A stretch of 64,000 bases of DNA, taken from positions 806,001-870,000 of the forward strand of contig NZ_ANLA01000004.1 of assembly GCF_000348685.1 (NCBI RefSeq), written 5' to 3'. A model generated the notes under the pieces. The model searched no databases and had not been told where the DNA came from. It was given only the letters and a program-made list of their open reading frames with translations. The stretch comes from Xanthomarina gelatinilytica. Its GTDB lineage: Bacteria; Bacteroidota; Bacteroidia; Flavobacteriales; Flavobacteriaceae. Positions within the stretch are counted from its first letter, which is position 1; the number at the start of each line of letters is the position of its first letter. Of the stretch, positions 1-64,000 are shown piece by piece. The translations under genes and the position numbers were made by a program.

Positions 1-1
1 A

Positions 2-157
2 TCCATACCACGTGAAAAGCGGTTACAGTCTGGAATTAAAGACTCATTGATCCGTTTGTCTTGTGGAATTGAGGATTCAGAAGATTTAATAAATGATTTG
101 AGTCAAGCTTTTACGACTGTTAACAAAACAAAAAAAACAGGTTATGTCAAACACTAA
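2..157 (+). CDS. C-terminal end of a Cys/Met-metabolism PLP enzyme (partial)
   Basis: The frame starting at base 2 is open to a TAA at 155-157 and gives about 51 C-terminal residues. They contain [19 protein letters not shown] followed by CGIED, the conserved C-terminal signature of the trans-sulfuration PLP family (cystathionine gamma-synthase, cystathionine beta-lyase, O-acetyl/O-succinylhomoserine sulfhydrylase). The catalytic lysine lies outside the window, so the exact reaction cannot be fixed. Its end overlaps the start of hom by 14 bases, implying translational coupling, and the methionine genes that follow suggest a role in homocysteine synthesis. Confidence 0.85.
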
Positions 158-1226
158 AACCCTAAATGTGGTTATTTTCGGTATAGGTAATGTTGGCAGC
201 ACCTTAATCAACCAAATACAAGCAGCCAAAGCCCAATTGTTATCACAACAGCAATTAAATATCCAGATTCCTATTGTAACAAACTCTACTTTGGCATTCT
301 ATAATGAATTTGGTATTGAAAATGCTTGGCATTCCAATTTTGAAAAGGCTTCAATTCCTTATAAGATTAAAGATATCGTTGACTTTGTCAAATCACACCA
401 TTTTCAAAATTTAATAGCTATAGATGCCACAGCCAGTAAAGATTTTGTTCAGAATTATGTGTCTTTAATTGAAAACGGATTTCATATCATTTCAGCAAAT
501 AAGGTAGCCAATACCTTAAGTTTTGAATTTTATGAACAATTAAGACTTACTTTAAAAAAGCACAACAAGTCTTTTTTGTACGAAACCAATGTAGGTGCAG
601 GATTGCCTGTGATTGAAACCATAAAACGCTTGTACGATTCTGGTGAACAGATTAAAAAAATTAGAGGTGTTTTTTCTGGATCTTTAAGTTTTATATTCAA
701 TCGGTTTTCTTCTGAAAACGTCCTTTTTTCTGATATCCTAATACAGGCTAAACAATTAGGCTTAACAGAACCGGATGCAAGGGAAGATTTGTCAGGAACC
801 GATGTGGCCAGAAAACTATTGATTTTAGCTAGGGAACTCCATATTAAAACCGAGTTGCACGATGTTCAAATAGAATCTTTGGTGCCCAAAAATCTGAATG
901 GGAAAACTACGCTACATCAGTTTTATAGCAGACAAAAAGAATTGGATGTCCCTTTTCAGGAGCGAAAGCAAAACCTCATGGAAAATCAGGTGTTGCGTTA
1001 TGTTGGGGAATTGGATGTTACTAAAAAATCACTGGAAGTCAAGTTGGTTTCAGAAGAAAAGCATTCAGCTATCGGACAATTAAAAGGAGCCGATTCGGTA
1101 TTTGAAATATATTCAGAATCTTATCAAGATTTTCCCTTAGTGATACAAGGAGCAGGAGCAGGAAAACATGTGACAGCTAGAGGCCTGTTTTCAGACATTG
1201 TAAAATTATCCTCAAGTTTAAATTAA
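144..1226 (+). CDS. hom: Homoserine dehydrogenase
   Basis: Reduces aspartate semialdehyde to homoserine, the branch point for methionine and threonine. The 360 residues begin with a Rossmann nucleotide-binding motif GIGNVGS (about residues 13-19). ISANKVAN around Lys120 and [11 protein letters not shown] (about 147-157) match the catalytic domain of the family. There is no aspartate-kinase domain in front and no ACT domain behind, so it is a short monofunctional form. The ATG overlaps the upstream trans-sulfuration gene by 14 bases, and the methionine synthase genes follow after 57 bases. This context suggests it supplies homoserine for methionine rather than being the kinase-fused ThrA of the threonine route (inference). 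Confidence 0.93.
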
Positions 1227-1283
1227 CAAATAGGTGAATTCGATCGATTTTATGATTAAACATAAAATTGTTTCAATAACAAC

Positions 1284-2282
1284 ATGAGCATTATGAGTGA
1301 TATAAAACAAGAAATTCAAAAACGTATTTTGGTTTTGGATGGAGCCATGGGAACCATGCTGCAACGTTATAAATTTACAGAAGAAGATTTTAGAGGCGAG
1401 CGTTTTAAAGATTACCCAACATCGCTTAAAGGCAATAACGACTTACTCTCCCTTACGCAACCTGAAGCCATTGCGGAAGTTCATAGATTGTACTTTGAAG
1501 CAGGTGCAGATATTGTGGAAACCAATACCTTTTCTGGGACTTCCATTGCCATGGCAGATTACAGCATGGAAGATTTGGTGTATGAACTCAATTTTGAATC
1601 GGCTAAAATTGCAAGAAAAGTAGCAGACCAATTTACCAAAGAAAATCCAGAAAAGCCAAGATTTGTAGCAGGAAGCATTGGTCCAACAAACAAAACCGCA
1701 AGTTTATCGCCAGATGTAAATAGACCAGAATTTCGAGCTATTACGTTTGATGAATTAAGAATTGCCTACAAACAACAAGTAGAAGCTTTAATTGATGGAG
1801 GCGTAGATGTGCTTTTAGTTGAAACTATTTTCGATACACTCAATGCCAAAGCAGCTTTGTTCGCTATTGAAGAAGTGAAAGAGGAACGTAACATCGATAT
1901 TCCCATTATGGTTTCTGGAACCATAACAGATGCTTCTGGAAGAACGCTTTCTGGTCAAACCGTAGAAGCTTTTTTAACCTCTATTTCGCATGTTCCGTTG
2001 CTTAGCGTTGGATTTAATTGTGCACTTGGAGCCGAACAATTACAACCATATCTACAACGATTGTCTAACGAAACGGAGTTTTACACCTCTGCGCATCCAA
2101 ATGCAGGTTTGCCAAATGCTTTTGGGGAATACGACCAGTCACCCAAAGAAATGCAAGTGTTGATTGAAAATTATTTAAAAGATGGCCTTATCAATATTAT
2201 TGGAGGTTGTTGTGGCACAAATCCAGAACATATAAAAGCGATTGCTGAAGTGGCTAAAAATTATAAACCAAGATTGGTTTAG
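1284..2282 (+). CDS. metH: Methionine synthase, homocysteine-binding subunit (MetH N-terminal part)
   Basis: A 332-residue stand-alone homocysteine S-methyltransferase barrel, equivalent to the first domain of cobalamin-dependent MetH. It opens with RILVLDGAMGTMLQRYKF as in MetH. The three zinc and homocysteine-binding cysteines are present: Cys246 in VGFNCALG, and Cys309-Cys310 in GGCCGTNPEH. The pterin, cobalamin and activation domains are in a separate gene starting at 2679, so methionine synthase is a two-protein enzyme here. A second in-frame ATG at 1293 (MSDIKQE) is an equally good start. The split falls at a natural domain boundary. Confidence 0.94.
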   Translation: MSIMSDIKQEIQKRILVLDGAMGTMLQRYKFTEEDFRGERFKDYPTSLKGNNDLLSLTQPEAIAEVHRLYFEAGADIVETNTFSGTSIAMADYSMEDLVYELNFESAKIARKVADQFTKENPEKPRFVAGSIGPTNKTASLSPDVNRPEFRAITFDELRIAYKQQVEALIDGGVDVLLVETIFDTLNAKAALFAIEEVKEERNIDIPIMVSGTITDASGRTLSGQTVEAFLTSISHVPLLSVGFNCALGAEQLQPYLQRLSNETEFYTSAHPNAGLPNAFGEYDQSPKEMQVLIENYLKDGLINIIGGCCGTNPEHIKAIAEVAKNYKPRLV

Positions 2283-2287
2283 TTGTT

Positions 2288-2303
2288 AGTGTTTGGTGTT
2301 TAG
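2288..2303. repeat. Left inverted-repeat arm beside the four-helix-bundle gene
   Basis: The sequence AGTGTTTGGTGTTTAG lies just after the stop of the MetH N-terminal gene. Its last 14 bases (2290-2303) are the exact reverse complement of 2689-2702, beyond the far end of the four-helix-bundle gene. The unit GGTGTTT is the complement of the 7-base unit repeated on the right side. The arms therefore bracket the 2317-2676 gene. Confidence 0.75.
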
Positions 2304-2316
2304 AAAAATATAAAAT

Positions 2317-2676
2317 ATGAAAAATTATACGGAATTAGAAGTTTGGAAATTTGCAAGAGCTTTGGTGAAATCGGTTTATCAGCTTACTAAGCACTTTCCA
2401 AATACAGAATTATATAGTTTAACAAATCAGATTAATAGAAGTGTGATATCTGTACCATCAAATATTGCTGAAGGTATTGGAAGACAATCAGACAAAGAAA
2501 CTATTCAATTTTTGTATATCTCAAAAGGTTCTTTGTTTGAGCTTGAAACGCAAATGTATCTTACTTTCGATTTAGAATATATTTCTGAAGACCAACTAAA
2601 AGTAATTTTAGAACAATTATCATCTTGCAAGAAATTACTAAACGGATTCATTAACTATTTCAAAAATAAATTATAG
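2317..2676 (+). CDS. Four-helix-bundle protein (23S rRNA intervening-sequence protein family)
   Basis: A 119-residue all-helical protein with the family hallmarks: [19 protein letters not shown] at the start, [20 protein letters not shown] and [12 protein letters not shown] in the middle, and LETQ in the third helix. This matches the four-helix-bundle/S23 proteins first described from intervening sequences in 23S rRNA genes and related to the Avd accessory protein of diversity-generating retroelements (family knowledge). The function is unknown. It sits between the two halves of methionine synthase, in the same direction, bracketed by a 14-bp inverted repeat and next to 7-bp-period repeats, so it looks like an inserted cassette. 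It is intact and nearly abuts the next gene (2 bases). Confidence 0.85.
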
Positions 2677-2678
2677 TT

Positions 2679-5408
2679 ATGAGTGATACTAAACACCAAA
2701 CATCAAACACCAAATACCAAAAGTATTTAACTCTGTCTGGTTTAGAACCTTTGGTTGTAACTCCTGAAAGCAACTTTATTAATGTTGGTGAGCGAACCAA
2801 TGTAACAGGTTCTAGAAAATTTCTTCGATTAATTAAAGAAGGGGATTATAACGAAGCTTTGGAGGTTGCAAGACATCAAGTGGAAGGAGGTGCACAAATC
2901 CTTGATGTGAATATGGATGAAGGCATGCTAGATGGTAAATATGCCATGACCAAATTTTTAAACCTTATTGCATCAGAACCTGATATTGCTCGAATTCCTA
3001 TTATGATTGATAGTTCCAAATGGGAGATTATTGAAGCCGGATTGAAAGTGGTTCAGGGGAAATCGGTTGTGAATTCGATTAGTTTAAAAGAAGGAGAGGC
3101 TGAATTTATTCATCATGCAAAATTGGTAAAGCGTTATGGAGCAGCTGTCATTGTCATGGCTTTTGATGAGGTTGGTCAAGCCGATACTTACCAGCGTCGC
3201 ATAGATATTTGTAAACGATCTTATGATATTTTGGTTAACCGAGTTAACTTTCCACCACAAGACATTATTTTCGATCCCAATATTTTTCCTGTGGCAACAG
3301 GTATGGAAGCGCATAGGAAAAATGCTTTGGATTTTTTCATGGCTACCAAATGGATTCGGGAGAATCTACCTTATGCAAATGTGTCAGGAGGCGTAAGTAA
3401 TGTGTCTTTTTCCTTTAGGGGAAATGATACAGTTCGCGAAGCCATGCACGCTTCTTTTTTATATCATGCCATTCAACACGGAATGAATTTAGGCATCGTC
3501 AATCCTGCCATGTTAGAGGTTTATGATGAGATTGATAACCAATTGTTAGAGTTGGTTGAAGATGTGTTTTTTGATAGACGTGATGATGCCACAGAACGAT
3601 TGCTGGATTTTGCTGAATCAGTGCACGCAAGTCGCGTACGGACAAGTCGCGAAGGGACAAGTCGCGACTTGTCCGTACTACAAGAATGGAGAAACCATAG
3701 CCTTCAAGACAGAATCACACATGCTTTAGTAAAGGGCATCGACAACTTTATAATAGAAGATGTAGAGGAAGCACGTTTATCAGTCTCAAAGCCAATTGAA
3801 GTGATTGAAGGCCATTTAATGATAGGTATGAATGTGGTTGGAGACCTCTTTGGAAGTGGAAAAATGTTCTTACCTCAAGTAGTGAAATCGGCAAGGGTTA
3901 TGAAAAAAGCAGTTGCTTATTTACAACCCTTTATTGAAGCCGAAAAGGATGGAAAAGCTTCATCGGCAGGCAAAATTTTAATGGCAACGGTAAAAGGTGA
4001 TGTGCATGATATTGGAAAAAACATTGTAAGTGTGGTTTTAGGTTGTAACAATTACGAAATCATCGATTTAGGCGTCATGGTGCCACCAGAAAAAATTATT
4101 GAAGCTGCCATTGCCGAAAAGGTAGATATTATTGGTTTAAGTGGGTTGATTACACCTTCTCTGGACGAAATGGCTTATGTGTCACAAGAAATGGAAAAGA
4201 AAAATTTAGATATTCCTTTAATCATTGGAGGTGCCACCACGTCCAGAGCGCATACGTCTGTAAAAATTGCTCCAAACTATAGCGAAACTGTGGTGCATAT
4301 TAACGATGCCTCCCGAGCAGTTACAGTGGTTGGGAATTTGTTGCAAAAAGACAATGGTGTTTTTAAAGAGCAAATAAAAAAAGAGTACGATGGTTTTAGA
4401 GAACAGTTTTTAAAACGAACCAAACAAAAAGAGTATCTATCCATAGCAGAAGCCAGAAAAAACAAATTTCAAATAGATTGGAATACCTCAGAAATTGTAA
4501 AACCAAAGCAATTAGGAGTTCAGATTCTTGAAGATTTCGATTTAAAAAAATTAGAAGACTTTATCGATTGGTCTCCATTTTTTAGGAGTTGGAATTTACA
4601 TGGTCGTTACCCAGATATTTTGGAAGATGACGTTGTTGGAGAACAAGCCAAGGAGTTATTTAATGATGCCAAAGTTTTGCTCAATCGTATTTTCGATGAA
4701 AAACTTCTGAAAGCTAATGCTGTTTTCGGATTATTTCCAGCAAACTCAGTCAATGATGATGATATTGAAATTCAGAATTCAGAATTCAGAATTCAGAATT
4801 ATAAATTCCTAACCCTTCGTCAGCAATCCAAAAAAGCAGCAGGAAAACCAAACTTGGCCTTAGCCGATTTTATCGCACCAAAAGAAACAGGAATCCAAGA
4901 CTATTTGGGTTGCTTTTGTGTAAGTACAGGTTTTGGAACGGAAGAACTAGCCAAGGAATTCGAAAAGCAGCATGACGATTATAATGCCATTATGATTAAA
5001 GCCTTGGCAGATAGGTTGGCAGAAGCATTTGCAGAATATTTACATAAAGAAGTAAGAACAAATTACTGGAATTATGTGCAAGACGAAAGTTTAACAAACG
5101 AAGATTTAATTAAAGAAAATTACAAAGGCATTCGTCCGGCTCCAGGCTATCCAGCGTGTCCAGATCATTTGGAAAAAAAGACGATCTGGGAATTGTTGAA
5201 GGTAAAAGAAAACATTGGAGTTGAACTTACAGAAAGTTTGGCCATGTGGCCAGCAGCCAGTGTTAGTGGATACTATTTTGCAAATCCGGAAGCAAAATAT
5301 TTTGGATTAGGTAAAATTAATCAAGATCAAGTAAAAGATTATGCCATACGAAGAGGTGTTACAGAAGCCGAAGCAGAAAAATGGTTGCGTCCTAATTTAG
5401 CAGATTAA
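2679..5408 (+). CDS. metH: Methionine synthase, pterin/cobalamin/activation subunit (MetH C-terminal part)
   Basis: A 909-residue protein carrying the remaining MetH domains in order. These are the pterin-binding barrel ([17 protein letters not shown] onward), the cobalamin cap, the B12 domain with the DxHxxG motif GDVHDIGKN (axial His443), and the AdoMet activation domain ending with [12 protein letters not shown] and [13 protein letters not shown]. It transfers methyl from methyltetrahydrofolate through cobalamin to homocysteine held by the partner subunit. Three low-complexity insertions are visible: 7-bp repeats after the fourth codon, a palindrome-rich stretch at residues about 317-334 in the linker before the cap domain, and 7-bp repeats at about 698-708 in the activation domain. 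All keep the frame. metF follows after 2 bases. Confidence 0.95.
2689..2725. repeat. 7-bp-period repeat at the 5' end of metH (C-terminal part), with right inverted-repeat arm
   Basis: After CT at 2689-2690, units AAACACC, AAACATC, AAACACC, AAATACC and AAAAGTA follow each other with a strict period of 7. They encode the odd leader THKQ-like stretch [13 protein letters not shown], which does not look like MetH sequence. Bases 2689-2702 are the inverted copy of 2290-2303. Confidence 0.8.
3628..3678. repeat. REP-like palindromic repeat inserted in frame in metH
   Basis: CAAGTCGCG occurs at 3628, 3643 and 3658, a 15-base spacing. Bases 3655-3674 (GGACAAGTCGCGACTTGTCC) are a perfect 20-bp palindrome. 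Bases 3636-3651 and 3663-3678 are exact 16-bp inverted copies (GTACGGACAAGTCGCG and its complement). The stretch encodes [15 protein letters not shown] in the linker between the pterin-binding and cobalamin-cap domains. GC is much higher than the surroundings. Confidence 0.85.
4770..4800. repeat. 7-bp tandem repeat (ATTCAGA)4 inside metH
   Basis: Four perfect head-to-tail copies of ATTCAGA plus a partial fifth. The tract is read as [10 protein letters not shown] in the activation domain, just after [10 protein letters not shown], where other MetH proteins have a short strand and loop. A gain or loss of one 7-base unit would shift the frame. Confidence 0.9.
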
Positions 5409-5410
5409 AT

Positions 5411-6367
5411 ATGAAAGTAACAGAGCACATAAAAAACGCCAATGGAAACACCTTGTTTTCATTCGAGATTTTACCTCCTTTAAAAGGACAAAACGTGCAA
5501 TCCATATTCGATAATATCGATCCGTTAATGGAATTTAAACCACCATTTATTGATGTGACCTATCATCGTGAAGAATATGTGTATAAAGAGCTCGAGAATG
5601 GTTTGCTGCAAAAAAAGGTGGTTAAAAAAAGACCTGGAACGGTTGGAATTTGTGCAGCCATTCAAAATAAATATCGTGTAGATGCCATTCCGCATATTTT
5701 GTGTGGTGGATTTACAAAAGAAGATACCGAAAACTTTTTGATAGATTTAGACTTTTTGGGGATTGACAATGTCATGGCCTTACGTGGTGATGCCGTAAAA
5801 ACCGAAACCTATTTTAAAGCTGAAAAAGAAGGGCATCATTATGCAAGTGAATTGGTGACCCAAATTTCAGATTTGAACAAAGGCACCTATTTGGATGAAG
5901 ACCTGCTTAATTCATCTTGTACAAATTTCTGCGTTGGCGTTGCAGCTTATCCAGAAAAGCACATGGAAGCTCCAAGTTTGGATAGCGACATCCATTTCTT
6001 AAAAAAGAAAATAAAAAATGGTGCCCAATACATTGTAACCCAAATGTTTTTTGATAATAATAGGTACTTTGAATTTGTTGAAAAATGTAGAAGAGAAAGC
6101 ATCACAGTTCCAATAGTTCCAGGGTTGAAACCCATAGCAACCAAAAAACAACTTAATTTAATTCCTCATCGTTTTCATGTGGATTTACCTGAAGACTTAA
6201 TTTTAGAGGTTGTGAAATGTCAAAACAATGAACAGGTAAGACAATTGGGCATTGAGTGGTGTGTCCAGCAATCCAAAGAACTACAAAAAGCAGGAATTCC
6301 TGTGCTTCATTACTATTCCATGGGAAAAAGTGACAATATAAAAGCCATAGCATCGCAGGTATTTTAA
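5411..6367 (+). CDS. metF: 5,10-methylenetetrahydrofolate reductase
   Basis: FAD-dependent reduction of methylene-THF to methyl-THF, the methyl donor for the methionine synthase encoded immediately upstream. The 318 residues form one TIM barrel. The N-terminal FEILPPLKGQ carries the conserved Glu, followed by IDVTYHREEY, NVMALRGD and IVTQMFFDNNRYFEFVEKCR, all typical of MetF. The N-terminal insertion between FEILPP and the HREEY motif is usual for Bacteroidota homologues. The gene begins 2 bases after metH, so the two are almost certainly cotranscribed. A likely end of the operon lies before 6402. Confidence 0.96.
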   Translation: MKVTEHIKNANGNTLFSFEILPPLKGQNVQSIFDNIDPLMEFKPPFIDVTYHREEYVYKELENGLLQKKVVKKRPGTVGICAAIQNKYRVDAIPHILCGGFTKEDTENFLIDLDFLGIDNVMALRGDAVKTETYFKAEKEGHHYASELVTQISDLNKGTYLDEDLLNSSCTNFCVGVAAYPEKHMEAPSLDSDIHFLKKKIKNGAQYIVTQMFFDNNRYFEFVEKCRRESITVPIVPGLKPIATKKQLNLIPHRFHVDLPEDLILEVVKCQNNEQVRQLGIEWCVQQSKELQKAGIPVLHYYSMGKSDNIKAIASQVF

Positions 6368-6376
6368 ATATTCTGC

Positions 6377-6384
6377 TATTTTTG
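6377..6384 (+). promoter_or_regulatory. Candidate -7 element (TATTTTTG)
   Basis: Matches the Bacteroidota -7 consensus TAnnTTTG and sits 17 bases before the ATG at 6402. No TTG is found at the expected -33 distance, so only half of the promoter is supported. Confidence 0.3.
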
Positions 6385-6401
6385 CTTCACAAATAATATA
6401 A

Positions 6402-7493
6402 ATGAGGCTATTACTAACCTGCTTGATGTGTCTGTGTTTTGCATTTGGTTTTTCGCAAGAGAAGCAAAGCAAATCCTATTTTGATATTAATTATTTTACT
6501 GGCAACATTGCCTTGCACAATAATGATATTCTTCATTTAATACAAGGACATCCAGAGGGTGTTATCCTGAGTTGGAACAAAAAAACCTTTGGGGAAAAGG
6601 ATTGGGAACAACGCTATGGCTATCCAGATTGGGGCCTGTCTTTTGCATATCAAGATTTAAAAAACAATGTTTTGGGCAACAATTATTCCCTTTATGCCCA
6701 TTATAATTTTTATTTTTTAAAACGGAATTTAATGTTGCGTATAGGTCAAGGCTTGGCTTATAATACAAATCCTTACGATAAAGAGGATAACCATAAAAAC
6801 GTGGCTTTTGGTTCTACCATTTTAAGTGCCACTTATTTAATTCTAAATTACAAAAAAGAACGTTTGTTTGATAGGTTTGGCGTGCAAGCCGGTTTTTCAC
6901 TTTTACATTATTCCAATGCCAATGTAAAAGCGCCAAATACCAGTGTAAACACCATTGCCTTCAATGTAGGCGTTACATATAATTTAGATGAAACAGACCC
7001 AGATTTTATTGAAACGCTTACCAAAGAAAAATTCACGCAACCCATAAAATACAATGTGGTTTTTAGAAGTGGTATCAATGAAAGTGATGTGATAGGAAGT
7101 GGGCAATTTCCATTTTATATCCTCTCGGCTTATGCCGATAAGCGTTTGTCGCATAAAAGTGCTGTGCAGTTAGGGACAGATGTGTTCTTCTCTATGTTTT
7201 TAAAAGAACTGATTTACTATAAATCCGTTGCCTTTCCTGAAGAACATGTTTCGGGAGATGAAGATTACAAGCGTGTGGGTGTGTTTGCTGGTCACGAATT
7301 GTTCATCAATAAAATGTCTTTGGTCACACAATTTGGTTATTATGTGTATTATCCATTTGATTTTGAAGGGAGAACCTACTTAAGAATAGGGGTAAAACGT
7401 TATTTTGGTGAAAAAATATTTGGTGCCATTACTTTAAAGTCTCATGGAGCCAAAGCCGAAGCTGTTGAGTTTGGAGTAGGAATTAGATTGTAA
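6402..7493 (+). CDS. Acyloxyacyl hydrolase / PagL-like lipid A deacylase family protein
   Basis: A 363-residue secreted protein with a signal peptide (MRLLLTCLMCLCFAFGFSQ) and an outer-membrane beta-barrel pattern of alternating aromatic strands. The segment FSLLHYSNANVKAPNTSVN, with His169 and Ser171, matches the catalytic His-Ser motif of the PagL/acyloxyacyl hydrolase family. Known members remove a 3-O-linked acyl chain from lipid A in the outer membrane. The protein is longer than PagL itself (about 170 residues in proteobacteria), and the final 150 residues add more strands of unclear role. The adjacent DUF2807 lipoprotein starts 4 bases downstream. Deacylase activity is inferred from the motif only. 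Confidence 0.7.
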   Translation: MRLLLTCLMCLCFAFGFSQEKQSKSYFDINYFTGNIALHNNDILHLIQGHPEGVILSWNKKTFGEKDWEQRYGYPDWGLSFAYQDLKNNVLGNNYSLYAHYNFYFLKRNLMLRIGQGLAYNTNPYDKEDNHKNVAFGSTILSATYLILNYKKERLFDRFGVQAGFSLLHYSNANVKAPNTSVNTIAFNVGVTYNLDETDPDFIETLTKEKFTQPIKYNVVFRSGINESDVIGSGQFPFYILSAYADKRLSHKSAVQLGTDVFFSMFLKELIYYKSVAFPEEHVSGDEDYKRVGVFAGHELFINKMSLVTQFGYYVYYPFDFEGRTYLRIGVKRYFGEKIFGAITLKSHGAKAEAVEFGVGIRL

Positions 7494-7497
7494 ATAA

Positions 7498-8244
7498 ATG
7501 AAAAAAATACTGTACCTATTTGTTTTTACTTGTTTTCTTGCTTGCGATAGCGAGGATGCGAACGATTGTTTTCAAAAAACCGGAAACATCATTCAAAAGG
7601 AAGTGGTTGTGGACGATTTTGAAAAAATTCTAATTAACCGAAACATAGAACTCATACTTAAAGAAGCACCAGAAACCCATGTTTTAATTGAAACAGGAGA
7701 AAACTTAATGAATGATGTAGAGGTGGTAGTTGTAGATAATCAATTGCGATTAACAGATAACAATACATGTAATTTTGTACGGGATTACGAGCCAACTAAA
7801 ATTTATGTTTCGGCTCCAAATATTACCGATATAAGAAGTTCCACACAGTTCGACATATCTTCCGATGGCGTTTTGAATTATACAGATTTAAGATTGTTTT
7901 CAGAAGATTTTAATTCTGAAGGTGCTTTCACTATGGGAGATTTTAGATTGCGTGTCAATACAAACATGTTGAGAATCACTTCAAATAATCTGTCTTCTTT
8001 TTACATTTCTGGAGATACCAACAAACTGCATATAGGTTTTTATTCTGGAGCTGGACGTTTTGAAGGAGCTCAGTTAATCGCTCAAGAAGTAAATGTGTCC
8101 CATAGAGGGAGTAACGACATAATTGTAAACCCACAACTTTCTTTAGAAGGGGAATTACGTGGTACAGGAGATGTAATTTCCAAAAACCAGCCACCAATTG
8201 TTGATGTGGAACAATTATACACAGGAGAACTTATTTTTGATTAA
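7498..8244 (+). CDS. Head-GIN domain (DUF2807) lipoprotein
   Basis: A 248-residue predicted lipoprotein: the N-terminal hydrophobic stretch ends in the lipobox FLAC with Cys16. The body shows the repeated beta-strand pattern of the DUF2807 or putative auto-transporter adhesin head-GIN domain: VVVDDFEKILINRNIELILKE, later IYVSAPNITDIRSS, and FYISGDTNKLHIGFYSGAG. These proteins are abundant in Bacteroidota and are thought to be surface beta-solenoids of unknown function. It probably shares a transcript with the PagL-like gene 4 bases upstream. It ends facing gldA. Confidence 0.85.
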   Translation: MKKILYLFVFTCFLACDSEDANDCFQKTGNIIQKEVVVDDFEKILINRNIELILKEAPETHVLIETGENLMNDVEVVVVDNQLRLTDNNTCNFVRDYEPTKIYVSAPNITDIRSSTQFDISSDGVLNYTDLRLFSEDFNSEGAFTMGDFRLRVNTNMLRITSNNLSSFYISGDTNKLHIGFYSGAGRFEGAQLIAQEVNVSHRGSNDIIVNPQLSLEGELRGTGDVISKNQPPIVDVEQLYTGELIFD

Positions 8245-8385
8245 GTTGAAAAAAAAATCATTGACTGCTTAGAGGTAATCAAACCCCAAAAACAAAATTG
8301 CAATAGCTTAGGCTCCAATCAGTACTGTTGGTCAAACATTAAAGTTTTAGACCTTTACAACTTTGCGTCTTTGCTAGAAAAAAAC

Positions 8386-9279
8386 TTACTTCGTCAACTC
8401 CCGAAACAAGTTTTCCAAACTCATGTTTTTCTGATTCAACTGCAAAATTTTCAACTGATTGTCATGTGCAAAATCAAACACATGGGAACGCATGTCTTCT
8501 GTAGTGGAAAAGGTGATTTCATAAATAAAGTCGTGCGTATTTACAACCTGTTTTACTTTTGGCAAGTTCAATAAAAAGGCATCTTCAACCCTGTAATCAA
8601 ATTCCACAACCACTATTTGTTCCTGACCTTCACGAAGTTCTTTTAATTTCTTATCGGCTACAATTTCACCTTTGTTAATAATAATCACTCGATCGCACAT
8701 GGCTTCAACTTCTTGCATGATGTGTGTGGAAAGAAAAACAGTTTTTTCTTTTCCAATACTTTTAATCAGGTTCCTAATGTCTACCAATTGGTTTGGGTCC
8801 AATCCAGTGGTAGGTTCATCTAAAATCAGCACATCTGGATTGTGCAAAAGCGCATTGGCAAAACCTACCCGTTGTCTGTAGCCTTTAGAGAGCTGGCCTA
8901 TTTTTTTGTGACTTTCAGGTGTTAAACCAGTAAGCTGTATCACTTCTTCTATACGTTCTTTGGTTACGCCATAAACTTGAGCGTTAAAGGCTAAATATTC
9001 CCTTACATACTGTTCCAAATACAACGGATTGTGTTCCGGCAAATACCCTACACTTTGCTGTACCTTCTGTTGGTTGGTATTTACATCAAAGTTGTTCACT
9101 TTAGCTTGTCCTTCAGAAGCCTCAATATAAGTGGTTAGAATTTTCATCATGGTCGATTTTCCTGCGCCATTGGGACCTAAAAAACCAACAATTTCTGGCT
9201 TGTTCACCTTAAAGGATATGTTGTTCAACGCCCTTTGAGAACCGTAAATTTTTGAGATGTTTGCAACTTCTATAGACAT
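8386..9279 (-). CDS. gldA: Gliding-motility ABC transporter ATPase GldA
   Basis: A 297-residue ABC ATPase with Walker A GPNGAGKST (about 34-42), signature LSKGYRQR, Walker B VLILDEPTTG and the switch histidine in STHIMQEVE. The overall sequence, including the C-terminal NQKNMSLENLFRELTK, matches GldA, which in Flavobacterium johnsoniae works with GldF and GldG in gliding motility. The gldF and gldG partners are not in this window, so gldA stands alone here, transcribed against its neighbours. The divergent 197-bp gap to the leader ORF at 9477 holds promoter sequences for both directions. Confidence 0.9.
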   Translation of the reverse strand: MSIEVANISKIYGSQRALNNISFKVNKPEIVGFLGPNGAGKSTMMKILTTYIEASEGQAKVNNFDVNTNQQKVQQSVGYLPEHNPLYLEQYVREYLAFNAQVYGVTKERIEEVIQLTGLTPESHKKIGQLSKGYRQRVGFANALLHNPDVLILDEPTTGLDPNQLVDIRNLIKSIGKEKTVFLSTHIMQEVEAMCDRVIIINKGEIVADKKLKELREGQEQIVVVEFDYRVEDAFLLNLPKVKQVVNTHDFIYEITFSTTEDMRSHVFDFAHDNQLKILQLNQKNMSLENLFRELTK

Positions 9280-9349
9280 AAAACGCTTAGATTTTTTGTA
9301 AAAATAACTAATTCGTAAACGATTTCAATTAAAAAAAAGTCTTTCCATT

Positions 9350-9378
9350 TTGTTTTTTCAAATTATTGCTTACATTAG
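9350..9378 (+). promoter_or_regulatory. Candidate promoter of the aromatic leader transcript
   Basis: TTG at 9350-9352, then 18 bases, then TACATTAG at 9371-9378, one mismatch from TAnnTTTG. A start near 9385 would give a leader of about 90 bases before the leader-peptide ATG. Placement fits the attenuator, but the -7 box is imperfect. Confidence 0.4.
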
Positions 9379-9390
9379 CTGCCGCATTAT

Positions 9391-9445
9391 GAAACAGTCA
9401 AGCTAAAGAGCTTAACATCCAAAGGAATGATTATAAAGCTGTTTC
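9391..9445 (+). other. Possible 5' stem-loop in the aromatic leader RNA
   Basis: GAAACAG (9391-9397) pairs with CTGTTTC (9439-9445), and inside it AAGCT/AGCTT (9400-9413) forms a small hairpin. It precedes the leader peptide and could affect RNA stability or ribosome loading. No family match was recognised. Confidence 0.35.
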
Positions 9446-9476
9446 AAGTGGCAAATTTTAGCCGTAAAATAAGCAC

Positions 9477-9563
9477 ATGAAAACAACTACGCATTTTACA
9501 TATTATAACTGGTATTATTTCTTTTTTAGCAGAAGAAACGAGACCCTATATATGTATATGTAA
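9477..9563 (+). CDS. Aromatic leader peptide (28 aa, Tyr/Trp/Phe-rich)
   Basis: ATG at 9477 opens a 28-codon frame ending in TAA at 9561-9563. Residues 7-17 read FTYYNWYYFFF: four Tyr, one Trp and four Phe codons in eleven, then SRRNE and a short LYMYM tail. This is the design of an amino-acid-sensing leader such as PheL or TrpL of enterobacteria. The next gene is prephenate dehydratase, the committed step to phenylalanine, followed by tyrA and DAHP synthase. The peptide is too short for normal gene calling and has no other apparent function than to make ribosomes stall when charged aromatic tRNAs are scarce (inference from architecture). No Shine-Dalgarno sequence is obvious, as is common in this phylum. 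Confidence 0.88.
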   Translation: MKTTTHFTYYNWYYFFFSRRNETLYMYM

Positions 9564-9615
9564 AGATTAATAATATATGTTAAAAAGTCTCGATATAAAT
9601 CGGGACTTTTTTTTT
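9518..9615 (+). promoter_or_regulatory. Transcription attenuator of the aromatic operon
   Basis: Four pairing segments are visible. Segment 1 is TTTCTT (9518-9523), in the Phe codons. Segment 2 is AAGAAACGAGAC (9533-9544). Segment 3 is GTCTCG (9587-9592). Segment 4 is the right terminator arm ATCGGGACTTTT (9599-9610). 1:2 pairs as TTTCTT/AAGAAA. 2:3 pairs as CGAGAC/GTCTCG and forms the antiterminator. 3:4 is the terminator. Stalling on the Tyr/Phe codons would break 1:2 and favour 2:3, allowing read-through into pheA. Rapid translation covers segment 2 and lets 3:4 form. Pairings are read from the sequence; the regulatory behaviour is inference. Confidence 0.85.
9583..9615 (+). terminator. 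Intrinsic terminator of the aromatic attenuator
   Basis: A 12-bp stem AAAAGTCTCGAT / ATCGGGACTTTT with one T-G wobble and an ATAA loop, running into a T tract (9607-9615). It lies 30 bases before the TTG start of pheA and after the leader-peptide stop. Confidence 0.9.
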
Positions 9616-9644
9616 GCGAAAAAATTAAAATAAAAAACATAGGT

Positions 9645-10472
9645 TTGATAAAAACAGTTGCCATACAGGGAGTCAAAGGGTCTTTTCATCATATTGTATC
9701 TCAGCAATATTTTGAAAATCAAGTAACTGTAAAAGAGTGTTTAACTTTCGATGAGGCTGTGCAAAGTCTCATTTTAGACCAAACAGATGCTGTAGTTATG
9801 GCTTTGGAAAACTCGATTGCAGGATCTATTATTCCAAATTATGCTTTAATTGATAACCATAATTTACACATAGTTGGCGAACATTATTTAGATGTACAAC
9901 ATCATTTAATGGCTTTGCCAAATCAGGATATCAACGATATTGTTGAAGTTTATTCACATCCTATGGCTTTGTTGCAATGCAAGGAATTCTTTAAAAAACA
10001 CCCGCACATTAAACTGGTTGAAGATAAAGATACAGCTGAAGTGGCACAGCGTATTCAAAGTAAAAACATCAAAGGGGTTGCGGCCATAGCAAGTAAATTG
10101 GCTTCAGAACTATTTAACTTGAACATTCTTGCCGAAAGCATTCAAACCATAAAACATAACGAAACACGCTTTGTAATTGTTAAAAAAGAAAATCATGAAA
10201 TCTCAGAAGAAGAAATCAACAAAGCATCTATAAAATTCGAATTAGAACATAAAAGAGGCAGTTTGGCAGCCATGTTGAATGTAATGAGCGATTGTAAATT
10301 GAACTTAACCAAAATACAATCTTTACCAAAAATGGAAACACCATGGAAATACGCTTTTTTTATTGATGTGACATTTGATGTGTATGAAGATTATAAAAAA
10401 GCAATTTCCATTATGGAAATCATGACTGAAGATTTTAAAATATTAGGAGAATATAAAAAAGCAAAACCATGA
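9645..10472 (+). CDS. pheA: Prephenate dehydratase
   Basis: Converts prephenate to phenylpyruvate. The 275 residues have the two-lobed dehydratase domain with ALENSIAGSI (about 53-62) and the catalytic-site TRF motif in NETRFVIV (Thr174). A C-terminal ACT domain carries KRGSLAAMLNVM, the usual phenylalanine feedback site. The start is TTG at 9645: MIKTVAIQGVKGSF aligns with the family N terminus and no upstream in-frame ATG exists after the terminator. First gene of the operon, directly behind the attenuator. Its stop overlaps the aminotransferase start (ATGA), so translation is coupled. Confidence 0.95.
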   Translation: MIKTVAIQGVKGSFHHIVSQQYFENQVTVKECLTFDEAVQSLILDQTDAVVMALENSIAGSIIPNYALIDNHNLHIVGEHYLDVQHHLMALPNQDINDIVEVYSHPMALLQCKEFFKKHPHIKLVEDKDTAEVAQRIQSKNIKGVAAIASKLASELFNLNILAESIQTIKHNETRFVIVKKENHEISEEEINKASIKFELEHKRGSLAAMLNVMSDCKLNLTKIQSLPKMETPWKYAFFIDVTFDVYEDYKKAISIMEIMTEDFKILGEYKKAKP

Positions 10473-11611
10473 TTGAAGCTGCAAAAAGATTGCAAAGCAT
10501 TGAAGAATACTACTTTTCGAAAAAACTTCGGGAAGTTAGGCTGTTGGAAGCCAATGGCAAACCAATCATTAATTTGGGCATTGGAAGCCCAGACCTTCAA
10601 CCACCACAGAGTGTCATTACAGCCTTGGGCAAAAGTTTTGAAGCCATACAGGCAAACCAATATCAAAGCTATCAAGGTTTGCCGGAACTTCGCGAAGCCA
10701 TTGTCTCTTTTTATAGAGACCAGTTTCAGGTGTATTTAAGCCCAACTACTGAAGTCTTGCCATTAATGGGAAGCAAAGAGGGCATTATGCACATTTCCAT
10801 GGCTTTTTTAAATCATGGAGATCAAGTGCTTATTCCAAATCCAGGATATCCAACCTATGCTTCTGTAACAAAATTACTTGGTGCAAAGCCAGTATTTTAC
10901 AATTTAAACGAAACAAATAATTGGATGCCAGATTTGGAAGTATTAGAAAGTCAAGACTTATCCAAGGTAAAAATGATGTGGGTGAATTATCCTCATATGC
11001 CAACAGGAGCCATTGCGACCGAAGCTTTTTTTACAAGATTGATTGCCTTTGCGAAACGGCATCGTATTTTAATTGTGAATGATAATCCGTATGGTTTTAT
11101 TTTAAACGATTCCCCTAAAAGTATCTTGAGTATTCCAGGAGCAAAAGACGTTTGTTTGGAGCTGAACTCTTTAAGTAAAACCTTTAATATGTCTGGTTGG
11201 AGAGTTGGGATGGTTTTAGGGAAATCAGACTACATCAATCATGTTTTAAAAGTAAAAAGCAATATGGATTCTGGCATGTTTTACGGTATTCAAAAAGGAG
11301 CCATAGAAGCCTTAAGGTGCTCCAAATTATGGTATGCCAGTTTAAATCAAGTTTATCGGGAAAGACGAAAACTCATCTGGCAGCTGGCAGATAGCTTAAA
11401 CTGCAGGTATGATAAAAAAGCAACTGGATTGTTTGTTTGGGCAAAAGTTCCAGACTTGTTTACATCAGAGGAGTTTATTGATTTATTGTTAAAAGAAAAA
11501 AACATTTTTATAGCTCCAGGGACTGTTTTTGGAAGCCAAGGAGAAGGCTATGTTAGGTTTTCACTTTGTGCAACCACAGATGTTATTGAAGAAGCCATTG
11601 CGAGGCTATAA
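10469..11611 (+). CDS. PLP-dependent class I/II aminotransferase of the aromatic operon
   Basis: A 380-residue fold-type I aminotransferase. PLP-binding features are NPGYPTY, NDNPYGF (Asp205, Tyr208) and the Schiff-base Lys237 in SLSKTFNMSGWRVG. The usual NYPNNPTG loop reads NYPHMPTG here, a small deviation. Its position between pheA and tyrA, with an ATGA overlap to pheA, suggests it transaminates phenylpyruvate and 4-hydroxyphenylpyruvate, or prephenate. Sequence alone cannot separate this from aspartate, methionine or LL-diaminopimelate type specificity. Confidence 0.88.
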   Translation: MIEAAKRLQSIEEYYFSKKLREVRLLEANGKPIINLGIGSPDLQPPQSVITALGKSFEAIQANQYQSYQGLPELREAIVSFYRDQFQVYLSPTTEVLPLMGSKEGIMHISMAFLNHGDQVLIPNPGYPTYASVTKLLGAKPVFYNLNETNNWMPDLEVLESQDLSKVKMMWVNYPHMPTGAIATEAFFTRLIAFAKRHRILIVNDNPYGFILNDSPKSILSIPGAKDVCLELNSLSKTFNMSGWRVGMVLGKSDYINHVLKVKSNMDSGMFYGIQKGAIEALRCSKLWYASLNQVYRERRKLIWQLADSLNCRYDKKATGLFVWAKVPDLFTSEEFIDLLLKEKNIFIAPGTVFGSQGEGYVRFSLCATTDVIEEAIARL

Positions 11612-11615
11612 ATAT

Positions 11616-11654
11616 CCTGCATGGTTGTAATCCCCAAGCGTCGGGACTTGCAGG
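11616..11654. repeat. REP-like nested hairpin between the aminotransferase gene and tyrA
   Basis: CCTGCA (11616-11621) pairs with TGCAGG (11649-11654), and inside it TCCC (11631-11634) pairs with GGGA (11643-11646). The GC-rich core contrasts with the AT-rich spacer. It may be a dispersed palindromic repeat or an mRNA processing or stability element within the operon. Confidence 0.5.
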
Positions 11655-11705
11655 TTTAAATTACAAATCTTCCATAAGTGAAGATGTCTTTAAAAGACAA
11701 AAAAT

Positions 11706-12557
11706 ATGAGAAACATATACATAATAGGAGTTGGTTTAATTGGAGGTAGCATTGCCAAAGATGTTAAAAAATTGAATCCAGGGATTTCAATTCATGGAAT
11801 TGATGCAAACGAAACCCATTTACAAGAAGCATTAACTTTAAAACTAATTGATAAAAAAGCAAATTTCGAAGATTTAAAACATGCTGATTTGGTGATTGTT
11901 TCCATTCCTGTAGATGCAACAGAAACCTTGTTGCCACATATTTTGGATGTTGTTTCAGAGGATACCTTGGTAATAGATTCCGGTTCCACCAAAGCAAGCA
12001 TTTGCAAAGCAGTAGCGAAACATCCAAAAAGGAGAAATTTTTTAGCCACACACCCTATTGCAGGAACTGAATTTTCGGGACCAAAAGCTGCTGTGGAAGG
12101 TTTGTTCATGAACAAAACAAACATCATTTGCGAAATAGAAAAAACAGCTTTTAAATTGCAAGAGCGCGCTTTAACCATTTTCAAGATTATGGGAATGAAC
12201 ATGCGTTATATGAATCCGGAAGCCCATGACAAACACATAGCTTATGTATCGCATTTATCCCATATAAGTGCTTTTATGTTAGGGAAAACAGTTATTGAGA
12301 AAGAAAAAAACGAACGTGATATTTTCGATTTGGCAGGAAGTGGCTTTGCTTCAACAGTAAGATTGGCGAAAAGTTCACCACATATGTGGACACCCATTTT
12401 CAAACAAAATAAAGTTAATGTTATTGAAACTTTAGATGAGTATATAAACAATCTTGTTAAATTTAAGGAGTTTATGCAAACCGATAATTTTGATGCCATT
12501 TTTAAGGATATGGAAAACACAAACCATATAAAAGACATATTAAACGGAATAAAATAA
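11706..12557 (+). CDS. tyrA: Prephenate dehydrogenase
   Basis: NAD(P)-dependent oxidative decarboxylation of prephenate to 4-hydroxyphenylpyruvate, the tyrosine branch. The 283 residues start with the Rossmann motif IIGVGLIGGSIAKD (Gly8-x-Gly10-xx-Gly13). Later blocks are VIDSGSTKASIC, THPIAGTEFSGP and the helical dimerisation domain with HDKHIAYVSHLSHISAF, containing the conserved histidines. No ACT or chorismate mutase domain is attached; the mutase is fused to the next gene instead. Third gene of the operon, separated from the aminotransferase by 94 bases holding a hairpin. Confidence 0.95.
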   Translation: MRNIYIIGVGLIGGSIAKDVKKLNPGISIHGIDANETHLQEALTLKLIDKKANFEDLKHADLVIVSIPVDATETLLPHILDVVSEDTLVIDSGSTKASICKAVAKHPKRRNFLATHPIAGTEFSGPKAAVEGLFMNKTNIICEIEKTAFKLQERALTIFKIMGMNMRYMNPEAHDKHIAYVSHLSHISAFMLGKTVIEKEKNERDIFDLAGSGFASTVRLAKSSPHMWTPIFKQNKVNVIETLDEYINNLVKFKEFMQTDNFDAIFKDMENTNHIKDILNGIK

Positions 12558-12569
12558 GTAAGCACTAAG

Positions 12570-12622
12570 CAAATTCCCAAACATCAAAAAAGCCGGAATT
12601 GTATAGATAAGTTTGGAATTTG
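12570..12622. repeat. Inverted repeat in the tyrA-DAHP synthase spacer
   Basis: CAAATTCCCAAAC (12570-12582) and GTTTGGAATTTG (12611-12622) are inverted copies with a single-base bulge, around a 28-base loop. It is not followed by a T tract, so it looks like an intercistronic RNA structure rather than a terminator. Confidence 0.5.
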
Positions 12623-12646
12623 TTTTATGGAATTTTAAAAAGTATT

Positions 12647-13729
12647 ATGGAAAACAAAAAAGAATTAAGACACTGGTTAAATGCCTTCGGGTTAGAGCAT
12701 CCATTGGTTATTGCAGGACCTTGTAGCGCAGAGACTGAAGAACAGGTTTTAAATATAGCCCATCAATTGAAGGATAGTGATACAACAGTTTTAAGAGCAG
12801 GAATCTGGAAACCAAGAACACGACCTGGAAATTTTGAAGGAGTAGGAGCCTTGGGCTTAAAGTGGTTGCAAAAAGCCAAAGAAGAAACAGGCTTGTTAAC
12901 AGCCACAGAAGTTGCCAATGCCACTCATGTGGATTTGGCGCTGCAACATGATGTAGATGTGTTGTGGATTGGTGCCAGAACAACGGTCAGTCCGTTTATA
13001 GTTCAGGAAATTGCAGAAGCTTTAAAAGGAACCGACAAAATAGTGTTGGTGAAAAACCCTGTAAATCCAGATTTGGCTTTGTGGTTGGGAGCTGTAGAGC
13101 GTTTTTACGCCTCAGGAATCAATAATCTGGGAGTGATCCACAGAGGTTTTTCAACCTATGAAAAAACCAGGTATAGAAACAATCCAGAATGGCAATTACC
13201 AATCGATTTACAAAACAGGTTTCCAGACTTGCCACTTATTTTAGATCCTTCGCATATAGCTGGACGTAGGGATATTATTTTCGATTTATGCCAAACGGCT
13301 CTCGATTTGAATTATGATGGCTTAATGATAGAAACACATCACCAACCTGATAAGGCTTGGAGTGATGCGTCCCAGCAAATCACACCAAACACGCTTATTC
13401 AGTACACAAAAGATTTACGTATAAGAAAAGAGATAGGTGAAGCTGCAGAATTTAAAAACAAAATAAACACCTTAAGAACGCAAATAGATGTTATAGACCA
13501 TCAATTTATTGAAATGTTAGGAAAACGCATGAAGATTGCCGATGATATAGGAGCTTTAAAAAAAGCACATAATGTGGCCGTTTTACAAACCAAACGTTGG
13601 AACGAGATACTTGGTAAAATGATTCTTCAAGGAGAAGAGAAAAACTTAAGCGAAGAATTTATTTTAAGGCTTTTCAAAGCCATACACCAGGAGTCCATCA
13701 ATCATCAGGAAAAGATTATTAACAAATAA
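12647..13729 (+). CDS. aroG: DAHP synthase (type I, KDO8P-like) fused to chorismate mutase (type II)
   Basis: Two enzymes in one chain: the first step of the shikimate pathway and conversion of chorismate to prephenate. The N-terminal domain carries PLVIAGPCSAETEEQ, AGIWKPRTRPG, LVKNPVNPDL, DPSHIAG and MIETHHQPDKAWSD, the usual metal and substrate motifs. The C-terminal 90 residues (LRTQIDVIDHQFIEMLGKRM and following) are an AroQ-type mutase. The ATG at 12647 (MENKKELR) is preferred over a TTG frame opening at 12620 that overlaps the inverted repeat. With pheA and tyrA it covers both ends of Phe/Tyr synthesis. The fusion is common in Bacteroidota. Confidence 0.94.
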   Translation: MENKKELRHWLNAFGLEHPLVIAGPCSAETEEQVLNIAHQLKDSDTTVLRAGIWKPRTRPGNFEGVGALGLKWLQKAKEETGLLTATEVANATHVDLALQHDVDVLWIGARTTVSPFIVQEIAEALKGTDKIVLVKNPVNPDLALWLGAVERFYASGINNLGVIHRGFSTYEKTRYRNNPEWQLPIDLQNRFPDLPLILDPSHIAGRRDIIFDLCQTALDLNYDGLMIETHHQPDKAWSDASQQITPNTLIQYTKDLRIRKEIGEAAEFKNKINTLRTQIDVIDHQFIEMLGKRMKIADDIGALKKAHNVAVLQTKRWNEILGKMILQGEEKNLSEEFILRLFKAIHQESINHQEKIINK

Positions 13730-13741
13730 AAGTGTTTTCCC

Positions 13742-13770
13742 ACCATTAAGGTTTCTAAAACCTCAATGGT
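13742..13770 (+). terminator. Hairpin after the aromatic operon
   Basis: ACCATTAAGGTTT (13742-13754) pairs with AAACCTCAATGGT (13758-13770), one mismatch, loop of 3. It begins 13 bases after the last stop codon of the operon. There is no clean T tract, so it may be a 3' stabilising hairpin or weak terminator. Confidence 0.5.
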
Positions 13771-13843
13771 CTTGAGTCATCCTGAAAGGTCTTTTATCAA
13801 CGATAAGTTTTACATTATTAATTAATATTGCATCTTTGTAATA

Positions 13844-14797
13844 ATGACAGGAATTGTATATAAATCTACAGGAAGTTGGTACACTGTTAAAACAGATTTT
13901 GGTGCCACTTATCAATGCCGAATCAAAGGAAAGTTCAGGATACAAGGCATTAAAAGCACCAATCCCATAGCTGTTGGAGATCGTGTGGATTTTGATTTGG
14001 ATACAACCAATAACGAAGAAACCGTTGGTATTGTGACCCATATTCACGATAGAAAGAATTATATTGTTAGAAAATCGGTTAATTTATCAAAGCAAACACA
14101 CATTATTGCATCAAACATCGATCAAGTGTTTTTATTGATTACCATTGATAATCCACCAACATTTACAAGTTTTATCGATCGGTTTTTGGTTACAGCAGAA
14201 GCCTATTCCATTAAAACCATTTTACTGTTCAATAAAATAGACACCTATCAAGAAGAGACCCTTAATGAAGTTAGGTATTTAGCTCATATATATAGGCAAA
14301 TAGGTTATGAATGTATTGGAATTTCGGCTGCTACTGGTAAAAATATCGATAAGGTTAAGGCCTTAATGCAAGATAAGGTAAGCATGTTTGCTGGTCATTC
14401 TGGAGTTGGAAAATCTACCTTAATAAACACTATTGAGCCAGAATTGGACTTGAAAACAAAAGCCATTTCCAATCAGCATATGCAAGGACAGCACACCACG
14501 ACTTTCGCTGAAATGTTTGATTTAAGTTTTGGAGCTAAAATTATTGATACACCTGGAATTAAAGGTTTTGGGGTTGTAGATATGGATAAGGCTGAGGTAG
14601 GCGATTATTTTCCTGAGTTTTTTAAACTCAAACAGGAATGCAAATTTCATAATTGTATTCATGTGGACGAACCAAAATGTGCTGTAAAAGAAGCCTTGGA
14701 TAAAGATGAGATAGCCTATTCCAGATATAGAAGTTACATTCAAATTCTGGAAGGTGAAGATGAACATTATAGAACGGATAGTTGGGATAAAGAATAA
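13844..14797 (+). CDS. rsgA: Ribosome small-subunit-dependent GTPase A
   Basis: Late 30S assembly GTPase. The 317 residues show an N-terminal OB fold, then a circularly permuted GTPase domain: the NKID-type motif (LLFNKID) precedes the P-loop GHSGVGKST and the DTPG motif (IDTPGIKGFG). A C-terminal zinc site follows in CKFHNCIHVDEPKCAV. All motifs look intact. dtd follows after 3 bases, suggesting one transcript. Confidence 0.96.
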   Translation: MTGIVYKSTGSWYTVKTDFGATYQCRIKGKFRIQGIKSTNPIAVGDRVDFDLDTTNNEETVGIVTHIHDRKNYIVRKSVNLSKQTHIIASNIDQVFLLITIDNPPTFTSFIDRFLVTAEAYSIKTILLFNKIDTYQEETLNEVRYLAHIYRQIGYECIGISAATGKNIDKVKALMQDKVSMFAGHSGVGKSTLINTIEPELDLKTKAISNQHMQGQHTTTFAEMFDLSFGAKIIDTPGIKGFGVVDMDKAEVGDYFPEFFKLKQECKFHNCIHVDEPKCAVKEALDKDEIAYSRYRSYIQILEGEDEHYRTDSWDKE

Positions 14798-14800
14798 GGT

Positions 14801-15253
14801 ATGAAAGCTGTAATTCAAAGAGTTTCAAAAGCCTGTGTTACTATTAATGCTAAACAGGTTGCCAATATAAACAAGGGCTTGTTGGTATTATTGGGTATTA
14901 TTGAAGATGATACTCAGGAAGACATTTCATGGTTGTCCAATAAAATTGCTAACCTCAGGATTTTTAACGACAAGAATGGTGTGATGAATCAATCATTGCA
15001 AGAGGTTGATGGGGAAGTCATAGTTGTAAGTCAGTTTACACTTCATGCAAGTACAAAAAAAGGCAATAGACCCAGTTATATAAAAGCAGCCAAGCCAGAT
15101 ACAGCAATACCAATCTACGAAAACTTTGTAAAACAATTGGAGTCAGACTTAGGGAAGAGTGTACAGACAGGTGAGTTTGGTGCAGATATGAAAGTGGAAC
15201 TTTTAAACGATGGACCAGTAACCATAATCATTGATACTAAAAATAAAGAATAA
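14801..15253 (+). CDS. dtd: D-aminoacyl-tRNA deacylase
   Basis: Removes D-amino acids mischarged onto tRNA. The 150 residues match the family length and motifs: MKAVIQRVSKACVTI at the start, SQFTLHASTKKGNRPSY holding the SQFT active-site block, and NDGPVTIIID containing the NxGPVT motif at the end. It is coupled to rsgA, 3 bases upstream. The downstream spacer carries a strong promoter for the next gene. Confidence 0.96.
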   Translation: MKAVIQRVSKACVTINAKQVANINKGLLVLLGIIEDDTQEDISWLSNKIANLRIFNDKNGVMNQSLQEVDGEVIVVSQFTLHASTKKGNRPSYIKAAKPDTAIPIYENFVKQLESDLGKSVQTGEFGADMKVELLNDGPVTIIIDTKNKE

Positions 15254-15276
15254 ATCAATTAATTTTATTGAAAGCT

Positions 15277-15305
15277 TTGTTTTTTGAAAAATAAGTCTAT
15301 TTTTG
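15277..15305 (+). promoter_or_regulatory. Promoter (TTG-N18-TATTTTTG)
   Basis: TTG at 15277-15279, then 18 bases, then TATTTTTG at 15298-15305: both boxes of the Bacteroidota sigma-A promoter with good spacing. Predicted start near 15311, 18 bases before the ATG at 15329. Confidence 0.65.
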
Positions 15306-15328
15306 AAACAGAGAAATAAAGTGCCTAC

Positions 15329-17230
15329 ATGATAAGAATTATACTTTTAGTTCTCTCCTCACTAATTTATACACAAATAACAGCACAGGATGATAATTTA
15401 TTTAATGTAAATACCATCCCTTTAGAGCTTAGAATAAAATCGAATGCAGTTGTTAGGTCTGATTATACACATATAAACGTTATTGACTATGATAAATTCG
15501 TGTTTACTAATAAACGTATCATCACAGTTCTTAATAAAGAAGGAGATTATAAAATTGGTGCATTTCAACATTACGATGATAACATAAAAATCCAAGATCT
15601 TGAAGTGCGAATTTATAATTCACTTGGAAAAGAAATCAAAAAGATTAAAAAGAACGAGTTTAAAGACGTAAGTGCAGTACCTGGTGGTACGTTGTATTCA
15701 GACAGTCGTGTAAAGTATTTAGAATATACCCCAATTAATTATCCTTATACCGTCCTCTTTGAGACAGAAGTTGTTTACAATTCCACAGCTTTTATACCAA
15801 GTTGGAGACCAATAGAAGGATTTTATATAAGTACCGAAAATGCTGAATATAAAATCTCAAATTCTTCTGATATATCCGTAAAAGTTAAAACTTCAAATTT
15901 TAAAGATTATAACATCAAAAGGCTTAGTGATTATCATTTTATAGCCAAAAACTTAAAATCAATAGAGCCAGAGTCATTCAGTCCAGATTTTAGTACTTAT
16001 GCACCTTTTTTAAAAGCAGCTTTAACTAAATTTGAAATGGAAGGCGTTAAAGGCGTTAATAACAATTGGGTGGATTTTGGATTATGGATGAACAACAACT
16101 TGATAAACGGAACTCAAGAACTACCTCAAAATGTAAAAAACACCATTAAACAACTTACTGCAACTGTTAATACAGATATGGAAAAAGCTAAAATTGTTTA
16201 TGAGTATATGCAGAATAAAACACGCTATGTAAGTGTGCAAGTTGGAATAGGTGGGTGGAAACCAATGGATGCTGAAGACGTAGATAAGTTAGCTTATGGC
16301 GATTGTAAGGCCTTAACCAATTATACACAAGCCTTATTAAAAGAAGTTGGTGTGGCTTCTTATTACACCATTATTTATGGAGATGATAAACTTATTGATA
16401 TAGATAAAGATTTTTCGGCAACTCAAGGGAATCACGCTATTTTATGCTTGCCTAATAATAACGATTATATCTGGCTGGAATGTACTAGTCAAACCAATCC
16501 GTTTGGGTATACTGCAAATTTTACCGATGATAGAGATGCTTTAATAATTACACCAGAAGGAGGTAAAATTGTACGTACAAAGGTATATGCCACTGAAGAA
16601 AATATTCAAAAGATAGATGCTGAAGTTTTTTTAGATGAAAACGGAGCTATTCTAGCAGATGTTAACATTCAATCTAAAGGAGCGCAATATGGTGATCATG
16701 AAGGCATACAAAACAAAACAATAAAAGAACAGGAATTATATTACAAAAATAATTTTTGGAAAGATTTAAATAATCTTGAAATTCTAAAAATGGCTTTCAG
16801 TAACGATAAAGACAGTATTGTTTTTACAGAAGACATCAAAGTTAAAATTCCTAATTATACCTCTAAGGCAGGTAGCAGATTCTTATTTCAGCCTAATGTG
16901 TTTAATAAAATAACCATGGTGCCTCCAAGGTATAAAAACAGAAAATTACCTTTTGTAATAGAAAGGGGATTTACAGATCTTGACACCTATAGGATTAAGC
17001 TTTCTAACAACTTACATGTGGAAGCTAAGAACGAGCCTGTATCAATTCAAAACAAGTTTGGCTCATATAATTTAAACATCACAACCTCCAATAATGTTAT
17101 AAACTATAGGCGTGAATTAATACTTAATAAAGGTTCTTATTCTAAAGAAGATTACCATGAGTTTAGAGAGTTCCTCTTAAGTATTAAAAAACACGATAAC
17201 TCTAAAATCGTACTAAACACCAAAACTTAA
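15329..17230 (+). CDS. DUF3857 / transglutaminase-like exported protein (active-site residues present)
   Basis: A 633-residue protein with a signal peptide (to about ITAQ, residue 20), an N-terminal DUF3857 beta domain (about 40-230) and a central transglutaminase-like domain. The latter has the catalytic cysteine in AYGDCKALT (Cys326), histidine in GNHAILCL (His369) and an acidic residue in WLECTS (Glu384, where Asp is usual). It is followed by a C-terminal beta domain. Such proteins are widespread in Bacteroidota and of unknown substrate, probably periplasmic. The next gene, 3 bases downstream, is a paralogue with a degraded catalytic site. Confidence 0.85.
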   Translation: MIRIILLVLSSLIYTQITAQDDNLFNVNTIPLELRIKSNAVVRSDYTHINVIDYDKFVFTNKRIITVLNKEGDYKIGAFQHYDDNIKIQDLEVRIYNSLGKEIKKIKKNEFKDVSAVPGGTLYSDSRVKYLEYTPINYPYTVLFETEVVYNSTAFIPSWRPIEGFYISTENAEYKISNSSDISVKVKTSNFKDYNIKRLSDYHFIAKNLKSIEPESFSPDFSTYAPFLKAALTKFEMEGVKGVNNNWVDFGLWMNNNLINGTQELPQNVKNTIKQLTATVNTDMEKAKIVYEYMQNKTRYVSVQVGIGGWKPMDAEDVDKLAYGDCKALTNYTQALLKEVGVASYYTIIYGDDKLIDIDKDFSATQGNHAILCLPNNNDYIWLECTSQTNPFGYTANFTDDRDALIITPEGGKIVRTKVYATEENIQKIDAEVFLDENGAILADVNIQSKGAQYGDHEGIQNKTIKEQELYYKNNFWKDLNNLEILKMAFSNDKDSIVFTEDIKVKIPNYTSKAGSRFLFQPNVFNKITMVPPRYKNRKLPFVIERGFTDLDTYRIKLSNNLHVEAKNEPVSIQNKFGSYNLNITTSNNVINYRRELILNKGSYSKEDYHEFREFLLSIKKHDNSKIVLNTKT

Positions 17231-17233
17231 CCT

Positions 17234-19258
17234 ATGAAATATTTATTATTATTCATATTTGTATTTGCGTTGAAAATCGCAACTGCCCAAGATTATAAAT
17301 TTGGAAAAGTAAGCAAAGGGGAACTTCAGGAAACATCAGATCCTACAGATTCAGAAGCCAATGCAACCGTTTTATATAGAAGTCAAGAAATTAAATTCGA
17401 ATATATAGAAAGCAAAGGCTTTGTTCAGAAAAATGAGATTCATGAACGAATAAAAATCTATAATAAAGAAGGTTTTGACCAGGCAACCAAATCCATTAAA
17501 CTTTATAATGAATCTAATGAATTAAAAGAAAGTTTAACAGGATTTAAAGCATATACATATAACTTAGAAGGGAATAAAATAATAGATGATAAATTAAAAA
17601 GCGATGGTATTTTTGAAGAAGAAACTAATAGATATTGGTTATATACTAAATTCACCATGCCAAATATTAAAGAAGGTTGTGTTATTGAATATAAATATAC
17701 AATTGAATCAGAACTAATTAGAATAGATGATATTGAGTTTCAACAAGAAATTCCAATTAGAAAATTAGATTTTAAAATGTCAACACCAGAGTTTTATAAC
17801 TATGCCAAATATCCAAATGTTAAGGCAGCTTACTACCCTAAATTAAATGAAACTTATAAAGAAACTACGGTTTTTCTGTCTGGTGAAATGCAAACAAAAA
17901 TATCTCATAATCCAACAAGAGGAACTCGTTCAGATTTTAGTAAAAATGAATGGAAGTATAGAGAAAATATAACAACTGCTAATTTAGTTAACATTCCAGC
18001 TATAAAAAACGAAACTCATGTGTCTAATATTGATAATTATAGAGCCATCATGAAAATGGATTTAAGTTCCATTCATTATCCAGATCAAGTGAGACGTAAT
18101 TTTACAACCAATTGGGAAAAAGTAACAAAAACAATTTATGAAAGTAATGATTTTGGAGAGCAATTAAAAAAATCAGGTTATTTTAGTGATGATTTAAGTT
18201 CTGCCATTGCAGGCGCAACAAACCCAATAGAACAAACCTATAATATTTTCAATTTTGTAAAAACCAAAGTAAAATGGAACGGACTTCATGGGTATTACTC
18301 AGATTTAGGCGTAAGGCAAGCTTATAAGCAAGGTGTTGGAAATGTGGCAGATATCAATTTGATTTTAAATGCTATGTTGCGTGAAGCTGGACTAGATGCA
18401 AATCCTGTTTTAGTGAGCACAAAAGATAATGGTATTCCAGTATTTCCAACAAGAAGTGGTTTTAATTATGTTATTTGCGCTGTTAAATTAAAAGAAGGTC
18501 TGGTACTTTTAGACGCTTCTAGAAATTTCACAAGCCTCAACGTATTACCAGTAAAAGCTTTAAATTGGCAAGGAAGATTAATACGAAAAGATGGTAGTTC
18601 AGACTGGATTAATTTATCTGTTCAAGAGCCTTCTAAGGAAATAGTTTCTTTAAATATTAAACTTAATACAGATTTATCAGCAACAGGAAAAGTTAGAAAT
18701 CAATACACAGACTATAGTGCATTAAAATACAGAAATACCTTTGAAAGTTATTCTAAAGACGATTTGATTAAAGAAATTGAATCTGAAAATGGGTTGTTAC
18801 AAGTATCTAATATTGAAGTAGAAGATTTGAATATTCCTATAAAACCTGTACTTTTATCTTATGAATATGAACTAAAAGAAGCTTTAGAAGAAATAGGAGG
18901 TAGCTACTATTTTTCTCCTTTATTATTTTTAAAAATAAAAGAAACACCTTTTAAGCTTCAAACAAGAAATTACCCAATAGATTTAGATTACCCAACGTCA
19001 AGAAAATATATGGTAAACATCATGTTACCTGAAGAATTTCAAGTAGAATCTTTACCAGAAAACCAAAAGTTACAGTATAATAGCACAGAAGGAGAATTTA
19101 CTTATTTAATTAGAGAGAACGGTTCGATGCTACAAATGATAATTACGTTAGATTTAAATAATACCTTAATTTTACCAGAAAATTATGAGCAATTTAAACA
19201 GTTTTTCGAATTATTAGTAAATAAACAAGCTGAGAAAATAGTTCTTAAAAAAGCATAA
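17234..19258 (+). CDS. DUF3857 / transglutaminase-like exported protein (catalytic Cys and His missing)
   Basis: A 674-residue paralogue of the preceding gene with the same layout: signal peptide ending at ATAQ, DUF3857 domain, transglutaminase-like fold, C-terminal beta domain. Aligning YGDCKALT of the first protein with VGNVADIN here puts Val371 in place of the catalytic Cys, and FNYVICAV puts Tyr412 in place of His. Only the Asp in LLDAS (427) is retained. It therefore looks like a non-catalytic partner or binding protein. It shares the promoter at 15277 with the first gene, and a MazG-type gene starts 2 bases after its stop. Confidence 0.83.
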   Translation: MKYLLLFIFVFALKIATAQDYKFGKVSKGELQETSDPTDSEANATVLYRSQEIKFEYIESKGFVQKNEIHERIKIYNKEGFDQATKSIKLYNESNELKESLTGFKAYTYNLEGNKIIDDKLKSDGIFEEETNRYWLYTKFTMPNIKEGCVIEYKYTIESELIRIDDIEFQQEIPIRKLDFKMSTPEFYNYAKYPNVKAAYYPKLNETYKETTVFLSGEMQTKISHNPTRGTRSDFSKNEWKYRENITTANLVNIPAIKNETHVSNIDNYRAIMKMDLSSIHYPDQVRRNFTTNWEKVTKTIYESNDFGEQLKKSGYFSDDLSSAIAGATNPIEQTYNIFNFVKTKVKWNGLHGYYSDLGVRQAYKQGVGNVADINLILNAMLREAGLDANPVLVSTKDNGIPVFPTRSGFNYVICAVKLKEGLVLLDASRNFTSLNVLPVKALNWQGRLIRKDGSSDWINLSVQEPSKEIVSLNIKLNTDLSATGKVRNQYTDYSALKYRNTFESYSKDDLIKEIESENGLLQVSNIEVEDLNIPIKPVLLSYEYELKEALEEIGGSYYFSPLLFLKIKETPFKLQTRNYPIDLDYPTSRKYMVNIMLPEEFQVESLPENQKLQYNSTEGEFTYLIRENGSMLQMIITLDLNNTLILPENYEQFKQFFELLVNKQAEKIVLKKA

Positions 19259-19260
19259 CA

Positions 19261-19587
19261 ATGGATATTAAAAATGCACAGTTGATAGTTGATTCCTGGA
19301 TTAAAGAGCATGGTGTTCGTTACTTTAACGAATTAACCAACATGGCACAATTAACTGAAGAAGTGGGAGAGGTGGCCAGAATTATAGCCAGGCGTTATGG
19401 CGAACAAAGTGAAAAGGAAAGCGATAAAGACAAAGATTTAGGCGAAGAATTGGCAGATGTTGTTTTTGTGGTTCTATGTCTCGCCAACCAAACAGGAATT
19501 GACCTCCAAGCAGCTTTTGATAAAAAAATGGATAAAAAAACCAAACGCGATCACGACAGACACCACAACAACAGCAAATTAAAATAA
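19261..19587 (+). CDS. MazG-like nucleotide pyrophosphohydrolase
   Basis: A 108-residue all-helical NTP-PPase with the acidic metal motif TEEVGEVARIIARRYGEQ and the second-half EELADVVFVVLCLAN, the EExxE and ExxD pattern of the MazG/RS21-C6 superfamily. It hydrolyses nucleoside triphosphates to monophosphates, probably for nucleotide-pool cleaning. It is a single-domain short form, much smaller than E. coli MazG. The C-terminal tail is His/Lys-rich. It lies between the DUF3857 pair and aroA. Confidence 0.85.
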   Translation: MDIKNAQLIVDSWIKEHGVRYFNELTNMAQLTEEVGEVARIIARRYGEQSEKESDKDKDLGEELADVVFVVLCLANQTGIDLQAAFDKKMDKKTKRDHDRHHNNSKLK

Positions 19588-19593
19588 CGCAAA

Positions 19594-19618
19594 TTCCTGT
19601 GACAGCAGGAGTCTTTTT
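19594..19618. repeat. CCTG..CAGG palindrome with T run, before aroA
   Basis: TCCTGT (19595-19600) pairs with GCAGGA (19605-19610, one G-T pair), loop GACA, then GTCTTTTT. Closely similar to the stem at 57152-57169, so it is likely a dispersed palindromic repeat. With its T run it could also terminate transcription from the gene upstream. It ends 2 bases before the aroA ATG. Confidence 0.55.
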
Positions 19619-19620
19619 AA

Positions 19621-20850
19621 ATGAATATCCTACTTCAACAATCAACAATCAACAATCTGCAATCTGAAATCAAAATCACAGGTTCCAAAAGCGAATCCAA
19701 TAGGTTGTTGTTGTTACAGGCTTTGTACTCCAATATCCAAATAGAGAACTTATCAAATTCCGATGATACTCGTGTCATGTCTCAAGCATTATCGTCTACT
19801 TCCAATATTGTGGATGTTCATCATGCTGGTACAGCTATGCGTTTTTTAACAGCCTATTTTGCCTTTCAAAAAGGTCGGGAAGTGGTATTAACCGGATCAG
19901 ATAGAATGAAGGAAAGACCCATAAAAATACTGGTCGATGCTCTTAGGGAACTTGGTGCAGATATAAGTTATTTGGAAACGGAAGGATTTCCACCTTTAAA
20001 AATAAACGGAACAAACCCAACAAAAAATAAAGTGACACTTCAAGCCAATGTAAGCAGTCAATATATCTCTGCTTTATTGTTGATTGCACCTAAATTAGAA
20101 AACGGCTTGGAGCTTACTTTAGAGGGAAACATCACGTCTGTTCCTTATATTAAGATGACGCTTAGGCTACTTGAAGATTTAGGAATAGAAACATCTTTTA
20201 AGGATCAAACTATCAAGGTCAAGCAACAATCAGCAATCAACAATCAAATAGCAACAGTTGAATCAGATTGGTCATCAGCATCTTATTTTTATAGCATTAT
20301 TGCTTTAAGCAAAGTGGGAACCAAAATCACTTTGTCATCCTACAAAGCACATTCTCTGCAAGGAGATGCTGTTTTGGCAGACATCTATCTGCAATTTGGA
20401 GTAAAAACCACTTTTAAAACCAATAGGCTTGTCCTTCAAAAAGTAGAAAAGCTAAATAACCTTTCCATCATTGAATTAGACTTGTCAAATTCACCAGATA
20501 TTGCGCAAACCATAACAGTAACATGTTTCGCTTTAGGCTTGGAATGCCTACTAACCGGACTTCATACCTTAAAAATTAAAGAAACAGATAGACTTCTTGC
20601 CCTTAAAACCGAAATTGAAAAATTAGGAGGTATGGTAACCATTACAACCAATAGTTTACATTTAAAAGCTTCAAATAATTTAAAAAGTCAGGTTGCCATA
20701 GCAACTTATAACGACCATAGAATGGCTATGGCATTTGCTCCGTTGGCGCTTAAAACCTCACTTATAATCAATGATGCCGAAGTAGTCTCTAAGTCTTATC
20801 CAGGTTTTTGGAACGATTTAAAAACCATCGGTTTTCAAATATCTCAATAA
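19621..20850 (+). CDS. aroA: 3-phosphoshikimate 1-carboxyvinyltransferase (EPSP synthase)
   Basis: Joins shikimate-3-phosphate and PEP in the shikimate pathway. The 409 residues include GSKSESNRLLLL (residues 21-32), NSDDTRVM, HAGTAMRFLTAYFA, GSDRMKERPI and the C-terminal KETDRLLAL and YNDHRMAMAFAPLAL, all EPSP synthase signatures. Two stretches look foreign: residues about 5-16 and 202-211 are encoded by 7-bp-period repeats (CAACAAT type) that add polar QQSTINN and QQSAINN segments. It is not part of the pheA-tyrA operon. It is slightly shorter than E. coli AroA (427). Confidence 0.94.
   Translation: MNILLQQSTINNLQSEIKITGSKSESNRLLLLQALYSNIQIENLSNSDDTRVMSQALSSTSNIVDVHHAGTAMRFLTAYFAFQKGREVVLTGSDRMKERPIKILVDALRELGADISYLETEGFPPLKINGTNPTKNKVTLQANVSSQYISALLLIAPKLENGLELTLEGNITSVPYIKMTLRLLEDLGIETSFKDQTIKVKQQSAINNQIATVESDWSSASYFYSIIALSKVGTKITLSSYKAHSLQGDAVLADIYLQFGVKTTFKTNRLVLQKVEKLNNLSIIELDLSNSPDIAQTITVTCFALGLECLLTGLHTLKIKETDRLLALKTEIEKLGGMVTITTNSLHLKASNNLKSQVAIATYNDHRMAMAFAPLALKTSLIINDAEVVSKSYPGFWNDLKTIGFQISQ
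19635..19669. repeat. 7-bp-period repeat at the 5' end of aroA
   Basis: TCAACAA three times, then TCTGCAA and TCTGAAA, in register with a period of 7, directly inside the first codons of aroA. Reads as QQSTINNLQSE. Confidence 0.85.
20224..20251. repeat. 7-bp-period repeat inside aroA
   Basis: CAACAAT, CAGCAAT, CAACAAT, CAAATAG in register with a period of 7, the same unit as at the start of the gene. Encodes QQSAINNQIA between strand KDQTIKVK and VESDWSSASYF. Confidence 0.85.
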
Positions 20851-20865
20851 TAATTGGCTAAATAC

Positions 20866-20897
20866 TTGACAACGCCTACTTTCAGATTGTATATTTG
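20866..20897 (+). promoter_or_regulatory. Promoter of queA (TTG-N21-TATATTTG)
   Basis: TTG at 20866-20868 and a perfect TATATTTG at 20890-20897, spacing 21. Predicted transcription start near 20903, giving a leader of about 50 bases before the ATG at 20954. Confidence 0.6.
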
Positions 20898-20953
20898 CAA
20901 CCTTTGTAAAAAACAAAACACTTTCATTTTAATTTAAAAATTGATAGAACACA

Positions 20954-22003
20954 ATGAAATTATCACATTTTAATTTTAACCTTCCAGACGAATTATTAGC
21001 AGAATATCCAGCCGAAAATAGAGATGAATCCCGTTTAATGGTATTAAACAGGGAAAAGCAAACCATCGAGCATAAGATGTTTAAAGATCTTATTGATTAT
21101 TTTGATAAGGATGATGTGATGATTCTTAACAACACCAAGGTTTTTCCTGCCAGACTGTTTGGTAACAAGGAAAAAACTGGAGCAAGAATTGAAGTGTTTT
21201 TGTTAAGGGAATTAAATGAAGAACAACGTCTTTGGGATGTATTGGTAGATCCAGCAAGAAAAATTAGAATTGGAAACAAATTATATTTTGGAGAAGGCGA
21301 ATCTTTAGTAGCAGAAGTTATAGACAACACCACTTCCAGAGGTAGAACCTTACGTTTCTTATATGATGGATCTTATAGGGATTTTAGGGTGAAGCTAAGG
21401 GAGTTGGGAGAAACACCACTACCTAAATATATAAAAAGAGAGGTGGAACCAGAAGATGAAGAGCGTTACCAAACCATTTTCGCTAAAAACGAAGGAGCTG
21501 TTGCAGCTCCAACAGCTGGATTGCATTTTTCCAAACATTTGTTAAAGCGTTTGGAAATTAAAGGTGTAAACCTTGCAGAAGTTACTTTACATGTAGGTTT
21601 AGGAACTTTTAATCCAGTTGAGGTGGAAGATTTGTCCAAACACAAAATGGATAGTGAAGAAATAATTATCAACAAAGAAGCAGTAGAAACCATAAACACA
21701 GGTATTAAAAACAAAAGACGTGTATGTGCTGTAGGAACCACTGCCATGCGCGCCATAGAAAGCTCTGTGTCTTCCAGTGGTACCTTAAACGAATTTGATG
21801 GTTGGTCCAATAAATTTATTTTTCCACCATACGATTTCAGTATAGCCAATAGCATGATTACCAATTTCCATACTCCAAAATCCACACTGTTAATGATGGT
21901 ATCTGCCTTTGCTGGTCACGATTTTATTAAAAAGGCATACGAAGAAGCCATAAAAGAAAAATATAAATTCTATAGTTATGGTGATGCCATGCTCATTATC
22001 TAA
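20954..22003 (+). CDS. queA: tRNA preQ1(34) S-adenosylmethionine ribosyltransferase-isomerase
   Basis: Adds the epoxycyclopentane ring from the ribosyl of AdoMet to preQ1 in tRNA (queuosine synthesis). The 349 residues match QueA in length and motifs: [58 protein letters not shown] and [20 protein letters not shown]. It has its own promoter and a strong terminator 20 bases after the stop, so it is a single-gene unit. No other queuosine gene lies in the window. Confidence 0.97.
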
Positions 22004-22023
22004 CTTTACAAATATTCTATTAA

Positions 22024-22053
22024 AAGGCCTTGTTTTTACAAGGCTTTTTTTTG
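22024..22053 (+). terminator. Terminator after queA
   Basis: AAGGCCTTG / CAAGGCTT stem around a TTTTTA loop, running into a tract of T residues (22045-22052). Confidence 0.85.
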
Positions 22054-22114
22054 CTTTACCTAAGATCCTTGAACAAATTAAAAAGAGGAAGTCATCAATC
22101 CAAATTCCTTTCAT

Positions 22115-22122
22115 TACTTTTG
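22115..22122 (+). promoter_or_regulatory. Candidate -7 element before rlmN (TACTTTTG)
   Basis: A perfect TAnnTTTG match 7 bases before the ATG. No TTG at the expected -33 position, and the 5' leader would be almost absent, so support is partial. Confidence 0.35.
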
Positions 22123-22129
22123 CAAACAC

Positions 22130-23170
22130 ATGGAAACTAAAAAGAAAGACATACGAGCCTTAAGCAAAGAACAATTACGTGATTTCTTTGTAAAAGAAGG
22201 AGATCAAGCATTTCGTGGCAATCAGGTTTATGAATGGTTGTGGAATAAAGGAGCTCACACCTTTGAAGATATGACAAATATTTCAAAAGAAACCAGACAA
22301 ATGCTGGAAGATCATTTTGTCATCAACCACATACATGTGGATACCATGCAAAAAAGTGCTGATGGAACCATAAAAAATGCTGTTCGTTTGCATGATGGTT
22401 TAATCGTGGAATCGGTTTTAATTCCAACCAGTACCAGAACAACAGCCTGTGTTTCCAGTCAGGTAGGTTGTAGTTTGGATTGTAGGTTTTGCGCCACTGC
22501 CAGACTAAAACGCATGCGAAATTTAAATCCTGATGAAATTTTCGACCAAGTGGTTGCCATAGATAAAGAAAGTAGGTTGTACCACAACAGGCCATTGAGC
22601 AATATTGTATTCATGGGAATGGGAGAACCTCTTATGAATTATAACAATGTGCTTAAAGCTATTGATAAAATAACTTCAGATGAAGGTTTGGGCATGTCTC
22701 CCAAACGAATTGTCGTGTCCACTTCTGGTGTGCCAAAAATGATAAAAAAAATGGCAGACGATGAAGTGAAGTTTAAATTAGCCGTTTCACTTCATTCGGC
22801 TATTGACGAAGTGAGGTCCTCCATCATGCCTTTTAATGAAAATTTTCCATTGGCCGATTTACGGGAAGCTTTGGAATATTGGTATGCCAAAACCAAAAAT
22901 AGAATTACCTACGAATATGTGGTATGGAAGGATATAAACGACAAAAAGAAAGATGTAGATGCCTTAATTGCATTTTGCAAATTTGCACCAAGTAAAGTTA
23001 ATTTAATAGAATACAATCCTATTGATGATGGCGAGTTTCAACAGGCCAATACACAAGCTATAGACATGTATGTGTCCATGTTGGAAGCCCATAACATTAC
23101 AGTTACAGTAAGAAGGTCCAGAGGAAAAGATATTGATGCAGCCTGTGGGCAATTGGCAAACAAGGGATAG
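22130..23170 (+). CDS. rlmN: 23S rRNA (A2503-C2)/tRNA (A37-C2) methyltransferase
   Basis: Radical-SAM methyltransferase of 346 residues. The iron-sulfur motif CxxxCxxC is CSLDCRFC (Cys114, 118, 121), and the second catalytic cysteine is Cys339 in DAACGQLANKG near the C terminus. Other RlmN blocks: RTTACVSSQVGC, NIVFMGMGEPL, VVSTSGVPKMI and EYNPIDDGEF. Single gene with a terminator 57 bases downstream. Confidence 0.97.
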   Translation: METKKKDIRALSKEQLRDFFVKEGDQAFRGNQVYEWLWNKGAHTFEDMTNISKETRQMLEDHFVINHIHVDTMQKSADGTIKNAVRLHDGLIVESVLIPTSTRTTACVSSQVGCSLDCRFCATARLKRMRNLNPDEIFDQVVAIDKESRLYHNRPLSNIVFMGMGEPLMNYNNVLKAIDKITSDEGLGMSPKRIVVSTSGVPKMIKKMADDEVKFKLAVSLHSAIDEVRSSIMPFNENFPLADLREALEYWYAKTKNRITYEYVVWKDINDKKKDVDALIAFCKFAPSKVNLIEYNPIDDGEFQQANTQAIDMYVSMLEAHNITVTVRRSRGKDIDAACGQLANKG

Positions 23171-23226
23171 CATACAGAAACTATTGAAAAGCCATGTGTT
23201 GCATTATACGCAGTCTAAATGTCAAT

Positions 23227-23248
23227 AAACCAAAACGGTTGGTTTTTT
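23227..23248 (+). terminator. Terminator after rlmN
   Basis: AAACCAA / TTGGTTT stem (23227-23233 and 23239-23245), loop AACGG, followed by T residues. It lies in the convergent gap before the minus-strand gene at 23282. Confidence 0.7.
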
Positions 23249-23281
23249 AACGGAGCTCAAAATGATGATCTTACAACTGGA

Positions 23282-24109
23282 TTAAAAAGCAATTTTCTTT
23301 CTAAAAACGCCTTGGGTTTCTGGGTTATAAATTTCAATTATGTAAACACCAGAAGCTAATCCTGTAGCATCTATTTGGTGTGTTTCCAGAGTTGTTTTGC
23401 CTTGCAGTAATGTTTGTCCAGTAAGAGATAACAGTTTGTAATTAATTTCGCTGTTAATATTGTAAATGGATATATAATGGTTTACACAACCTATTTGGTA
23501 GGTAATAGGTTCCTCATATTCGCCTACATTTAAATTGTTTACAGCTACGGAAACATTGTCAACCAGTAAAACAAATTTATCTGTACTGTTATTTCTCCAT
23601 GCTATATATACGGTTTGTCCATTGTAAGAAGCAAGGTCGACTGTTCTGTTAACCCAATCAGGATTTTCAGCACTTGTGGAAAATAAAACAGTATCAAAAT
23701 CGCTATTGATATTGGTTCCCGTTGTGGAAATCCTTACTTCATAACCATCAGGATAAGAAGCGTCCTGGGCTTTTGCATCCCAAACCAGCTCATTATTGGC
23801 ACTTATGTTAATAGCTGGAGTTATCATCCAATCGTCAGAGGTTTGTAAACTGGTGTACCAAGAACCACTCATGGCTGCTACATCTCCAGCAGGACCACCA
23901 AAATTCCCGTTTGCGTCATTCCTATCTATTTCTACCCAAGCATTTGTAATAAACGAAATCCCAGCGTTTATGGTATGTCCATCGTTGTCAATAACAGTCC
24001 AACCTGCTAAGCCAGGACCAGAACCATCAAAATTATCCTCAAAAATTATTTGTGAAAAAGAAACATGACAGCCAAAAACCAGAAAAAGTAATAAAATAGA
24101 TTGCTTCAT
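23282..24109 (-). CDS. Secreted cleaved-adhesin/choice-of-anchor J protein with T9SS sorting domain
   Basis: The ATG at 24109 (MKQSILLLFLVF) is chosen because it begins a signal peptide ending in VSFSQ; the open frame extends 24 codons further upstream without that feature. The mature part opens with IIFEDNFDGSGPGLAGWTVID and contains GSWYTSLQTSDDWMITPAIN and VYIAWRNNSTDKFVLLVDNV, a jelly-roll cleaved-adhesin (choice-of-anchor J) domain. The last 75 residues end in ATGLASGVYIIEI and RKKIAF, a type A C-terminal sorting domain for the type IX secretion system. It is therefore expected on the surface or released. Ligand unknown. Confidence 0.88.
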   Translation of the reverse strand: MKQSILLLFLVFGCHVSFSQIIFEDNFDGSGPGLAGWTVIDNDGHTINAGISFITNAWVEIDRNDANGNFGGPAGDVAAMSGSWYTSLQTSDDWMITPAINISANNELVWDAKAQDASYPDGYEVRISTTGTNINSDFDTVLFSTSAENPDWVNRTVDLASYNGQTVYIAWRNNSTDKFVLLVDNVSVAVNNLNVGEYEEPITYQIGCVNHYISIYNINSEINYKLLSLTGQTLLQGKTTLETHQIDATGLASGVYIIEIYNPETQGVFRKKIAF

Positions 24110-24228
24110 GGTATTAATTTTTAATTGGTTGCAACAAGTTAAGATACAAAAAATAATATTAACACTGTGGTTATATTGCATGAAGCACCTTAATTTGAAA
24201 GTTAGTAGTATTTCACAGGCATTTTTAG

Positions 24229-24236
24229 TACGTTTG
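24229..24236 (+). promoter_or_regulatory. Candidate -7 element (TACGTTTG)
   Basis: Perfect TAnnTTTG, 26 bases before the TTG start of the polyprenyl synthase. No -33 TTG at suitable distance. Confidence 0.35.
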
Positions 24237-24262
24237 TTATCAATTTTTAGTCATATTTTCTT

Positions 24263-25240
24263 TTGAAAATTGTAGAACAAATAAAACAGCCTATTGATTA
24301 TGAGATGGAACTTTTTGAACAAAAGTTTCAACTGTCCATGTCTTCAAAGGTAGCCTTGTTAAACCGAATTACCCATTATATTGTTAACAGAAAAGGTAAG
24401 CAAATGCGTCCTATGTTTGTGTTTTTGGTGGCTAAAATGGTTTCCAATGGCGAGATTAGTGAACGCACGTATCGAGGTGCTTCGGTTATAGAGCTTATTC
24501 ATACAGCCACTTTGGTTCATGACGATGTGGTGGATGAGAGCAACAGACGTCGTGGTTTTTTCTCTATCAATGCCCTTTGGAAAAACAAAATTGCGGTTTT
24601 GGTAGGTGATTATTTACTCTCAAAAGGCCTATTGCTATCCATAGACAACAACGATTTCGATTTGCTCAAAATTATTTCCATTGCTGTTAGGGAAATGAGC
24701 GAAGGTGAATTGCTTCAAATAGAAAAAGCCAGAAAATTGGATATTACAGAAGCCGTTTATTACGAAATTATACGTCAAAAAACAGCTACGTTAATCGCTG
24801 CCTGTTGCAGTCTGGGAGCTGCTTCGGTGAAACCAGGTTCGGAGCATGTGGAACGCATGCGAAAATTTGGCGAACTTATTGGGATGGCTTTCCAAATTAA
24901 AGACGATTTGTTTGATTATGGCGAAGAGAAAATAGGCAAACCTACTGGAATCGATATCAAAGAACAAAAAATGACCTTGCCATTGATTTATGTGCTCAAC
25001 CAAGCAAATAAAAAGGACAAGCGTTGGCTTATAAATTCCATTAAAAACCACAATAGGGATAAAAAAAGGGTCTCCGAAGTTATTGGCTATGTTATAGCCA
25101 AAGGTGGTCTGGATTATGCTATCTCCAAAATGAAGGCATTTCAGGAAGAAGCCCTTCAAATACTTCAAGTCTATCCAGATTCTGCATTTAAAAATTCATT
25201 GGAGTTGATGGTTAATTATGTGATTGACAGAAAAAAATAA
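24263..25240 (+). CDS. Polyprenyl diphosphate synthase
   Basis: A trans-isoprenyl diphosphate synthase of 325 residues with both Asp-rich motifs: HDDVVDESNRRRG (first, DDxxD) and KDDLFDYG (second). GKQMRPMFVFL carries the diphosphate-binding Lys and Arg. Such enzymes make the long side chain of menaquinone in Bacteroidota; chain length cannot be read with confidence. The start is TTG at 24263 (MKIVEQIKQPI), with no ATG before the conserved region. Confidence 0.92.
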   Translation: MKIVEQIKQPIDYEMELFEQKFQLSMSSKVALLNRITHYIVNRKGKQMRPMFVFLVAKMVSNGEISERTYRGASVIELIHTATLVHDDVVDESNRRRGFFSINALWKNKIAVLVGDYLLSKGLLLSIDNNDFDLLKIISIAVREMSEGELLQIEKARKLDITEAVYYEIIRQKTATLIAACCSLGAASVKPGSEHVERMRKFGELIGMAFQIKDDLFDYGEEKIGKPTGIDIKEQKMTLPLIYVLNQANKKDKRWLINSIKNHNRDKKRVSEVIGYVIAKGGLDYAISKMKAFQEEALQILQVYPDSAFKNSLELMVNYVIDRKK

Positions 25241-25349
25241 GACATTAACCGTTTCATTTTTAGTATTTTAAAATATTATTTCAAAACTTAGGCAACCTTT
25301 TGCATGATTTTTTCGTCTTTATAAATAGAAGCAGTTCAAAACCCTTTTA

Positions 25350-25913
25350 GTGAAAGTTATACAACTCTACAAAAACGAAACAGTGCTTATTAAAAAAGCC
25401 ATTAAAAACAATCGTGAAGCACAACACGTGTTGTTTGAGATGCATGCACCTAAAATGTTAAGTATTTGTAGATATTATATAAAGGATCTACAGCATGCCG
25501 AAGAAGCCATGCTGAATGGGTTTTACAAGGTTTTTAAACATCTTATGGATTATAAGGCAGAGGGCAGTTTTGAAGGCTGGATCAGACGCATTATGGTTCG
25601 GGAATCCATATCGTTTTTAAGGCAAAAAAAACAAATTGTGTTCACTGAAGAAGTGATGGAGGAGGCTCATGGTTCTTCCCTTCAAATAGATGTATCAATG
25701 GATGTTGCAGATATCCAACGATTGATAGATGGGTTGCCCGAAGGCTATAGAATGGTTTTTGTCATGTATGCCGTAGAAGGTTACAAACATGCCGAAATAG
25801 CAAAACTTTTAAAGATTTCGGAAGGCACCTCCAAATCGCAACTCTTTAAAGCCCGAAAACTGCTTCAGGAACAAATAAACAAACAAAACAACACCCATTA
25901 TGGCTCCAATTAA
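25350..25913 (+). CDS. ECF-type RNA polymerase sigma factor
   Basis: 187 residues with sigma region 2 (AQHVLFEMHAPKMLSICRYY, then HAEEAMLNGFYKVF) and region 4 helix-turn-helix (GYRMVFVMYAVEGYKHAEIA, LLKISEGTSKSQLFKARKLL). The start codon is GTG at 25350. The gene overlaps the next one by 14 bases, which encodes a single-pass membrane protein, a common arrangement for a sigma factor and its membrane partner. The regulon cannot be inferred; the outer-membrane gene at 26661 may be a target. Confidence 0.92.
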   Translation: MKVIQLYKNETVLIKKAIKNNREAQHVLFEMHAPKMLSICRYYIKDLQHAEEAMLNGFYKVFKHLMDYKAEGSFEGWIRRIMVRESISFLRQKKQIVFTEEVMEEAHGSSLQIDVSMDVADIQRLIDGLPEGYRMVFVMYAVEGYKHAEIAKLLKISEGTSKSQLFKARKLLQEQINKQNNTHYGSN

Positions 25914-26628
25914 ATTTGAAGACAGCATTAAGGAAAAGCTTGAAAAAAGAAGGCTAGAGCCATCCACTGAGGCTTGGAATAGACTTTCTGAAAAGCTGGA
26001 GACAAATACTGAAAGATCTTCCAAAAAAACGTATGTATGGATAGGAATTGCTGCCAGTCTGGTTGGGATTTTTTTAATGACCTACACGTTTTTTAAAACT
26101 TCTGAAGTATCCAATCAAAATCCTGTTTTGGTAGATACAGAAACCCAGGAAATTGAAACCCTTCAGAAAAGTGGTAAAGAGAATCAAGAAAAACAAGTTT
26201 TCATGGAACAACCTCATATGGAAGTTGTAGGCACTTCAGAAAATGTGACAAAAACCAATGAAACCAAAAACGAGTCCATAACATATTCAGTGAAAACCAC
26301 CCAAGTTGCCCAAACAGAAAGTCCGAAAGCGTCACAAAAGATTTTAAAGGATACACTTCATGAACCACTTTCAAGAGAAACAGAAATAGTTCAAACAGAG
26401 ACACAGGAACATCCAATAAAAACAGAAACAGATGTTGATGCCTTGCTAAAGGAGGCTCAACAGAAGCTTAAACATACTACTACAGAAAAAGACTATGCCA
26501 TAGATGCGAAAGCTTTACTTCAAGACGTTGAAGCAGATCTGGACGAATCGTTCAGAGCCAAAGTTTTCGAAACATTGATAACAGGTTACAAAAAGGTAAA
26601 AACTGCAGTTGCCCAACGTAACCAATAA
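25900..26628 (+). CDS. Single-pass membrane protein, probable anti-sigma partner
   Basis: 242 residues: about 48 cytoplasmic residues (FEDSIKEKLEKRRLEPSTEAWNRLSEKL), one transmembrane helix (WIGIAASLVGIFLMTYTFF), then a long polar, Thr/Glu/Gln-rich periplasmic part ending in a predicted helix (DVDALLKEAQQKLK and on). No zinc-binding ZAS motif is visible. The 14-base overlap with the ECF sigma gene and the cytoplasmic N-terminal segment suggest it binds that sigma factor, but this is inference from arrangement. Confidence 0.65.
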   Translation: MAPIKFEDSIKEKLEKRRLEPSTEAWNRLSEKLETNTERSSKKTYVWIGIAASLVGIFLMTYTFFKTSEVSNQNPVLVDTETQEIETLQKSGKENQEKQVFMEQPHMEVVGTSENVTKTNETKNESITYSVKTTQVAQTESPKASQKILKDTLHEPLSRETEIVQTETQEHPIKTETDVDALLKEAQQKLKHTTTEKDYAIDAKALLQDVEADLDESFRAKVFETLITGYKKVKTAVAQRNQ

Positions 26629-26660
26629 ATATATCATCCATTAAAAAAAAACAAACAATC

Positions 26661-27743
26661 ATGCAAACTCTTACTAAATTAATAGCACTACTTGTGCTTG
26701 GTTTTTCCATACAGTTTATTCAGGCACAGGAAACGTCCAATCAAGATAAAATTGCTGCCTTGGAAGCACAGAAAGAACAGGTAGTAACCCAAGAAAAAGA
26801 ATGGCTTAAAGCCGAGGTTGAAGCAGTTAATGTGCAACTGGACAATAATGAGATCACGCAGGAAGAAGCAGATGGTTTAAAAGCAGATTTTGCGTCCAAA
26901 CATGCCTTAAATATAGAAAACAGATTGGCTATAATAGATAATAGAATTGCTCTCTTGGAAAGAAATGAACACGTACCTTATGATACAGGAGCCAATTTGG
27001 AAGGGTTTATTATAACTGTAGGTAAGGATGAAGATTCCGATACTTACGATTTAAAGAGTATATATATTGGCCCTGAACAAAAAAAAGAACCTAAAAAGTA
27101 CGACAGACGTACCACCAGTGATTTGGTTTTTGCCATAGGATTTAATAATGCCATTATAGAAGGACAATCCCTAAACGATTCGCCATACAAATTAGGAGGT
27201 TCCGGGTTTGTGGAATTGGGTTGGGCTTGGAAGACCAGATTGCTTAAAAACAGTAATGCCATACGTTTAAAATATGGAGTGTCGTTTCAATGGAATAAAT
27301 TAGATATAAAAGACAATCTCTATTTTCAGGAAGTAGATGATGTGGTATCCTTGGAAGAATTCCCTTTAAACCTGGACAAATCTAAATTTAGGTCAACCAA
27401 TTTGGTGTTTCCTGTGCATTTAGAATTTGGACCTTCCAAGAAAATAGAACGGGAAAACTATTTTAGGTATTCCACGCACAAGAAATTTAAAATTGGGCTT
27501 GGTGGTTATGGAGGATTTGTTATCCAATCGCTTCAAAAACTAAAATACGATGATGAACAAGGCAATTTTCAAAAAGATAAAATTAAAGATTTTAACACCA
27601 ATAACTTTGTATATGGTTTAAGCTCTTATATTTCTTGGGGACATGTTGGTATTTATGCCAAGTATGATCTATCAACTATTTTTAAAGATCAGGCCATAGA
27701 CCAAAACAATATTTCATTGGGCTTACGTTTCGACATGGATTAG
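26661..27743 (+). CDS. Outer-membrane beta-barrel protein with N-terminal coiled coil
   Basis: 360 residues: signal peptide ending at FIQAQ, then a charged helical region (about 25-95, DKIAALEAQKEQ and later ENRLAIIDNRIALLERN) likely to form a coiled coil, then alternating beta strands with aromatic ends to the C terminus (SLGLRFDMD). No named family recognised. It follows the sigma/anti-sigma pair by 32 bases and precedes a strong terminator, so the three genes probably form one envelope-stress type unit (inference). Confidence 0.7.
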   Translation: MQTLTKLIALLVLGFSIQFIQAQETSNQDKIAALEAQKEQVVTQEKEWLKAEVEAVNVQLDNNEITQEEADGLKADFASKHALNIENRLAIIDNRIALLERNEHVPYDTGANLEGFIITVGKDEDSDTYDLKSIYIGPEQKKEPKKYDRRTTSDLVFAIGFNNAIIEGQSLNDSPYKLGGSGFVELGWAWKTRLLKNSNAIRLKYGVSFQWNKLDIKDNLYFQEVDDVVSLEEFPLNLDKSKFRSTNLVFPVHLEFGPSKKIERENYFRYSTHKKFKIGLGGYGGFVIQSLQKLKYDDEQGNFQKDKIKDFNTNNFVYGLSSYISWGHVGIYAKYDLSTIFKDQAIDQNNISLGLRFDMD

Positions 27744-27764
27744 TTTACGTGGTTAATTTAAGTT

Positions 27765-27803
27765 AGGCCTTTCTGGTTTTAAAAAAACAGTAAGGCCTTT
27801 TTA
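27765..27803 (+). terminator. Terminator after the sigma-factor operon
   Basis: AGGCCTT (27765-27771) pairs with AAGGCCT (27792-27798). The inner CTG-G-TTTT / AAAACAG extends the stem. A T run follows. Confidence 0.8.
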
Positions 27804-27883
27804 ATTTAATTTAAAAACATTTCGTTTTATTACTTTTACTATTCAATGTATATTGTAATTTTACAACCTCAAATGTTTTTAAA

Positions 27884-29842
27884 TTGATATCAAAATCCAC
27901 CATAGATCAAGTGTTTGAAACTGCTCGTGTAGAGGAGGTTATAGGCGATTTTGTACAGCTTAAAAAATCTGGAAGCAGTTTCAAAGGCCTTAGTCCGTTT
28001 AGCGATGAGCGATCCCCAAGCTTCATGGTCTCTCCAGTGAAGCAAATATGGAAGGATTTTTCAAGTGGCAAAGGTGGTAACGTGGTGGCTTTTTTAATGG
28101 AACACGAGCATTTTACCTATCCAGAAGCCATTAAGTATTTAGCTAATAAATACAATATTGAAGTAGAGGAAACCGAACAAACCAATGAGCAAAAAGAACA
28201 GGCAAACGAGCGTGAAAGTTTGTATTTGGTCAGTGAGTTTGCAAGTAGCTATTTTCAAAACATACTCCACAAAACCAATCAAGGTAAAGCCATTGGACTG
28301 AGTTACTTTAAGGAACGAGGATTTACCGAAGAAACCATAAAAAAATTCCATTTGGGTTATTCTTTAGACGACTGGCAAGCCTTTACAGACGAAGCCCTGA
28401 AAAAAGGTTACAAATTGGAATATCTTGAAAAAACAGGTCTTACCATAGTAAGGGAAGACAAGCGTTTTGATAGGTTTAAAGGTCGTGTCATGTTTCCAAT
28501 TAGGAGTATGAGCGGACGTGTGCTTGGGTTTGGAGGCCGTATTTTAACCAATGATAAAAAAGCGGCCAAATATTTAAATTCCCCAGAAAGCGACATTTAC
28601 CATAAAAGCAAAGTGCTTTATGGAATTTTTCACGCCAAACAAAGCATTGCCAAAGAAGATAATTGTTATTTGGTGGAAGGTTATACCGATGTCATTCAAT
28701 TTCATCAAAGAGGGATTAAAAACGTTGTATCGTCTTCTGGGACAGCCTTAACGCCAGACCAGATTAGGCTTATTAATCGACTAACAAAAAACATTACGGT
28801 ACTTTTTGATGGCGATGCAGCAGGAATAAGGGCATCCTTGAGAGGAATTGATTTGATTTTGGAACAAGGGATGAACGTAAAAATATGCACTTTTCCAGAA
28901 GGTGAAGATCCAGATAGTTTCGCCAAACAAAACACCCTTGAAGAGCTCACTTTATATCTGGAAGAACACGCGCAGGATTTTATTCAGTATAAAGCATCCA
29001 TGTTATTTGAAGCTTCTAAAAACGATCCTATAAAGAAAGCAGAAACCGTTCGGGATATCGTAAATAGTATTTCCAAAATTCCAGATAGGATTAAGCGTGA
29101 GATTTATATCCAGGAATGCTCCAAGATCATGCAAATTAGCGAAGATGTACTTTATAGTACCTTGGCACAATCTTCAAAAAAAGATTTACAAGAAGCCAAC
29201 AAACAATTTAAAGAGGAGCAAAAAGCCTTTGATGTTATAAAAAATCAGCAACCAAAGCCTAAGGTAGATGTGCAATATGAATTGGAACGTAAAATTATCC
29301 AAATCTTATTGCTTTATGGAAACAGAACCGAAGATTTTGAGGATTTGATTTTAAAGGAAAACGATAAAAATGAATTGGTTTTAGAGCCTGTGGTGCATCG
29401 AGCAAAAGTATTTGAAAAAATATTTTTGGACCTTCAGGAAGACGAGATGGAATTTACCAATTTAAAATTTAAAGGACTATATTATAAAATTATAGACACC
29501 TTAAATCAAAATCCCGATTTTGCTTTGGAAAATTTTGTTAACGATGTGGATGCCGATGTGGCCACAGAAATGACTACCATTTTAATGGAGGACGAACGTT
29601 ATACCTTGTCCAATTGGCATACAAAAAATATTTTTCCAAAAGAAAAAACAGATACCATAGCGCAATTGGTAAATGAAACCATCTTGAATTTAAGATGTTT
29701 TTTAATCAGTAAAAAAATAGACGAATTAAGCCAGGAGACCAAAGGGAATATAGAAATACAGTATAAAGAGATTTTGGAAGAGGTTGTTGGTTATAAAAAA
29801 TTGGACAATTTACTGTCCAGAAAATTAAATAAGGCACTTTAA
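27884..29842 (+). CDS. dnaG: DNA primase with altered zinc-binding domain
   Basis: 652 residues in the DnaG order: N-terminal CHC2-like domain, catalytic core (FKGRVMFPIRSMSGRVLGFGGR), Toprim domain (YLVEGYTDVI with the catalytic Glu, and LFDGDAAGIRAS) and a C-terminal helicase-binding region. The usual zinc ligands C-x2-H-x17-C-x2-C are replaced by Ser37, Ser40, Asp58 and Ser61 in LSPFSDERSPSF and KDFSSGKGGN, while the rest of the domain is well conserved. The start is TTG at 27884 (MISKSTIDQVFETARVEEVI); the fit to the family N terminus supports it. Its stop overlaps the convergent response-regulator gene by 4 bases. Confidence 0.95.
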   Translation: MISKSTIDQVFETARVEEVIGDFVQLKKSGSSFKGLSPFSDERSPSFMVSPVKQIWKDFSSGKGGNVVAFLMEHEHFTYPEAIKYLANKYNIEVEETEQTNEQKEQANERESLYLVSEFASSYFQNILHKTNQGKAIGLSYFKERGFTEETIKKFHLGYSLDDWQAFTDEALKKGYKLEYLEKTGLTIVREDKRFDRFKGRVMFPIRSMSGRVLGFGGRILTNDKKAAKYLNSPESDIYHKSKVLYGIFHAKQSIAKEDNCYLVEGYTDVIQFHQRGIKNVVSSSGTALTPDQIRLINRLTKNITVLFDGDAAGIRASLRGIDLILEQGMNVKICTFPEGEDPDSFAKQNTLEELTLYLEEHAQDFIQYKASMLFEASKNDPIKKAETVRDIVNSISKIPDRIKREIYIQECSKIMQISEDVLYSTLAQSSKKDLQEANKQFKEEQKAFDVIKNQQPKPKVDVQYELERKIIQILLLYGNRTEDFEDLILKENDKNELVLEPVVHRAKVFEKIFLDLQEDEMEFTNLKFKGLYYKIIDTLNQNPDFALENFVNDVDADVATEMTTILMEDERYTLSNWHTKNIFPKEKTDTIAQLVNETILNLRCFLISKKIDELSQETKGNIEIQYKEILEEVVGYKKLDNLLSRKLNKAL

Positions 29843-30468
29843 AATTCCATCAACTTGGCTCTATTGATCAAATCTACAATATTATCAACGTGTAGTTTTT
29901 TCATCAACCTGGACTTATAGGTGCTTACAGTTTTTTCGTTTATTTCCAATTCTTGGGCAATTTCTTTATTTTTCTTGCCTACAGAAATCAATTTCAACAC
30001 TTCTATTTCTCTGGTTGACAGTTTTTTATAAGTTGATTTGGTTGATTTGTGAATGCCTTTTGCAAATGCTAATTGACTGGCAAGGTTGTTACTTAAATAC
30101 GTTTCCCCAGCAGCTACTTTTTCTATGGCTTCCTTAATGGTGATTATATTGGCTGTTTTGGATAAATAACCAAAAGCGCCAGCTTTTATGGTGTTTACAG
30201 CGTAGATTTCTTCAGGTTGCGAAGAAAACATTAGCACTTTGATATTTGGGTGTTCTTTTGATAAACGCCTTAAAGCAGTGATGCCATTAAGCTTTGGTAA
30301 ATCTATTTCAGATAAAATTACATCTGCTTTCTCCTGTTTTAGAAAATCGAATATAGCTTCGCCATTGCTAATTCCTCCAACAACTTTAATGTCTTTGGAA
30401 GCAACAAACAAAAGTTCGATACCTTTTCTAATAATTGGATGACTATCAACAACCAACAGTTTTATCAT
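29839..30468 (-). CDS. LuxR/NarL-type response regulator lacking the phosphoacceptor Asp
   Basis: 209 residues: receiver domain (1-120) and a LuxR-type HTH (LSTREIEVLKLISVGKKNKE, then EINEKTVSTYKSRLMKKLHV). In the receiver the site of phosphorylation, four residues before the conserved Pro58, is Glu54 in ILSEIDLP, where Asp is standard. The acidic pair at the N terminus is reduced to Asp8-Ser9. The switch Ser (FSS) and Lys (GYLSK) are kept. It may act without phosphorylation. No histidine kinase gene is adjacent. It ends inside the tail of dnaG and lies downstream of nadE on the same strand, separated by 88 bases. Confidence 0.92.
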   Translation of the reverse strand: MIKLLVVDSHPIIRKGIELLFVASKDIKVVGGISNGEAIFDFLKQEKADVILSEIDLPKLNGITALRRLSKEHPNIKVLMFSSQPEEIYAVNTIKAGAFGYLSKTANIITIKEAIEKVAAGETYLSNNLASQLAFAKGIHKSTKSTYKKLSTREIEVLKLISVGKKNKEIAQELEINEKTVSTYKSRLMKKLHVDNIVDLINRAKLMEF

Positions 30469-30556
30469 CTTAAAAAGTTTTAAATATTAAGACTGTTGAG
30501 GCAAAAAAGTGAATCATGTTTAGTAAAGATAGTAAAATTCTTTCAAATATTAATAA

Positions 30557-31348
30557 TTATTGCTTTAAATTATTAGGAATCATGCAAATAGGAATGGGGT
30601 TCATTTTGTGCTTGTTGGCTGTGTTCAAGCGTTTATAAATTTTAAAAACCTCTTTTTGCCTATCCTCAAAATCGCTTTCTGTTTTATGTTCTTCAACCAT
30701 TTTCATGGCCCATTCCAGTTCTGGGTACGAAGCACCTATTTGGTCTTCGTCGCTTCTGGCATCACCAAATAAGCCATCGCTTGGTGCAGCTTTCATAATG
30801 GATTCTGGCACGTTTAAAATTTCAGCTAATTCATATACTTCAGATTTCAATAAATCGGCAATGGGACTCAAATCAACACCTCCATCTCCATATTTGGTAT
30901 AAAAACCCACTCCAAAATCTTCAATTTTATTGCCAGTTCCTGCAACCAACAATTTTTTCAATCCGGCGTAATAATACAAGGTGGTCATTCTTAAACGAGC
31001 TCTGGTATTTGCCAAAGCCATATCCACAATGGCTTGCTCACCATCCAAAGATACTTCGGTTTTAAACTCTTCAAAAACGGGTGTTAAATCGGTTCTTAAA
31101 TCGCTAACATTATTATAATTGGCTTTAAGTTGTGCAAGGTGTTCCTGAGCTCTTGTTACATGGCTTGTAGCTTGATGAATGGGCATTTCTAGGCAAAGGA
31201 CTTCCAAACCTGTTTTTGCACAAAGGGTTGAAGTGACTGCAGAATCAATACCTCCGGAAATACCTACAACAAAACCGTTTACTTTGGCGTTTAAGGCATA
31301 ATCTTTAAGCCATTTTACTATGTGATGAACCACTTTTTCTGTTTGCAT
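30557..31348 (-). CDS. nadE: NH3-dependent NAD+ synthetase
   Basis: Amidates nicotinic acid adenine dinucleotide to NAD+. The 263 residues carry the ATP-PPase P-loop GISGGIDSAVT and later NTRARLRMTTLYYYA, GTGNKIEDFGVGFYTKYGDGG and DLSPIADLLKSEV, typical of NadE. There is no glutaminase domain, so ammonia is the nitrogen source. It is divergent from gldB, with 93 bases between. Confidence 0.96.
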   Translation of the reverse strand: MQTEKVVHHIVKWLKDYALNAKVNGFVVGISGGIDSAVTSTLCAKTGLEVLCLEMPIHQATSHVTRAQEHLAQLKANYNNVSDLRTDLTPVFEEFKTEVSLDGEQAIVDMALANTRARLRMTTLYYYAGLKKLLVAGTGNKIEDFGVGFYTKYGDGGVDLSPIADLLKSEVYELAEILNVPESIMKAAPSDGLFGDARSDEDQIGASYPELEWAMKMVEEHKTESDFEDRQKEVFKIYKRLNTANKHKMNPIPICMIPNNLKQ

Positions 31349-31375
31349 TTTAAACGTATTTTAAACAAAGTACCT

Positions 31376-31383
31376 TACCTTTG
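31376..31383 (+). promoter_or_regulatory. Candidate -7 element before gldB (TACCTTTG)
   Basis: Perfect TAnnTTTG, 58 bases before the gldB ATG; no convincing -33 box. Confidence 0.35.
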
Positions 31384-31441
31384 CCCAACAAAAGTAAAAG
31401 AAACACCTAATTAATAAAAATTAACAACCTATTAGTTTTTT

Positions 31442-32404
31442 ATGAAGAATTTTAGTTTACTGATATTTCTGTTTGTAATTGTATTTTCTTGTAAGAACGA
31501 CAACAAGATTGAAAAGGAGATTGCCAAGATAGACGTTGATTTTATTGTGGAGAGGTTTGATAAGGCTTTTGGAGAAACAACACCAGAAAATCTGGCAGAG
31601 ACCAAAATAGCCTATCCATTTATGTTTTCGGAAAAATATCCGGACTCTTTTTGGATCGCGAAAGTAAACGACACCTTGCAACAGCAATTAACACAAGAAA
31701 CAGCTCGTGTTTTTCCAGAGTTGAAGCAAGAAAAAGAAGAAATCATACAGCTTTTTCAGCATCTTGAATACTATTTTCCAGAATTTAAGACACCTCGAGT
31801 GGTCACTACTACCTCCAATGTGGATTATAGAAATAAAGTGATCGTGACAGATACCATTGTTTTAATTTCCTTGGACACCTATTTAGGGAAGGACCATGAA
31901 TTTTATCAAGGCATTCAAAAGTACTTGAGGGAAAACTTCTCCAAAGACCAAATGGTGGTGGATTTGGCAGCTGCTTATGCAGAGAGGTACATCTATCAAA
32001 AACCACCAAAATCATTATTGGACGAAATGATTTATTACGGGAAACAACTTTATTTTAAAGATGTGGTCATTCCTTTTAAAACAGATGCCGAAAAAATAGG
32101 TTATACGCAAGACCAATTGGATTGGGCAGCAGCAAACGAAACAGAGATTTGGCGCTATTTTGTTGAGAAAGAGCTTTTGTTCAGTACAGATTCCAAACTT
32201 CCCAACAGGTTTATAAATCCAGCTCCGTTTTCTAAGTTTTATTTGGAGGAAATAGATACTGAATCCCCTGGACAGATAGGAAGATATATGGGTTGGCAGA
32301 TAGTTAGGGCTTATATGGCCCATAACGAGGTGTCCTTGAAGGATATGCTGCAAAAAGAACCCACAGAGATTTTTAATAATTCAAATTTTAAACCTAAAAA
32401 ATAA
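31442..32404 (+). CDS. gldB: Gliding-motility lipoprotein GldB
   Basis: A 320-residue lipoprotein: the signal sequence ends in IVFSCKNDN with the lipobox Cys17. The mature protein resembles GldB of Flavobacterium johnsoniae (FIVERFDKAFG, LQHLEYYFPEFKTPRVVT, FLSIDTYLG-like LISLDTYLGKDHEFYQG, YGKQLYFKD). GldB is required for gliding; its exact biochemical role is not established. gldC starts at the base after its stop codon, the same gene pair order as in other gliding flavobacteria. Confidence 0.9.
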   Translation: MKNFSLLIFLFVIVFSCKNDNKIEKEIAKIDVDFIVERFDKAFGETTPENLAETKIAYPFMFSEKYPDSFWIAKVNDTLQQQLTQETARVFPELKQEKEEIIQLFQHLEYYFPEFKTPRVVTTTSNVDYRNKVIVTDTIVLISLDTYLGKDHEFYQGIQKYLRENFSKDQMVVDLAAAYAERYIYQKPPKSLLDEMIYYGKQLYFKDVVIPFKTDAEKIGYTQDQLDWAAANETEIWRYFVEKELLFSTDSKLPNRFINPAPFSKFYLEEIDTESPGQIGRYMGWQIVRAYMAHNEVSLKDMLQKEPTEIFNNSNFKPKK

Positions 32405-32737
32405 ATGGCAAATACAACTTCTACCATAGAGCTTAAAGTAGAATTAGACGACAATAGGATTCCAGAGAAATTGCTTTGGACAGCCGAAGATGGAGGCATA
32501 AACAACGAAGAGGCCAAAGCCATGTTGCTTTCTGTTTGGGACAGTAAAGCACAAGAAACCTTACGGATTGATCTTTGGACCAAAGATATGCCTGTGGATG
32601 AAATGAAATTGTTTTTTCATCAAACCCTTGTGGCCATGAGCGATACTTTTCATAGAGCTACCCAAGATGAAAAAATGACAGCTACCATGAAAGACTTTTG
32701 CGATTATTTTGCCGAAAAACTAGAGCTTAAAAAATAA
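32405..32737 (+). CDS. gldC: Gliding-motility protein GldC
   Basis: A 110-residue soluble protein (STIELKVELDDNRIPEKLLW, then EAKAMLLSVWDSKAQETLRI, and MTATMKDFCDYFAEKLEL) matching GldC, which is encoded directly after gldB in gliding flavobacteria and improves motility there. There is no signal peptide. The gene directly abuts gldB with no spacer and is followed by a hairpin terminator. Confidence 0.9.
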   Translation: MANTTSTIELKVELDDNRIPEKLLWTAEDGGINNEEAKAMLLSVWDSKAQETLRIDLWTKDMPVDEMKLFFHQTLVAMSDTFHRATQDEKMTATMKDFCDYFAEKLELKK

Positions 32738-32761
32738 GAGGATTGTAAAAAAACAATCCTC
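32738..32761. terminator. Terminator between gldC and aqpZ
   Basis: GAGGATTGT / ACAATCCTC perfect 9-bp stem with an A6 loop. On the minus strand it runs into TTATTTTTT, so it probably also ends the aquaporin transcript. Confidence 0.75.
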
Positions 32762-32782
32762 CAATGGTTTTTAAACTTTCAT

Positions 32783-33472
32783 TTAATCGGTATTTGGAGC
32801 TAGATATTTATAAAGCAATCCTGCTAAAATAGCTCCAACTATTGGGGCTATCCAAAACAACCATAATTGTCCCATGGCCCAATCTCCAATAAATAAAGCC
32901 TGACTGGTGCTTCTAGCTGGATTTACAGATGTGTTGGTAACCGGAATGCTAATTAAGTGGATTAAAGTGAGTGCCAAACCTATGGCGATACCTCCAATTC
33001 CAGGAGAAGCATTTCTGTGGGTGGCACCAAGAATCACAATTAGAAACATAAAGGTCATAACAATTTCCGTTACCAAAGCAGAAGTCATGTCGTAACCCAT
33101 TGGTGAATGTTCTCCATAACCATTGGCTGCAAATCCATCAGCCAGGCTAAAGCCATCGTTTCCACTGGCAATAACATATAGGATGCCAGCACCTGCAATA
33201 CCACCAAGTACTTGGGCAATAATGTAACCAGGTAGTTCTTTACCATTAAAACGGCCTCCCATCCATAACCCAATAGAAACAGCAGGATTAAAATGGGCGC
33301 CTGAGATATGGCCTACAGCATAAGCTCCTGTTAATACAGTTAAACCAAATGCAGCTGCCACACCTGCAAACCCAATACCTAGTTCTGGAATTCCTGCAGC
33401 AAGCACAGCACTTCCGCAACCTCCCAGTACCAACCAGAAGGTTCCAATAAATTCAGCTAAAAGTTTTTTCAT
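32783..33472 (-). CDS. aqpZ: Aquaporin Z-type water channel
   Basis: 229 residues with six membrane spans and both NPA half-helices: [12 protein letters not shown] and [32 protein letters not shown] at the start and the narrow-filter Arg after the second NPA point to a water-selective AqpZ rather than a glycerol facilitator. Single gene; terminator shared with gldC. Confidence 0.95.
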
Positions 33473-33615
33473 ATTTTCAATGATTAGTTAGTAATTAAAT
33501 GATATGTAGTTAATTAGATTGAAGGTAAAAAAAAATTTAAAGTTTTTAATAAAAATAATGGTAGTATGGAATGGAATTTTTTTTAAGATTAAAAACTATT
33601 CTAAAGCAAATTGTT

Positions 33616-34377
33616 TTAATGGGTTTTTAGGGTTCCATTATAAACACGGATTCTTAAAATAAAATCGCTTGAACTGTTGTTGGTTTCAGTGTTGTTTTTG
33701 GTTTCATTAAAGATTAAGTAGAGTTCAAACTTCCAATCGTTCTTCAATTTATAACCCAATCTAGGCGAAATTCTTACCAAATCGTTAAAACGATCGGATT
33801 TTTTTAAATTTAAAAATATCTAAAAACTCATGGGAATGTATAAGCCATTAGTGAATTTAACCACATGTTTTTTCCAATTCAGTTCGGTAGAAATCCGGTA
33901 TCTTAATCGGTAACCAGCTGTCCAACCAGAGTTGTTAAATGTATTTTGAAACCGTTCTTCCAAACGTACATAGTTAATAAGATCAATGCCTTTAAGGGTG
34001 GGAATGCTAAATTTAAACCCTTGAGAGAGTCTGAATTCTAAGTTATCGTCTGCATCATAATTTTGGGTGTAGATAATTCCAGCACCCAACATAAACGACT
34101 CTATAAAGGGTTTTTCCAGATTTACAATACCCAAACTTTTTTTGTGAAGGAGATTGATGTGAGAAAGTACCAAAAATCTATTGAACACATTGGGAGATAT
34201 TTTTCTAAAACCTATTTGTGTGATTAAAACCTTCAAACTGTCTATGTTGTTATTAAAATTGTAATCCAACCATAGCTGTTGGTTTACTTTTACGTCTTGA
34301 TCTTTACTAAAATCTTGGGCCTTAACATGAAAGCTTAACAAAACAATCCAAAACAAATAAAGAAATTGATGTTTCAT
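33616..34377 (-). pseudogene. DUF2490 outer-membrane-type protein interrupted by an in-frame TAG
   Basis: From the ATG at 34377 (MKHQFLYLFW, signal peptide ending at VKAQ) the frame runs to a TAG at 33820-33822. It then continues open in the same frame for another 67 codons to TAA at 33616-33618. Across the stop it reads YIPMSF-stop-IFLNLKKSDRFND and then ISPRLGYKLKNDWKFELYLIF, a natural continuation of a DUF2490 beta-barrel whose final strands are otherwise missing. A single base change from GAG or CAG would explain it. The rest of the frame is undamaged, so the event is recent, a sequencing error, or read through. Confidence 0.75.
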
Positions 34378-34446
34378 TACACTTTCAAATCTCAAGAAAT
34401 AACCTTTAAATTTACTGTTATTTAACCAAATGGGTTACATCGCTTC

Positions 34447-35481
34447 TCATTCCTTTTGAAAAGGGTAAATGGTTTTCCAATCGTTTTTCATGTCTATAAT
34501 GGTCCAACCTTTTTCTAAGGCCTCATCCAAACCTTTGTTGAATTGCCCTATATGTGATTCCCTGTCGTAGGCCCATTCCCTGTCTGCATCTGTATGATGT
34601 AAATATAGCTGAAAGGATTTGTATGGGTTTGAATCTGTCCATTGCATCATTTGTAAGTCGCCATCGGAATTTCCAGAAGCAAAAACAGGCTTTCTTCCTA
34701 TAAATTTATTTATACCAACGGGTTTTCCTGCTTTATCGTCTATAAAATCAATTTTTGATAAACGTCTTATAACTGGGGCTCCATTGTTATAATCATATTC
34801 GGTAGCGATACTGCTTCCAACTACTTGATCTTTGGGAATGCCGTAAGCTTCTTCAACCCAAGGCCTCATAAATTCTATGCCTCCACCAGAAACTATAAAG
34901 GTTTTAAAATCGTTGGTTCTTAAATAGTCTAAAAGTTCTAACATAGGTTGATAGATTAATTGGTTATAGGGTTTGTTGAATCTTGGATGCTGGGCAGTTT
35001 CCAACCAATTTTTCACCAACAGTTCAAATTCATCTGTGGTTATACCAGCATGTGTTGCCATGATCAACTCCATAATCCCCTTTTCACCTGAAGCGATCAA
35101 TGTTTTCATGTCATTTTCCAATACCGCTTTAAAAGGCTGTTTGTTCTGCCATTCTGGATGGTCTTTTGCAAGTTCTTTTACCCGATCCATAGCAAAGAAC
35201 AACTGGAAATAAGCTGGTTGTTCGGACCATAAATTGCCATCATTGTCAAAGGTTGCTATTCTGTCTATTTCTGGAATAAAATTGGCACTTTCTTTATTGG
35301 TCACATCTTTGATATAATCTATAATGGCTGCTTTGGTTTTGCCTTCGTTCCATGAAGGAAGAGGATCTATTTTAAAGCTGGTAGTATCCTTGACCACAAT
35401 TTCCACTTGCTTGTTTTCAGATTTTTTCAAACAACCTGTTAAAAGCAAAAAACTAATGCTTAGAATGGCAATATTTTTCAT
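34447..35481 (-). CDS. HAD-superfamily phosphatase-like lipoprotein
   Basis: 344 residues with a lipoprotein signal (ISFLLLTGCLKK). HAD motif I is IATFDNDGNLW, with Asp-x-Asp. A helical cap follows, then motif II FIVSGGG (Ser), and motif III/IV VFASGNSDGDLQMMQW with the metal-binding GNSDGD. This is the phosphoserine-phosphatase-like branch of HAD enzymes, here placed in the cell envelope. The substrate is unknown. It is flanked on the same strand by beta-barrel proteins, suggesting a small envelope cluster. Confidence 0.8.
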   Translation of the reverse strand: MKNIAILSISFLLLTGCLKKSENKQVEIVVKDTTSFKIDPLPSWNEGKTKAAIIDYIKDVTNKESANFIPEIDRIATFDNDGNLWSEQPAYFQLFFAMDRVKELAKDHPEWQNKQPFKAVLENDMKTLIASGEKGIMELIMATHAGITTDEFELLVKNWLETAQHPRFNKPYNQLIYQPMLELLDYLRTNDFKTFIVSGGGIEFMRPWVEEAYGIPKDQVVGSSIATEYDYNNGAPVIRRLSKIDFIDDKAGKPVGINKFIGRKPVFASGNSDGDLQMMQWTDSNPYKSFQLYLHHTDADREWAYDRESHIGQFNKGLDEALEKGWTIIDMKNDWKTIYPFQKE

Positions 35482-35502
35482 GGTTTTTTTATTTAAATTA
35501 AG

Positions 35503-36045
35503 TTAAAATTTTCGAGCAATACCTATACCCAAAGAGAATGAATTGTAGGCACTGAATTTTATGTCGTTTGTAATGTTGCTCACAAGTTCCCAGTTTTCGT
35601 GAAATGGATAACCGTATTCTATTCCTAGACGCAATAAGGCAAAATTTTCTTCTTTTGAAAATTCCCCACCAAGTCCCAATAAAGCAGAAAAGTTTTTGCA
35701 AAATTTATAAGAGCCAACAATGGCTGGAGCTATAGGGGAACTGCGTTCTACCATGTTGTTCTCTTCAGAAAATGTTTCCACTGTAAAATCCTCAATAACA
35801 ATGTCTGTATGGAGTCCGATAGCCCATTTGTCATTTATTTCATAATTGTAATTGAGTTCAAAAGACGGAGCAGATATCCATGTTTTTTCTCCATTCTCAT
35901 TTAGCGCTTCTTGAATTTGCGTGTGTGCCAATAAGAACTGAATGGAATGGTGTTTTTCTTCTGAATTTGTATTTTCTTGTGCTTTAGAAATATTGGGAAT
36001 ATATATAAAGACAAATAAAAGAAAATTGAAAACAGTTTTTTTCAT
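35503..36045 (-). CDS. Putative outer-membrane beta-barrel protein
   Basis: 180 residues: signal peptide (MKKTVFNFLLFVFIYIPN, ending near SKAQ), then alternating hydrophobic strands (FELNYNYEINDKWAIGLHTD, AIVGSYKFCKNFSALLGLGG, LRLGIEYGYPFHENWELVSN) and a C-terminal GIGIARKF typical of outer-membrane barrels. No named family recognised. It is on the same strand as the HAD lipoprotein, 21 bases away, so cotranscription is likely. Confidence 0.7.
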   Translation of the reverse strand: MKKTVFNFLLFVFIYIPNISKAQENTNSEEKHHSIQFLLAHTQIQEALNENGEKTWISAPSFELNYNYEINDKWAIGLHTDIVIEDFTVETFSEENNMVERSSPIAPAIVGSYKFCKNFSALLGLGGEFSKEENFALLRLGIEYGYPFHENWELVSNITNDIKFSAYNSFSLGIGIARKF

Positions 36046-36143
36046 TGGTTGGTTTTGTCTTTTAATGGGTTAGGATTAAAATTAAACTTTTTAATGAAGC
36101 TGTCAAAAGAAAATTTTAAGCTTTATCAAAATTGATATACTAA

Positions 36144-36178
36144 AACACTAAAGACATTTTAGAAATATCTTTAGTGTT
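36144..36178. terminator. Hairpin in the gap between two envelope genes
   Basis: AACACTAAAGA (36144-36154) and TCTTTAGTGTT (36168-36178) are exact inverted copies around a 13-base loop. On the minus strand it lies downstream of the 36313-37107 gene and is followed by TTTAGTAT, so a terminator is possible. Nothing else is seen in 36046-36312. Confidence 0.5.
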
Positions 36179-36312
36179 AGTTCGTGACGTGCTTTTCTTT
36201 TTTTTTATTGAATCTAAAAACGCCATGTCTCTTTAACATCAATCATGATTTTTTTTTTAATATATCTATCAACGATCATCCTCATGGTTAATATTGCTGT
36301 AGTTTGATGATT

Positions 36313-37107
36313 TTATTTGTATTTCAGAATAAAAGTTGCTTGAGCCTGAATCAACCAATCGGCATCTGTGGGATGAGCTATAAATTTATACACACCTGCT
36401 TTTACATTTATGGGTAGGTATCTATTGTGAGTGATCAGTTTTCCGGCACCAACTCCCAAAGGAATGGTCCATTGATTGTTGTTTGTGGCATTCCAATCAG
36501 CCGTAATGTTTGGATTGGAATACAGGTACCAACCATTCTTTAAATTTTTGGATAGTAGAATCTGTGTGTATAGGTAATTGACATTCTGAGCATTGCTAGG
36601 GCCAGCAACGGAAAAGTAATTTTGTAATATTAGGCCATAGGTTAGGCCATTGCTTTGTTTTAAAGCTGCCAGAGAAGGTCCGATGGAAAATTTTTCAAAG
36701 CCCAATCCTTCTATGCCTGTAGGCAACATAAGGGCAGGACCAGCTCCCCAAGAAAAACTGCCTTCTTTTGCAGGTGTAATGGTTCCAGTGAACATGACAT
36801 TTCCAACCCCATTGCTATAGCTTGATGTTGTGGGAACATTCATAAATGGAACAAAGGCACGTGTAATCAACAACCAGTTCTCTGTAAGTCTTACAGGAAT
36901 TACAGCTTGTAAGTTAAGGATGTTGGAATTCTTGTTGTTAATGGGTAGATTATAATCCAAAGGAATGCTTGCCATGTTGGCAATGGGGTTTTGAATTTTA
37001 TCCTGTAAACTTTTGCCGTCTTCAGGATCTGCACTTGTTCTGTTCTCTTGTGCCATTAAAGGAATTGCAACCAGCATGGCAAACGCACATAGAAATTGTC
37101 TTTTCAT
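36313..37107 (-). CDS. Outer-membrane transporter-like beta-barrel protein (Phenol_MetA_deg type)
   Basis: 264 residues with a signal peptide ending at PLMAQ, followed by regular amphipathic strands: NLQAVIPVRLTENWLLITRA, PFMNVPTT, GVGNVMFTGTITPA, FSWGAGPALMLPTG, FSIGPSLAALKQ and WYLYSNPNITADWNA. This resembles proteins labelled 'transporter' or neuromedin-U-like in the MetA-pathway phenol-degradation barrel family. Function unknown. A hairpin downstream separates it from the next envelope gene. Confidence 0.72.
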   Translation of the reverse strand: MKRQFLCAFAMLVAIPLMAQENRTSADPEDGKSLQDKIQNPIANMASIPLDYNLPINNKNSNILNLQAVIPVRLTENWLLITRAFVPFMNVPTTSSYSNGVGNVMFTGTITPAKEGSFSWGAGPALMLPTGIEGLGFEKFSIGPSLAALKQSNGLTYGLILQNYFSVAGPSNAQNVNYLYTQILLSKNLKNGWYLYSNPNITADWNATNNNQWTIPLGVGAGKLITHNRYLPINVKAGVYKFIAHPTDADWLIQAQATFILKYK

Positions 37108-38002
37108 GAGTTGATAGGTTTAAAATGAAACAAATAATTTGCTATCAATCAGACTAAAAGTGTGTTTTAGGGAGAACGGTTGTCAAGAATAAAGATACTT
37201 AAAAAAGTTTTTTAAATAAATTAAATAAGAAATATTAATTATTCAATGCCACCTGGCTTAAAAAGATGTATTATTTTTTAAAATTATTCTAGTATTGGCT
37301 ATTAAGTATAAAGTAAATTTAACTCCATAGGTAGTATTTGGGTTGTGTATTTAACCATAACAAATTATTTTGCAAAAATATTTTTATGGTTTTCCTAATA
37401 TACAGGTTAATTTTATGATGCTTATTTCCATCTTTTTTTGCATTTAATCGATAAGATTTATATTACAAAGTCTTACAAATTAACATTGCCAATTTTTACT
37501 ACCTCACTTCATACAGTTGCATATTGAATTAGGCTTCTTAAAGTTGCCTAAAGACTGTTTACATAGTGGTGATTTTTTAGTATAATACACTAGCAAAAAA
37601 TTAGTTCTTGGAGAAGCAAACGGTGTTGCAATGTTGTTTTTATTTAACAGTCAACATGCACTGTCTTTGCTTTCAGGTTAATTGTTTTTGATTTCAATTT
37701 TATGGACCTATATTAGGTTTAGAAAATGTTACGTTTATATAAAAGTGTATGTCATTTTATTTAGGTATCAAACTTATTGATTAAATTGTATAAAATGAAC
37801 ACTGTTAATTGTATACCATAAAGAATTAACAAAAATGGTAAAAGGAAACTAGCTTCTTTAGATTTAGGAAATATGACCCTAAAAAAGTTGGAAATTAAAT
37901 GTTAAAAGAGCATTTTAATACTACCAATGGATTTAAAAATGTCTAAACAGTAAAATAAGGATTCATATACATTTGATATGGAAAAGTGGGTATATGATGC
38001 GT
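37108..38002. other. AT-rich intergenic region with no gene seen
   Basis: Nearly 900 bases without a frame that looks coding on either strand and no recognisable RNA gene. A small stem TTAGGC / GCCTAA lies near 37530-37551, and a TACATTTG box on the plus strand near 37970 points towards no gene. It may hold promoters for the minus-strand gene at 37107, decayed sequence, or an unrecognised small RNA. Confidence 0.5.
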
Positions 38003-38581
38003 TTATTTTTTAATGGGGTCAACAGGGAATCTTTTCATAAGTTTTTTAATGTTCTTGGGAATGGATTTCTCTCTTTTTTCTGATTTTTCTTGAACTTCAG
38101 TGGTCATGTCTCCTTGCCATATTAATTTTTTTTGTGCGGTATCATACAGGTCAATAACAATAGTGCCTTCTCTGTATTCATTTTCACTAAGAGATGTAGA
38201 GGCACTACCAACACCTCCATAAATACCTCTTCCAAACCCCCATCGTCCAGCATAACCCAATCCACCATTAAAGTTGGTATATGCTGTAATGTTAGATTTA
38301 TTCTTTATAACTAAATATAGTGTTACTGTGGCATCGCCATTTGCATCTACCAGTTTAATGCCTCTAGAGTTAAATTCGTTTGTTAAAGCATCTGTGATTC
38401 TTTTTTTGTCGAAATCGTTTAAAATTTTGTCACTTTCTTTTTCCCAGCCTCCAAAGCTAACTGTTTTATATTTTTTGAAATCTGTACTTTTATCATAGTC
38501 ACTGTTTACTTGTGCAATACTGTTACTTGTAAAAATGAATATTGTGACTAGGATACCGAATGTATTGAATAGATTTTTCAT
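38003..38581 (-). CDS. DUF4136 domain-containing exported protein
   Basis: 192 residues: signal peptide ending at SIAQ, then the DUF4136 pattern of STDFKKYKTVSFGGW, IKLVDANGDATVTLYLVIKN and REGTIVIDLYDTAQKKLIWQ. A glycine/aromatic-rich centre (NGGLGYAGRWGFGRGIYGG) separates them. Members are usually envelope proteins, often lipoproteins, of unknown role; no lipobox Cys is present here. It lies downstream of rodA on the same strand with a 102-base gap. Confidence 0.85.
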   Translation of the reverse strand: MKNLFNTFGILVTIFIFTSNSIAQVNSDYDKSTDFKKYKTVSFGGWEKESDKILNDFDKKRITDALTNEFNSRGIKLVDANGDATVTLYLVIKNKSNITAYTNFNGGLGYAGRWGFGRGIYGGVGSASTSLSENEYREGTIVIDLYDTAQKKLIWQGDMTTEVQEKSEKREKSIPKNIKKLMKRFPVDPIKK

Positions 38582-38683
38582 AAAATGTTACTGTGTAATG
38601 ATATATAGATGATTAGTATTGAAAAATAAAGGTAAAAAAAAATCTTAAAATATCGTTTTATAATAAATGGAGTAATTAAATTT

Positions 38684-39961
38684 TTACCACTCATTAATTC
38701 TATTGGAATCCAGTTTAATAAAAATAAACAATAAAATAGTAAAGCCCCAAAGTCCTGAGCCACCATAGCTAAAGAAAGGTAACGGAATTCCAATGGTTGG
38801 TATCAATCCCATAACCATGCCTATATTAATCATGAAATGGAAAAAAAGTATGGATGCCACACTGTAGCCATAGACACGACTAAATTGTGACTTTTGTAGT
38901 TCGGAAAGGTGCAAAATACGGAGTAATAACAGGACAAAAAGCACTACTACAAAAGTGGTACCAGCAAAACCCCATTCTTCGCCAACTGTACTGAAAATGT
39001 AATCAGTATGCTGTTCTGGAACAAATTTTCCTGTAGTTCTAGTGCCTTCCAAAAACCCTTTGCCAGTTAAACCTCCAGAGCTTATGGCTTTTTCAGATTC
39101 GTAGAGATTGTATAAAATATCCCTTCTCATTTGGGCAATTTTATCAGGATCTTTTTCCAGTCTTAACCACAAGCTTATTCGGTCTTGTTGATGAGGTTGC
39201 AGAATGTTTTGATAGAAAAATTTAATCCCAAAACTTAAAACCAAACAGGTTGCAATAGCAAATAGGGTTTGTAGTATTCGAGGTTTTTTTCTTCTTGTAA
39301 AGTGATAAGCCAAAATTAAAATGGTAAAGACAATTCCAGTGATCGTGGCTCCAAACTTTAATGAACTTACAGAAATAAATATAAGCAACAGACTTAGTGT
39401 CAAGTAAATTTTAGGCAGTCCTTCCCTGTAAAAAACAAAAAAGAAAGACGCGTACACAACGGTACTTCCTGCATCGTTTTGAAGTAAAATTAAGATAGCT
39501 GGAATAGCTATAATTATAAAGGCTTTAATTTGGTCTTTAAAATTTTTTATATCTGTTTGTAAATCGCTTAAAAACTTTGCAACAGCAAGAGCTGTTGCAG
39601 CTTTGGCAAATTCACTGGGTTGAATGGTCATACCACCAATGGCATACCAAGAGGTAGCACCATTTACATTTTTTCCGGCAATAAACAAACCAACCAATGA
39701 CAACATGGAGACAATGTAAATAATACTTGAGAAACGTTCATAAAATTTTGATTCTATGGAAAGAATAAGAATAATCAATAAAACCGTTAAGGCTATAAAC
39801 ATCAACTGCTTGCCATAAGGTTGGGAAAAATCAAAATAATCAATGGTTTCCCCAACATGAGAAGCAGATAAGATGTTTAGCCAACCAAAACCAACAAGCA
39901 GTAAAAATATGATGATGGTGATCCAATCGAACCTAAAATGTCTATTTGTCTCTCTATACAT
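38684..39961 (-). CDS. rodA: Rod-shape SEDS peptidoglycan polymerase RodA
   Basis: Glycosyltransferase that polymerises lipid II in the elongasome. The 425 residues form about ten membrane spans, with SEDS features GATSWYAIGGMTIQPSEFAK, the extracellular loop DRISLWLRLEKDP and the C-terminal PTIGIPLPFFSYGGSGLWG. Its start overlaps the stop of the PBP2 gene by one base, so the two partner proteins are translationally coupled. Last gene of the mreBCD-mrdA-rodA cluster. Confidence 0.96.
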   Translation of the reverse strand: MYRETNRHFRFDWITIIIFLLLVGFGWLNILSASHVGETIDYFDFSQPYGKQLMFIALTVLLIILILSIESKFYERFSSIIYIVSMLSLVGLFIAGKNVNGATSWYAIGGMTIQPSEFAKAATALAVAKFLSDLQTDIKNFKDQIKAFIIIAIPAILILLQNDAGSTVVYASFFFVFYREGLPKIYLTLSLLLIFISVSSLKFGATITGIVFTILILAYHFTRRKKPRILQTLFAIATCLVLSFGIKFFYQNILQPHQQDRISLWLRLEKDPDKIAQMRRDILYNLYESEKAISSGGLTGKGFLEGTRTTGKFVPEQHTDYIFSTVGEEWGFAGTTFVVVLFVLLLLRILHLSELQKSQFSRVYGYSVASILFFHFMINIGMVMGLIPTIGIPLPFFSYGGSGLWGFTILLFIFIKLDSNRINEW

Positions 39962-41820
39962 TAGTTGTTAATTGTAAACGGTTTTCCAGAATACGGCTTG
40001 GCATATTCTTCCTCCAAGCTTTTATCTAAAACCATTTGTTCCATTTGTTTCAATGTCACTTCGCCCTTTAAATATTTTTCTATCATCAAACTAGCTATTC
40101 TACCAGCCCAACGTGCGCCATAATAACCATTTTCAACAAAAACGGCTAAAGCTATTTTAGGGTCGTCTTTTGGAGCAAAGGCTATAAAAATGGAATGGTC
40201 TGTTAATTGGGTTCTTTTGCCGTCTATAATAGTGAAATTTTCTGCTGTTCCGGTTTTTCCACAAACATCTATCCCTGGAACTTTTAAAAACCAAGCTGTT
40301 CCGTTGTTGTACACATCAAAAAGTCCTTGAATTACGGGATCAAAATGTTTTGGATCTATTGTGGTTTGGTTTTTTGTGGTGTATTTTTTGTCTATAGGTT
40401 TTCCTTCTATATGTTTAATAATATGTGGTGTGTAGTAATACCCTTTATTGGCAATGGCAGCTGTGGCATTGGCCAGTTGTATTGGTGTTACTAAAACCTC
40501 TCCTTGACCAATGGAGTTGGAGATAATGGTGGTGGCTCCCCAATTAAAATCTGGATACCATTTATCGTAATAGGCACCATCAGGAATATTCCCCTTTTTT
40601 CCTATGGCTAAATCGTAACCCAAAAAATTTCCAAATCCAAAACTTTTCATATGGTCACTCCATATATCCATAGCTTTTCCAGCATCTGGATATAAATCAA
40701 TATTTTTTCTAAAGGCGTTGGCAAAATAGGAATTACAAGATTTAGCAATCCCTAAAACCAAATCCCTTTTTCCACCACCACAATGGCAACCCATGGTACC
40801 TCTTCTTCCATAGTGATAAACACCAGAACAAAAAAGAGTGGTTTCAGGTGTGATGGCATGTTCCTGCAAAGCCACCAAAGAAACAAACACTTTAAATGGC
40901 GAACCAGGTTCGTGCATACGCAAGAGTCCTCTGTCAATTAAGGGTCTGTTAATTGTGTCGTTGTAAAGCTTAGTGAAATTTCTGGAACGTTGTCTTCCAA
41001 CCAATAAATTAGGATCGTAGGTTGGCGCAGATACCAGTGCCAATATTTCTCCAGAACTTGGTTCAATAGCTACAATGCCACCATGTTTTTTTTGCATTAA
41101 ACGCTCGCCATATTCTTGCAAATCGGCATCAATGGAAATGGTAATGTCCTTCCCTTGTTGAGGTACTGTATCGTATATGCCATCTTTATAGGGGCCAATG
41201 TCTCTGTTAAATCTATCTTTTTGAATAAACTTTATCCCTTTAACACCTCTAAGCTCCTCCTCGTAAGACAGTTCCACGCCTTGTTTTCCAATCAAGTCTC
41301 CCATGTTGTAGTATGGATCGTTGTCTATTTGGTACTGTGTCGCTTCGGCAATATAACCCAATACATTGGCTCCAATGGTTGTTTGGTAGTCTCTTAATGA
41401 ACGCTTTTGAATATAAAATCCTTCATATTTCCTCATTTTCTCTTGGAGTGCTGCATAATCTTCTTTTGACAACTGAGGCACAAAAACAGAGGGTAATCTA
41501 GGGGAATAATGGTAAGCTCTATTATAAATTTTTTTGAATTGTTCAATATCGATTTTAAGTAACGAACAAAATTCCAAGGTGTCCAGGGGTTTTACCTCGC
41601 GAGGAATCACCATCACATCATATGAAGGTTGGTTGGCCACCAAAAGTTTGCCATTTCTATCGTAAACAAAGCCACGCTTAGGGTAATCGTACACTTTTCT
41701 TATGGCATTATCATCGTAGAGACTGTGTTCTTCGGCATTATAAACCTGAAGGTAAAACAATCTCGCTATAAAGCTCACGCCTACAAGAATAATGGTAATA
41801 AAAAGTAATAGTTGTCTCAT
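39961..41820 (-). CDS. mrdA: Penicillin-binding protein 2 (elongasome transpeptidase)
   Basis: A 619-residue class B PBP: N-terminal membrane anchor (LLLFITIILVGVSFIARLFY), pedestal domain, and a transpeptidase domain with SxxK in EPGSPFKVF, SxN in SCNSYF and KTG in CGKTGTAENF. It cross-links peptidoglycan made by RodA. A Cys/His-rich insert MGCHCGGGKRD lies between the SxxK and SxN motifs. The start codon shares a base with the mreD stop. Confidence 0.96.
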   Translation of the reverse strand: MRQLLLFITIILVGVSFIARLFYLQVYNAEEHSLYDDNAIRKVYDYPKRGFVYDRNGKLLVANQPSYDVMVIPREVKPLDTLEFCSLLKIDIEQFKKIYNRAYHYSPRLPSVFVPQLSKEDYAALQEKMRKYEGFYIQKRSLRDYQTTIGANVLGYIAEATQYQIDNDPYYNMGDLIGKQGVELSYEEELRGVKGIKFIQKDRFNRDIGPYKDGIYDTVPQQGKDITISIDADLQEYGERLMQKKHGGIVAIEPSSGEILALVSAPTYDPNLLVGRQRSRNFTKLYNDTINRPLIDRGLLRMHEPGSPFKVFVSLVALQEHAITPETTLFCSGVYHYGRRGTMGCHCGGGKRDLVLGIAKSCNSYFANAFRKNIDLYPDAGKAMDIWSDHMKSFGFGNFLGYDLAIGKKGNIPDGAYYDKWYPDFNWGATTIISNSIGQGEVLVTPIQLANATAAIANKGYYYTPHIIKHIEGKPIDKKYTTKNQTTIDPKHFDPVIQGLFDVYNNGTAWFLKVPGIDVCGKTGTAENFTIIDGKRTQLTDHSIFIAFAPKDDPKIALAVFVENGYYGARWAGRIASLMIEKYLKGEVTLKQMEQMVLDKSLEEEYAKPYSGKPFTINN

Positions 41821-42323
41821 TAATTTCTCCTGCTAAAGATAATGGTTGTCAATAAACATAATATAATAGTAAATATACTGGAGAATAACGTGTTTTGAAG
41901 GATTAAAATTATCTTATAAAAGTTAAAAAATTCCAATGAGAATAAAATAAAATGATGAATTAAGGTCAAAATGGCAATATAGGTAAGTTTGGATCCAAAC
42001 TCCACATTGCCAAATTTCATGGTTTGATGATCGTAAACGGCTCCAAATGAAAACTTTAATATAAAAGGCCTAATAAAAGCTATGGTCACAGATGCTGCAG
42101 CATGAACACCTCCAGAATCTAAAAAGGTATCAATGGTCAAACCCAATAAAAAACTGACAAGAATAAAAATAACCCGATTGTTTTTTAAAGGATACAATAA
42201 AATGAACAAAATGTATAAATACGGATTTATATAACCTAAGAAGTTGATATGGCTCAGTACCAAAACCTGCAATAATGCCAAAATAATAAACCGAAAGGTA
42301 TGGGTAAATACAATACTATTCAT
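41820..42323 (-). CDS. mreD: Rod-shape-determining membrane protein MreD
   Basis: 167 residues, almost entirely membrane-spanning (about five to six helices, FIILALLQVLVLSHINFLGY at the start and TIILCLLTTIIFSR at the end). Sequence is poorly conserved in this family, so the call rests on size, topology and position between mreC (8-base overlap) and mrdA (1-base overlap). FLLGLTIDTFLDSGGVHAAA resembles the conserved DxxxxxxxG block of MreD. Confidence 0.88.
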   Translation of the reverse strand: MNSIVFTHTFRFIILALLQVLVLSHINFLGYINPYLYILFILLYPLKNNRVIFILVSFLLGLTIDTFLDSGGVHAAASVTIAFIRPFILKFSFGAVYDHQTMKFGNVEFGSKLTYIAILTLIHHFILFSLEFFNFYKIILILQNTLFSSIFTIILCLLTTIIFSRRN

Positions 42324-43137
42324 TGGTGTTGTTTATTAAGGCATTTATTTCTTCGGCATCTTTATTTTCTATAACATACACGTGTTCCAAACTTGTCATA
42401 TCGTTAAACAAACGTACATGAATGATGTAGTAATTTTGGGAAGCATCCAAGGTGTAACTGTCTATGGTACCAATAGGTATGTCTTTAGGGAAAATGGAAG
42501 ATCTACCAGAGGTTATAATGGTATCTCCAGCCGTAATTGGAGCGATTTTCGGGATTTCTGTAAGTTGAACCAAATAGGGCGATTTGCCATTCCATACCAA
42601 AGAACCAAAATGATTCGATTTTTTTAACTTGGCACTAATTCGGCTATTGGTGTTCAAAACCGAAATAACCGTAGCATATTTTTTACTGGTATTATCCACA
42701 ATGCCTACCAGGCCTTTTGGTGAAATTACACCAAAATCTTGTTTGATGCTATCTCTATTTCCTCTATTGATCAATAACACATTGTTGTTGGAAGAGTAGC
42801 TGTTTTTTATAACTACTGCAGGAGAAAACTTGTAGGAAACCCCAGAATAAACCGTATCCACAAAAGTTTTGTTAATGGAATCCGTTTTGTTGTACAAAAG
42901 CGACTTTAATTGATTGTTTTCTTGCTGAAGAAGCTCGTTTTGCTTTCTCAGGTGCATGTATTCACTAACATTGTTTACTGAATTGTAAATACCTCCAGAC
43001 AAAAAATTGGCCGAATTAATAAATTTACTTTTATGATATGAATGCGATTGAATGGTAAACACCATGGCAATTGAAAACAACAATAAGTATAACAAAAACG
43101 ATTTGTTTCTTATTATGAAGTTTATAATTTGCTGCAT
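42316..43137 (-). CDS. mreC: Rod-shape-determining protein MreC
   Basis: 273 residues: one N-terminal membrane helix (SFLLYLLLFSIAMVFTI), a coiled coil (LRKQNELLQQENNQLKSLL), then the two-lobed beta-rich periplasmic domain with VISPKGLVGIVDNTSKKYATVISV and DTIITSGRSSIFPKDIPIG. It links MreB to the periplasmic cell-wall enzymes. It lies 9 bases downstream of mreB and overlaps mreD by 8 bases. Confidence 0.95.
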   Translation of the reverse strand: MQQIINFIIRNKSFLLYLLLFSIAMVFTIQSHSYHKSKFINSANFLSGGIYNSVNNVSEYMHLRKQNELLQQENNQLKSLLYNKTDSINKTFVDTVYSGVSYKFSPAVVIKNSYSSNNNVLLINRGNRDSIKQDFGVISPKGLVGIVDNTSKKYATVISVLNTNSRISAKLKKSNHFGSLVWNGKSPYLVQLTEIPKIAPITAGDTIITSGRSSIFPKDIPIGTIDSYTLDASQNYYIIHVRLFNDMTSLEHVYVIENKDAEEINALINNTNE

Positions 43138-43146
43138 GTGTTAGGG

Positions 43147-44175
43147 CTATTTTATCAATATGCTTTTGTATTTAGGTAAGTTTTTAAGGGTTATTCCTGT
43201 ACCACGAACAACAGCTCGTAACGGGTCTTCTGCAATGTAAACAGGCAAATCGGTTTTTTGGGACAAACGCTTGTCCAACCCTCTTAACATCGATCCACCA
43301 CCAGCTAAATAAATACCAGTATTGTAAATGTCTGCTGCCAATTCTGGAGGTGTTTGGGACAAGGTTTCCATAACAGCATCTTCAATACGCAAAATGGATT
43401 TATCCAAGGCTTTAGCAATTTCCCTATAAGAAATGTTTACTTGTTTTGGTTTCCCTGTTAATAAATCACGTCCTTGAACGCTCATATCTTCTGGTGGAAG
43501 TTCCAAATCTTCAGTTGCTGCACCAATCTGGATTTTTATTTTTTCGGCAGTACGCTCTCCAACATATAGGTTGTGCTGTGTGCGCATGTAATAAATAATA
43601 TCATTGGTAAACACATCTCCAGCAATTTTAACCGATTTATCACAAACAATACCTCCTAAGGCCAAGACAGCAATTTCTGTGGTTCCACCACCTATATCCA
43701 CAATCATGTTTCCTTTTGGCTGCATAATGTCCACACCAATACCAATAGCTGCTGCCATAGGTTCGTGAATTAAGTAAACCTCTTTACCATTAACGCGTTC
43801 GGCACTTTCTTTTACGGCTCGCATTTCCACTTCTGTAATTCCAGAAGGAATGCAAATAACCATACGTAAGGCTGGGGTAAAGAATTTCTTTTTTAGGGCA
43901 GGAATGTTTTTTATAAACATGCTAATCATCTGCTCACTGGCATCAAAATCGGCAATAACCCCATCTTTAAGAGGTCTAATGGTTTTAATGTTTTCGTGTG
44001 TTTTTCCTTGCATCATGCTGGCTTCCTTACCAACAGCAATTATTTTTCCAGAAATTCTATCTCGCGCAACTATAGAAGGACTATCTACAACCACTTTATC
44101 GTTATGGATAATAAGTGTATTTGCAGTTCCTAAATCTATTGCTATTTCCTCGGTTAGGAAGTCAAAAAATCCCAT
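43147..44175 (-). CDS. mreB: Rod-shape-determining actin homologue MreB
   Basis: 342 residues of the actin/HSP70 ATPase fold: IDLGTANTLI (phosphate 1), VDIGGGTTEIAVLALGGIV (phosphate 2), IYLAGGGSMLRGLDKRL (adenosine motif) and EPMAAAIGIG. It forms the cytoplasmic scaffold of the elongasome. First gene of mreB-mreC-mreD-mrdA-rodA, all on the minus strand with tiny spacers or overlaps. purH lies upstream on the same strand with a gap of 137 bases that should hold the promoter. Confidence 0.97.
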   Translation of the reverse strand: MGFFDFLTEEIAIDLGTANTLIIHNDKVVVDSPSIVARDRISGKIIAVGKEASMMQGKTHENIKTIRPLKDGVIADFDASEQMISMFIKNIPALKKKFFTPALRMVICIPSGITEVEMRAVKESAERVNGKEVYLIHEPMAAAIGIGVDIMQPKGNMIVDIGGGTTEIAVLALGGIVCDKSVKIAGDVFTNDIIYYMRTQHNLYVGERTAEKIKIQIGAATEDLELPPEDMSVQGRDLLTGKPKQVNISYREIAKALDKSILRIEDAVMETLSQTPPELAADIYNTGIYLAGGGSMLRGLDKRLSQKTDLPVYIAEDPLRAVVRGTGITLKNLPKYKSILIK

Positions 44176-44312
44176 GCGTTACAGTCGTTTATTTGAGGTT
44201 TGTTAATCTAATCTTGTAAATGTAATAAAAGTTATGCAATTATTATCTTCGGTTGTCTTTTTGATTGTCATTATTCGATGAGATACGCTATCTTAAATTA
44301 GGTATTCTCAAT

Positions 44313-45845
44313 TTAGTGTTTAAAATGGCGTGTTCCAGTCATCACCATCGTTAAGTTGTGTTCATTACAATAATCAATGCTTAGTTGGTCTTTAATGGAA
44401 CCTCCAGGTTGAATTACTGCTGAAATTCCTGCATTATCTGCAATTTCCACACAATCTGGAAACGGAAAAAACGCATCACTGGCCATCACAGCCCCTTTTA
44501 AATCGAAATTAAAGGATTGTGCTTTGTGTATGGCTTGATTTAAAGCGTCTACACGACTGGTTTGCCCTGTTCCACTAGCACATAATTGTTTGTTTTTTGC
44601 CAAAACGATGGTGTTCGATTTGGTGTGTTTGCAAATTTTTGATGCAAAAATCAAATCTTCTAACTCCCTTTTGGTTGGTTTATTGTTTGTAGCATAAGAT
44701 AAATCTGTAACTGTATCGGTTTTGTGGTCCCTATCTTGAACCAATACACCATTTAAACAGGTCCTTACCGTGGTTTGAGGCAACTGGATGTCTTTTAAAA
44801 TCAGTAAAATGCGATTCTTTTTACCTTTTAAAACAGTAGCTGCTTCCGAAGTAAACGAAGGTGCTATAACCACTTCGCAAAATAACTTATGGATCTCCTC
44901 GGCTGTCGCTAAATCAATTTCAGAATTGCTGATCAATATGCCACCAAAAGCAGAAACAGGATCGCCTGCCAAAGCGGCTTGATATGCTTCCAAAACAGTT
45001 TCCCTTTGTGCAAATCCACAAGCATTGTTGTGTTTTAAGATGGCAAAAGTTGGTGCTTCGCCTTTAAACTCGTTCATTAAATTTACGGCTGCATCTACAT
45101 CCAACAAGTTGTTATAGCTTAATTCCTTGCCATGAAGCTTGGTGAAAATGTCATCGAAATTTCCATAGAAAAACCCTTTTTGATGTGGATTTTCGCCATA
45201 ACGTAATACTTGACCTTGAGTTTCGCTAATTTTTAGACTGGCAATGTCTTGATTGCTGTTGAAATAATTGAAAATGGCCGAATCGTAATGAGATGAAACA
45301 TTGAAAGCCTTGGCAGCAAAACGCTTTCTGTCTGCTTCAGAAGTGTCTCCGTTTTTGGTTTGAAGTAATTCCAAAAATTCTTTGTAATCTTCAACGGAAG
45401 ATACGCAAACCACATCTGCATAGTTTTTGGCAGCAGCACGAATTAATGAAATCCCACCAATGTCAATTTTTTCTATAATGTCTTGGTTGCTGGCTCCAGA
45501 GGCCACTGTTTTTTCAAAAGGATATAGATCCACAATAACCAAATCGATTTGTGGAATTTCAAAATCGACCAACTCTTTGGCATCACTGTCATTGTTTTGA
45601 CGGTTTAAGATACCTCCAAACACTTTTGGGTGTAAGGTTTTAACACGGCCACCAAGAATAGAAGGATAAGAGGTTACCTCTTCTACAGGAACCACTGGAA
45701 TCCCTAAATCCTGAATGAATTTTTCTGTGCCACCAGTGGAATAAATAGTGACATTTTGTTGATGTAGTTGCTTTACAATTGGTTCTAATCCGTCTTTACT
45801 GAAAACAGAAATTAAAGCCGATTTAATGGTTTTGTTGTTGCTCAT
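44313..45845 (-). CDS. purH: Bifunctional AICAR transformylase/IMP cyclohydrolase
   Basis: The last two steps of IMP synthesis. From the ATG at 45845 (MSNNKTIKSALISVFSKDGL) it is 510 residues, the usual length; nine further upstream codons are open but do not match the family. The N-terminal MGS-like cyclohydrolase domain has YSTGGTEKFIQDLG and GGRVKTLHPKVFGGIL. The C-terminal transformylase has RYGENPHQKGFFYG, LKHNNACGFA and the closing SDAFFPFPDCVEIA. The spacer in front forms a stem-loop. Confidence 0.96.
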   Translation of the reverse strand: MSNNKTIKSALISVFSKDGLEPIVKQLHQQNVTIYSTGGTEKFIQDLGIPVVPVEEVTSYPSILGGRVKTLHPKVFGGILNRQNNDSDAKELVDFEIPQIDLVIVDLYPFEKTVASGASNQDIIEKIDIGGISLIRAAAKNYADVVCVSSVEDYKEFLELLQTKNGDTSEADRKRFAAKAFNVSSHYDSAIFNYFNSNQDIASLKISETQGQVLRYGENPHQKGFFYGNFDDIFTKLHGKELSYNNLLDVDAAVNLMNEFKGEAPTFAILKHNNACGFAQRETVLEAYQAALAGDPVSAFGGILISNSEIDLATAEEIHKLFCEVVIAPSFTSEAATVLKGKKNRILLILKDIQLPQTTVRTCLNGVLVQDRDHKTDTVTDLSYATNNKPTKRELEDLIFASKICKHTKSNTIVLAKNKQLCASGTGQTSRVDALNQAIHKAQSFNFDLKGAVMASDAFFPFPDCVEIADNAGISAVIQPGGSIKDQLSIDYCNEHNLTMVMTGTRHFKH

Positions 45846-45867
45846 TTTAGTTGTGTTGTGTGTCTGG

Positions 45868-45905
45868 AACATTCTTGATGAAGCAATTAGCTCACGGAGA
45901 ATGTT
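45868..45905 (-). promoter_or_regulatory. Stem-loop in the purH 5' leader
   Basis: AACATTCT (45868-45875) and AGAATGTT (45898-45905) pair around a 22-base loop that contains a smaller AGC/GCT stem. It sits 23 bases upstream of the purH start. It does not show the conserved core of the known purine riboswitch. Confidence 0.35.
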
Positions 45906-46011
45906 AGTTGTTTTTTATGACTGCAAAAGTAGGTATTTCAATCAAAAAAAACCTAGGTTAGGGTCGCTAAAAACATGAGATTTTTCAACTTAAATGAAAA
46001 GTTGTTAACAA

Positions 46012-46464
46012 CTATAGTATGGATGCCACTTTCTCACAAACAAATTCCAAAAAACGTTCGTCCTCCTCGCTAAACGGATCAGGTGTGTTGGAGTCGATGT
46101 CTATTTGTCCTATGTTTTCTCCGTTTACAAAAATAGGGATTACAATTTCAGCTTTAACAGTGATGCTACAAGCAATGTAGTTGTCTTGAGCAGAAACATC
46201 AGGAACCACAAAGTTTTTGTTGCTTACAGCTACTTGACCACAAATACCTTTCCCAAAAGGAATGATGATGTGGTCTGTGGGTTCACCTACATAAGGTCCC
46301 AGTTTAAGTTCGTTTTTGTCGCCATTTTTAAAGTAAAAACCAACCCAGTTGTAATGTGGAATATGAGCTTCCAAAAGTTCACAAATGTTTTTTAAACGCT
46401 CGTTAACTGGCTTTTCGGAAGAAATGATAGTTTCTATTTGAGGTTTTAGTGATGTAAAAGTCAT
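46012..46464 (-). CDS. GAF-domain protein, free methionine-R-sulfoxide reductase-like
   Basis: From the ATG at 46464 (MTFTSLKPQI) it has 150 residues, one GAF domain matching fRMsr proteins: NWVGFYF, LKLGPYVGEPTDHIIIPFGK, GICGQVAVSNK, YIACSITVKAEIVIPI and IGQIDIDSNTPDPFSEEDE. These reduce free L-methionine-R-sulfoxide in the cytosol. Of the three cysteines in the E. coli enzyme, two are kept (Cys75 in GICG and Cys99 in YIAC); the third, in the strand before GICG, is replaced (TDHIIIP). Activity may still be possible with two. Divergent from xrtF. Confidence 0.8.
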   Translation of the reverse strand: MTFTSLKPQIETIISSEKPVNERLKNICELLEAHIPHYNWVGFYFKNGDKNELKLGPYVGEPTDHIIIPFGKGICGQVAVSNKNFVVPDVSAQDNYIACSITVKAEIVIPIFVNGENIGQIDIDSNTPDPFSEEDERFLEFVCEKVASIL

Positions 46465-46519
46465 TTTTAAGAAAATTTTCAGCAAAAGTATTTAAAAAGC
46501 TAGTCTTGTAAGACTTAAT

Positions 46520-47104
46520 TTGTATAATTTTAACGAGAGAAACAACAAATTTCAATTGAAAGACTTATTAAAAAAATATAAATCTGTTATCACATTTATT
46601 TTCACCTTTTTATTGGTGTATACCGTGTTGACGTTTGCTTATAAGCTGTATCTGCAATATGGTTCCAGTGACGTTTATTATCCTGACTACATGACAAATT
46701 TGGTAGCCAAACAAAGTAAGGAGTTACTGGAGACCCTTGGGTATCACGCGCAGGTAATTCCTCATCCAGACGAGTCTTCCATGAAATTAATTATCAATAA
46801 CAAATATGTGGCTCGAGTGATAGAAGGTTGTAATTCGGTTAGTGTTATCATCCTTTTCGCGTCTTTCATCATTGCATTTACAGGAAAATTTAAAACCACC
46901 TTTTTTTATCTGTTGGCTGGAAGCGTGTTGATTTATGTGGCCAATTTGGTACGTGTGGTAATTTTATCTGTAGGTCTGTATCACTACCCTTGGCGAAAGG
47001 ATGTTTTGCACACGGTTATTTTTCCGGCTATTATTTATGGAATGGTGTGTTTGCTTTGGTTATTTTGGGTAAATAGGTTTTCTAATCCCAAAAAGCATGA
47101 ATAA
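46520..47104 (+). CDS. xrtF: Exosortase XrtF
   Basis: A 194-residue membrane protein of the exosortase/archaeosortase family with about five helices. The catalytic triad is visible: Cys104 in VIEGCNSVSV, Arg145 in NLVRVVIL and His164 in LHTVIFPAIIYG. Exosortases cleave and transfer proteins with C-terminal sorting tails in the inner membrane. The frame opens with TTG at 46520; another TTG at 46556 (MKDLLKKYKS) is possible, and no ATG precedes the conserved part. It overlaps its dedicated partner gene by 8 bases. No substrate with a matching tail is recognisable in this window. Confidence 0.9.
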   Translation: MYNFNERNNKFQLKDLLKKYKSVITFIFTFLLVYTVLTFAYKLYLQYGSSDVYYPDYMTNLVAKQSKELLETLGYHAQVIPHPDESSMKLIINNKYVARVIEGCNSVSVIILFASFIIAFTGKFKTTFFYLLAGSVLIYVANLVRVVILSVGLYHYPWRKDVLHTVIFPAIIYGMVCLLWLFWVNRFSNPKKHE

Positions 47105-47525
47105 GGGTTTTAAATACATAGCATTTTTTGTATTGGTTGGCTTGTTGGTCTTAATAAGGGTTTTTGAAGAACAATTGTTTTACGATCCCTATTTGGCTTT
47201 TTTTAAAAACGATTATTTATATATAGACTCTCCAAGACAAGAAGTGTTTAAGCTGGCAGCATTTACAACACTTAGGTATGTTTTGAACACGGTTATCTCA
47301 CTTGGTATTTTGTTTGTGCTTTTTAAGGATTTAAGCATTATTAAGTTTTCGGTTTTAGTCTATGCTTTGGCATATGTGGTGTTTATGTCTCTGTTTTTAT
47401 ATTTTGTAATTCACCCAAAACAGGAAGATTATTATTTGTTTTTTAATGTGAGACGTTTTTTAATTCAACCTTTGATAGCCTTGTTGCTCATTCCAGCATT
47501 TTATTACCACAAACAACGATTGTAA
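47097..47525 (+). CDS. Exosortase F system-associated membrane protein
   Basis: 142 residues with about four membrane helices (FKYIAFFVLVGLLVLIRVFE, YVLNTVISLGILFVLF, LVYALAYVVFMSLFLYFVI, FLIQPLIALLLIPAFYY) and a periplasmic-type loop EQLFYDPYLAFFKNDYLYID. The combination and the 8-base overlap with xrtF match the small protein always encoded next to XrtF in Flavobacteriia. Biochemical role unknown; it probably assists the exosortase. Confidence 0.88.
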   Translation: MNKGFKYIAFFVLVGLLVLIRVFEEQLFYDPYLAFFKNDYLYIDSPRQEVFKLAAFTTLRYVLNTVISLGILFVLFKDLSIIKFSVLVYALAYVVFMSLFLYFVIHPKQEDYYLFFNVRRFLIQPLIALLLIPAFYYHKQRL

Positions 47526-47549
47526 ATGTTAATCCTTTGAAAAAATGAT

Positions 47550-47578
47550 TTGTTTCAGATGCTTTTTTTATAAATTTG
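47550..47578 (+). promoter_or_regulatory. Promoter of the HYC_CC_PP gene (TTG-N18-TAAATTTG)
   Basis: TTG at 47550-47552, 18 bases, then a perfect TAnnTTTG at 47571-47578. The ATG follows 12 bases later. Confidence 0.6.
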
Positions 47579-47590
47579 CATCGAAATAGA

Positions 47591-48007
47591 ATGATGATAA
47601 AAGCAATTCTACATAAAACCTTTTCAGTGACTATGTCTTGCTTGGTATTGTTTTCAACCTTGTCCTTTACAGTTGAAAAACACTACTGTGGTAATCATTT
47701 GGTAGATGTAGCTATTTTTACCAAAGCAGAAAATTGTGGCATGGATCTGGAAGCCTTTGCAACTGCCAATTTTGAAAAAAAACATTGCTGTAAGGATGAA
47801 ATCCAGGTTGTTAAAGGGCAAGATAAATTAAAGAAATCTTCCTTTGAAGACTTGCAGTTGAAACAACAACTCTTCTTAAGTGCTTTTATTTGTTCTTTTA
47901 TTAATTTATACGAAGGTTTACCAGAACAGGTAATTCCTCATAAAAATTACTCTCCTCCCAATCTGGTTGCAGATATACATGTACTGGATCAGGTTTTTTT
48001 GATTTGA
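47591..48007 (+). CDS. HYC_CC_PP family protein
   Basis: A small secreted or membrane-anchored protein (138 residues from the ATG at 47591; the next codon is also ATG). It has an N-terminal hydrophobic segment FSVTMSCLVLFSTLSF and the three marks that give the family its name: HYCG, HCC in KKHCCKDE, and PP in NYSPPNLVAD. The invariant Cys and His residues suggest metal binding. It lies directly before a TonB-dependent receptor and a secreted HMA-domain protein, so a role in uptake or handling of a transition metal is likely (inference). The upstream frame from a TTG at 47576 is not needed, because the promoter -7 box overlaps it. Confidence 0.85.
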   Translation: MMIKAILHKTFSVTMSCLVLFSTLSFTVEKHYCGNHLVDVAIFTKAENCGMDLEAFATANFEKKHCCKDEIQVVKGQDKLKKSSFEDLQLKQQLFLSAFICSFINLYEGLPEQVIPHKNYSPPNLVADIHVLDQVFLI

Positions 48008-48024
48008 TATATAGATTTTTAACA

Positions 48025-48057
48025 TTCCCTTTACTTATGTGTTAAACAGTAAGGGAA
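48025..48057 (+). other. Stem-loop upstream of the TonB-dependent receptor
   Basis: TTCCCTTTAC (48025-48034) pairs with GTAAGGGAA (48049-48057) with one bulged T. It lies between the HYC_CC_PP stop and the receptor ATG. There is no T tract; it may be an RNA structure in the operon or an operator. Confidence 0.4.
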
Positions 48058-48122
48058 CTTATGCTGTCTATCGCTTTTGCGAAATGATGAAATAAAAATC
48101 TTTTTCAAACAAAATTTTAATA

Positions 48123-50411
48123 ATGAAAAACCTATTTATTAGAAAATATCCAGCAGCTTTTGTTGGTTCTATCAATATAAAAATTGCCCTATTATTGATT
48201 TTAATTCCTGTTTTTTCTTTTTCACAAGAGAAATTAAAGGGGATGATCATGGAAGTGAACGAAGAAAGTAAACACGTACCTGTTGCAGGCGCCAATGTAT
48301 ATTGGCTAAACACAACGGTTGGTGCCATTACAGATTTTGAAGGAACATTTACCATTCCATATAAACCAGAGTACAAAAAACTAGTGGTGAGTTTTGTAGG
48401 ATATAAAACAGATACACTAACGGTTAAAAATACAGATCACATCCACCATATATTACAATCCACAAGCAGTTTGGATGAAGTGGTTGTGACCTCTAGGAAG
48501 CAAGCAACTGCAAAATCTTATTTGGCTTCACAAAATATTATGACGGTAAGTAGCGACGAGCTTTTAAAAGCAGCATGCTGTAACCTCTCTGAGAGCTTTG
48601 AGACCAATCCTTCCATAGATGTAAATTTTGCTGATGCTGTTTCTGGAACCAGACAAATTAAAATGTTGGGATTAACCAGTCCCTACATCTTGATCACTAC
48701 CGAAAATATTCCTTCCATTCGAGGAGCTTCTCAAGCCTATGGCTTAAGTTTTATTCCAGGAACCTGGGTAGAAAGCATACAAATTACCAAAGGAGGAGGA
48801 AGTGTGGTAAATGGGTATGAAAGCATTGCTGGACAAATAAACACCGAATTGGTAAAACCTAAAACCGATAATTCCTTGTTTGTAAACTTGTATGCAGGAA
48901 GTAACGAAAGGTTGGAGCTAAACACCCATTTAAACACTAATATCTCCGAAAAATGGGACACTGGTTTGTACATTCATGGAAACACTCATAATAAAAAACA
49001 CGATGTGAATGACGATGGTTTTCTGGATATGCCTATCTATAACCAAATCAATATCATGAATCGTTGGCAGTATACCAATCCAGAAAAAGGTTTGGTAAGT
49101 TTTTTTAATGTGAAATATTTAAATGATAGTAAACAAACTGGAGAACTTGATTTCAATCCAGATACCGATAAGTTAACCACAAATGCTTGGGGAAGCGAAA
49201 TAGATACCCAACGTTTTGAAGCTGCTGTAAAATTGGGTTATGTTAATCCAGAGATTCCTTATCAAAGCATCGGGTTTCAAAGTGCCTTTAGTTGGCATGA
49301 GCAGGATTCGTATTTCGGACTTAATATTTACAACATTATCCATAATAGTTTGTATGCAAATGCCATGTATAACTCCATTATTAGCGACTCCAGACATAAA
49401 ATTAAAACGGGTTTAAGCTATACTTACGATCATTACAACGAATTGGTGAATACTACCAATTATGAAAGAACAGAAGCATCCATTGGTGGTTTTTTTGAGT
49501 ATAATTACGATAATTTGGATAAATTGAATGTCACAGCTGGTGTGCGTATAGACAACCATAATTTACTTGGGGTTTTTATAACACCAAGATTACATGCCAG
49601 ATATACACCTTGGGAAAAATCGGCAATAAGGGCTTCCATAGGAAGAGGGAAACGCAGTGCCAATATTTTCACAGAAAACCAAAGCATGTTTGCAACATCC
49701 AGACAAATCAACATCTTAAGTTCTGGAGGGAATATTTATGGTTTGGATCCGGAAATTGCCTGGAATTATGGCGTCTCTTTTTTGCAAGGATTTAATTTGT
49801 TCGGTAGAAAAGGTGATGTAACCTTGGATTTTTATAGAACCGATTTTCAAAATCAAATTGTGGTAGATTATGAAAACCCACAAGGTGTAGGCTTTTATAA
49901 TCTAGATGGGGAAAGTTATGCCAATAGTTTACAATTGGAGTTTAACTACAATGTCTTTACCCATTTTGATTTGCGATTGGCTTATAAATATTACGATGTA
50001 AAAACCCAATACACTTCCGGAAAATTGGAAAAACCCTTAACACCACAACACCGTTTGTTTGCAAACGCATCTTATGAAACTAAAGCGCAGGAAAAAGGAG
50101 GTAAATGGAAGTTTGATGCAACCTATAATTGGTTGAGTAAACAACGTTTTCCATCAACGGTTTCTAATCCAGTAGCATATCAAGTACCTGCTTATTCACC
50201 TACTGTAGGCACTTTGAACGCACAAATTACAAAAGTGTTTTCTCCAAAATTTGAGATTTACGTTGGAGGTGAAAATATTACAAATGTTAAGCAGGAAAAT
50301 GCTATTTTAGCACCAAACGACCCTTTTGGTTCGTATTTTGATACCACATTTGTGTATGGTCCCATTTTTGGGAGCATGTATTATACAGGGTTGCGATTTA
50401 AAATAGAATAA
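48123..50411 (+). CDS. TonB-dependent receptor (probable metal uptake)
   Basis: 762 residues. A signal segment ends near FSFSQ. A carboxypeptidase-regulatory-like domain follows (about 40-118, PVAGANVYWLNTTVGAITDF and YKKLVVSFVGYKTDTL), then a plug domain with SLDEVVVTSRKQ and ending near SIAGQINTEL, and a 22-strand type barrel closing with YYTGLRFKIE. The plug carries an unusual Cys pair, KAACCNLSESFETNPSIDV, seen in receptors placed beside HMA and HYC_CC_PP proteins. Context on both sides suggests a copper- or other metal-related substrate rather than a glycan; no SusD partner is present. Confidence 0.88.
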   Translation: MKNLFIRKYPAAFVGSINIKIALLLILIPVFSFSQEKLKGMIMEVNEESKHVPVAGANVYWLNTTVGAITDFEGTFTIPYKPEYKKLVVSFVGYKTDTLTVKNTDHIHHILQSTSSLDEVVVTSRKQATAKSYLASQNIMTVSSDELLKAACCNLSESFETNPSIDVNFADAVSGTRQIKMLGLTSPYILITTENIPSIRGASQAYGLSFIPGTWVESIQITKGGGSVVNGYESIAGQINTELVKPKTDNSLFVNLYAGSNERLELNTHLNTNISEKWDTGLYIHGNTHNKKHDVNDDGFLDMPIYNQINIMNRWQYTNPEKGLVSFFNVKYLNDSKQTGELDFNPDTDKLTTNAWGSEIDTQRFEAAVKLGYVNPEIPYQSIGFQSAFSWHEQDSYFGLNIYNIIHNSLYANAMYNSIISDSRHKIKTGLSYTYDHYNELVNTTNYERTEASIGGFFEYNYDNLDKLNVTAGVRIDNHNLLGVFITPRLHARYTPWEKSAIRASIGRGKRSANIFTENQSMFATSRQINILSSGGNIYGLDPEIAWNYGVSFLQGFNLFGRKGDVTLDFYRTDFQNQIVVDYENPQGVGFYNLDGESYANSLQLEFNYNVFTHFDLRLAYKYYDVKTQYTSGKLEKPLTPQHRLFANASYETKAQEKGGKWKFDATYNWLSKQRFPSTVSNPVAYQVPAYSPTVGTLNAQITKVFSPKFEIYVGGENITNVKQENAILAPNDPFGSYFDTTFVYGPIFGSMYYTGLRFKIE

Positions 50412-50442
50412 CAAAAACAATATAAATTTAAAACCAAATAAC

Positions 50443-50799
50443 ATGAAAAAATTAGGAATATTAGTAGTGATGCTTGTGAGCATGACAGCCTTTTCACAAA
50501 ACAAAAATGCCAGAGCAACTATGGAGGTAGATGGCGTTTGTAACATGTGTAAAGAGCGTATTGAAAAAGCGTGTATTAAAACCAAAGGGGTTAAATCGGC
50601 TGTGTGGAACGTAAACACACACGAATTAAAACTGATTTATGATGAAAATAAAACCGATTTAAAAACCATTGAAAACAATATTGCAGCAGTTGGTCATGAT
50701 ACCAAAAATGTAACTGCAACAGATGAAGCGTACAACAGTGTACACGATTGTTGTAAGTATCGGGATGAAACTGTGGTAGATGACCATAAAGACGAATAA
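50443..50799 (+). CDS. Secreted heavy-metal-associated (HMA) domain protein
   Basis: 118 residues: signal peptide ending at TAFSQ, then a ferredoxin-like HMA domain (about 25-90) with the metal-binding CxxC in GVCNMCKERI (Cys33, Cys36) and an extra Cys44. A short tail carries another Cys pair and acidic/His residues (HDCCKYRDE, DDHKDE). This would be a periplasmic metal chaperone, probably working with the receptor encoded 31 bases upstream. A terminator follows. Confidence 0.88.
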   Translation: MKKLGILVVMLVSMTAFSQNKNARATMEVDGVCNMCKERIEKACIKTKGVKSAVWNVNTHELKLIYDENKTDLKTIENNIAAVGHDTKNVTATDEAYNSVHDCCKYRDETVVDDHKDE

Positions 50800-50823
50800 A
50801 AAACAGAACAAACCTCTAAAAAG

Positions 50824-50853
50824 AAGCCTAACTTAGATTTGGGCTTTTTTTTT
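50824..50853 (+). terminator. Terminator after the HMA gene
   Basis: AAGCCTAA (50824-50831) pairs with TTGGGCTT (50839-50846, one wobble), followed by a T tract to 50853. Confidence 0.8.
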
Positions 50854-50881
50854 AGGGAAAAACTTTTAAAAATAATACCAT

Positions 50882-51089
50882 ATGGACAAGAAATTAATTT
50901 ATTCGGGAAACTCACAAGTTTTAGTGTCAGGAATTAAAAAATATTATAGATGAAGCAGGTATTGCATATTTTGAAATTAATAAATCTGATTCTTCTTATC
51001 CCGGAATTATTGGTCAGATTGAGGTTTTAGTTGATAAAACGGATGAAGTAAAAGCCAAATTGCTTATTAAGCATATTATAAATTTGTAA
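50882..51089 (+). pseudogene. DUF2007 (putative signal-transducing) gene with a +1 frameshift
   Basis: ATG at 50882 reads MDKKLIYSGNSQVLVSGIKK and stops early at TGA. If one A is removed from the A6 run at 50936-50941, the frame continues as NIIDEAGIAYFEINKSDSSY and ends with QIEVLVDKTDEVKAKLLIKH and a TAA at 51087-51089. The joined product of about 69 residues is a full DUF2007 domain (short ferredoxin-like protein) with the usual GNSxEA-like opening and IEVLVxxxDxxKAK block. It is either a true one-base insertion in a homopolymer, a sequencing error, or phase-variable. It lies between the terminator at 50824 and the gene at 51127. Confidence 0.75.
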
Positions 51090-51126
51090 TTGTTTAAATT
51101 GTAACTTTAAAAACCAGCCAAATCCC

Positions 51127-51732
51127 ATGAAAAAACTATTTTTTATTCTATTTTGTTTGTTGTTTTCAAACACTTTTGCTCAAACTAACTTTATATTAAC
51201 TGTTAACAATCAATCTCAAGAGATTTCCTTAGATACAGATTATGAGTTTAAAGTAGATGGTAAAGCCATACAAATTTCAGTAAAAGAAAAAGACACATTA
51301 TTATATAACGATTCTTTTTATAATTTTAAATATTCAAAAAAGCACAAGATTTCTAAAGTAAAACTTGATGAAGGCATTGAGCAAATTGTGCTTATGACAG
51401 CAGTCGGTTCGGGCATCATTATTCAAAAATACGATTCTTTTGACCCTACAATGTTGCAAGAAATGATGCTAAATGAAGTTACTAAAGAGAGTGTTAATTA
51501 CGGTTATACTTTAGAGAGAAAAGATTACGATAGAACTTTAAAATCTGGAGATGAACTTGGAGTACTTAAAGCCAAATTAAAGTATAAAGGAGAATTCGAG
51601 ATTTACGAAGTATCGGCTTTAGGCAAGAAAGATGAAGGGATTCTTATCATGACTATGAACTTAGGAGGGGATGAAGATAATGAAGGGGAAGAGATGATAA
51701 ATCTTTTATGGAACACGTTAAGTGTTAAATAG
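51127..51732 (+). CDS. Exported protein of unknown function
   Basis: 201 residues with a clear signal peptide (MKKLFFILFCLLFSNTFAQ) followed by a beta-rich mature protein (FILTVNNQSQEISLDTDYEF, VMTAVG-like MTAVGSGIIIQKYDSFDPTM) and a helical/acidic C terminus (GGDEDNEGEEMINLLWNTL). No family recognised. It is transcribed towards groL, with a shared bidirectional terminator between. Confidence 0.65.
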   Translation: MKKLFFILFCLLFSNTFAQTNFILTVNNQSQEISLDTDYEFKVDGKAIQISVKEKDTLLYNDSFYNFKYSKKHKISKVKLDEGIEQIVLMTAVGSGIIIQKYDSFDPTMLQEMMLNEVTKESVNYGYTLERKDYDRTLKSGDELGVLKAKLKYKGEFEIYEVSALGKKDEGILIMTMNLGGDEDNEGEEMINLLWNTLSVK

Positions 51733-51746
51733 TTCTCTATAAATGA

Positions 51747-51778
51747 AAAAAAACGCCTCAATTTTTGAGGCGTTTTTT
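51747..51778. terminator. Bidirectional terminator between 51732 and groL
   Basis: AAACGCCTCA (51751-51760) pairs with TGAGGCGTTT (51766-51775). It is flanked by an A run on the left and a T run on the right, so it works in both directions for the convergent genes. Confidence 0.9.
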
Positions 51779-51807
51779 GATTGTAATTTTAAAATCGTAA
51801 TTTTCAA

Positions 51808-53454
<1,647 letters not shown>

Positions 53455-53559
53455 TTAAAATTTTTAACCTCAAAATTTAAATACAAACTCCCAAAAAGGA
53501 TTTTCTGTAATTCAATGCGAGGTCATTGGAATTTGTTTTTTTGTTTTTGGAATTTGCAA

Positions 53560-53835
53560 TTAAATAATTGCTAAAATGTCGCTTTCGCGCATCATTAGGT
53601 AATCTTTACCTTCAAGTTTAAGTTCGGTTCCAGAGTATTTTCCGTAAAGAACGGTATCTCCAACTTTAACGGTCATTGGTTCATCTTTCGTGCCTTTACC
53701 AATAGCCATAACTTTGCCTTGTTGAGGTTTTTCTTTGGCATTATCAGGAATGATAATTCCGGAAGCAGTTTTTGTTTCAGCTGCTACAGGTTCAATAAGA
53801 ACGCGATCTGCTAAAGGTTTAATGTTTAAACTCAT
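53560..53835 (-). CDS. groS: Co-chaperonin GroES
   Basis: 91 residues matching Gro[22 protein letters not shown], the mobile loop with [20 protein letters not shown], and [20 protein letters not shown]. It caps the GroEL ring. First gene of groS-groL. The upstream leader carries a short palindrome and a possible sigma-54-like promoter. Confidence 0.98.
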
Positions 53836-53859
53836 ATTTATATTTTTTAAAGTTAATGT

Positions 53860-53891
53860 TAACGCTTTAGCGTTATGCTAAAAATGTGCCA
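53860..53891 (-). promoter_or_regulatory. groES upstream palindrome with possible -24/-12 promoter
   Basis: TAACGC-TTTA-GCGTTA (53860-53875) is a short perfect stem. Abutting it on the minus strand, TGGCACATTTTTAGCA (53891 to 53876) matches TGGCAC-N5-TTGCA with one mismatch and has the correct GG-N10-GC spacing. It could be chance. The known CIRCE operator is not seen. Confidence 0.35.
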
Positions 53892-53917
53892 ATAGAAGCA
53901 GACTGACAAATTTTCAT

Positions 53918-53953
53918 TTAAAAAAAAATGCCAACTTAAACAGCTGGCATTTT
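53918..53953 (-). terminator. Terminator after secG
   Basis: On the minus strand AAAATGCCA (53953-53945) pairs with TGGCATTTT (53933-53925), followed by T residues down to about 53918. Confidence 0.75.
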
Positions 53954-53980
53954 CATGTTTTTTTGTTTGAAACAATGATG

Positions 53981-54337
53981 TTATTCTGAAGCTGGTTCAG
54001 TTTCAGCATTGTTTGTAGGAGCAGGAGCAGCTGGTGTTGCTGGAACAACAGGTTGTGTGGTTGCTTCCGTGTCCAAAGCTTTAGAATCTACTGTTCCCGA
54101 ACCTCTGTTTATGGCTACATTGGAAAGTAAGATTAATGCCAACATTAAGGTAGCCAAGGTCCAAGTACTTTTGTCTAAAAAGTCGGTTGTCTTTTTTACA
54201 CCACCAAGTTGTTGTGTGCCACCACCTCCAAAAGAAGAAGATAATCCACCACCTTTAGGGTTTTGCACCATGATAACCACTACTAGTAAAAAGGCTACAA
54301 CTACAATTAGTGCTAAAAATATTGTAAACGTACTCAT
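53981..54337 (-). CDS. secG: Preprotein translocase subunit SecG
   Basis: 118 residues: first membrane helix FTIFLALIVVVAFLLVVVIM, the conserved VQNPKGGGLSSSFGGGG loop, and a second helix TWTLATLMLALILLSNVAI. The C-terminal tail rich in Ala, Pro and Thr (TQPVVPATPAAPAPTNNAE) is an extension common in Bacteroidota. It is the last gene of a minus-strand run that starts with the sigma-54 activator. Confidence 0.94.
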   Translation of the reverse strand: MSTFTIFLALIVVVAFLLVVVIMVQNPKGGGLSSSFGGGGTQQLGGVKKTTDFLDKSTWTLATLMLALILLSNVAINRGSGTVDSKALDTEATTQPVVPATPAAPAPTNNAETEPASE

Positions 54338-54339
54338 TG

Positions 54340-55281
54340 TTATTTATTGTTTTGTTCTTGTAATTTTTTAATTGCTTTAATTTGGTCTGCAAAGAAACCA
54401 CTTTTTTCTGGATATTTCAAACTTAAAATGTTGTAAGATTGAATTGCTTTTTTGTAGTTTTTTTGCTCCAGATAAATTCTAGCTAAAGTTTCGGTCATCA
54501 GGGATTCGGGTTGAATCATCTGTTCTTCGGCAAGATTGGCGTTATTGCTAGTGTATTGCTGTGGTTTTAGCCTAGGGTTTTTAGAGATGAACTTATCTAT
54601 TAAATCGAATTTTTTATCTCTAGTGTTTTGACTTTTATTGGGATTTGTTGTTGTTTTTTCTGCTTCTATGTCTTCAGTATTTGATCTTTCAATGGGTTTA
54701 AAGCGAGTCAGTTTCAACCATTCGTTAAAGGAATGGGTTTCAGACTGGTCAAACTGTAAAGGTTTCCCCAATTGCAATATGGTGTCTGGCGATGCTGTTT
54801 TGGCTGGAGTTTCCTGTTGTGTAACGTTTGCCGTTTCTTTGCTTTCTTGCAATTTAAAATTAGCATGTTCTTTTTTTGGTTGAAACAAATCAGGATCCAA
54901 AACCCCTGTTGTGTCTTTTATTTGTTGTTTTAAGGTATCGTCTATGGAAACACTTTTGTTTACCGAAATATCTTCAACTTCTACAGGAATGTCTTTTAAA
55001 TGTGCTGTGTTTTGTTTTATGAACTGCGAAATTTCATTTTGAAGAAATTCTTCCGAAGTTATAAAATCGAATAAAATGCTTCTATCTGAGGTGTAGGCTG
55101 CTGTTGTTTTTAATTCTTGGTTGTATTTAAAGCTTTCTTTGTTTTTTAATCCTTTAAGGTATAAGGCTCTAGCAGATTGAAAATATGGAAACTCTTCTGT
55201 AATGGCTTGTAAAGCCAAAGTGTTTTCGGCTGTTATGCTTTTTGGGCTTTGAAGGATTTCTATAAAATCTTTTTGATTCAT
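54340..55281 (-). CDS. TPR-like protein of unknown function, between lptE and secG
   Basis: 313 residues, no signal peptide. The N-terminal helical region (LALQAITEEFPYFQSARALY and LKGLKNKESFKYNQELKTTA) and the C-terminal helices (ETLARIYLEQKNYKKAIQSY, SLKYPEKSGFFADQIKAI) look like tetratricopeptide repeats. They are separated by a low-complexity, Thr/Gln/Pro-rich linker (about 130-240). It starts 4 bases after the lptE-like gene and ends 2 bases before secG, so it belongs to that operon. Function unknown. Confidence 0.75.
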   Translation of the reverse strand: MNQKDFIEILQSPKSITAENTLALQAITEEFPYFQSARALYLKGLKNKESFKYNQELKTTAAYTSDRSILFDFITSEEFLQNEISQFIKQNTAHLKDIPVEVEDISVNKSVSIDDTLKQQIKDTTGVLDPDLFQPKKEHANFKLQESKETANVTQQETPAKTASPDTILQLGKPLQFDQSETHSFNEWLKLTRFKPIERSNTEDIEAEKTTTNPNKSQNTRDKKFDLIDKFISKNPRLKPQQYTSNNANLAEEQMIQPESLMTETLARIYLEQKNYKKAIQSYNILSLKYPEKSGFFADQIKAIKKLQEQNNK

Positions 55282-55285
55282 CTGG

Positions 55286-55792
55286 TTACCACTTTGCTAG
55301 GGTTGCATTAAAAATATCTTGTGTAAGCCTTTCAAAAATTTCTTCAATGGCTGTTACTTTTTGCGCACCAACAAGGTTGGCATCGCCTGCATAATCATAG
55401 AAAAAGGAAAAGCGTTGTTCCATGTTGTCCTCTTCATTTTTCTTGTTGTAAAAGCGCACATTTACAGAAATGGTTAACTTGTTTTGTGCGGCTGTATTAT
55501 CTGCTTGAGCAGTAGTTGGTGAGATTCTGTATTCGGTTATTTCACCTTCGTATACCAAATCGCCATTGGAAGTTACCAGTTCCAGATTGGTCTGGTTTAA
55601 CAATAAGTCTTGCAAGGCAAGGGTAAACTGTCTGTCCAGTCCTGGTTCCACCAAAATGGCATTATTTTGAAAATAATTGACCTGAAAGGTTTTGGTACTG
55701 GCAGGAATGGAGGCTCCTGTAAACGAATATGCGCCACAACCCAAGATGGTAAGGGAGATTAAGACTAAAAGGGTTATTTTAAATAATTTCAT
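55286..55792 (-). CDS. lptE: LptE-family lipoprotein (LPS assembly)
   Basis: From the ATG at 55792 (MKLFKITLLVLISLTILGCG) it is 168 residues, beginning with a lipoprotein signal whose lipobox Cys is in ILGCGAYSFTG. The frame is open for 30 further codons upstream, but those residues do not form a signal. The body (KTFQVNYFQNNAILVEPGLD, FTLALQDLLLNQTNLELVTS, GDLVYEGEITEYRISPTTAQ) fits the LptE/RlpB-like domain that plugs the LptD outer-membrane LPS channel. It lies in a tight operon with a sigma-54 activator, a TPR-like gene and secG. Confidence 0.88.
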   Translation of the reverse strand: MKLFKITLLVLISLTILGCGAYSFTGASIPASTKTFQVNYFQNNAILVEPGLDRQFTLALQDLLLNQTNLELVTSNGDLVYEGEITEYRISPTTAQADNTAAQNKLTISVNVRFYNKKNEEDNMEQRFSFFYDYAGDANLVGAQKVTAIEEIFERLTQDIFNATLAKW

Positions 55793-55891
55793 TGTAACAT
55801 TTAATTTCAATTGCACTTTGATTCCACTTTTGTTTTTGTGTGGGTGGATAGTTGTGCTTGGTGTGACAGTTTTTATAAACAAACAACCTTT

Positions 55892-57145
55892 TTACAGGTC
55901 ATATTGCTTGATTTTTCTGTATAAGGTACGTTCGCTTATTCCTAGTTCTGCAGCTGCCAATTTGCGTTTGCCATCATGGCGTTCCAAGGATTTTTTAATG
56001 AGTTCCAGTTCTTTATCATGTAAAGATAGGGTTTCCTCTTCTTCAATCTCTTCAGCAAAATGATATTTATCCTGAGATTCTGGAGCAGGTTCAAAATTCT
56101 CTGGGGATTTTTCAGCAATGGACAGCACTTCCAGATCTTCAATGGTGGCATCTTCTTCCTCGCCATATATTTTTTGAATCAGGCCTTCATTCTGTTTTTG
56201 AACATCTTTTACATTACCACTTTTCATAAGTTCCATGGTTAATTTCTTTAAGTCGTTCAAATCACTTTTCATATCGAACAGGACTTTGTACAATATTTCT
56301 CGTTCATTACTAAAATCACTTTCGGATTTTGAGGTGTTTATAATGGCTGGTAAATTACTCCCTTCGTTAGGCAAATAGCCTTGAAGCGTTGCAGCACTAA
56401 TGGTTCTGTTTTGTTCTAAAACAGAAATTTGTTCGGCTACATTTCGCAATTGTCTAATGTTTCCACTCCATCGGTATTTTAACAAGGCCACTACGGCTTC
56501 GTCTGTTAATTTAATGGTTGGCATTTTATACTTCAAGGCAAAGTCGCTTGCAAATTTCCTGAACAACAAATGGATGTCGTCTTTTCTGTCCCTAAGTGGA
56601 GGCAGATGGATTTCTACAGTGCTTAATCTATAATACAAATCCTCACGGAACTTTTCTTTTTTAATGGCATCAAACATGTTCACATTTGTAGCTGCCACTA
56701 TACGCACATTGGTTTTTTGAACTTGGCTGGAACCTACTTTAATAAATTCGCCATTTTCCAGGACACGTAATAAACGCACTTGGGTTGTAAGAGGGAGTTC
56801 GCCAACTTCATCAAGAAAAATGGTGCCTCCATCAGCGACTTCAAAATATCCAGATCGTGTTTGGGTGGCTCCTGTAAATGCGCCTTTTTCATGACCAAAA
56901 AGTTCACTGTCTATAGTGCCTTCTGGAATGGCTCCACAATTAACTGCAATATATTTGCCGTGTTTTCTATGTGATAATTGATGAATGATTTTTGGAATAC
57001 TTTCTTTACCAACACCAGATTCCCCTGTAACCAAAACAGAGATATCTGTAGGTGCTACTTGTATGGCTTTTTCTATGGCACGATTAAGTTTGGCATCGTT
57101 GCCAATTATTCCAAATCGTTGTTTTGTTGCTTGAATGGATTCCAT
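55892..57145 (-). CDS. Sigma-54-interacting transcriptional activator
   Basis: 417 residues: a very short N terminus, then an AAA+ domain with Walker A GESGVGKE, the sigma-54 contact loop GAFTGA in FGHEKGAFTGATQ, Walker B GGTIFLDEVGEL and the R-finger region FREDLYYRLSTVEIHLPPLR. A linker and a C-terminal Fis-type HTH (HDGKRKLAAAELGISERTLY) follow. There is no receiver, GAF or PAS domain in front, so its activity is not controlled by a built-in sensor. The linker before the HTH is unusually acidic. It is transcribed upstream of lptE, the TPR-like gene and secG on the same strand. Confidence 0.93.
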   Translation of the reverse strand: MESIQATKQRFGIIGNDAKLNRAIEKAIQVAPTDISVLVTGESGVGKESIPKIIHQLSHRKHGKYIAVNCGAIPEGTIDSELFGHEKGAFTGATQTRSGYFEVADGGTIFLDEVGELPLTTQVRLLRVLENGEFIKVGSSQVQKTNVRIVAATNVNMFDAIKKEKFREDLYYRLSTVEIHLPPLRDRKDDIHLLFRKFASDFALKYKMPTIKLTDEAVVALLKYRWSGNIRQLRNVAEQISVLEQNRTISAATLQGYLPNEGSNLPAIINTSKSESDFSNEREILYKVLFDMKSDLNDLKKLTMELMKSGNVKDVQKQNEGLIQKIYGEEEDATIEDLEVLSIAEKSPENFEPAPESQDKYHFAEEIEEEETLSLHDKELELIKKSLERHDGKRKLAAAELGISERTLYRKIKQYDL

Positions 57146-57151
57146 ATTAAT

Positions 57152-57169
57152 TTCCTGCGAAAGCAGGAA
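57152..57169. repeat. CCTGC palindrome upstream of the sigma-54 activator
   Basis: TTCCTGC-GAAA-GCAGGAA, a perfect 7-bp stem with a GAAA loop, 7 bases from the start codon. Very similar to the element at 19594-19618 before aroA. Confidence 0.6.
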
Positions 57170-57277
57170 TCTTAGTTTTAATGTTAATGTTTAGTCTTCT
57201 TTTCTCGAGCAGCTATCTATAGATAGACATGCAATTATGAGGTTTGAACAAGGTTACGGCTAAATGCAACCCTATGT

Positions 57278-58723
57278 TTATTGATTGTCCGAAAGTCCGA
57301 TGGCTTCCCCAATAAGGGTTGCGCTTGTGCAATCGGTTATTTTTACTTTTACTAAATCGCCAATGATATATTGGGCTTTTGGAAAAACAGCTACACTATT
57401 TTGGGAGGTTCTTCCAGACCATTCTTTATTGGATTTTTTAGATTCTTTTTCAATAAGTACTTCTACAACTGTATTTAAATATTGTTTTGTTCTAATTTCA
57501 CTATGCTCACGTTGTAACTGAACTATTTCTGCCAAACGACGTTTTTTTACATCTTCAGGCACATCGTCTTCCATTTTGCGCTCAGCCAGAGTCCCAGGTC
57601 TTTCTGAATAGGTAAACATGTACCCGAAATTGTATTTTACATAGTCCATTAAACTTAAGGTGTCTTGATGGTCTTGTTCAGTTTCTGTAGGAAAGCCAGC
57701 TATTAAATCATGACTGATGGCACAGTCTGGAATAAGGCGCTTTATGTTGTCTATTAATTGAAAATATTCCTCACGAGTATGTAAACGGTTCATGGCCTTT
57801 AAAATTCGGTTGCTGCCACTTTGTACTGGTAAGTGAATGTGTTTGCAGATGTTGTGGTGTTTTGCCATGGTTTCAATAACGTCCAGGGTTAAATCCTGTG
57901 GATTAGAAGTTGAGAAACGAATGCGCATATGTGGTTGTGCTTTGGCACACATATCCAACAAATTGGCAAAATTGACTGCTGTTGCTTTTTGGATGTCGCT
58001 TGCTTTATCAAAATCTTTTTTCAAGCCTCCACCATACCAAAGATAGCTGTCTACGTTTTGTCCTAAAAGCGTAATTTCCTTAAACCCTCTGGCCCATAAA
58101 TCGTTTATTTCTTCTAATATGCTTTGTGGGTCACGGCTTCTTTCCCTGCCACGTGTAAAAGGCACCACGCAAAAGGTGCACATGTTATCGCAGCCACGGG
58201 TTATGGATACAAAGGCTGTAACACCATTGCTGTTTAAACGTACAGGAGAAATGTCTCCATAGGTTTCTTCTTTGGAAAGAATAACATTTATGGCATCCCT
58301 TCCATCTTCTACTTCAGCGAGCAGGTTGGGTAAATCTTTATAGGCATCTGGGCCTACCACCAAATCCACTATTTTTTCTTCTTCCAGAAATTTGCTTTTT
58401 AAGCGTTCTGCCATACAGCCCAAAACACCCACTTTCATTCCAGGGTTAATACGTTTTACGGCATTGTATTTTTCAAGTCTTTTTCTAACGGTTTGTTCTG
58501 CTTTATCGCGAATGGAACAAGTGTTTACCAAGACCAAATCGGCATCTTCCAGTTTTTGTGTGGTATTATAACCTTGATTGGAAAGAATGGAAGCCACAAT
58601 TTCACTATCGCTAAAATTCATGGCACAGCCATAACTTTCTATGTAAAGTTTGCGTGTGTTTTGTTCTTTATTTTCTAAAACCAAGCTTTCGCCTTGTTTG
58701 CTTTCGTCTATAATCTTTTCCAT
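57278..58723 (-). CDS. miaB: tRNA-2-methylthio-N6-dimethylallyladenosine synthase
   Basis: Radical-SAM methylthiotransferase acting on i6A37 of tRNA. From the ATG at 58723 (MEKIIDES) it is 481 residues; five extra upstream codons are possible. The N-terminal UPF0004 domain has the three auxiliary cluster cysteines (SYGCAMNFSDSE, VNTCSIRDKAE, LGCMAERLK). The radical-SAM motif is RGCDNMCTFCVVPFTRGRE. The C-terminal TRAM domain ends with VKVKITDCTSATLIGEAIG. The order UPF0004-radical SAM-TRAM is as in MiaB. Confidence 0.97.
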   Translation of the reverse strand: MEKIIDESKQGESLVLENKEQNTRKLYIESYGCAMNFSDSEIVASILSNQGYNTTQKLEDADLVLVNTCSIRDKAEQTVRKRLEKYNAVKRINPGMKVGVLGCMAERLKSKFLEEEKIVDLVVGPDAYKDLPNLLAEVEDGRDAINVILSKEETYGDISPVRLNSNGVTAFVSITRGCDNMCTFCVVPFTRGRERSRDPQSILEEINDLWARGFKEITLLGQNVDSYLWYGGGLKKDFDKASDIQKATAVNFANLLDMCAKAQPHMRIRFSTSNPQDLTLDVIETMAKHHNICKHIHLPVQSGSNRILKAMNRLHTREEYFQLIDNIKRLIPDCAISHDLIAGFPTETEQDHQDTLSLMDYVKYNFGYMFTYSERPGTLAERKMEDDVPEDVKKRRLAEIVQLQREHSEIRTKQYLNTVVEVLIEKESKKSNKEWSGRTSQNSVAVFPKAQYIIGDLVKVKITDCTSATLIGEAIGLSDNQ

Positions 58724-58888
58724 ATTTAAAATAAACACTATTTTAAGTCAATATTCATGCCTGTAAAAATGAAGCAACTGCAAAGATACAATTATTTTAA
58801 TCAAAGTGACAAAGTGACAGTGTGTTAAAATTTCTGTTTCTAATTGTAAAATTTAATTACTTTTAGGTGCTAACTAAAAATCACGGAA

Positions 58889-59656
58889 ATGACCTACTTG
58901 GATGTTGAAGATAAAATTAAAAATGCCAAACCAATTGATTTTGGCAACCTCATAAACGACGTTTTTGAATTGTTCAAAAAAATATGGTTAAAAGGATTCA
59001 TAACCATTTTATTGATTATGGCTGTGTCTTTAGGAATTATTTTTGTTTTTACCATGATAGGATTGGCGCCTGAAAATGTTACTGCTCAGCAAATGTTAAA
59101 TTTTGAGGTTTTTTACCAATCATATGTTACTAGTGTAATTTATGGGATTCCACAAACCATTTTGTTAAGTACTTGTATATTGGCTTTTTTAGGGGCTTTT
59201 TACAGAATATGTAGACAGGATATAGAAGGAGAAAACAAGGAAGCCGACTATTTTTATTTCTTTAAAAAAGCTTATTTTTCTAAAGTGCTAATGTTGGGAA
59301 TTATTTACACAGCTATAGCTGTTTTAGCACAACTTATGTTTATTGTACCTTATATTTATGTGTATATTCCACTTTCCTTTTTTTCGGTTGTATTGGCAAA
59401 TCATCCAGAAATGGGCGAACTGGATATTGTTAAACTTAGCTTTAAACTAGGAAATAAAAAGTGGTTTATTGCTTTTATTGCTATGTTCGTTGCTGGAATT
59501 ATTGGCATGTTGGGCATCATAGCTTGTGGGATTGGTGTGCTTTTTACCATGTCCATAGTTTATTTGCCTGCTTTTTTAATCTATAAGGAAGCTGTAGGTT
59601 TTCAGAATGGCAAAAACATGGTAACTATTGAAAACCAAACCAAAACAAATTTTTAA
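58889..59656 (+). CDS. Multi-pass membrane protein, paralogue 1
   Basis: 255 residues with about six membrane helices (FITILLIMAVSLGIIFVFTM, VLMLGIIYTAIAVLAQLMFI, WFIAFIAMFVAGIIGMLGII). It opens with KPIDFGNLINDVFELFKKIW and ends with LIYKEAVGFQNG, segments shared with the next gene. Glycerophosphoryl-diester or DUF975-like membrane proteins have a comparable layout, but no firm family assignment is made. The pair probably forms a membrane complex. Confidence 0.7.
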   Translation: MTYLDVEDKIKNAKPIDFGNLINDVFELFKKIWLKGFITILLIMAVSLGIIFVFTMIGLAPENVTAQQMLNFEVFYQSYVTSVIYGIPQTILLSTCILAFLGAFYRICRQDIEGENKEADYFYFFKKAYFSKVLMLGIIYTAIAVLAQLMFIVPYIYVYIPLSFFSVVLANHPEMGELDIVKLSFKLGNKKWFIAFIAMFVAGIIGMLGIIACGIGVLFTMSIVYLPAFLIYKEAVGFQNGKNMVTIENQTKTNF

Positions 59657-59674
59657 AACCTAACCAATTGACAT

Positions 59675-60418
59675 ATGAATGCACTAAACATTTTATTGGA
59701 AAAAATTGACAGATCCAAAACATTGGATTTTGGAGATATATTTAGCAACAGTATTGAGTTGTTTAAAAAAGTCTGGGTTCAAGGACTCATAATGATGCTT
59801 TTAATGATGGTAATTTTAATCCCTTTTTATTTAGTGATGTATTTGCCATTTATAGGCATGGGTTTTTTGGATATGGATGCTTATTCTTATAATAATGACA
59901 TAAGCCCCATTTTAATGATCCCTTTTTTTATCATGATTTTTGTTTTTTCAATAGTGGCCATGGTGCTTTCTTTCGGGATGAAAGCCTCCTTTTACAGAAT
60001 TTGTAAAATGAAGGATTTAAACGAAGCTGGTTCCGACGATTATTTTTATTATTTAAAGAAACCCTACTTAGGGAAAGTGATTGTTTTGTCTTTAATGACT
60101 TTTGGTATTTCGCTTCTGGCAACTTTATTGTGTTTTTTACCTATTATATATGTTATGGTGCCCATTACTTTAATAAATGTCATTTTTGCATTTAATCCAG
60201 ACTTATCTGCTTCAGATATCATTAAGGCAGGCTTTAGGTTAGGGAACAAAAAGTGGCTTATTACTTTTGGGTTGATTGTTATTTCTGCCATTTTAGCTGA
60301 ATTGGTTGGGTTGCTCATGTGTTTTGTGGGTATTTTTGTAACAGCATCTTTTTCCTATATTCCAGCTTACTTTGTATACAAAGAGTCTGTAGGTTTTCAA
60401 AATCCCAATGACATATAA
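59675..60418 (+). CDS. Multi-pass membrane protein, paralogue 2
   Basis: 247 residues, clearly homologous to the preceding protein: KTLDFGDIFSNSIELFKKVW at the start, SFYRICKMKD in the middle (YRICRQDI in paralogue 1), KLGNKKW-like FRLGNKKWLITF, and YFVYKESVGFQNPND at the end. About six membrane helices. It starts 18 bases after paralogue 1, so the duplication is in tandem and probably cotranscribed. Function unknown. Confidence 0.7.
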   Translation: MNALNILLEKIDRSKTLDFGDIFSNSIELFKKVWVQGLIMMLLMMVILIPFYLVMYLPFIGMGFLDMDAYSYNNDISPILMIPFFIMIFVFSIVAMVLSFGMKASFYRICKMKDLNEAGSDDYFYYLKKPYLGKVIVLSLMTFGISLLATLLCFLPIIYVMVPITLINVIFAFNPDLSASDIIKAGFRLGNKKWLITFGLIVISAILAELVGLLMCFVGIFVTASFSYIPAYFVYKESVGFQNPNDI

Positions 60419-60539
60419 TATAGTAGCAACTTATTTTTTAATGGCCAAATAAGCCAGTTTGCTTAGGATAAAAGCAAAAAAATATCGATAAAATGCTTCC
60501 GAATATTTGATTAATTAGGTAGATATATTTTTTTTCACA

Positions 60540-60547
60540 TACATTTG
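60540..60547 (+). promoter_or_regulatory. Candidate -7 element before topA (TACATTTG)
   Basis: Perfect TAnnTTTG 19 bases before the ATG; no TTG at the usual -33 spacing. Confidence 0.4.
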
Positions 60548-60566
60548 TAGCCTTAAAAAATCAAAA

Positions 60567-63071
60567 ATGGCGAAGAATTTAGTAATTGTTGAGTCACCTG
60601 CAAAGGCCAAAACCATAGAGAAATTCCTTGGAAAAGATTTCAAGGTGGAATCTAGTTTTGGTCATATTGCAGATTTGCCTTCAAAAGAATTAGGAGTAGA
60701 TGTAGATGGAGATTTTAAACCAAAATACGAGGTTTCCAAAGATAAAAAAGCAGTTGTTAAGAAACTTAAGGACTTAGCCCAAAAAGCCGAAATGGTTTGG
60801 TTGGCAAGTGATGAGGATCGCGAAGGGGAAGCCATTGCTTGGCATTTGGCAGAATCTTTAAATTTGGATAAAAACAAAACCAAGCGTATTGTTTTTCATG
60901 AAATTACAAAATCGGCCATACAAAAAGCCATAGAAAACCCAAGAGGGATTGATTACGATTTGGTAGATGCACAGCAAGCGCGTCGTGTATTGGATAGAAT
61001 TGTAGGATACGAATTGTCTCCAGTGCTATGGAGAAAAGTAAAAGGAGGCTTGTCTGCTGGACGTGTACAATCCGTTTCAGTAAGATTGATTGTTGAACGC
61101 GAACGCGAAATTCAAAACTTCAAACCAGAAGCATCTTACCGAATAGACGCCGAATTTTCCAACGAAGCAGGACAAGCTTTTAAAGCCAAACTGCCTAAGA
61201 ATTTTTCAACCAAAGAAGAGGCTCAAGCCTTTTTGGAAAAAAATGCCACAGCTCAATTTAAGGTTGCAGAGTTAGAGAAAAAGCCGGCAAAAAAATCGCC
61301 TGCAGCACCTTTTACAACCTCCACCTTACAACAGGAAGCCTCCAGAAAGTTGTATTTTTCAGTAAGTAAAACCATGACCTTAGCACAACGTTTGTACGAA
61401 GCTGGTTTAATAACCTACATGAGAACAGATAGTGTCAACCTGTCTGATGATGCAAGAAAAGGAGCCCAAGCCGAAATAGAATCTGCGTATGGTTCCAAAT
61501 TTAGCAAACCTCGCAATTATAAAGGAAAAACCAAAGGCGCACAAGAAGCACACGAGGCTATTAGACCTACAGATTTTTCAGTACATTCTGTTGATATTGA
61601 TAGAGACCAAGCCAGATTGTACGATTTGATTTGGAAACGTGCCATTGCTTCACAAATGAGCGATGCCAAATTGGAACGCACCACTGTAAAGATTAGCGCT
61701 TCAACACATAACGATATATTTACTGCCAATGGCGAGGTTATCACCTTTGAAGGGTTCTTGAAAGTTTACCTGGAAGGTACAGACGACGAAGATTCTGAAC
61801 AAGAAGGAATGTTGCCAGCCATGAAGACAAACGAAGCTCTTCTTAACAACTACATTACAGCTACAGAACGTTATACGCGTGCTCCATATAGATATACAGA
61901 AGCTTCTTTGGTAAAACAATTGGAAGAATTGGGTATTGGACGTCCATCAACCTATGCGCCAACCATTTCTACCATTCAAAACAGGAATTATGTTGAAAAA
62001 GGAACTGTGGAAGGTGTAGAACGCAACTATTCGCAGCTAACCTTAAAAAACGGACAAGTAAAAGAAAAGGTGTTAACAGAAAAAGTTGGTTCCGATAAAG
62101 GAAAACTGGTGCCAACTGATATTGGGATGATAGTAACAGACTTTTTGGTCAATCACTTCGAACATATCCTGGATTATAATTTTACAGCAAAAGTGGAAGA
62201 GGATTTTGATGATATTGCTGAAGGAAAGGTAGACTGGACCAAGATGATGAAAGATTTTTATAAAGATTTTCATCCCACAGTAGAAGATGTGCAAGAGAAT
62301 GCCGAAAGGGAATCTGGCGAAAGAGTTCTTGGAACAGACCCTAAAACAGGACGTCAAGTAAGTGTACGTTTGGGCAAATTTGGACCTATGGTACAAATTG
62401 GTACGGCCGAAGAAGAAGAAAAACCTCAATTTGCCAGCCTCTCTCCAGACCAACAGCTTAATACCATTACCTTTGAAGAAGCCATGGATTTGTTCAAGCT
62501 TCCTAAACAATTGGGTACTTATCAAGGAAAAGGCGTAGAGGTTAACAATGGTCGTTTTGGACCCTATGTAAAACATGGTGATAGCTTTGTATCTTTACCG
62601 GCAGGAGTAGACCCTTTAAGTGTGGAACTGGATGATGCCATTGTTTTAATTAAAGAAAAACAAAAGGCAGATGCGCCAATTTACACCTACCAAGGCTTGC
62701 CTGTTCAAAAAGGAAAAGGCCGTTTTGGACCATTTATAAAATGGAACAACATGTTCATAAACGTGAATAAAAAATACGATTGGGACAACCTTTCTGATAG
62801 CGATATTGTTGAATTGATAGAAGATAAAATCCAAAAGGAAAAAGACAAATTAATTCACCATTGGGAAGAAGAAGGCATTCGTGTTGAAAAAGCACGATGG
62901 GGAAGGCATAACGTTATTCAAGGTAAAACCAAAATTGAACTCCCAAAAACCGTGGATGTGTCGGACATGACTTTAGAAGAAGCTAAAGCCTTAATAGCAG
63001 AAAAAGCGCCTAAGAAAAAAACCACAAAAAAGAAAGCAACCAAAAAGAAAGCTGCTTCCAAAAAGAAATAA
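60567..63071 (+). CDS. topA: DNA topoisomerase I
   Basis: 834 residues. The Toprim domain starts NLVIVESPAKAKTIEKFLG and has LASDEDREGEAIAWHLAE (DxDxEG). The catalytic tyrosine is in LITYMRTDSVNLS. GRPSTYAPTISTIQNRNYVE completes the core. The C-terminal half carries repeated topoisomerase C-terminal motifs in place of zinc fingers (GRFGPYVKHGD, GRFGPFIKWNN), and a strongly basic tail of Lys/Ala repeats (KKKTTKKKATKKKAASKKK) for DNA binding. The start MAKNLVIVESPAKAK is the family standard. Confidence 0.97.
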   Translation: MAKNLVIVESPAKAKTIEKFLGKDFKVESSFGHIADLPSKELGVDVDGDFKPKYEVSKDKKAVVKKLKDLAQKAEMVWLASDEDREGEAIAWHLAESLNLDKNKTKRIVFHEITKSAIQKAIENPRGIDYDLVDAQQARRVLDRIVGYELSPVLWRKVKGGLSAGRVQSVSVRLIVEREREIQNFKPEASYRIDAEFSNEAGQAFKAKLPKNFSTKEEAQAFLEKNATAQFKVAELEKKPAKKSPAAPFTTSTLQQEASRKLYFSVSKTMTLAQRLYEAGLITYMRTDSVNLSDDARKGAQAEIESAYGSKFSKPRNYKGKTKGAQEAHEAIRPTDFSVHSVDIDRDQARLYDLIWKRAIASQMSDAKLERTTVKISASTHNDIFTANGEVITFEGFLKVYLEGTDDEDSEQEGMLPAMKTNEALLNNYITATERYTRAPYRYTEASLVKQLEELGIGRPSTYAPTISTIQNRNYVEKGTVEGVERNYSQLTLKNGQVKEKVLTEKVGSDKGKLVPTDIGMIVTDFLVNHFEHILDYNFTAKVEEDFDDIAEGKVDWTKMMKDFYKDFHPTVEDVQENAERESGERVLGTDPKTGRQVSVRLGKFGPMVQIGTAEEEEKPQFASLSPDQQLNTITFEEAMDLFKLPKQLGTYQGKGVEVNNGRFGPYVKHGDSFVSLPAGVDPLSVELDDAIVLIKEKQKADAPIYTYQGLPVQKGKGRFGPFIKWNNMFINVNKKYDWDNLSDSDIVELIEDKIQKEKDKLIHHWEEEGIRVEKARWGRHNVIQGKTKIELPKTVDVSDMTLEEAKALIAEKAPKKKTTKKKATKKKAASKKK

Positions 63072-63100
63072 TTTAACATAAAAGCTATTAGAGTCACCAC

Positions 63101-64000
63101 ATGAATTTTAATTTTCTCTCTCCTGTTTCCGATTTGGTACTTGCTCATAACGAGTTATTGTCTCAACAAACTTTAGGGAAAAAAATTAAAATTCATTCCA
63201 AACAACATGGTATTCCAGAATTGGATCAGGTGCATTTGGCAATCGTGGGTGTTTTGGAAAACAGAAACGATGTTAATTATATAGGTGAAGAGTTTAGCTT
63301 GGATGAGATTAGAAAATCACTGTATTCGTTATTCCCTGGAAACTGGCACAAAACAATTGCCGATTTAGGGGACATCAATAAAGGGGAAACGGTAGAGGAT
63401 ACCTACTTTGCGTTAAAGACCACCATAAACATCCTGGTACAAAAAAACATTATCCCAATTGTTATTGGAGGAAGTCAAGATTTAACCTATGCCAATTATC
63501 GTGCTTACGATGCCTTGGCTCCAATGGTCAATATTGTGAACGTGGACTCCAAGTTCGATTTAGGTGATTCTGCCAAACCTATCAAAAACGATAGTTTTGT
63601 TGGAAAAATAATTTTAGACAAGCCTTACAATCTGTTTAATTACGCTACTATAGGCTATCAAACCTATTTCAACTCACAGGAAGAAATAGACTTAATGGAT
63701 AAACTGTATTTTGAATCTTACAGATTGGGTCAGGTATCAAAAGACATTACATTGGTAGAGCCAGTGTTGCGAGATGCCAACATTGTAAGTATCGATTTAA
63801 ATTCGGTAAAAGCATCGGAAGTGAGTGATAGGCAGAAAACATCTCCAAACGGATTGGATGGCAAGGAAATTTGTGCTATTTCCAGATACGCAGGAATAAG
63901 CAACAAAGTATCTTCTATTGGTATTTATGAATACAAACCTTCAAGAGACGATACAGTTACTTCCATGTTGGTGGCACAAATGATCTGGTACTTTATAGAA
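63101..64000 (+). CDS. Arginase/formimidoylglutamase-fold protein (partial, degenerate metal site)
   Basis: The frame is open from ATG at 63101 to the window edge (300 residues). The sequence has the ureohydrolase fold pattern, but the manganese ligands are altered. The GGxH motif reads GGSQDLTYA (Gln126), DAHxD reads VDSKFD (149-153, His replaced by Lys151), and the SxDxD motif reads SIDLNS (Asn234). At least three of the usual ligands are therefore absent, so hydrolysis of arginine, agmatine or formiminoglutamate is unlikely. Related proteins next to topA in Flavobacteriia are usually annotated as formimidoylglutamase. The role is unknown; the C terminus lies outside the window. Confidence 0.8.
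   Translation, partial: MNFNFLSPVSDLVLAHNELLSQQTLGKKIKIHSKQHGIPELDQVHLAIVGVLENRNDVNYIGEEFSLDEIRKSLYSLFPGNWHKTIADLGDINKGETVEDTYFALKTTINILVQKNIIPIVIGGSQDLTYANYRAYDALAPMVNIVNVDSKFDLGDSAKPIKNDSFVGKIILDKPYNLFNYATIGYQTYFNSQEEIDLMDKLYFESYRLGQVSKDITLVEPVLRDANIVSIDLNSVKASEVSDRQKTSPNGLDGKEICAISRYAGISNKVSSIGIYEYKPSRDDTVTSMLVAQMIWYFIE

Follow-up and report, generated by a model that had tools for sequence, protein, structure and literature searches.

In enterobacteria, the PheL leader is a Phe-only system. Among Bacteroidota, the Bacteroid-trp leader (Rfam RF01692) is a prediction of Weinberg et al. 2010 (PMC2864571), and Guerin et al. 2021 (PMC9723704) describe for Flavobacterium psychrophilum a structured 5' element that lies upstream of pheA and is conserved in the family, together with clues of leader-peptide attenuation before amino-acid operons. 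In the window (the whole 64,000-nt stretch of Xanthomarina gelatinilytica DNA analysed here), pheA is preceded by a leader which, judged from sequence and its conservation, is very probably (about 0.93) a classical ribosome-mediated transcription attenuator for a Phe/Tyr operon, perhaps responding to Trp as well.

The pheA leader and its operon in the window

The leader codons, the pairing segments and the T tract before pheA named in the preliminary description can all be read directly in the window letters (Table 1), with TTTCTT at 9518–9523 and AAGAAA at 9533–9538. Pfam bore out the proposed operon of pheA, aminotransferase, tyrA and DAHP synthase-mutase genes, the order and strand of which are kept in relatives' loci long enough to show the DAHP synthase gene. 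The locus combines a leader ORF with clustered regulatory codons, an intrinsic terminator and an antiterminator sharing an arm with that terminator, as expected of an attenuator.

Table 1 Features of the pheA leader and operon (window coordinates)
Feature	Position	Strand	Details
Predicted primary-sigma promoter	9348–9378	+	TTTTG 9348–9352 and TTACATTAG 9370–9378; Flavobacteriaceae −33/−7 arrangement
Extra 88 nt separating promoter and leader ATG	9389–9476	+	Alignment of L001, L002, L003
5-codon ORF MKQSS	9389–9406	+	Occupies the place of the leader ATG of relatives
Predicted leader peptide ORF MKTTTHFTYYNWYYFFFSRRNETLYMYM	9477–9563	+	28 codons; ATG 9477, TAA 9561–9563
Regulatory codon run FTYYNWYYFFF	9495–9527	+	9 aromatic codons in 11
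Leader hairpin (1:2)	9518–9525 / 9531–9538	+	UUUCUUUU / AGAAGAAA; folding, covariation, TTC bias
Segment 2, CGAGAC	9539–9544	+	5' half of antiterminator, inside leader ORF; pairs with segment 3
Intrinsic terminator hairpin (3:4)	9583–9610	+	AAAAGTCTCGAT-ATAA-ATCGGGACTTTT; −13.3 kcal/mol, z −7.2
Segment 3, GTCTCG	9587–9592	+	Common to antiterminator and terminator
Segment 4, CGGGAC	9601–9606	+	
T tract (T9)	9607–9615	+	
pheA, prephenate dehydratase	9645–10472	+	First structural gene, TTG start; Pfam PF00800
Class I/II aminotransferase	10469–11611	+	Pfam PF00155
tyrA, prephenate dehydrogenase	11706–12557	+	Pfam PF02153, PF20463
DAHP synthase-chorismate mutase fusion	12647–13729	+	Pfam PF00793 + PF01817

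The further proposal that all of these pairings are mutually exclusive holds in part: 2:3 and 3:4 do exclude each other, whereas TTTCTT/AAGAAA and CGAGAC/GTCTCG have no overlap and can therefore coexist. Also exclusive with 2:3 is the extended first hairpin (9511–9525 with 9531–9545), in which GGU (9511–9513) pairs with ACC (9543–9545) and covers segment 2. Whether the first hairpin excludes 2:3 hinges on this extension, which is present in the window, clear mainly in TGG-TTT/TGG-TAT leaders and mostly absent from the second of the two leader classes described below. The mean probability of the 2:3 pairing, P(2:3), obtained by constrained folding with no ribosome was 0.68 across leaders and 0.28 in the window, where the 2:3 region folds at −12.1 kcal/mol (z −3.6). 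An A/T-rich inner hairpin in the 2-3 linker (e.g. 9550–9580) draws segments 2 and 3 together in the fold of 9539–9594, and TTTAT...ATAAA stretches like those of the window's linker hairpin appear in many relatives.

A T-TG N16-22 TAnnTT(A/T)G arrangement occurs close to the leader in 92/129 family loci, compared with 0–2 in shuffled sequences. Directly 5' of the leader, most loci carry the promoter-like box TTTTG-N-TTAC(A/T)TTAGC with the ATG 9–24 nt past it, and the 5' UTR would therefore be very short and have no Shine-Dalgarno element. The −7 consensus given in PMC9723704 is TAnnTTTG; a strict TTG-N-TAnnTTTG pattern gave nothing above chance, the −7 box here being TAnnTTAG. The 88-nt stretch that follows the promoter in the window is absent from both congeneric genomes and present in a single copy in the window's genome, and the region around it (9385–9480) can fold at −19.2 kcal/mol (z −2.2). 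It makes the predicted 5' UTR of the window's species longer by 88 nt, a departure from the usual arrangement. At one other family locus (L068), the leader is displaced likewise, by about 90 nt, and a different short ORF is present.

Conservation, coding constraint and covariation

The pheA gene was present in 232 of 251 sampled Flavobacteriaceae genomes, and an aromatic leader ORF preceded it at all 130 family loci sampled, which is far beyond chance. In 129 of the 130, the leader has 7–10 aromatic residues in 12 and lies within about 420 nt of pheA; the detailed analyses of terminator, pairing, spacing and codons cover 129 of the 130 loci. A Gelidibacter-type locus (L018) was considered as a leaderless case and ruled out, its leader being 646 nt upstream of pheA. 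In this locus and two more of the same type (L221 and L231), tandem repeats of 110 bp, numbering 3.8 copies in L018, lie between the pheA terminator and pheA, and it is because of their insertion that the leader stands 540–650 nt upstream. The same leader scan was positive in 76 of 80 named genomes, a set overlapping the first in part; the remaining four comprised one locus at a contig end, one slightly altered leader and two leaders located farther upstream. Two main classes of leader peptide, TYYNWFYFFFSKRNETLYV and YFWNGFYFYFFFKRGTGLL, were found in the family, and a hairpin terminator was present in 129/129 loci (mean −13.4 kcal/mol).

Beyond these loci, an extra sample of 40 pheA loci was taken, 39 of them from families other than the Flavobacteriaceae within the class and order and one from a divergent family member. 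About 29 of the 40 had an ORF with at least five aromatic residues in 12, the weaker leaders being less certain, and in 27 of those 29 the 5' arm of the terminator was complementary to a site 7–14 nt past the last aromatic codon, some of these assignments being less clean. Loci of two families (f12 and f15) mostly had no leader, one f15 member having one. Within the window's genome, the family RNA model (R1) found one convincing copy only; the next-best matches were weak, one of them being the opposite strand of the same hairpin.

The aromatic run is under evident coding constraint. Over its last ten codons in the 129 leaders, all 941 TTN or TAN codons have T or C in the third position and hence encode Phe or Tyr (941/941), the same stretch contains many TTA, TAA and TAG triplets (Leu and stop) in the other two frames, and length differences in the run region are mostly whole codons. 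The third codon from the end of the run is TTC in 111 of 116 leaders, compared with 15% of Phe codons in pheA, a preference explained by the pairing of this codon in the leader hairpin. Natural leaders folded better than the mean of their own synonymous versions in 122 of 129 cases.

Phe and Tyr codons were found in 129/129 leaders, and the charging of their tRNAs is likely to be what is sensed. The Trp codon was present in 91/129 and absent in 38/129, with a minimum of 20 changes of state along the pheA tree. Joint control by Phe, Tyr and possibly Trp, as first proposed, is thus likely for the former two, and sensing of Trp is less certain because of the 38 leaders that have no Trp codon. We consider it an even chance that the mechanism is the same with only Phe and Tyr charging mattering and the Trp codon incidental, as its absence from 38 leaders, its repeated changes of state and the existence of a separate Trp leader before trpE in the window's genome would suggest. 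The background rate of Trp is about 1% per codon, and its frequency in the leaders is above that expectation over 25 codons; the DAHP synthase of the operon also feeds all three aromatic amino acids, and both points speak for a role of Trp.

The covariation tests covered the Flavobacteriaceae loci analysed in detail. Segments 2 and 3 were paired in 98.6% of cells, compared with a mean of 94.8% and a maximum of 96.0% in 1000 column shuffles, and with at most 40% in slid registers. This test used anchored columns, a single MAFFT alignment having put segment 2 one column off between the two leader classes; RNAalifold run on that single alignment, misregistered as it is, recovered the terminator alone. 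Segments 2, 3 and 4 vary together as CGAGAC/GTCTCG/CG(A,G)GAC, CGGGAC/GTCCCG/CGGGAC, CGGAAC/GTTCCG/CGGAAC, CAGGGC/GTCCTG/CAGGGC and TAGGATT/AATCCTG/CAGGATT. In the leader hairpin and terminator, 58 cells were altered on both sides compared with 13.4 in shuffles. When segments were swapped between leaders, the 2:3 energy rose from −10.9 (own partners) to −9.0, with no permutation mean below −9.7. An underpowered independent-pairs test on the pheA tree yielded three pairs on well-supported branches, of which about two agreed and none was opposed. The covariation is good and, since the compensations represent few independent events on the tree, not overwhelming by itself.

Conservation of the aromatic codons across Flavobacteriaceae and covariation in segments 1–4 had been put forward as the ways to check the preliminary description. 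Both were tested and both were found, and ribosome-mediated attenuation before pheA is for this reason strongly supported by the sequence data.

Ribosome position, proposed mechanism and alternatives

Segment 2 starts 10–11 nt past the last aromatic codon in 122 of the 129 leaders. To mimic a ribosome, each leader was folded through segment 3 while the bases under an assumed E. coli-like footprint were kept unpaired; this footprint extends from 18 nt 5' to 12 nt 3' of the first base in the A site. Mean P(2:3) was 0.93–0.97 wherever the A site lay among the last twelve codons up to and including the final aromatic one, fell to 0.24 one codon further on, and was 0.00 from two codons past it and at the stop codon. 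Given an E. coli footprint, a ribosome on the regulatory codons would leave segment 2 free and one at the stop codon would mask it; the run would therefore end at the last codon where a stall can still antiterminate. In a few leaders, translation would end before segment 2, with the stop codon 1–3 codons past the run; segment 2 would still be covered there, by the front of the ribosome at the stop codon.

In the window's species (L001), P(2:3) with the ribosome at the stop codon was 0.26 and masking is weaker than elsewhere. The window leader ends in LYMYM (9546–9563) and those of its congeners in LYM or LYV, two codons fewer (the PheA of one, Xanthomarina spongicola, is 89% identical to that of the window); the two extra codons have moved the stop codon off segment 2, so that masking by a ribosome located there would be weaker. 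The leader of Mangrovimonas yunxiaonensis (L191) terminates in LYAYM.

What the sequences themselves show is a coding constraint, three segments that covary, the spacing of run and segment 2, a promoter-like box that is conserved, and the operon; from these we infer stalling, which way it acts and which amino acids are sensed, as follows. RNA polymerase would transcribe the leader with a ribosome translating the leader peptide behind it. Should charged tRNA-Phe or tRNA-Tyr (perhaps also tRNA-Trp) be scarce, the ribosome would stall in the aromatic run, leaving segment 2 uncovered and able to pair with segment 3 before segment 4 is made; the terminator would thereby be blocked, permitting read-through into the pheA-aminotransferase-tyrA-DAHP synthase/mutase genes. 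With amino acids plentiful, the ribosome would move past the run and cover segment 2, segments 3 and 4 would pair, and transcription would stop at the T tract. In a leader carrying no ribosome, the extended leader hairpin would partly hide segment 2.

The window's genome holds other leaders of this layout. On contig C13, a Trp leader MKTILNHTWWWNFRNSNFVK with a terminator lies ~219 nt upstream of a trpE match (L131) and itself matches RF01692 (53.5 bits, cut-off 49). On contig C10, a His leader MTFIQLHHHHFHSGTQAS, located ~221 nt upstream of a hisG match (L134, reverse strand), is followed by the hairpin AAACCCGTTTG...CAAACGGGTTT and is likely to be a his attenuator. Both hairpins are terminator-like; ilvD was not found in the window's genome.

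This recurrence of one layout with His and Trp codons bears on a TnaC-like alternative, by which an aromatic nascent chain would arrest the ribosome on free amino acid in place of codons sensing tRNA charging. The run is indeed hydrophobic, and the free interchange of Phe, Tyr and Trp would be tolerable for an arrest peptide too. However, none of the non-aromatic residues is invariant, the run differs in length and order from one leader class to the other and among families, and we regard arrest of this kind as highly improbable. A plain terminator under protein or small-molecule control (TRAP-like, T-box-like or a riboswitch) with an incidental ORF would account for the constant presence of the terminator, but is less probable still, given that no Rfam family reaches its gathering score in the window, and given the coding-compatible third positions in one frame amid Leu and stop codons in the others, and a fixed spacing that fits a ribosome.

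Comparison with known systems

Codon-sensing, ribosome-mediated attenuation requires a ribosome close behind RNA polymerase. Such coupling is reportedly absent from Bacillus subtilis and its loss may be widespread (review PMC7858274), and Bacteroidota ribosomes make no use of Shine-Dalgarno pairing (PMC9976891); our literature search found no direct work on transcription-translation coupling in Bacteroidota. An attenuator kept across Bacteroidia with fixed, ribosome-scale spacing would be strong comparative evidence for coupling there. It also predicts how Phe and Tyr synthesis may be controlled in a major environmental and gut group, and the alignment is supplied for a new RNA family. A broader reading, which we offer tentatively and think somewhat doubtful, is that of one class-wide Bacteroidia attenuator absent from Rfam, in which a single peptide reads all three aromatic tRNAs without Shine-Dalgarno pairing and usually behind a very short 5' UTR, its spacing being evidence of a ribosome travelling close behind RNA polymerase.

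Since all family members examined, and most of the related families that have pheA, carry the same switch, it would be an ordinary kind of regulator, and its pheA form is apparently little studied and uncatalogued. The passages of PMC9723704 on the F. psychrophilum element state neither its sequence or peptide nor how it pairs or which amino acids are involved; that element is presumably the same as the present leader. What is new here would be the evidence from codons, covariation and spacing, and the occurrence outside the family.

An Rfam scan of the window returned no gathering-level match, and a permissive scan of the leader gave sub-threshold matches only. Bacteroid-trp resembles the pheA leader in belonging to Bacteroidota and in combining regulatory codons with a terminator; it differs in having Trp codons and another RNA sequence, and RF01692 (cut-off 49 bits) has no match in the pheA leader. 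The enterobacterial PheL (RF01859, Phe_leader) scored 23.0 bits against a cut-off of 55, the match being limited to the post-ORF stretch that holds the terminator. PheL is alike in its Phe-rich leader, its choice between antiterminator and terminator and its position directly 5' of pheA. Unlike PheL, the present leaders always mix Phe with Tyr and often include Trp, and the operon adds tyrA, the aminotransferase and the DAHP synthase.
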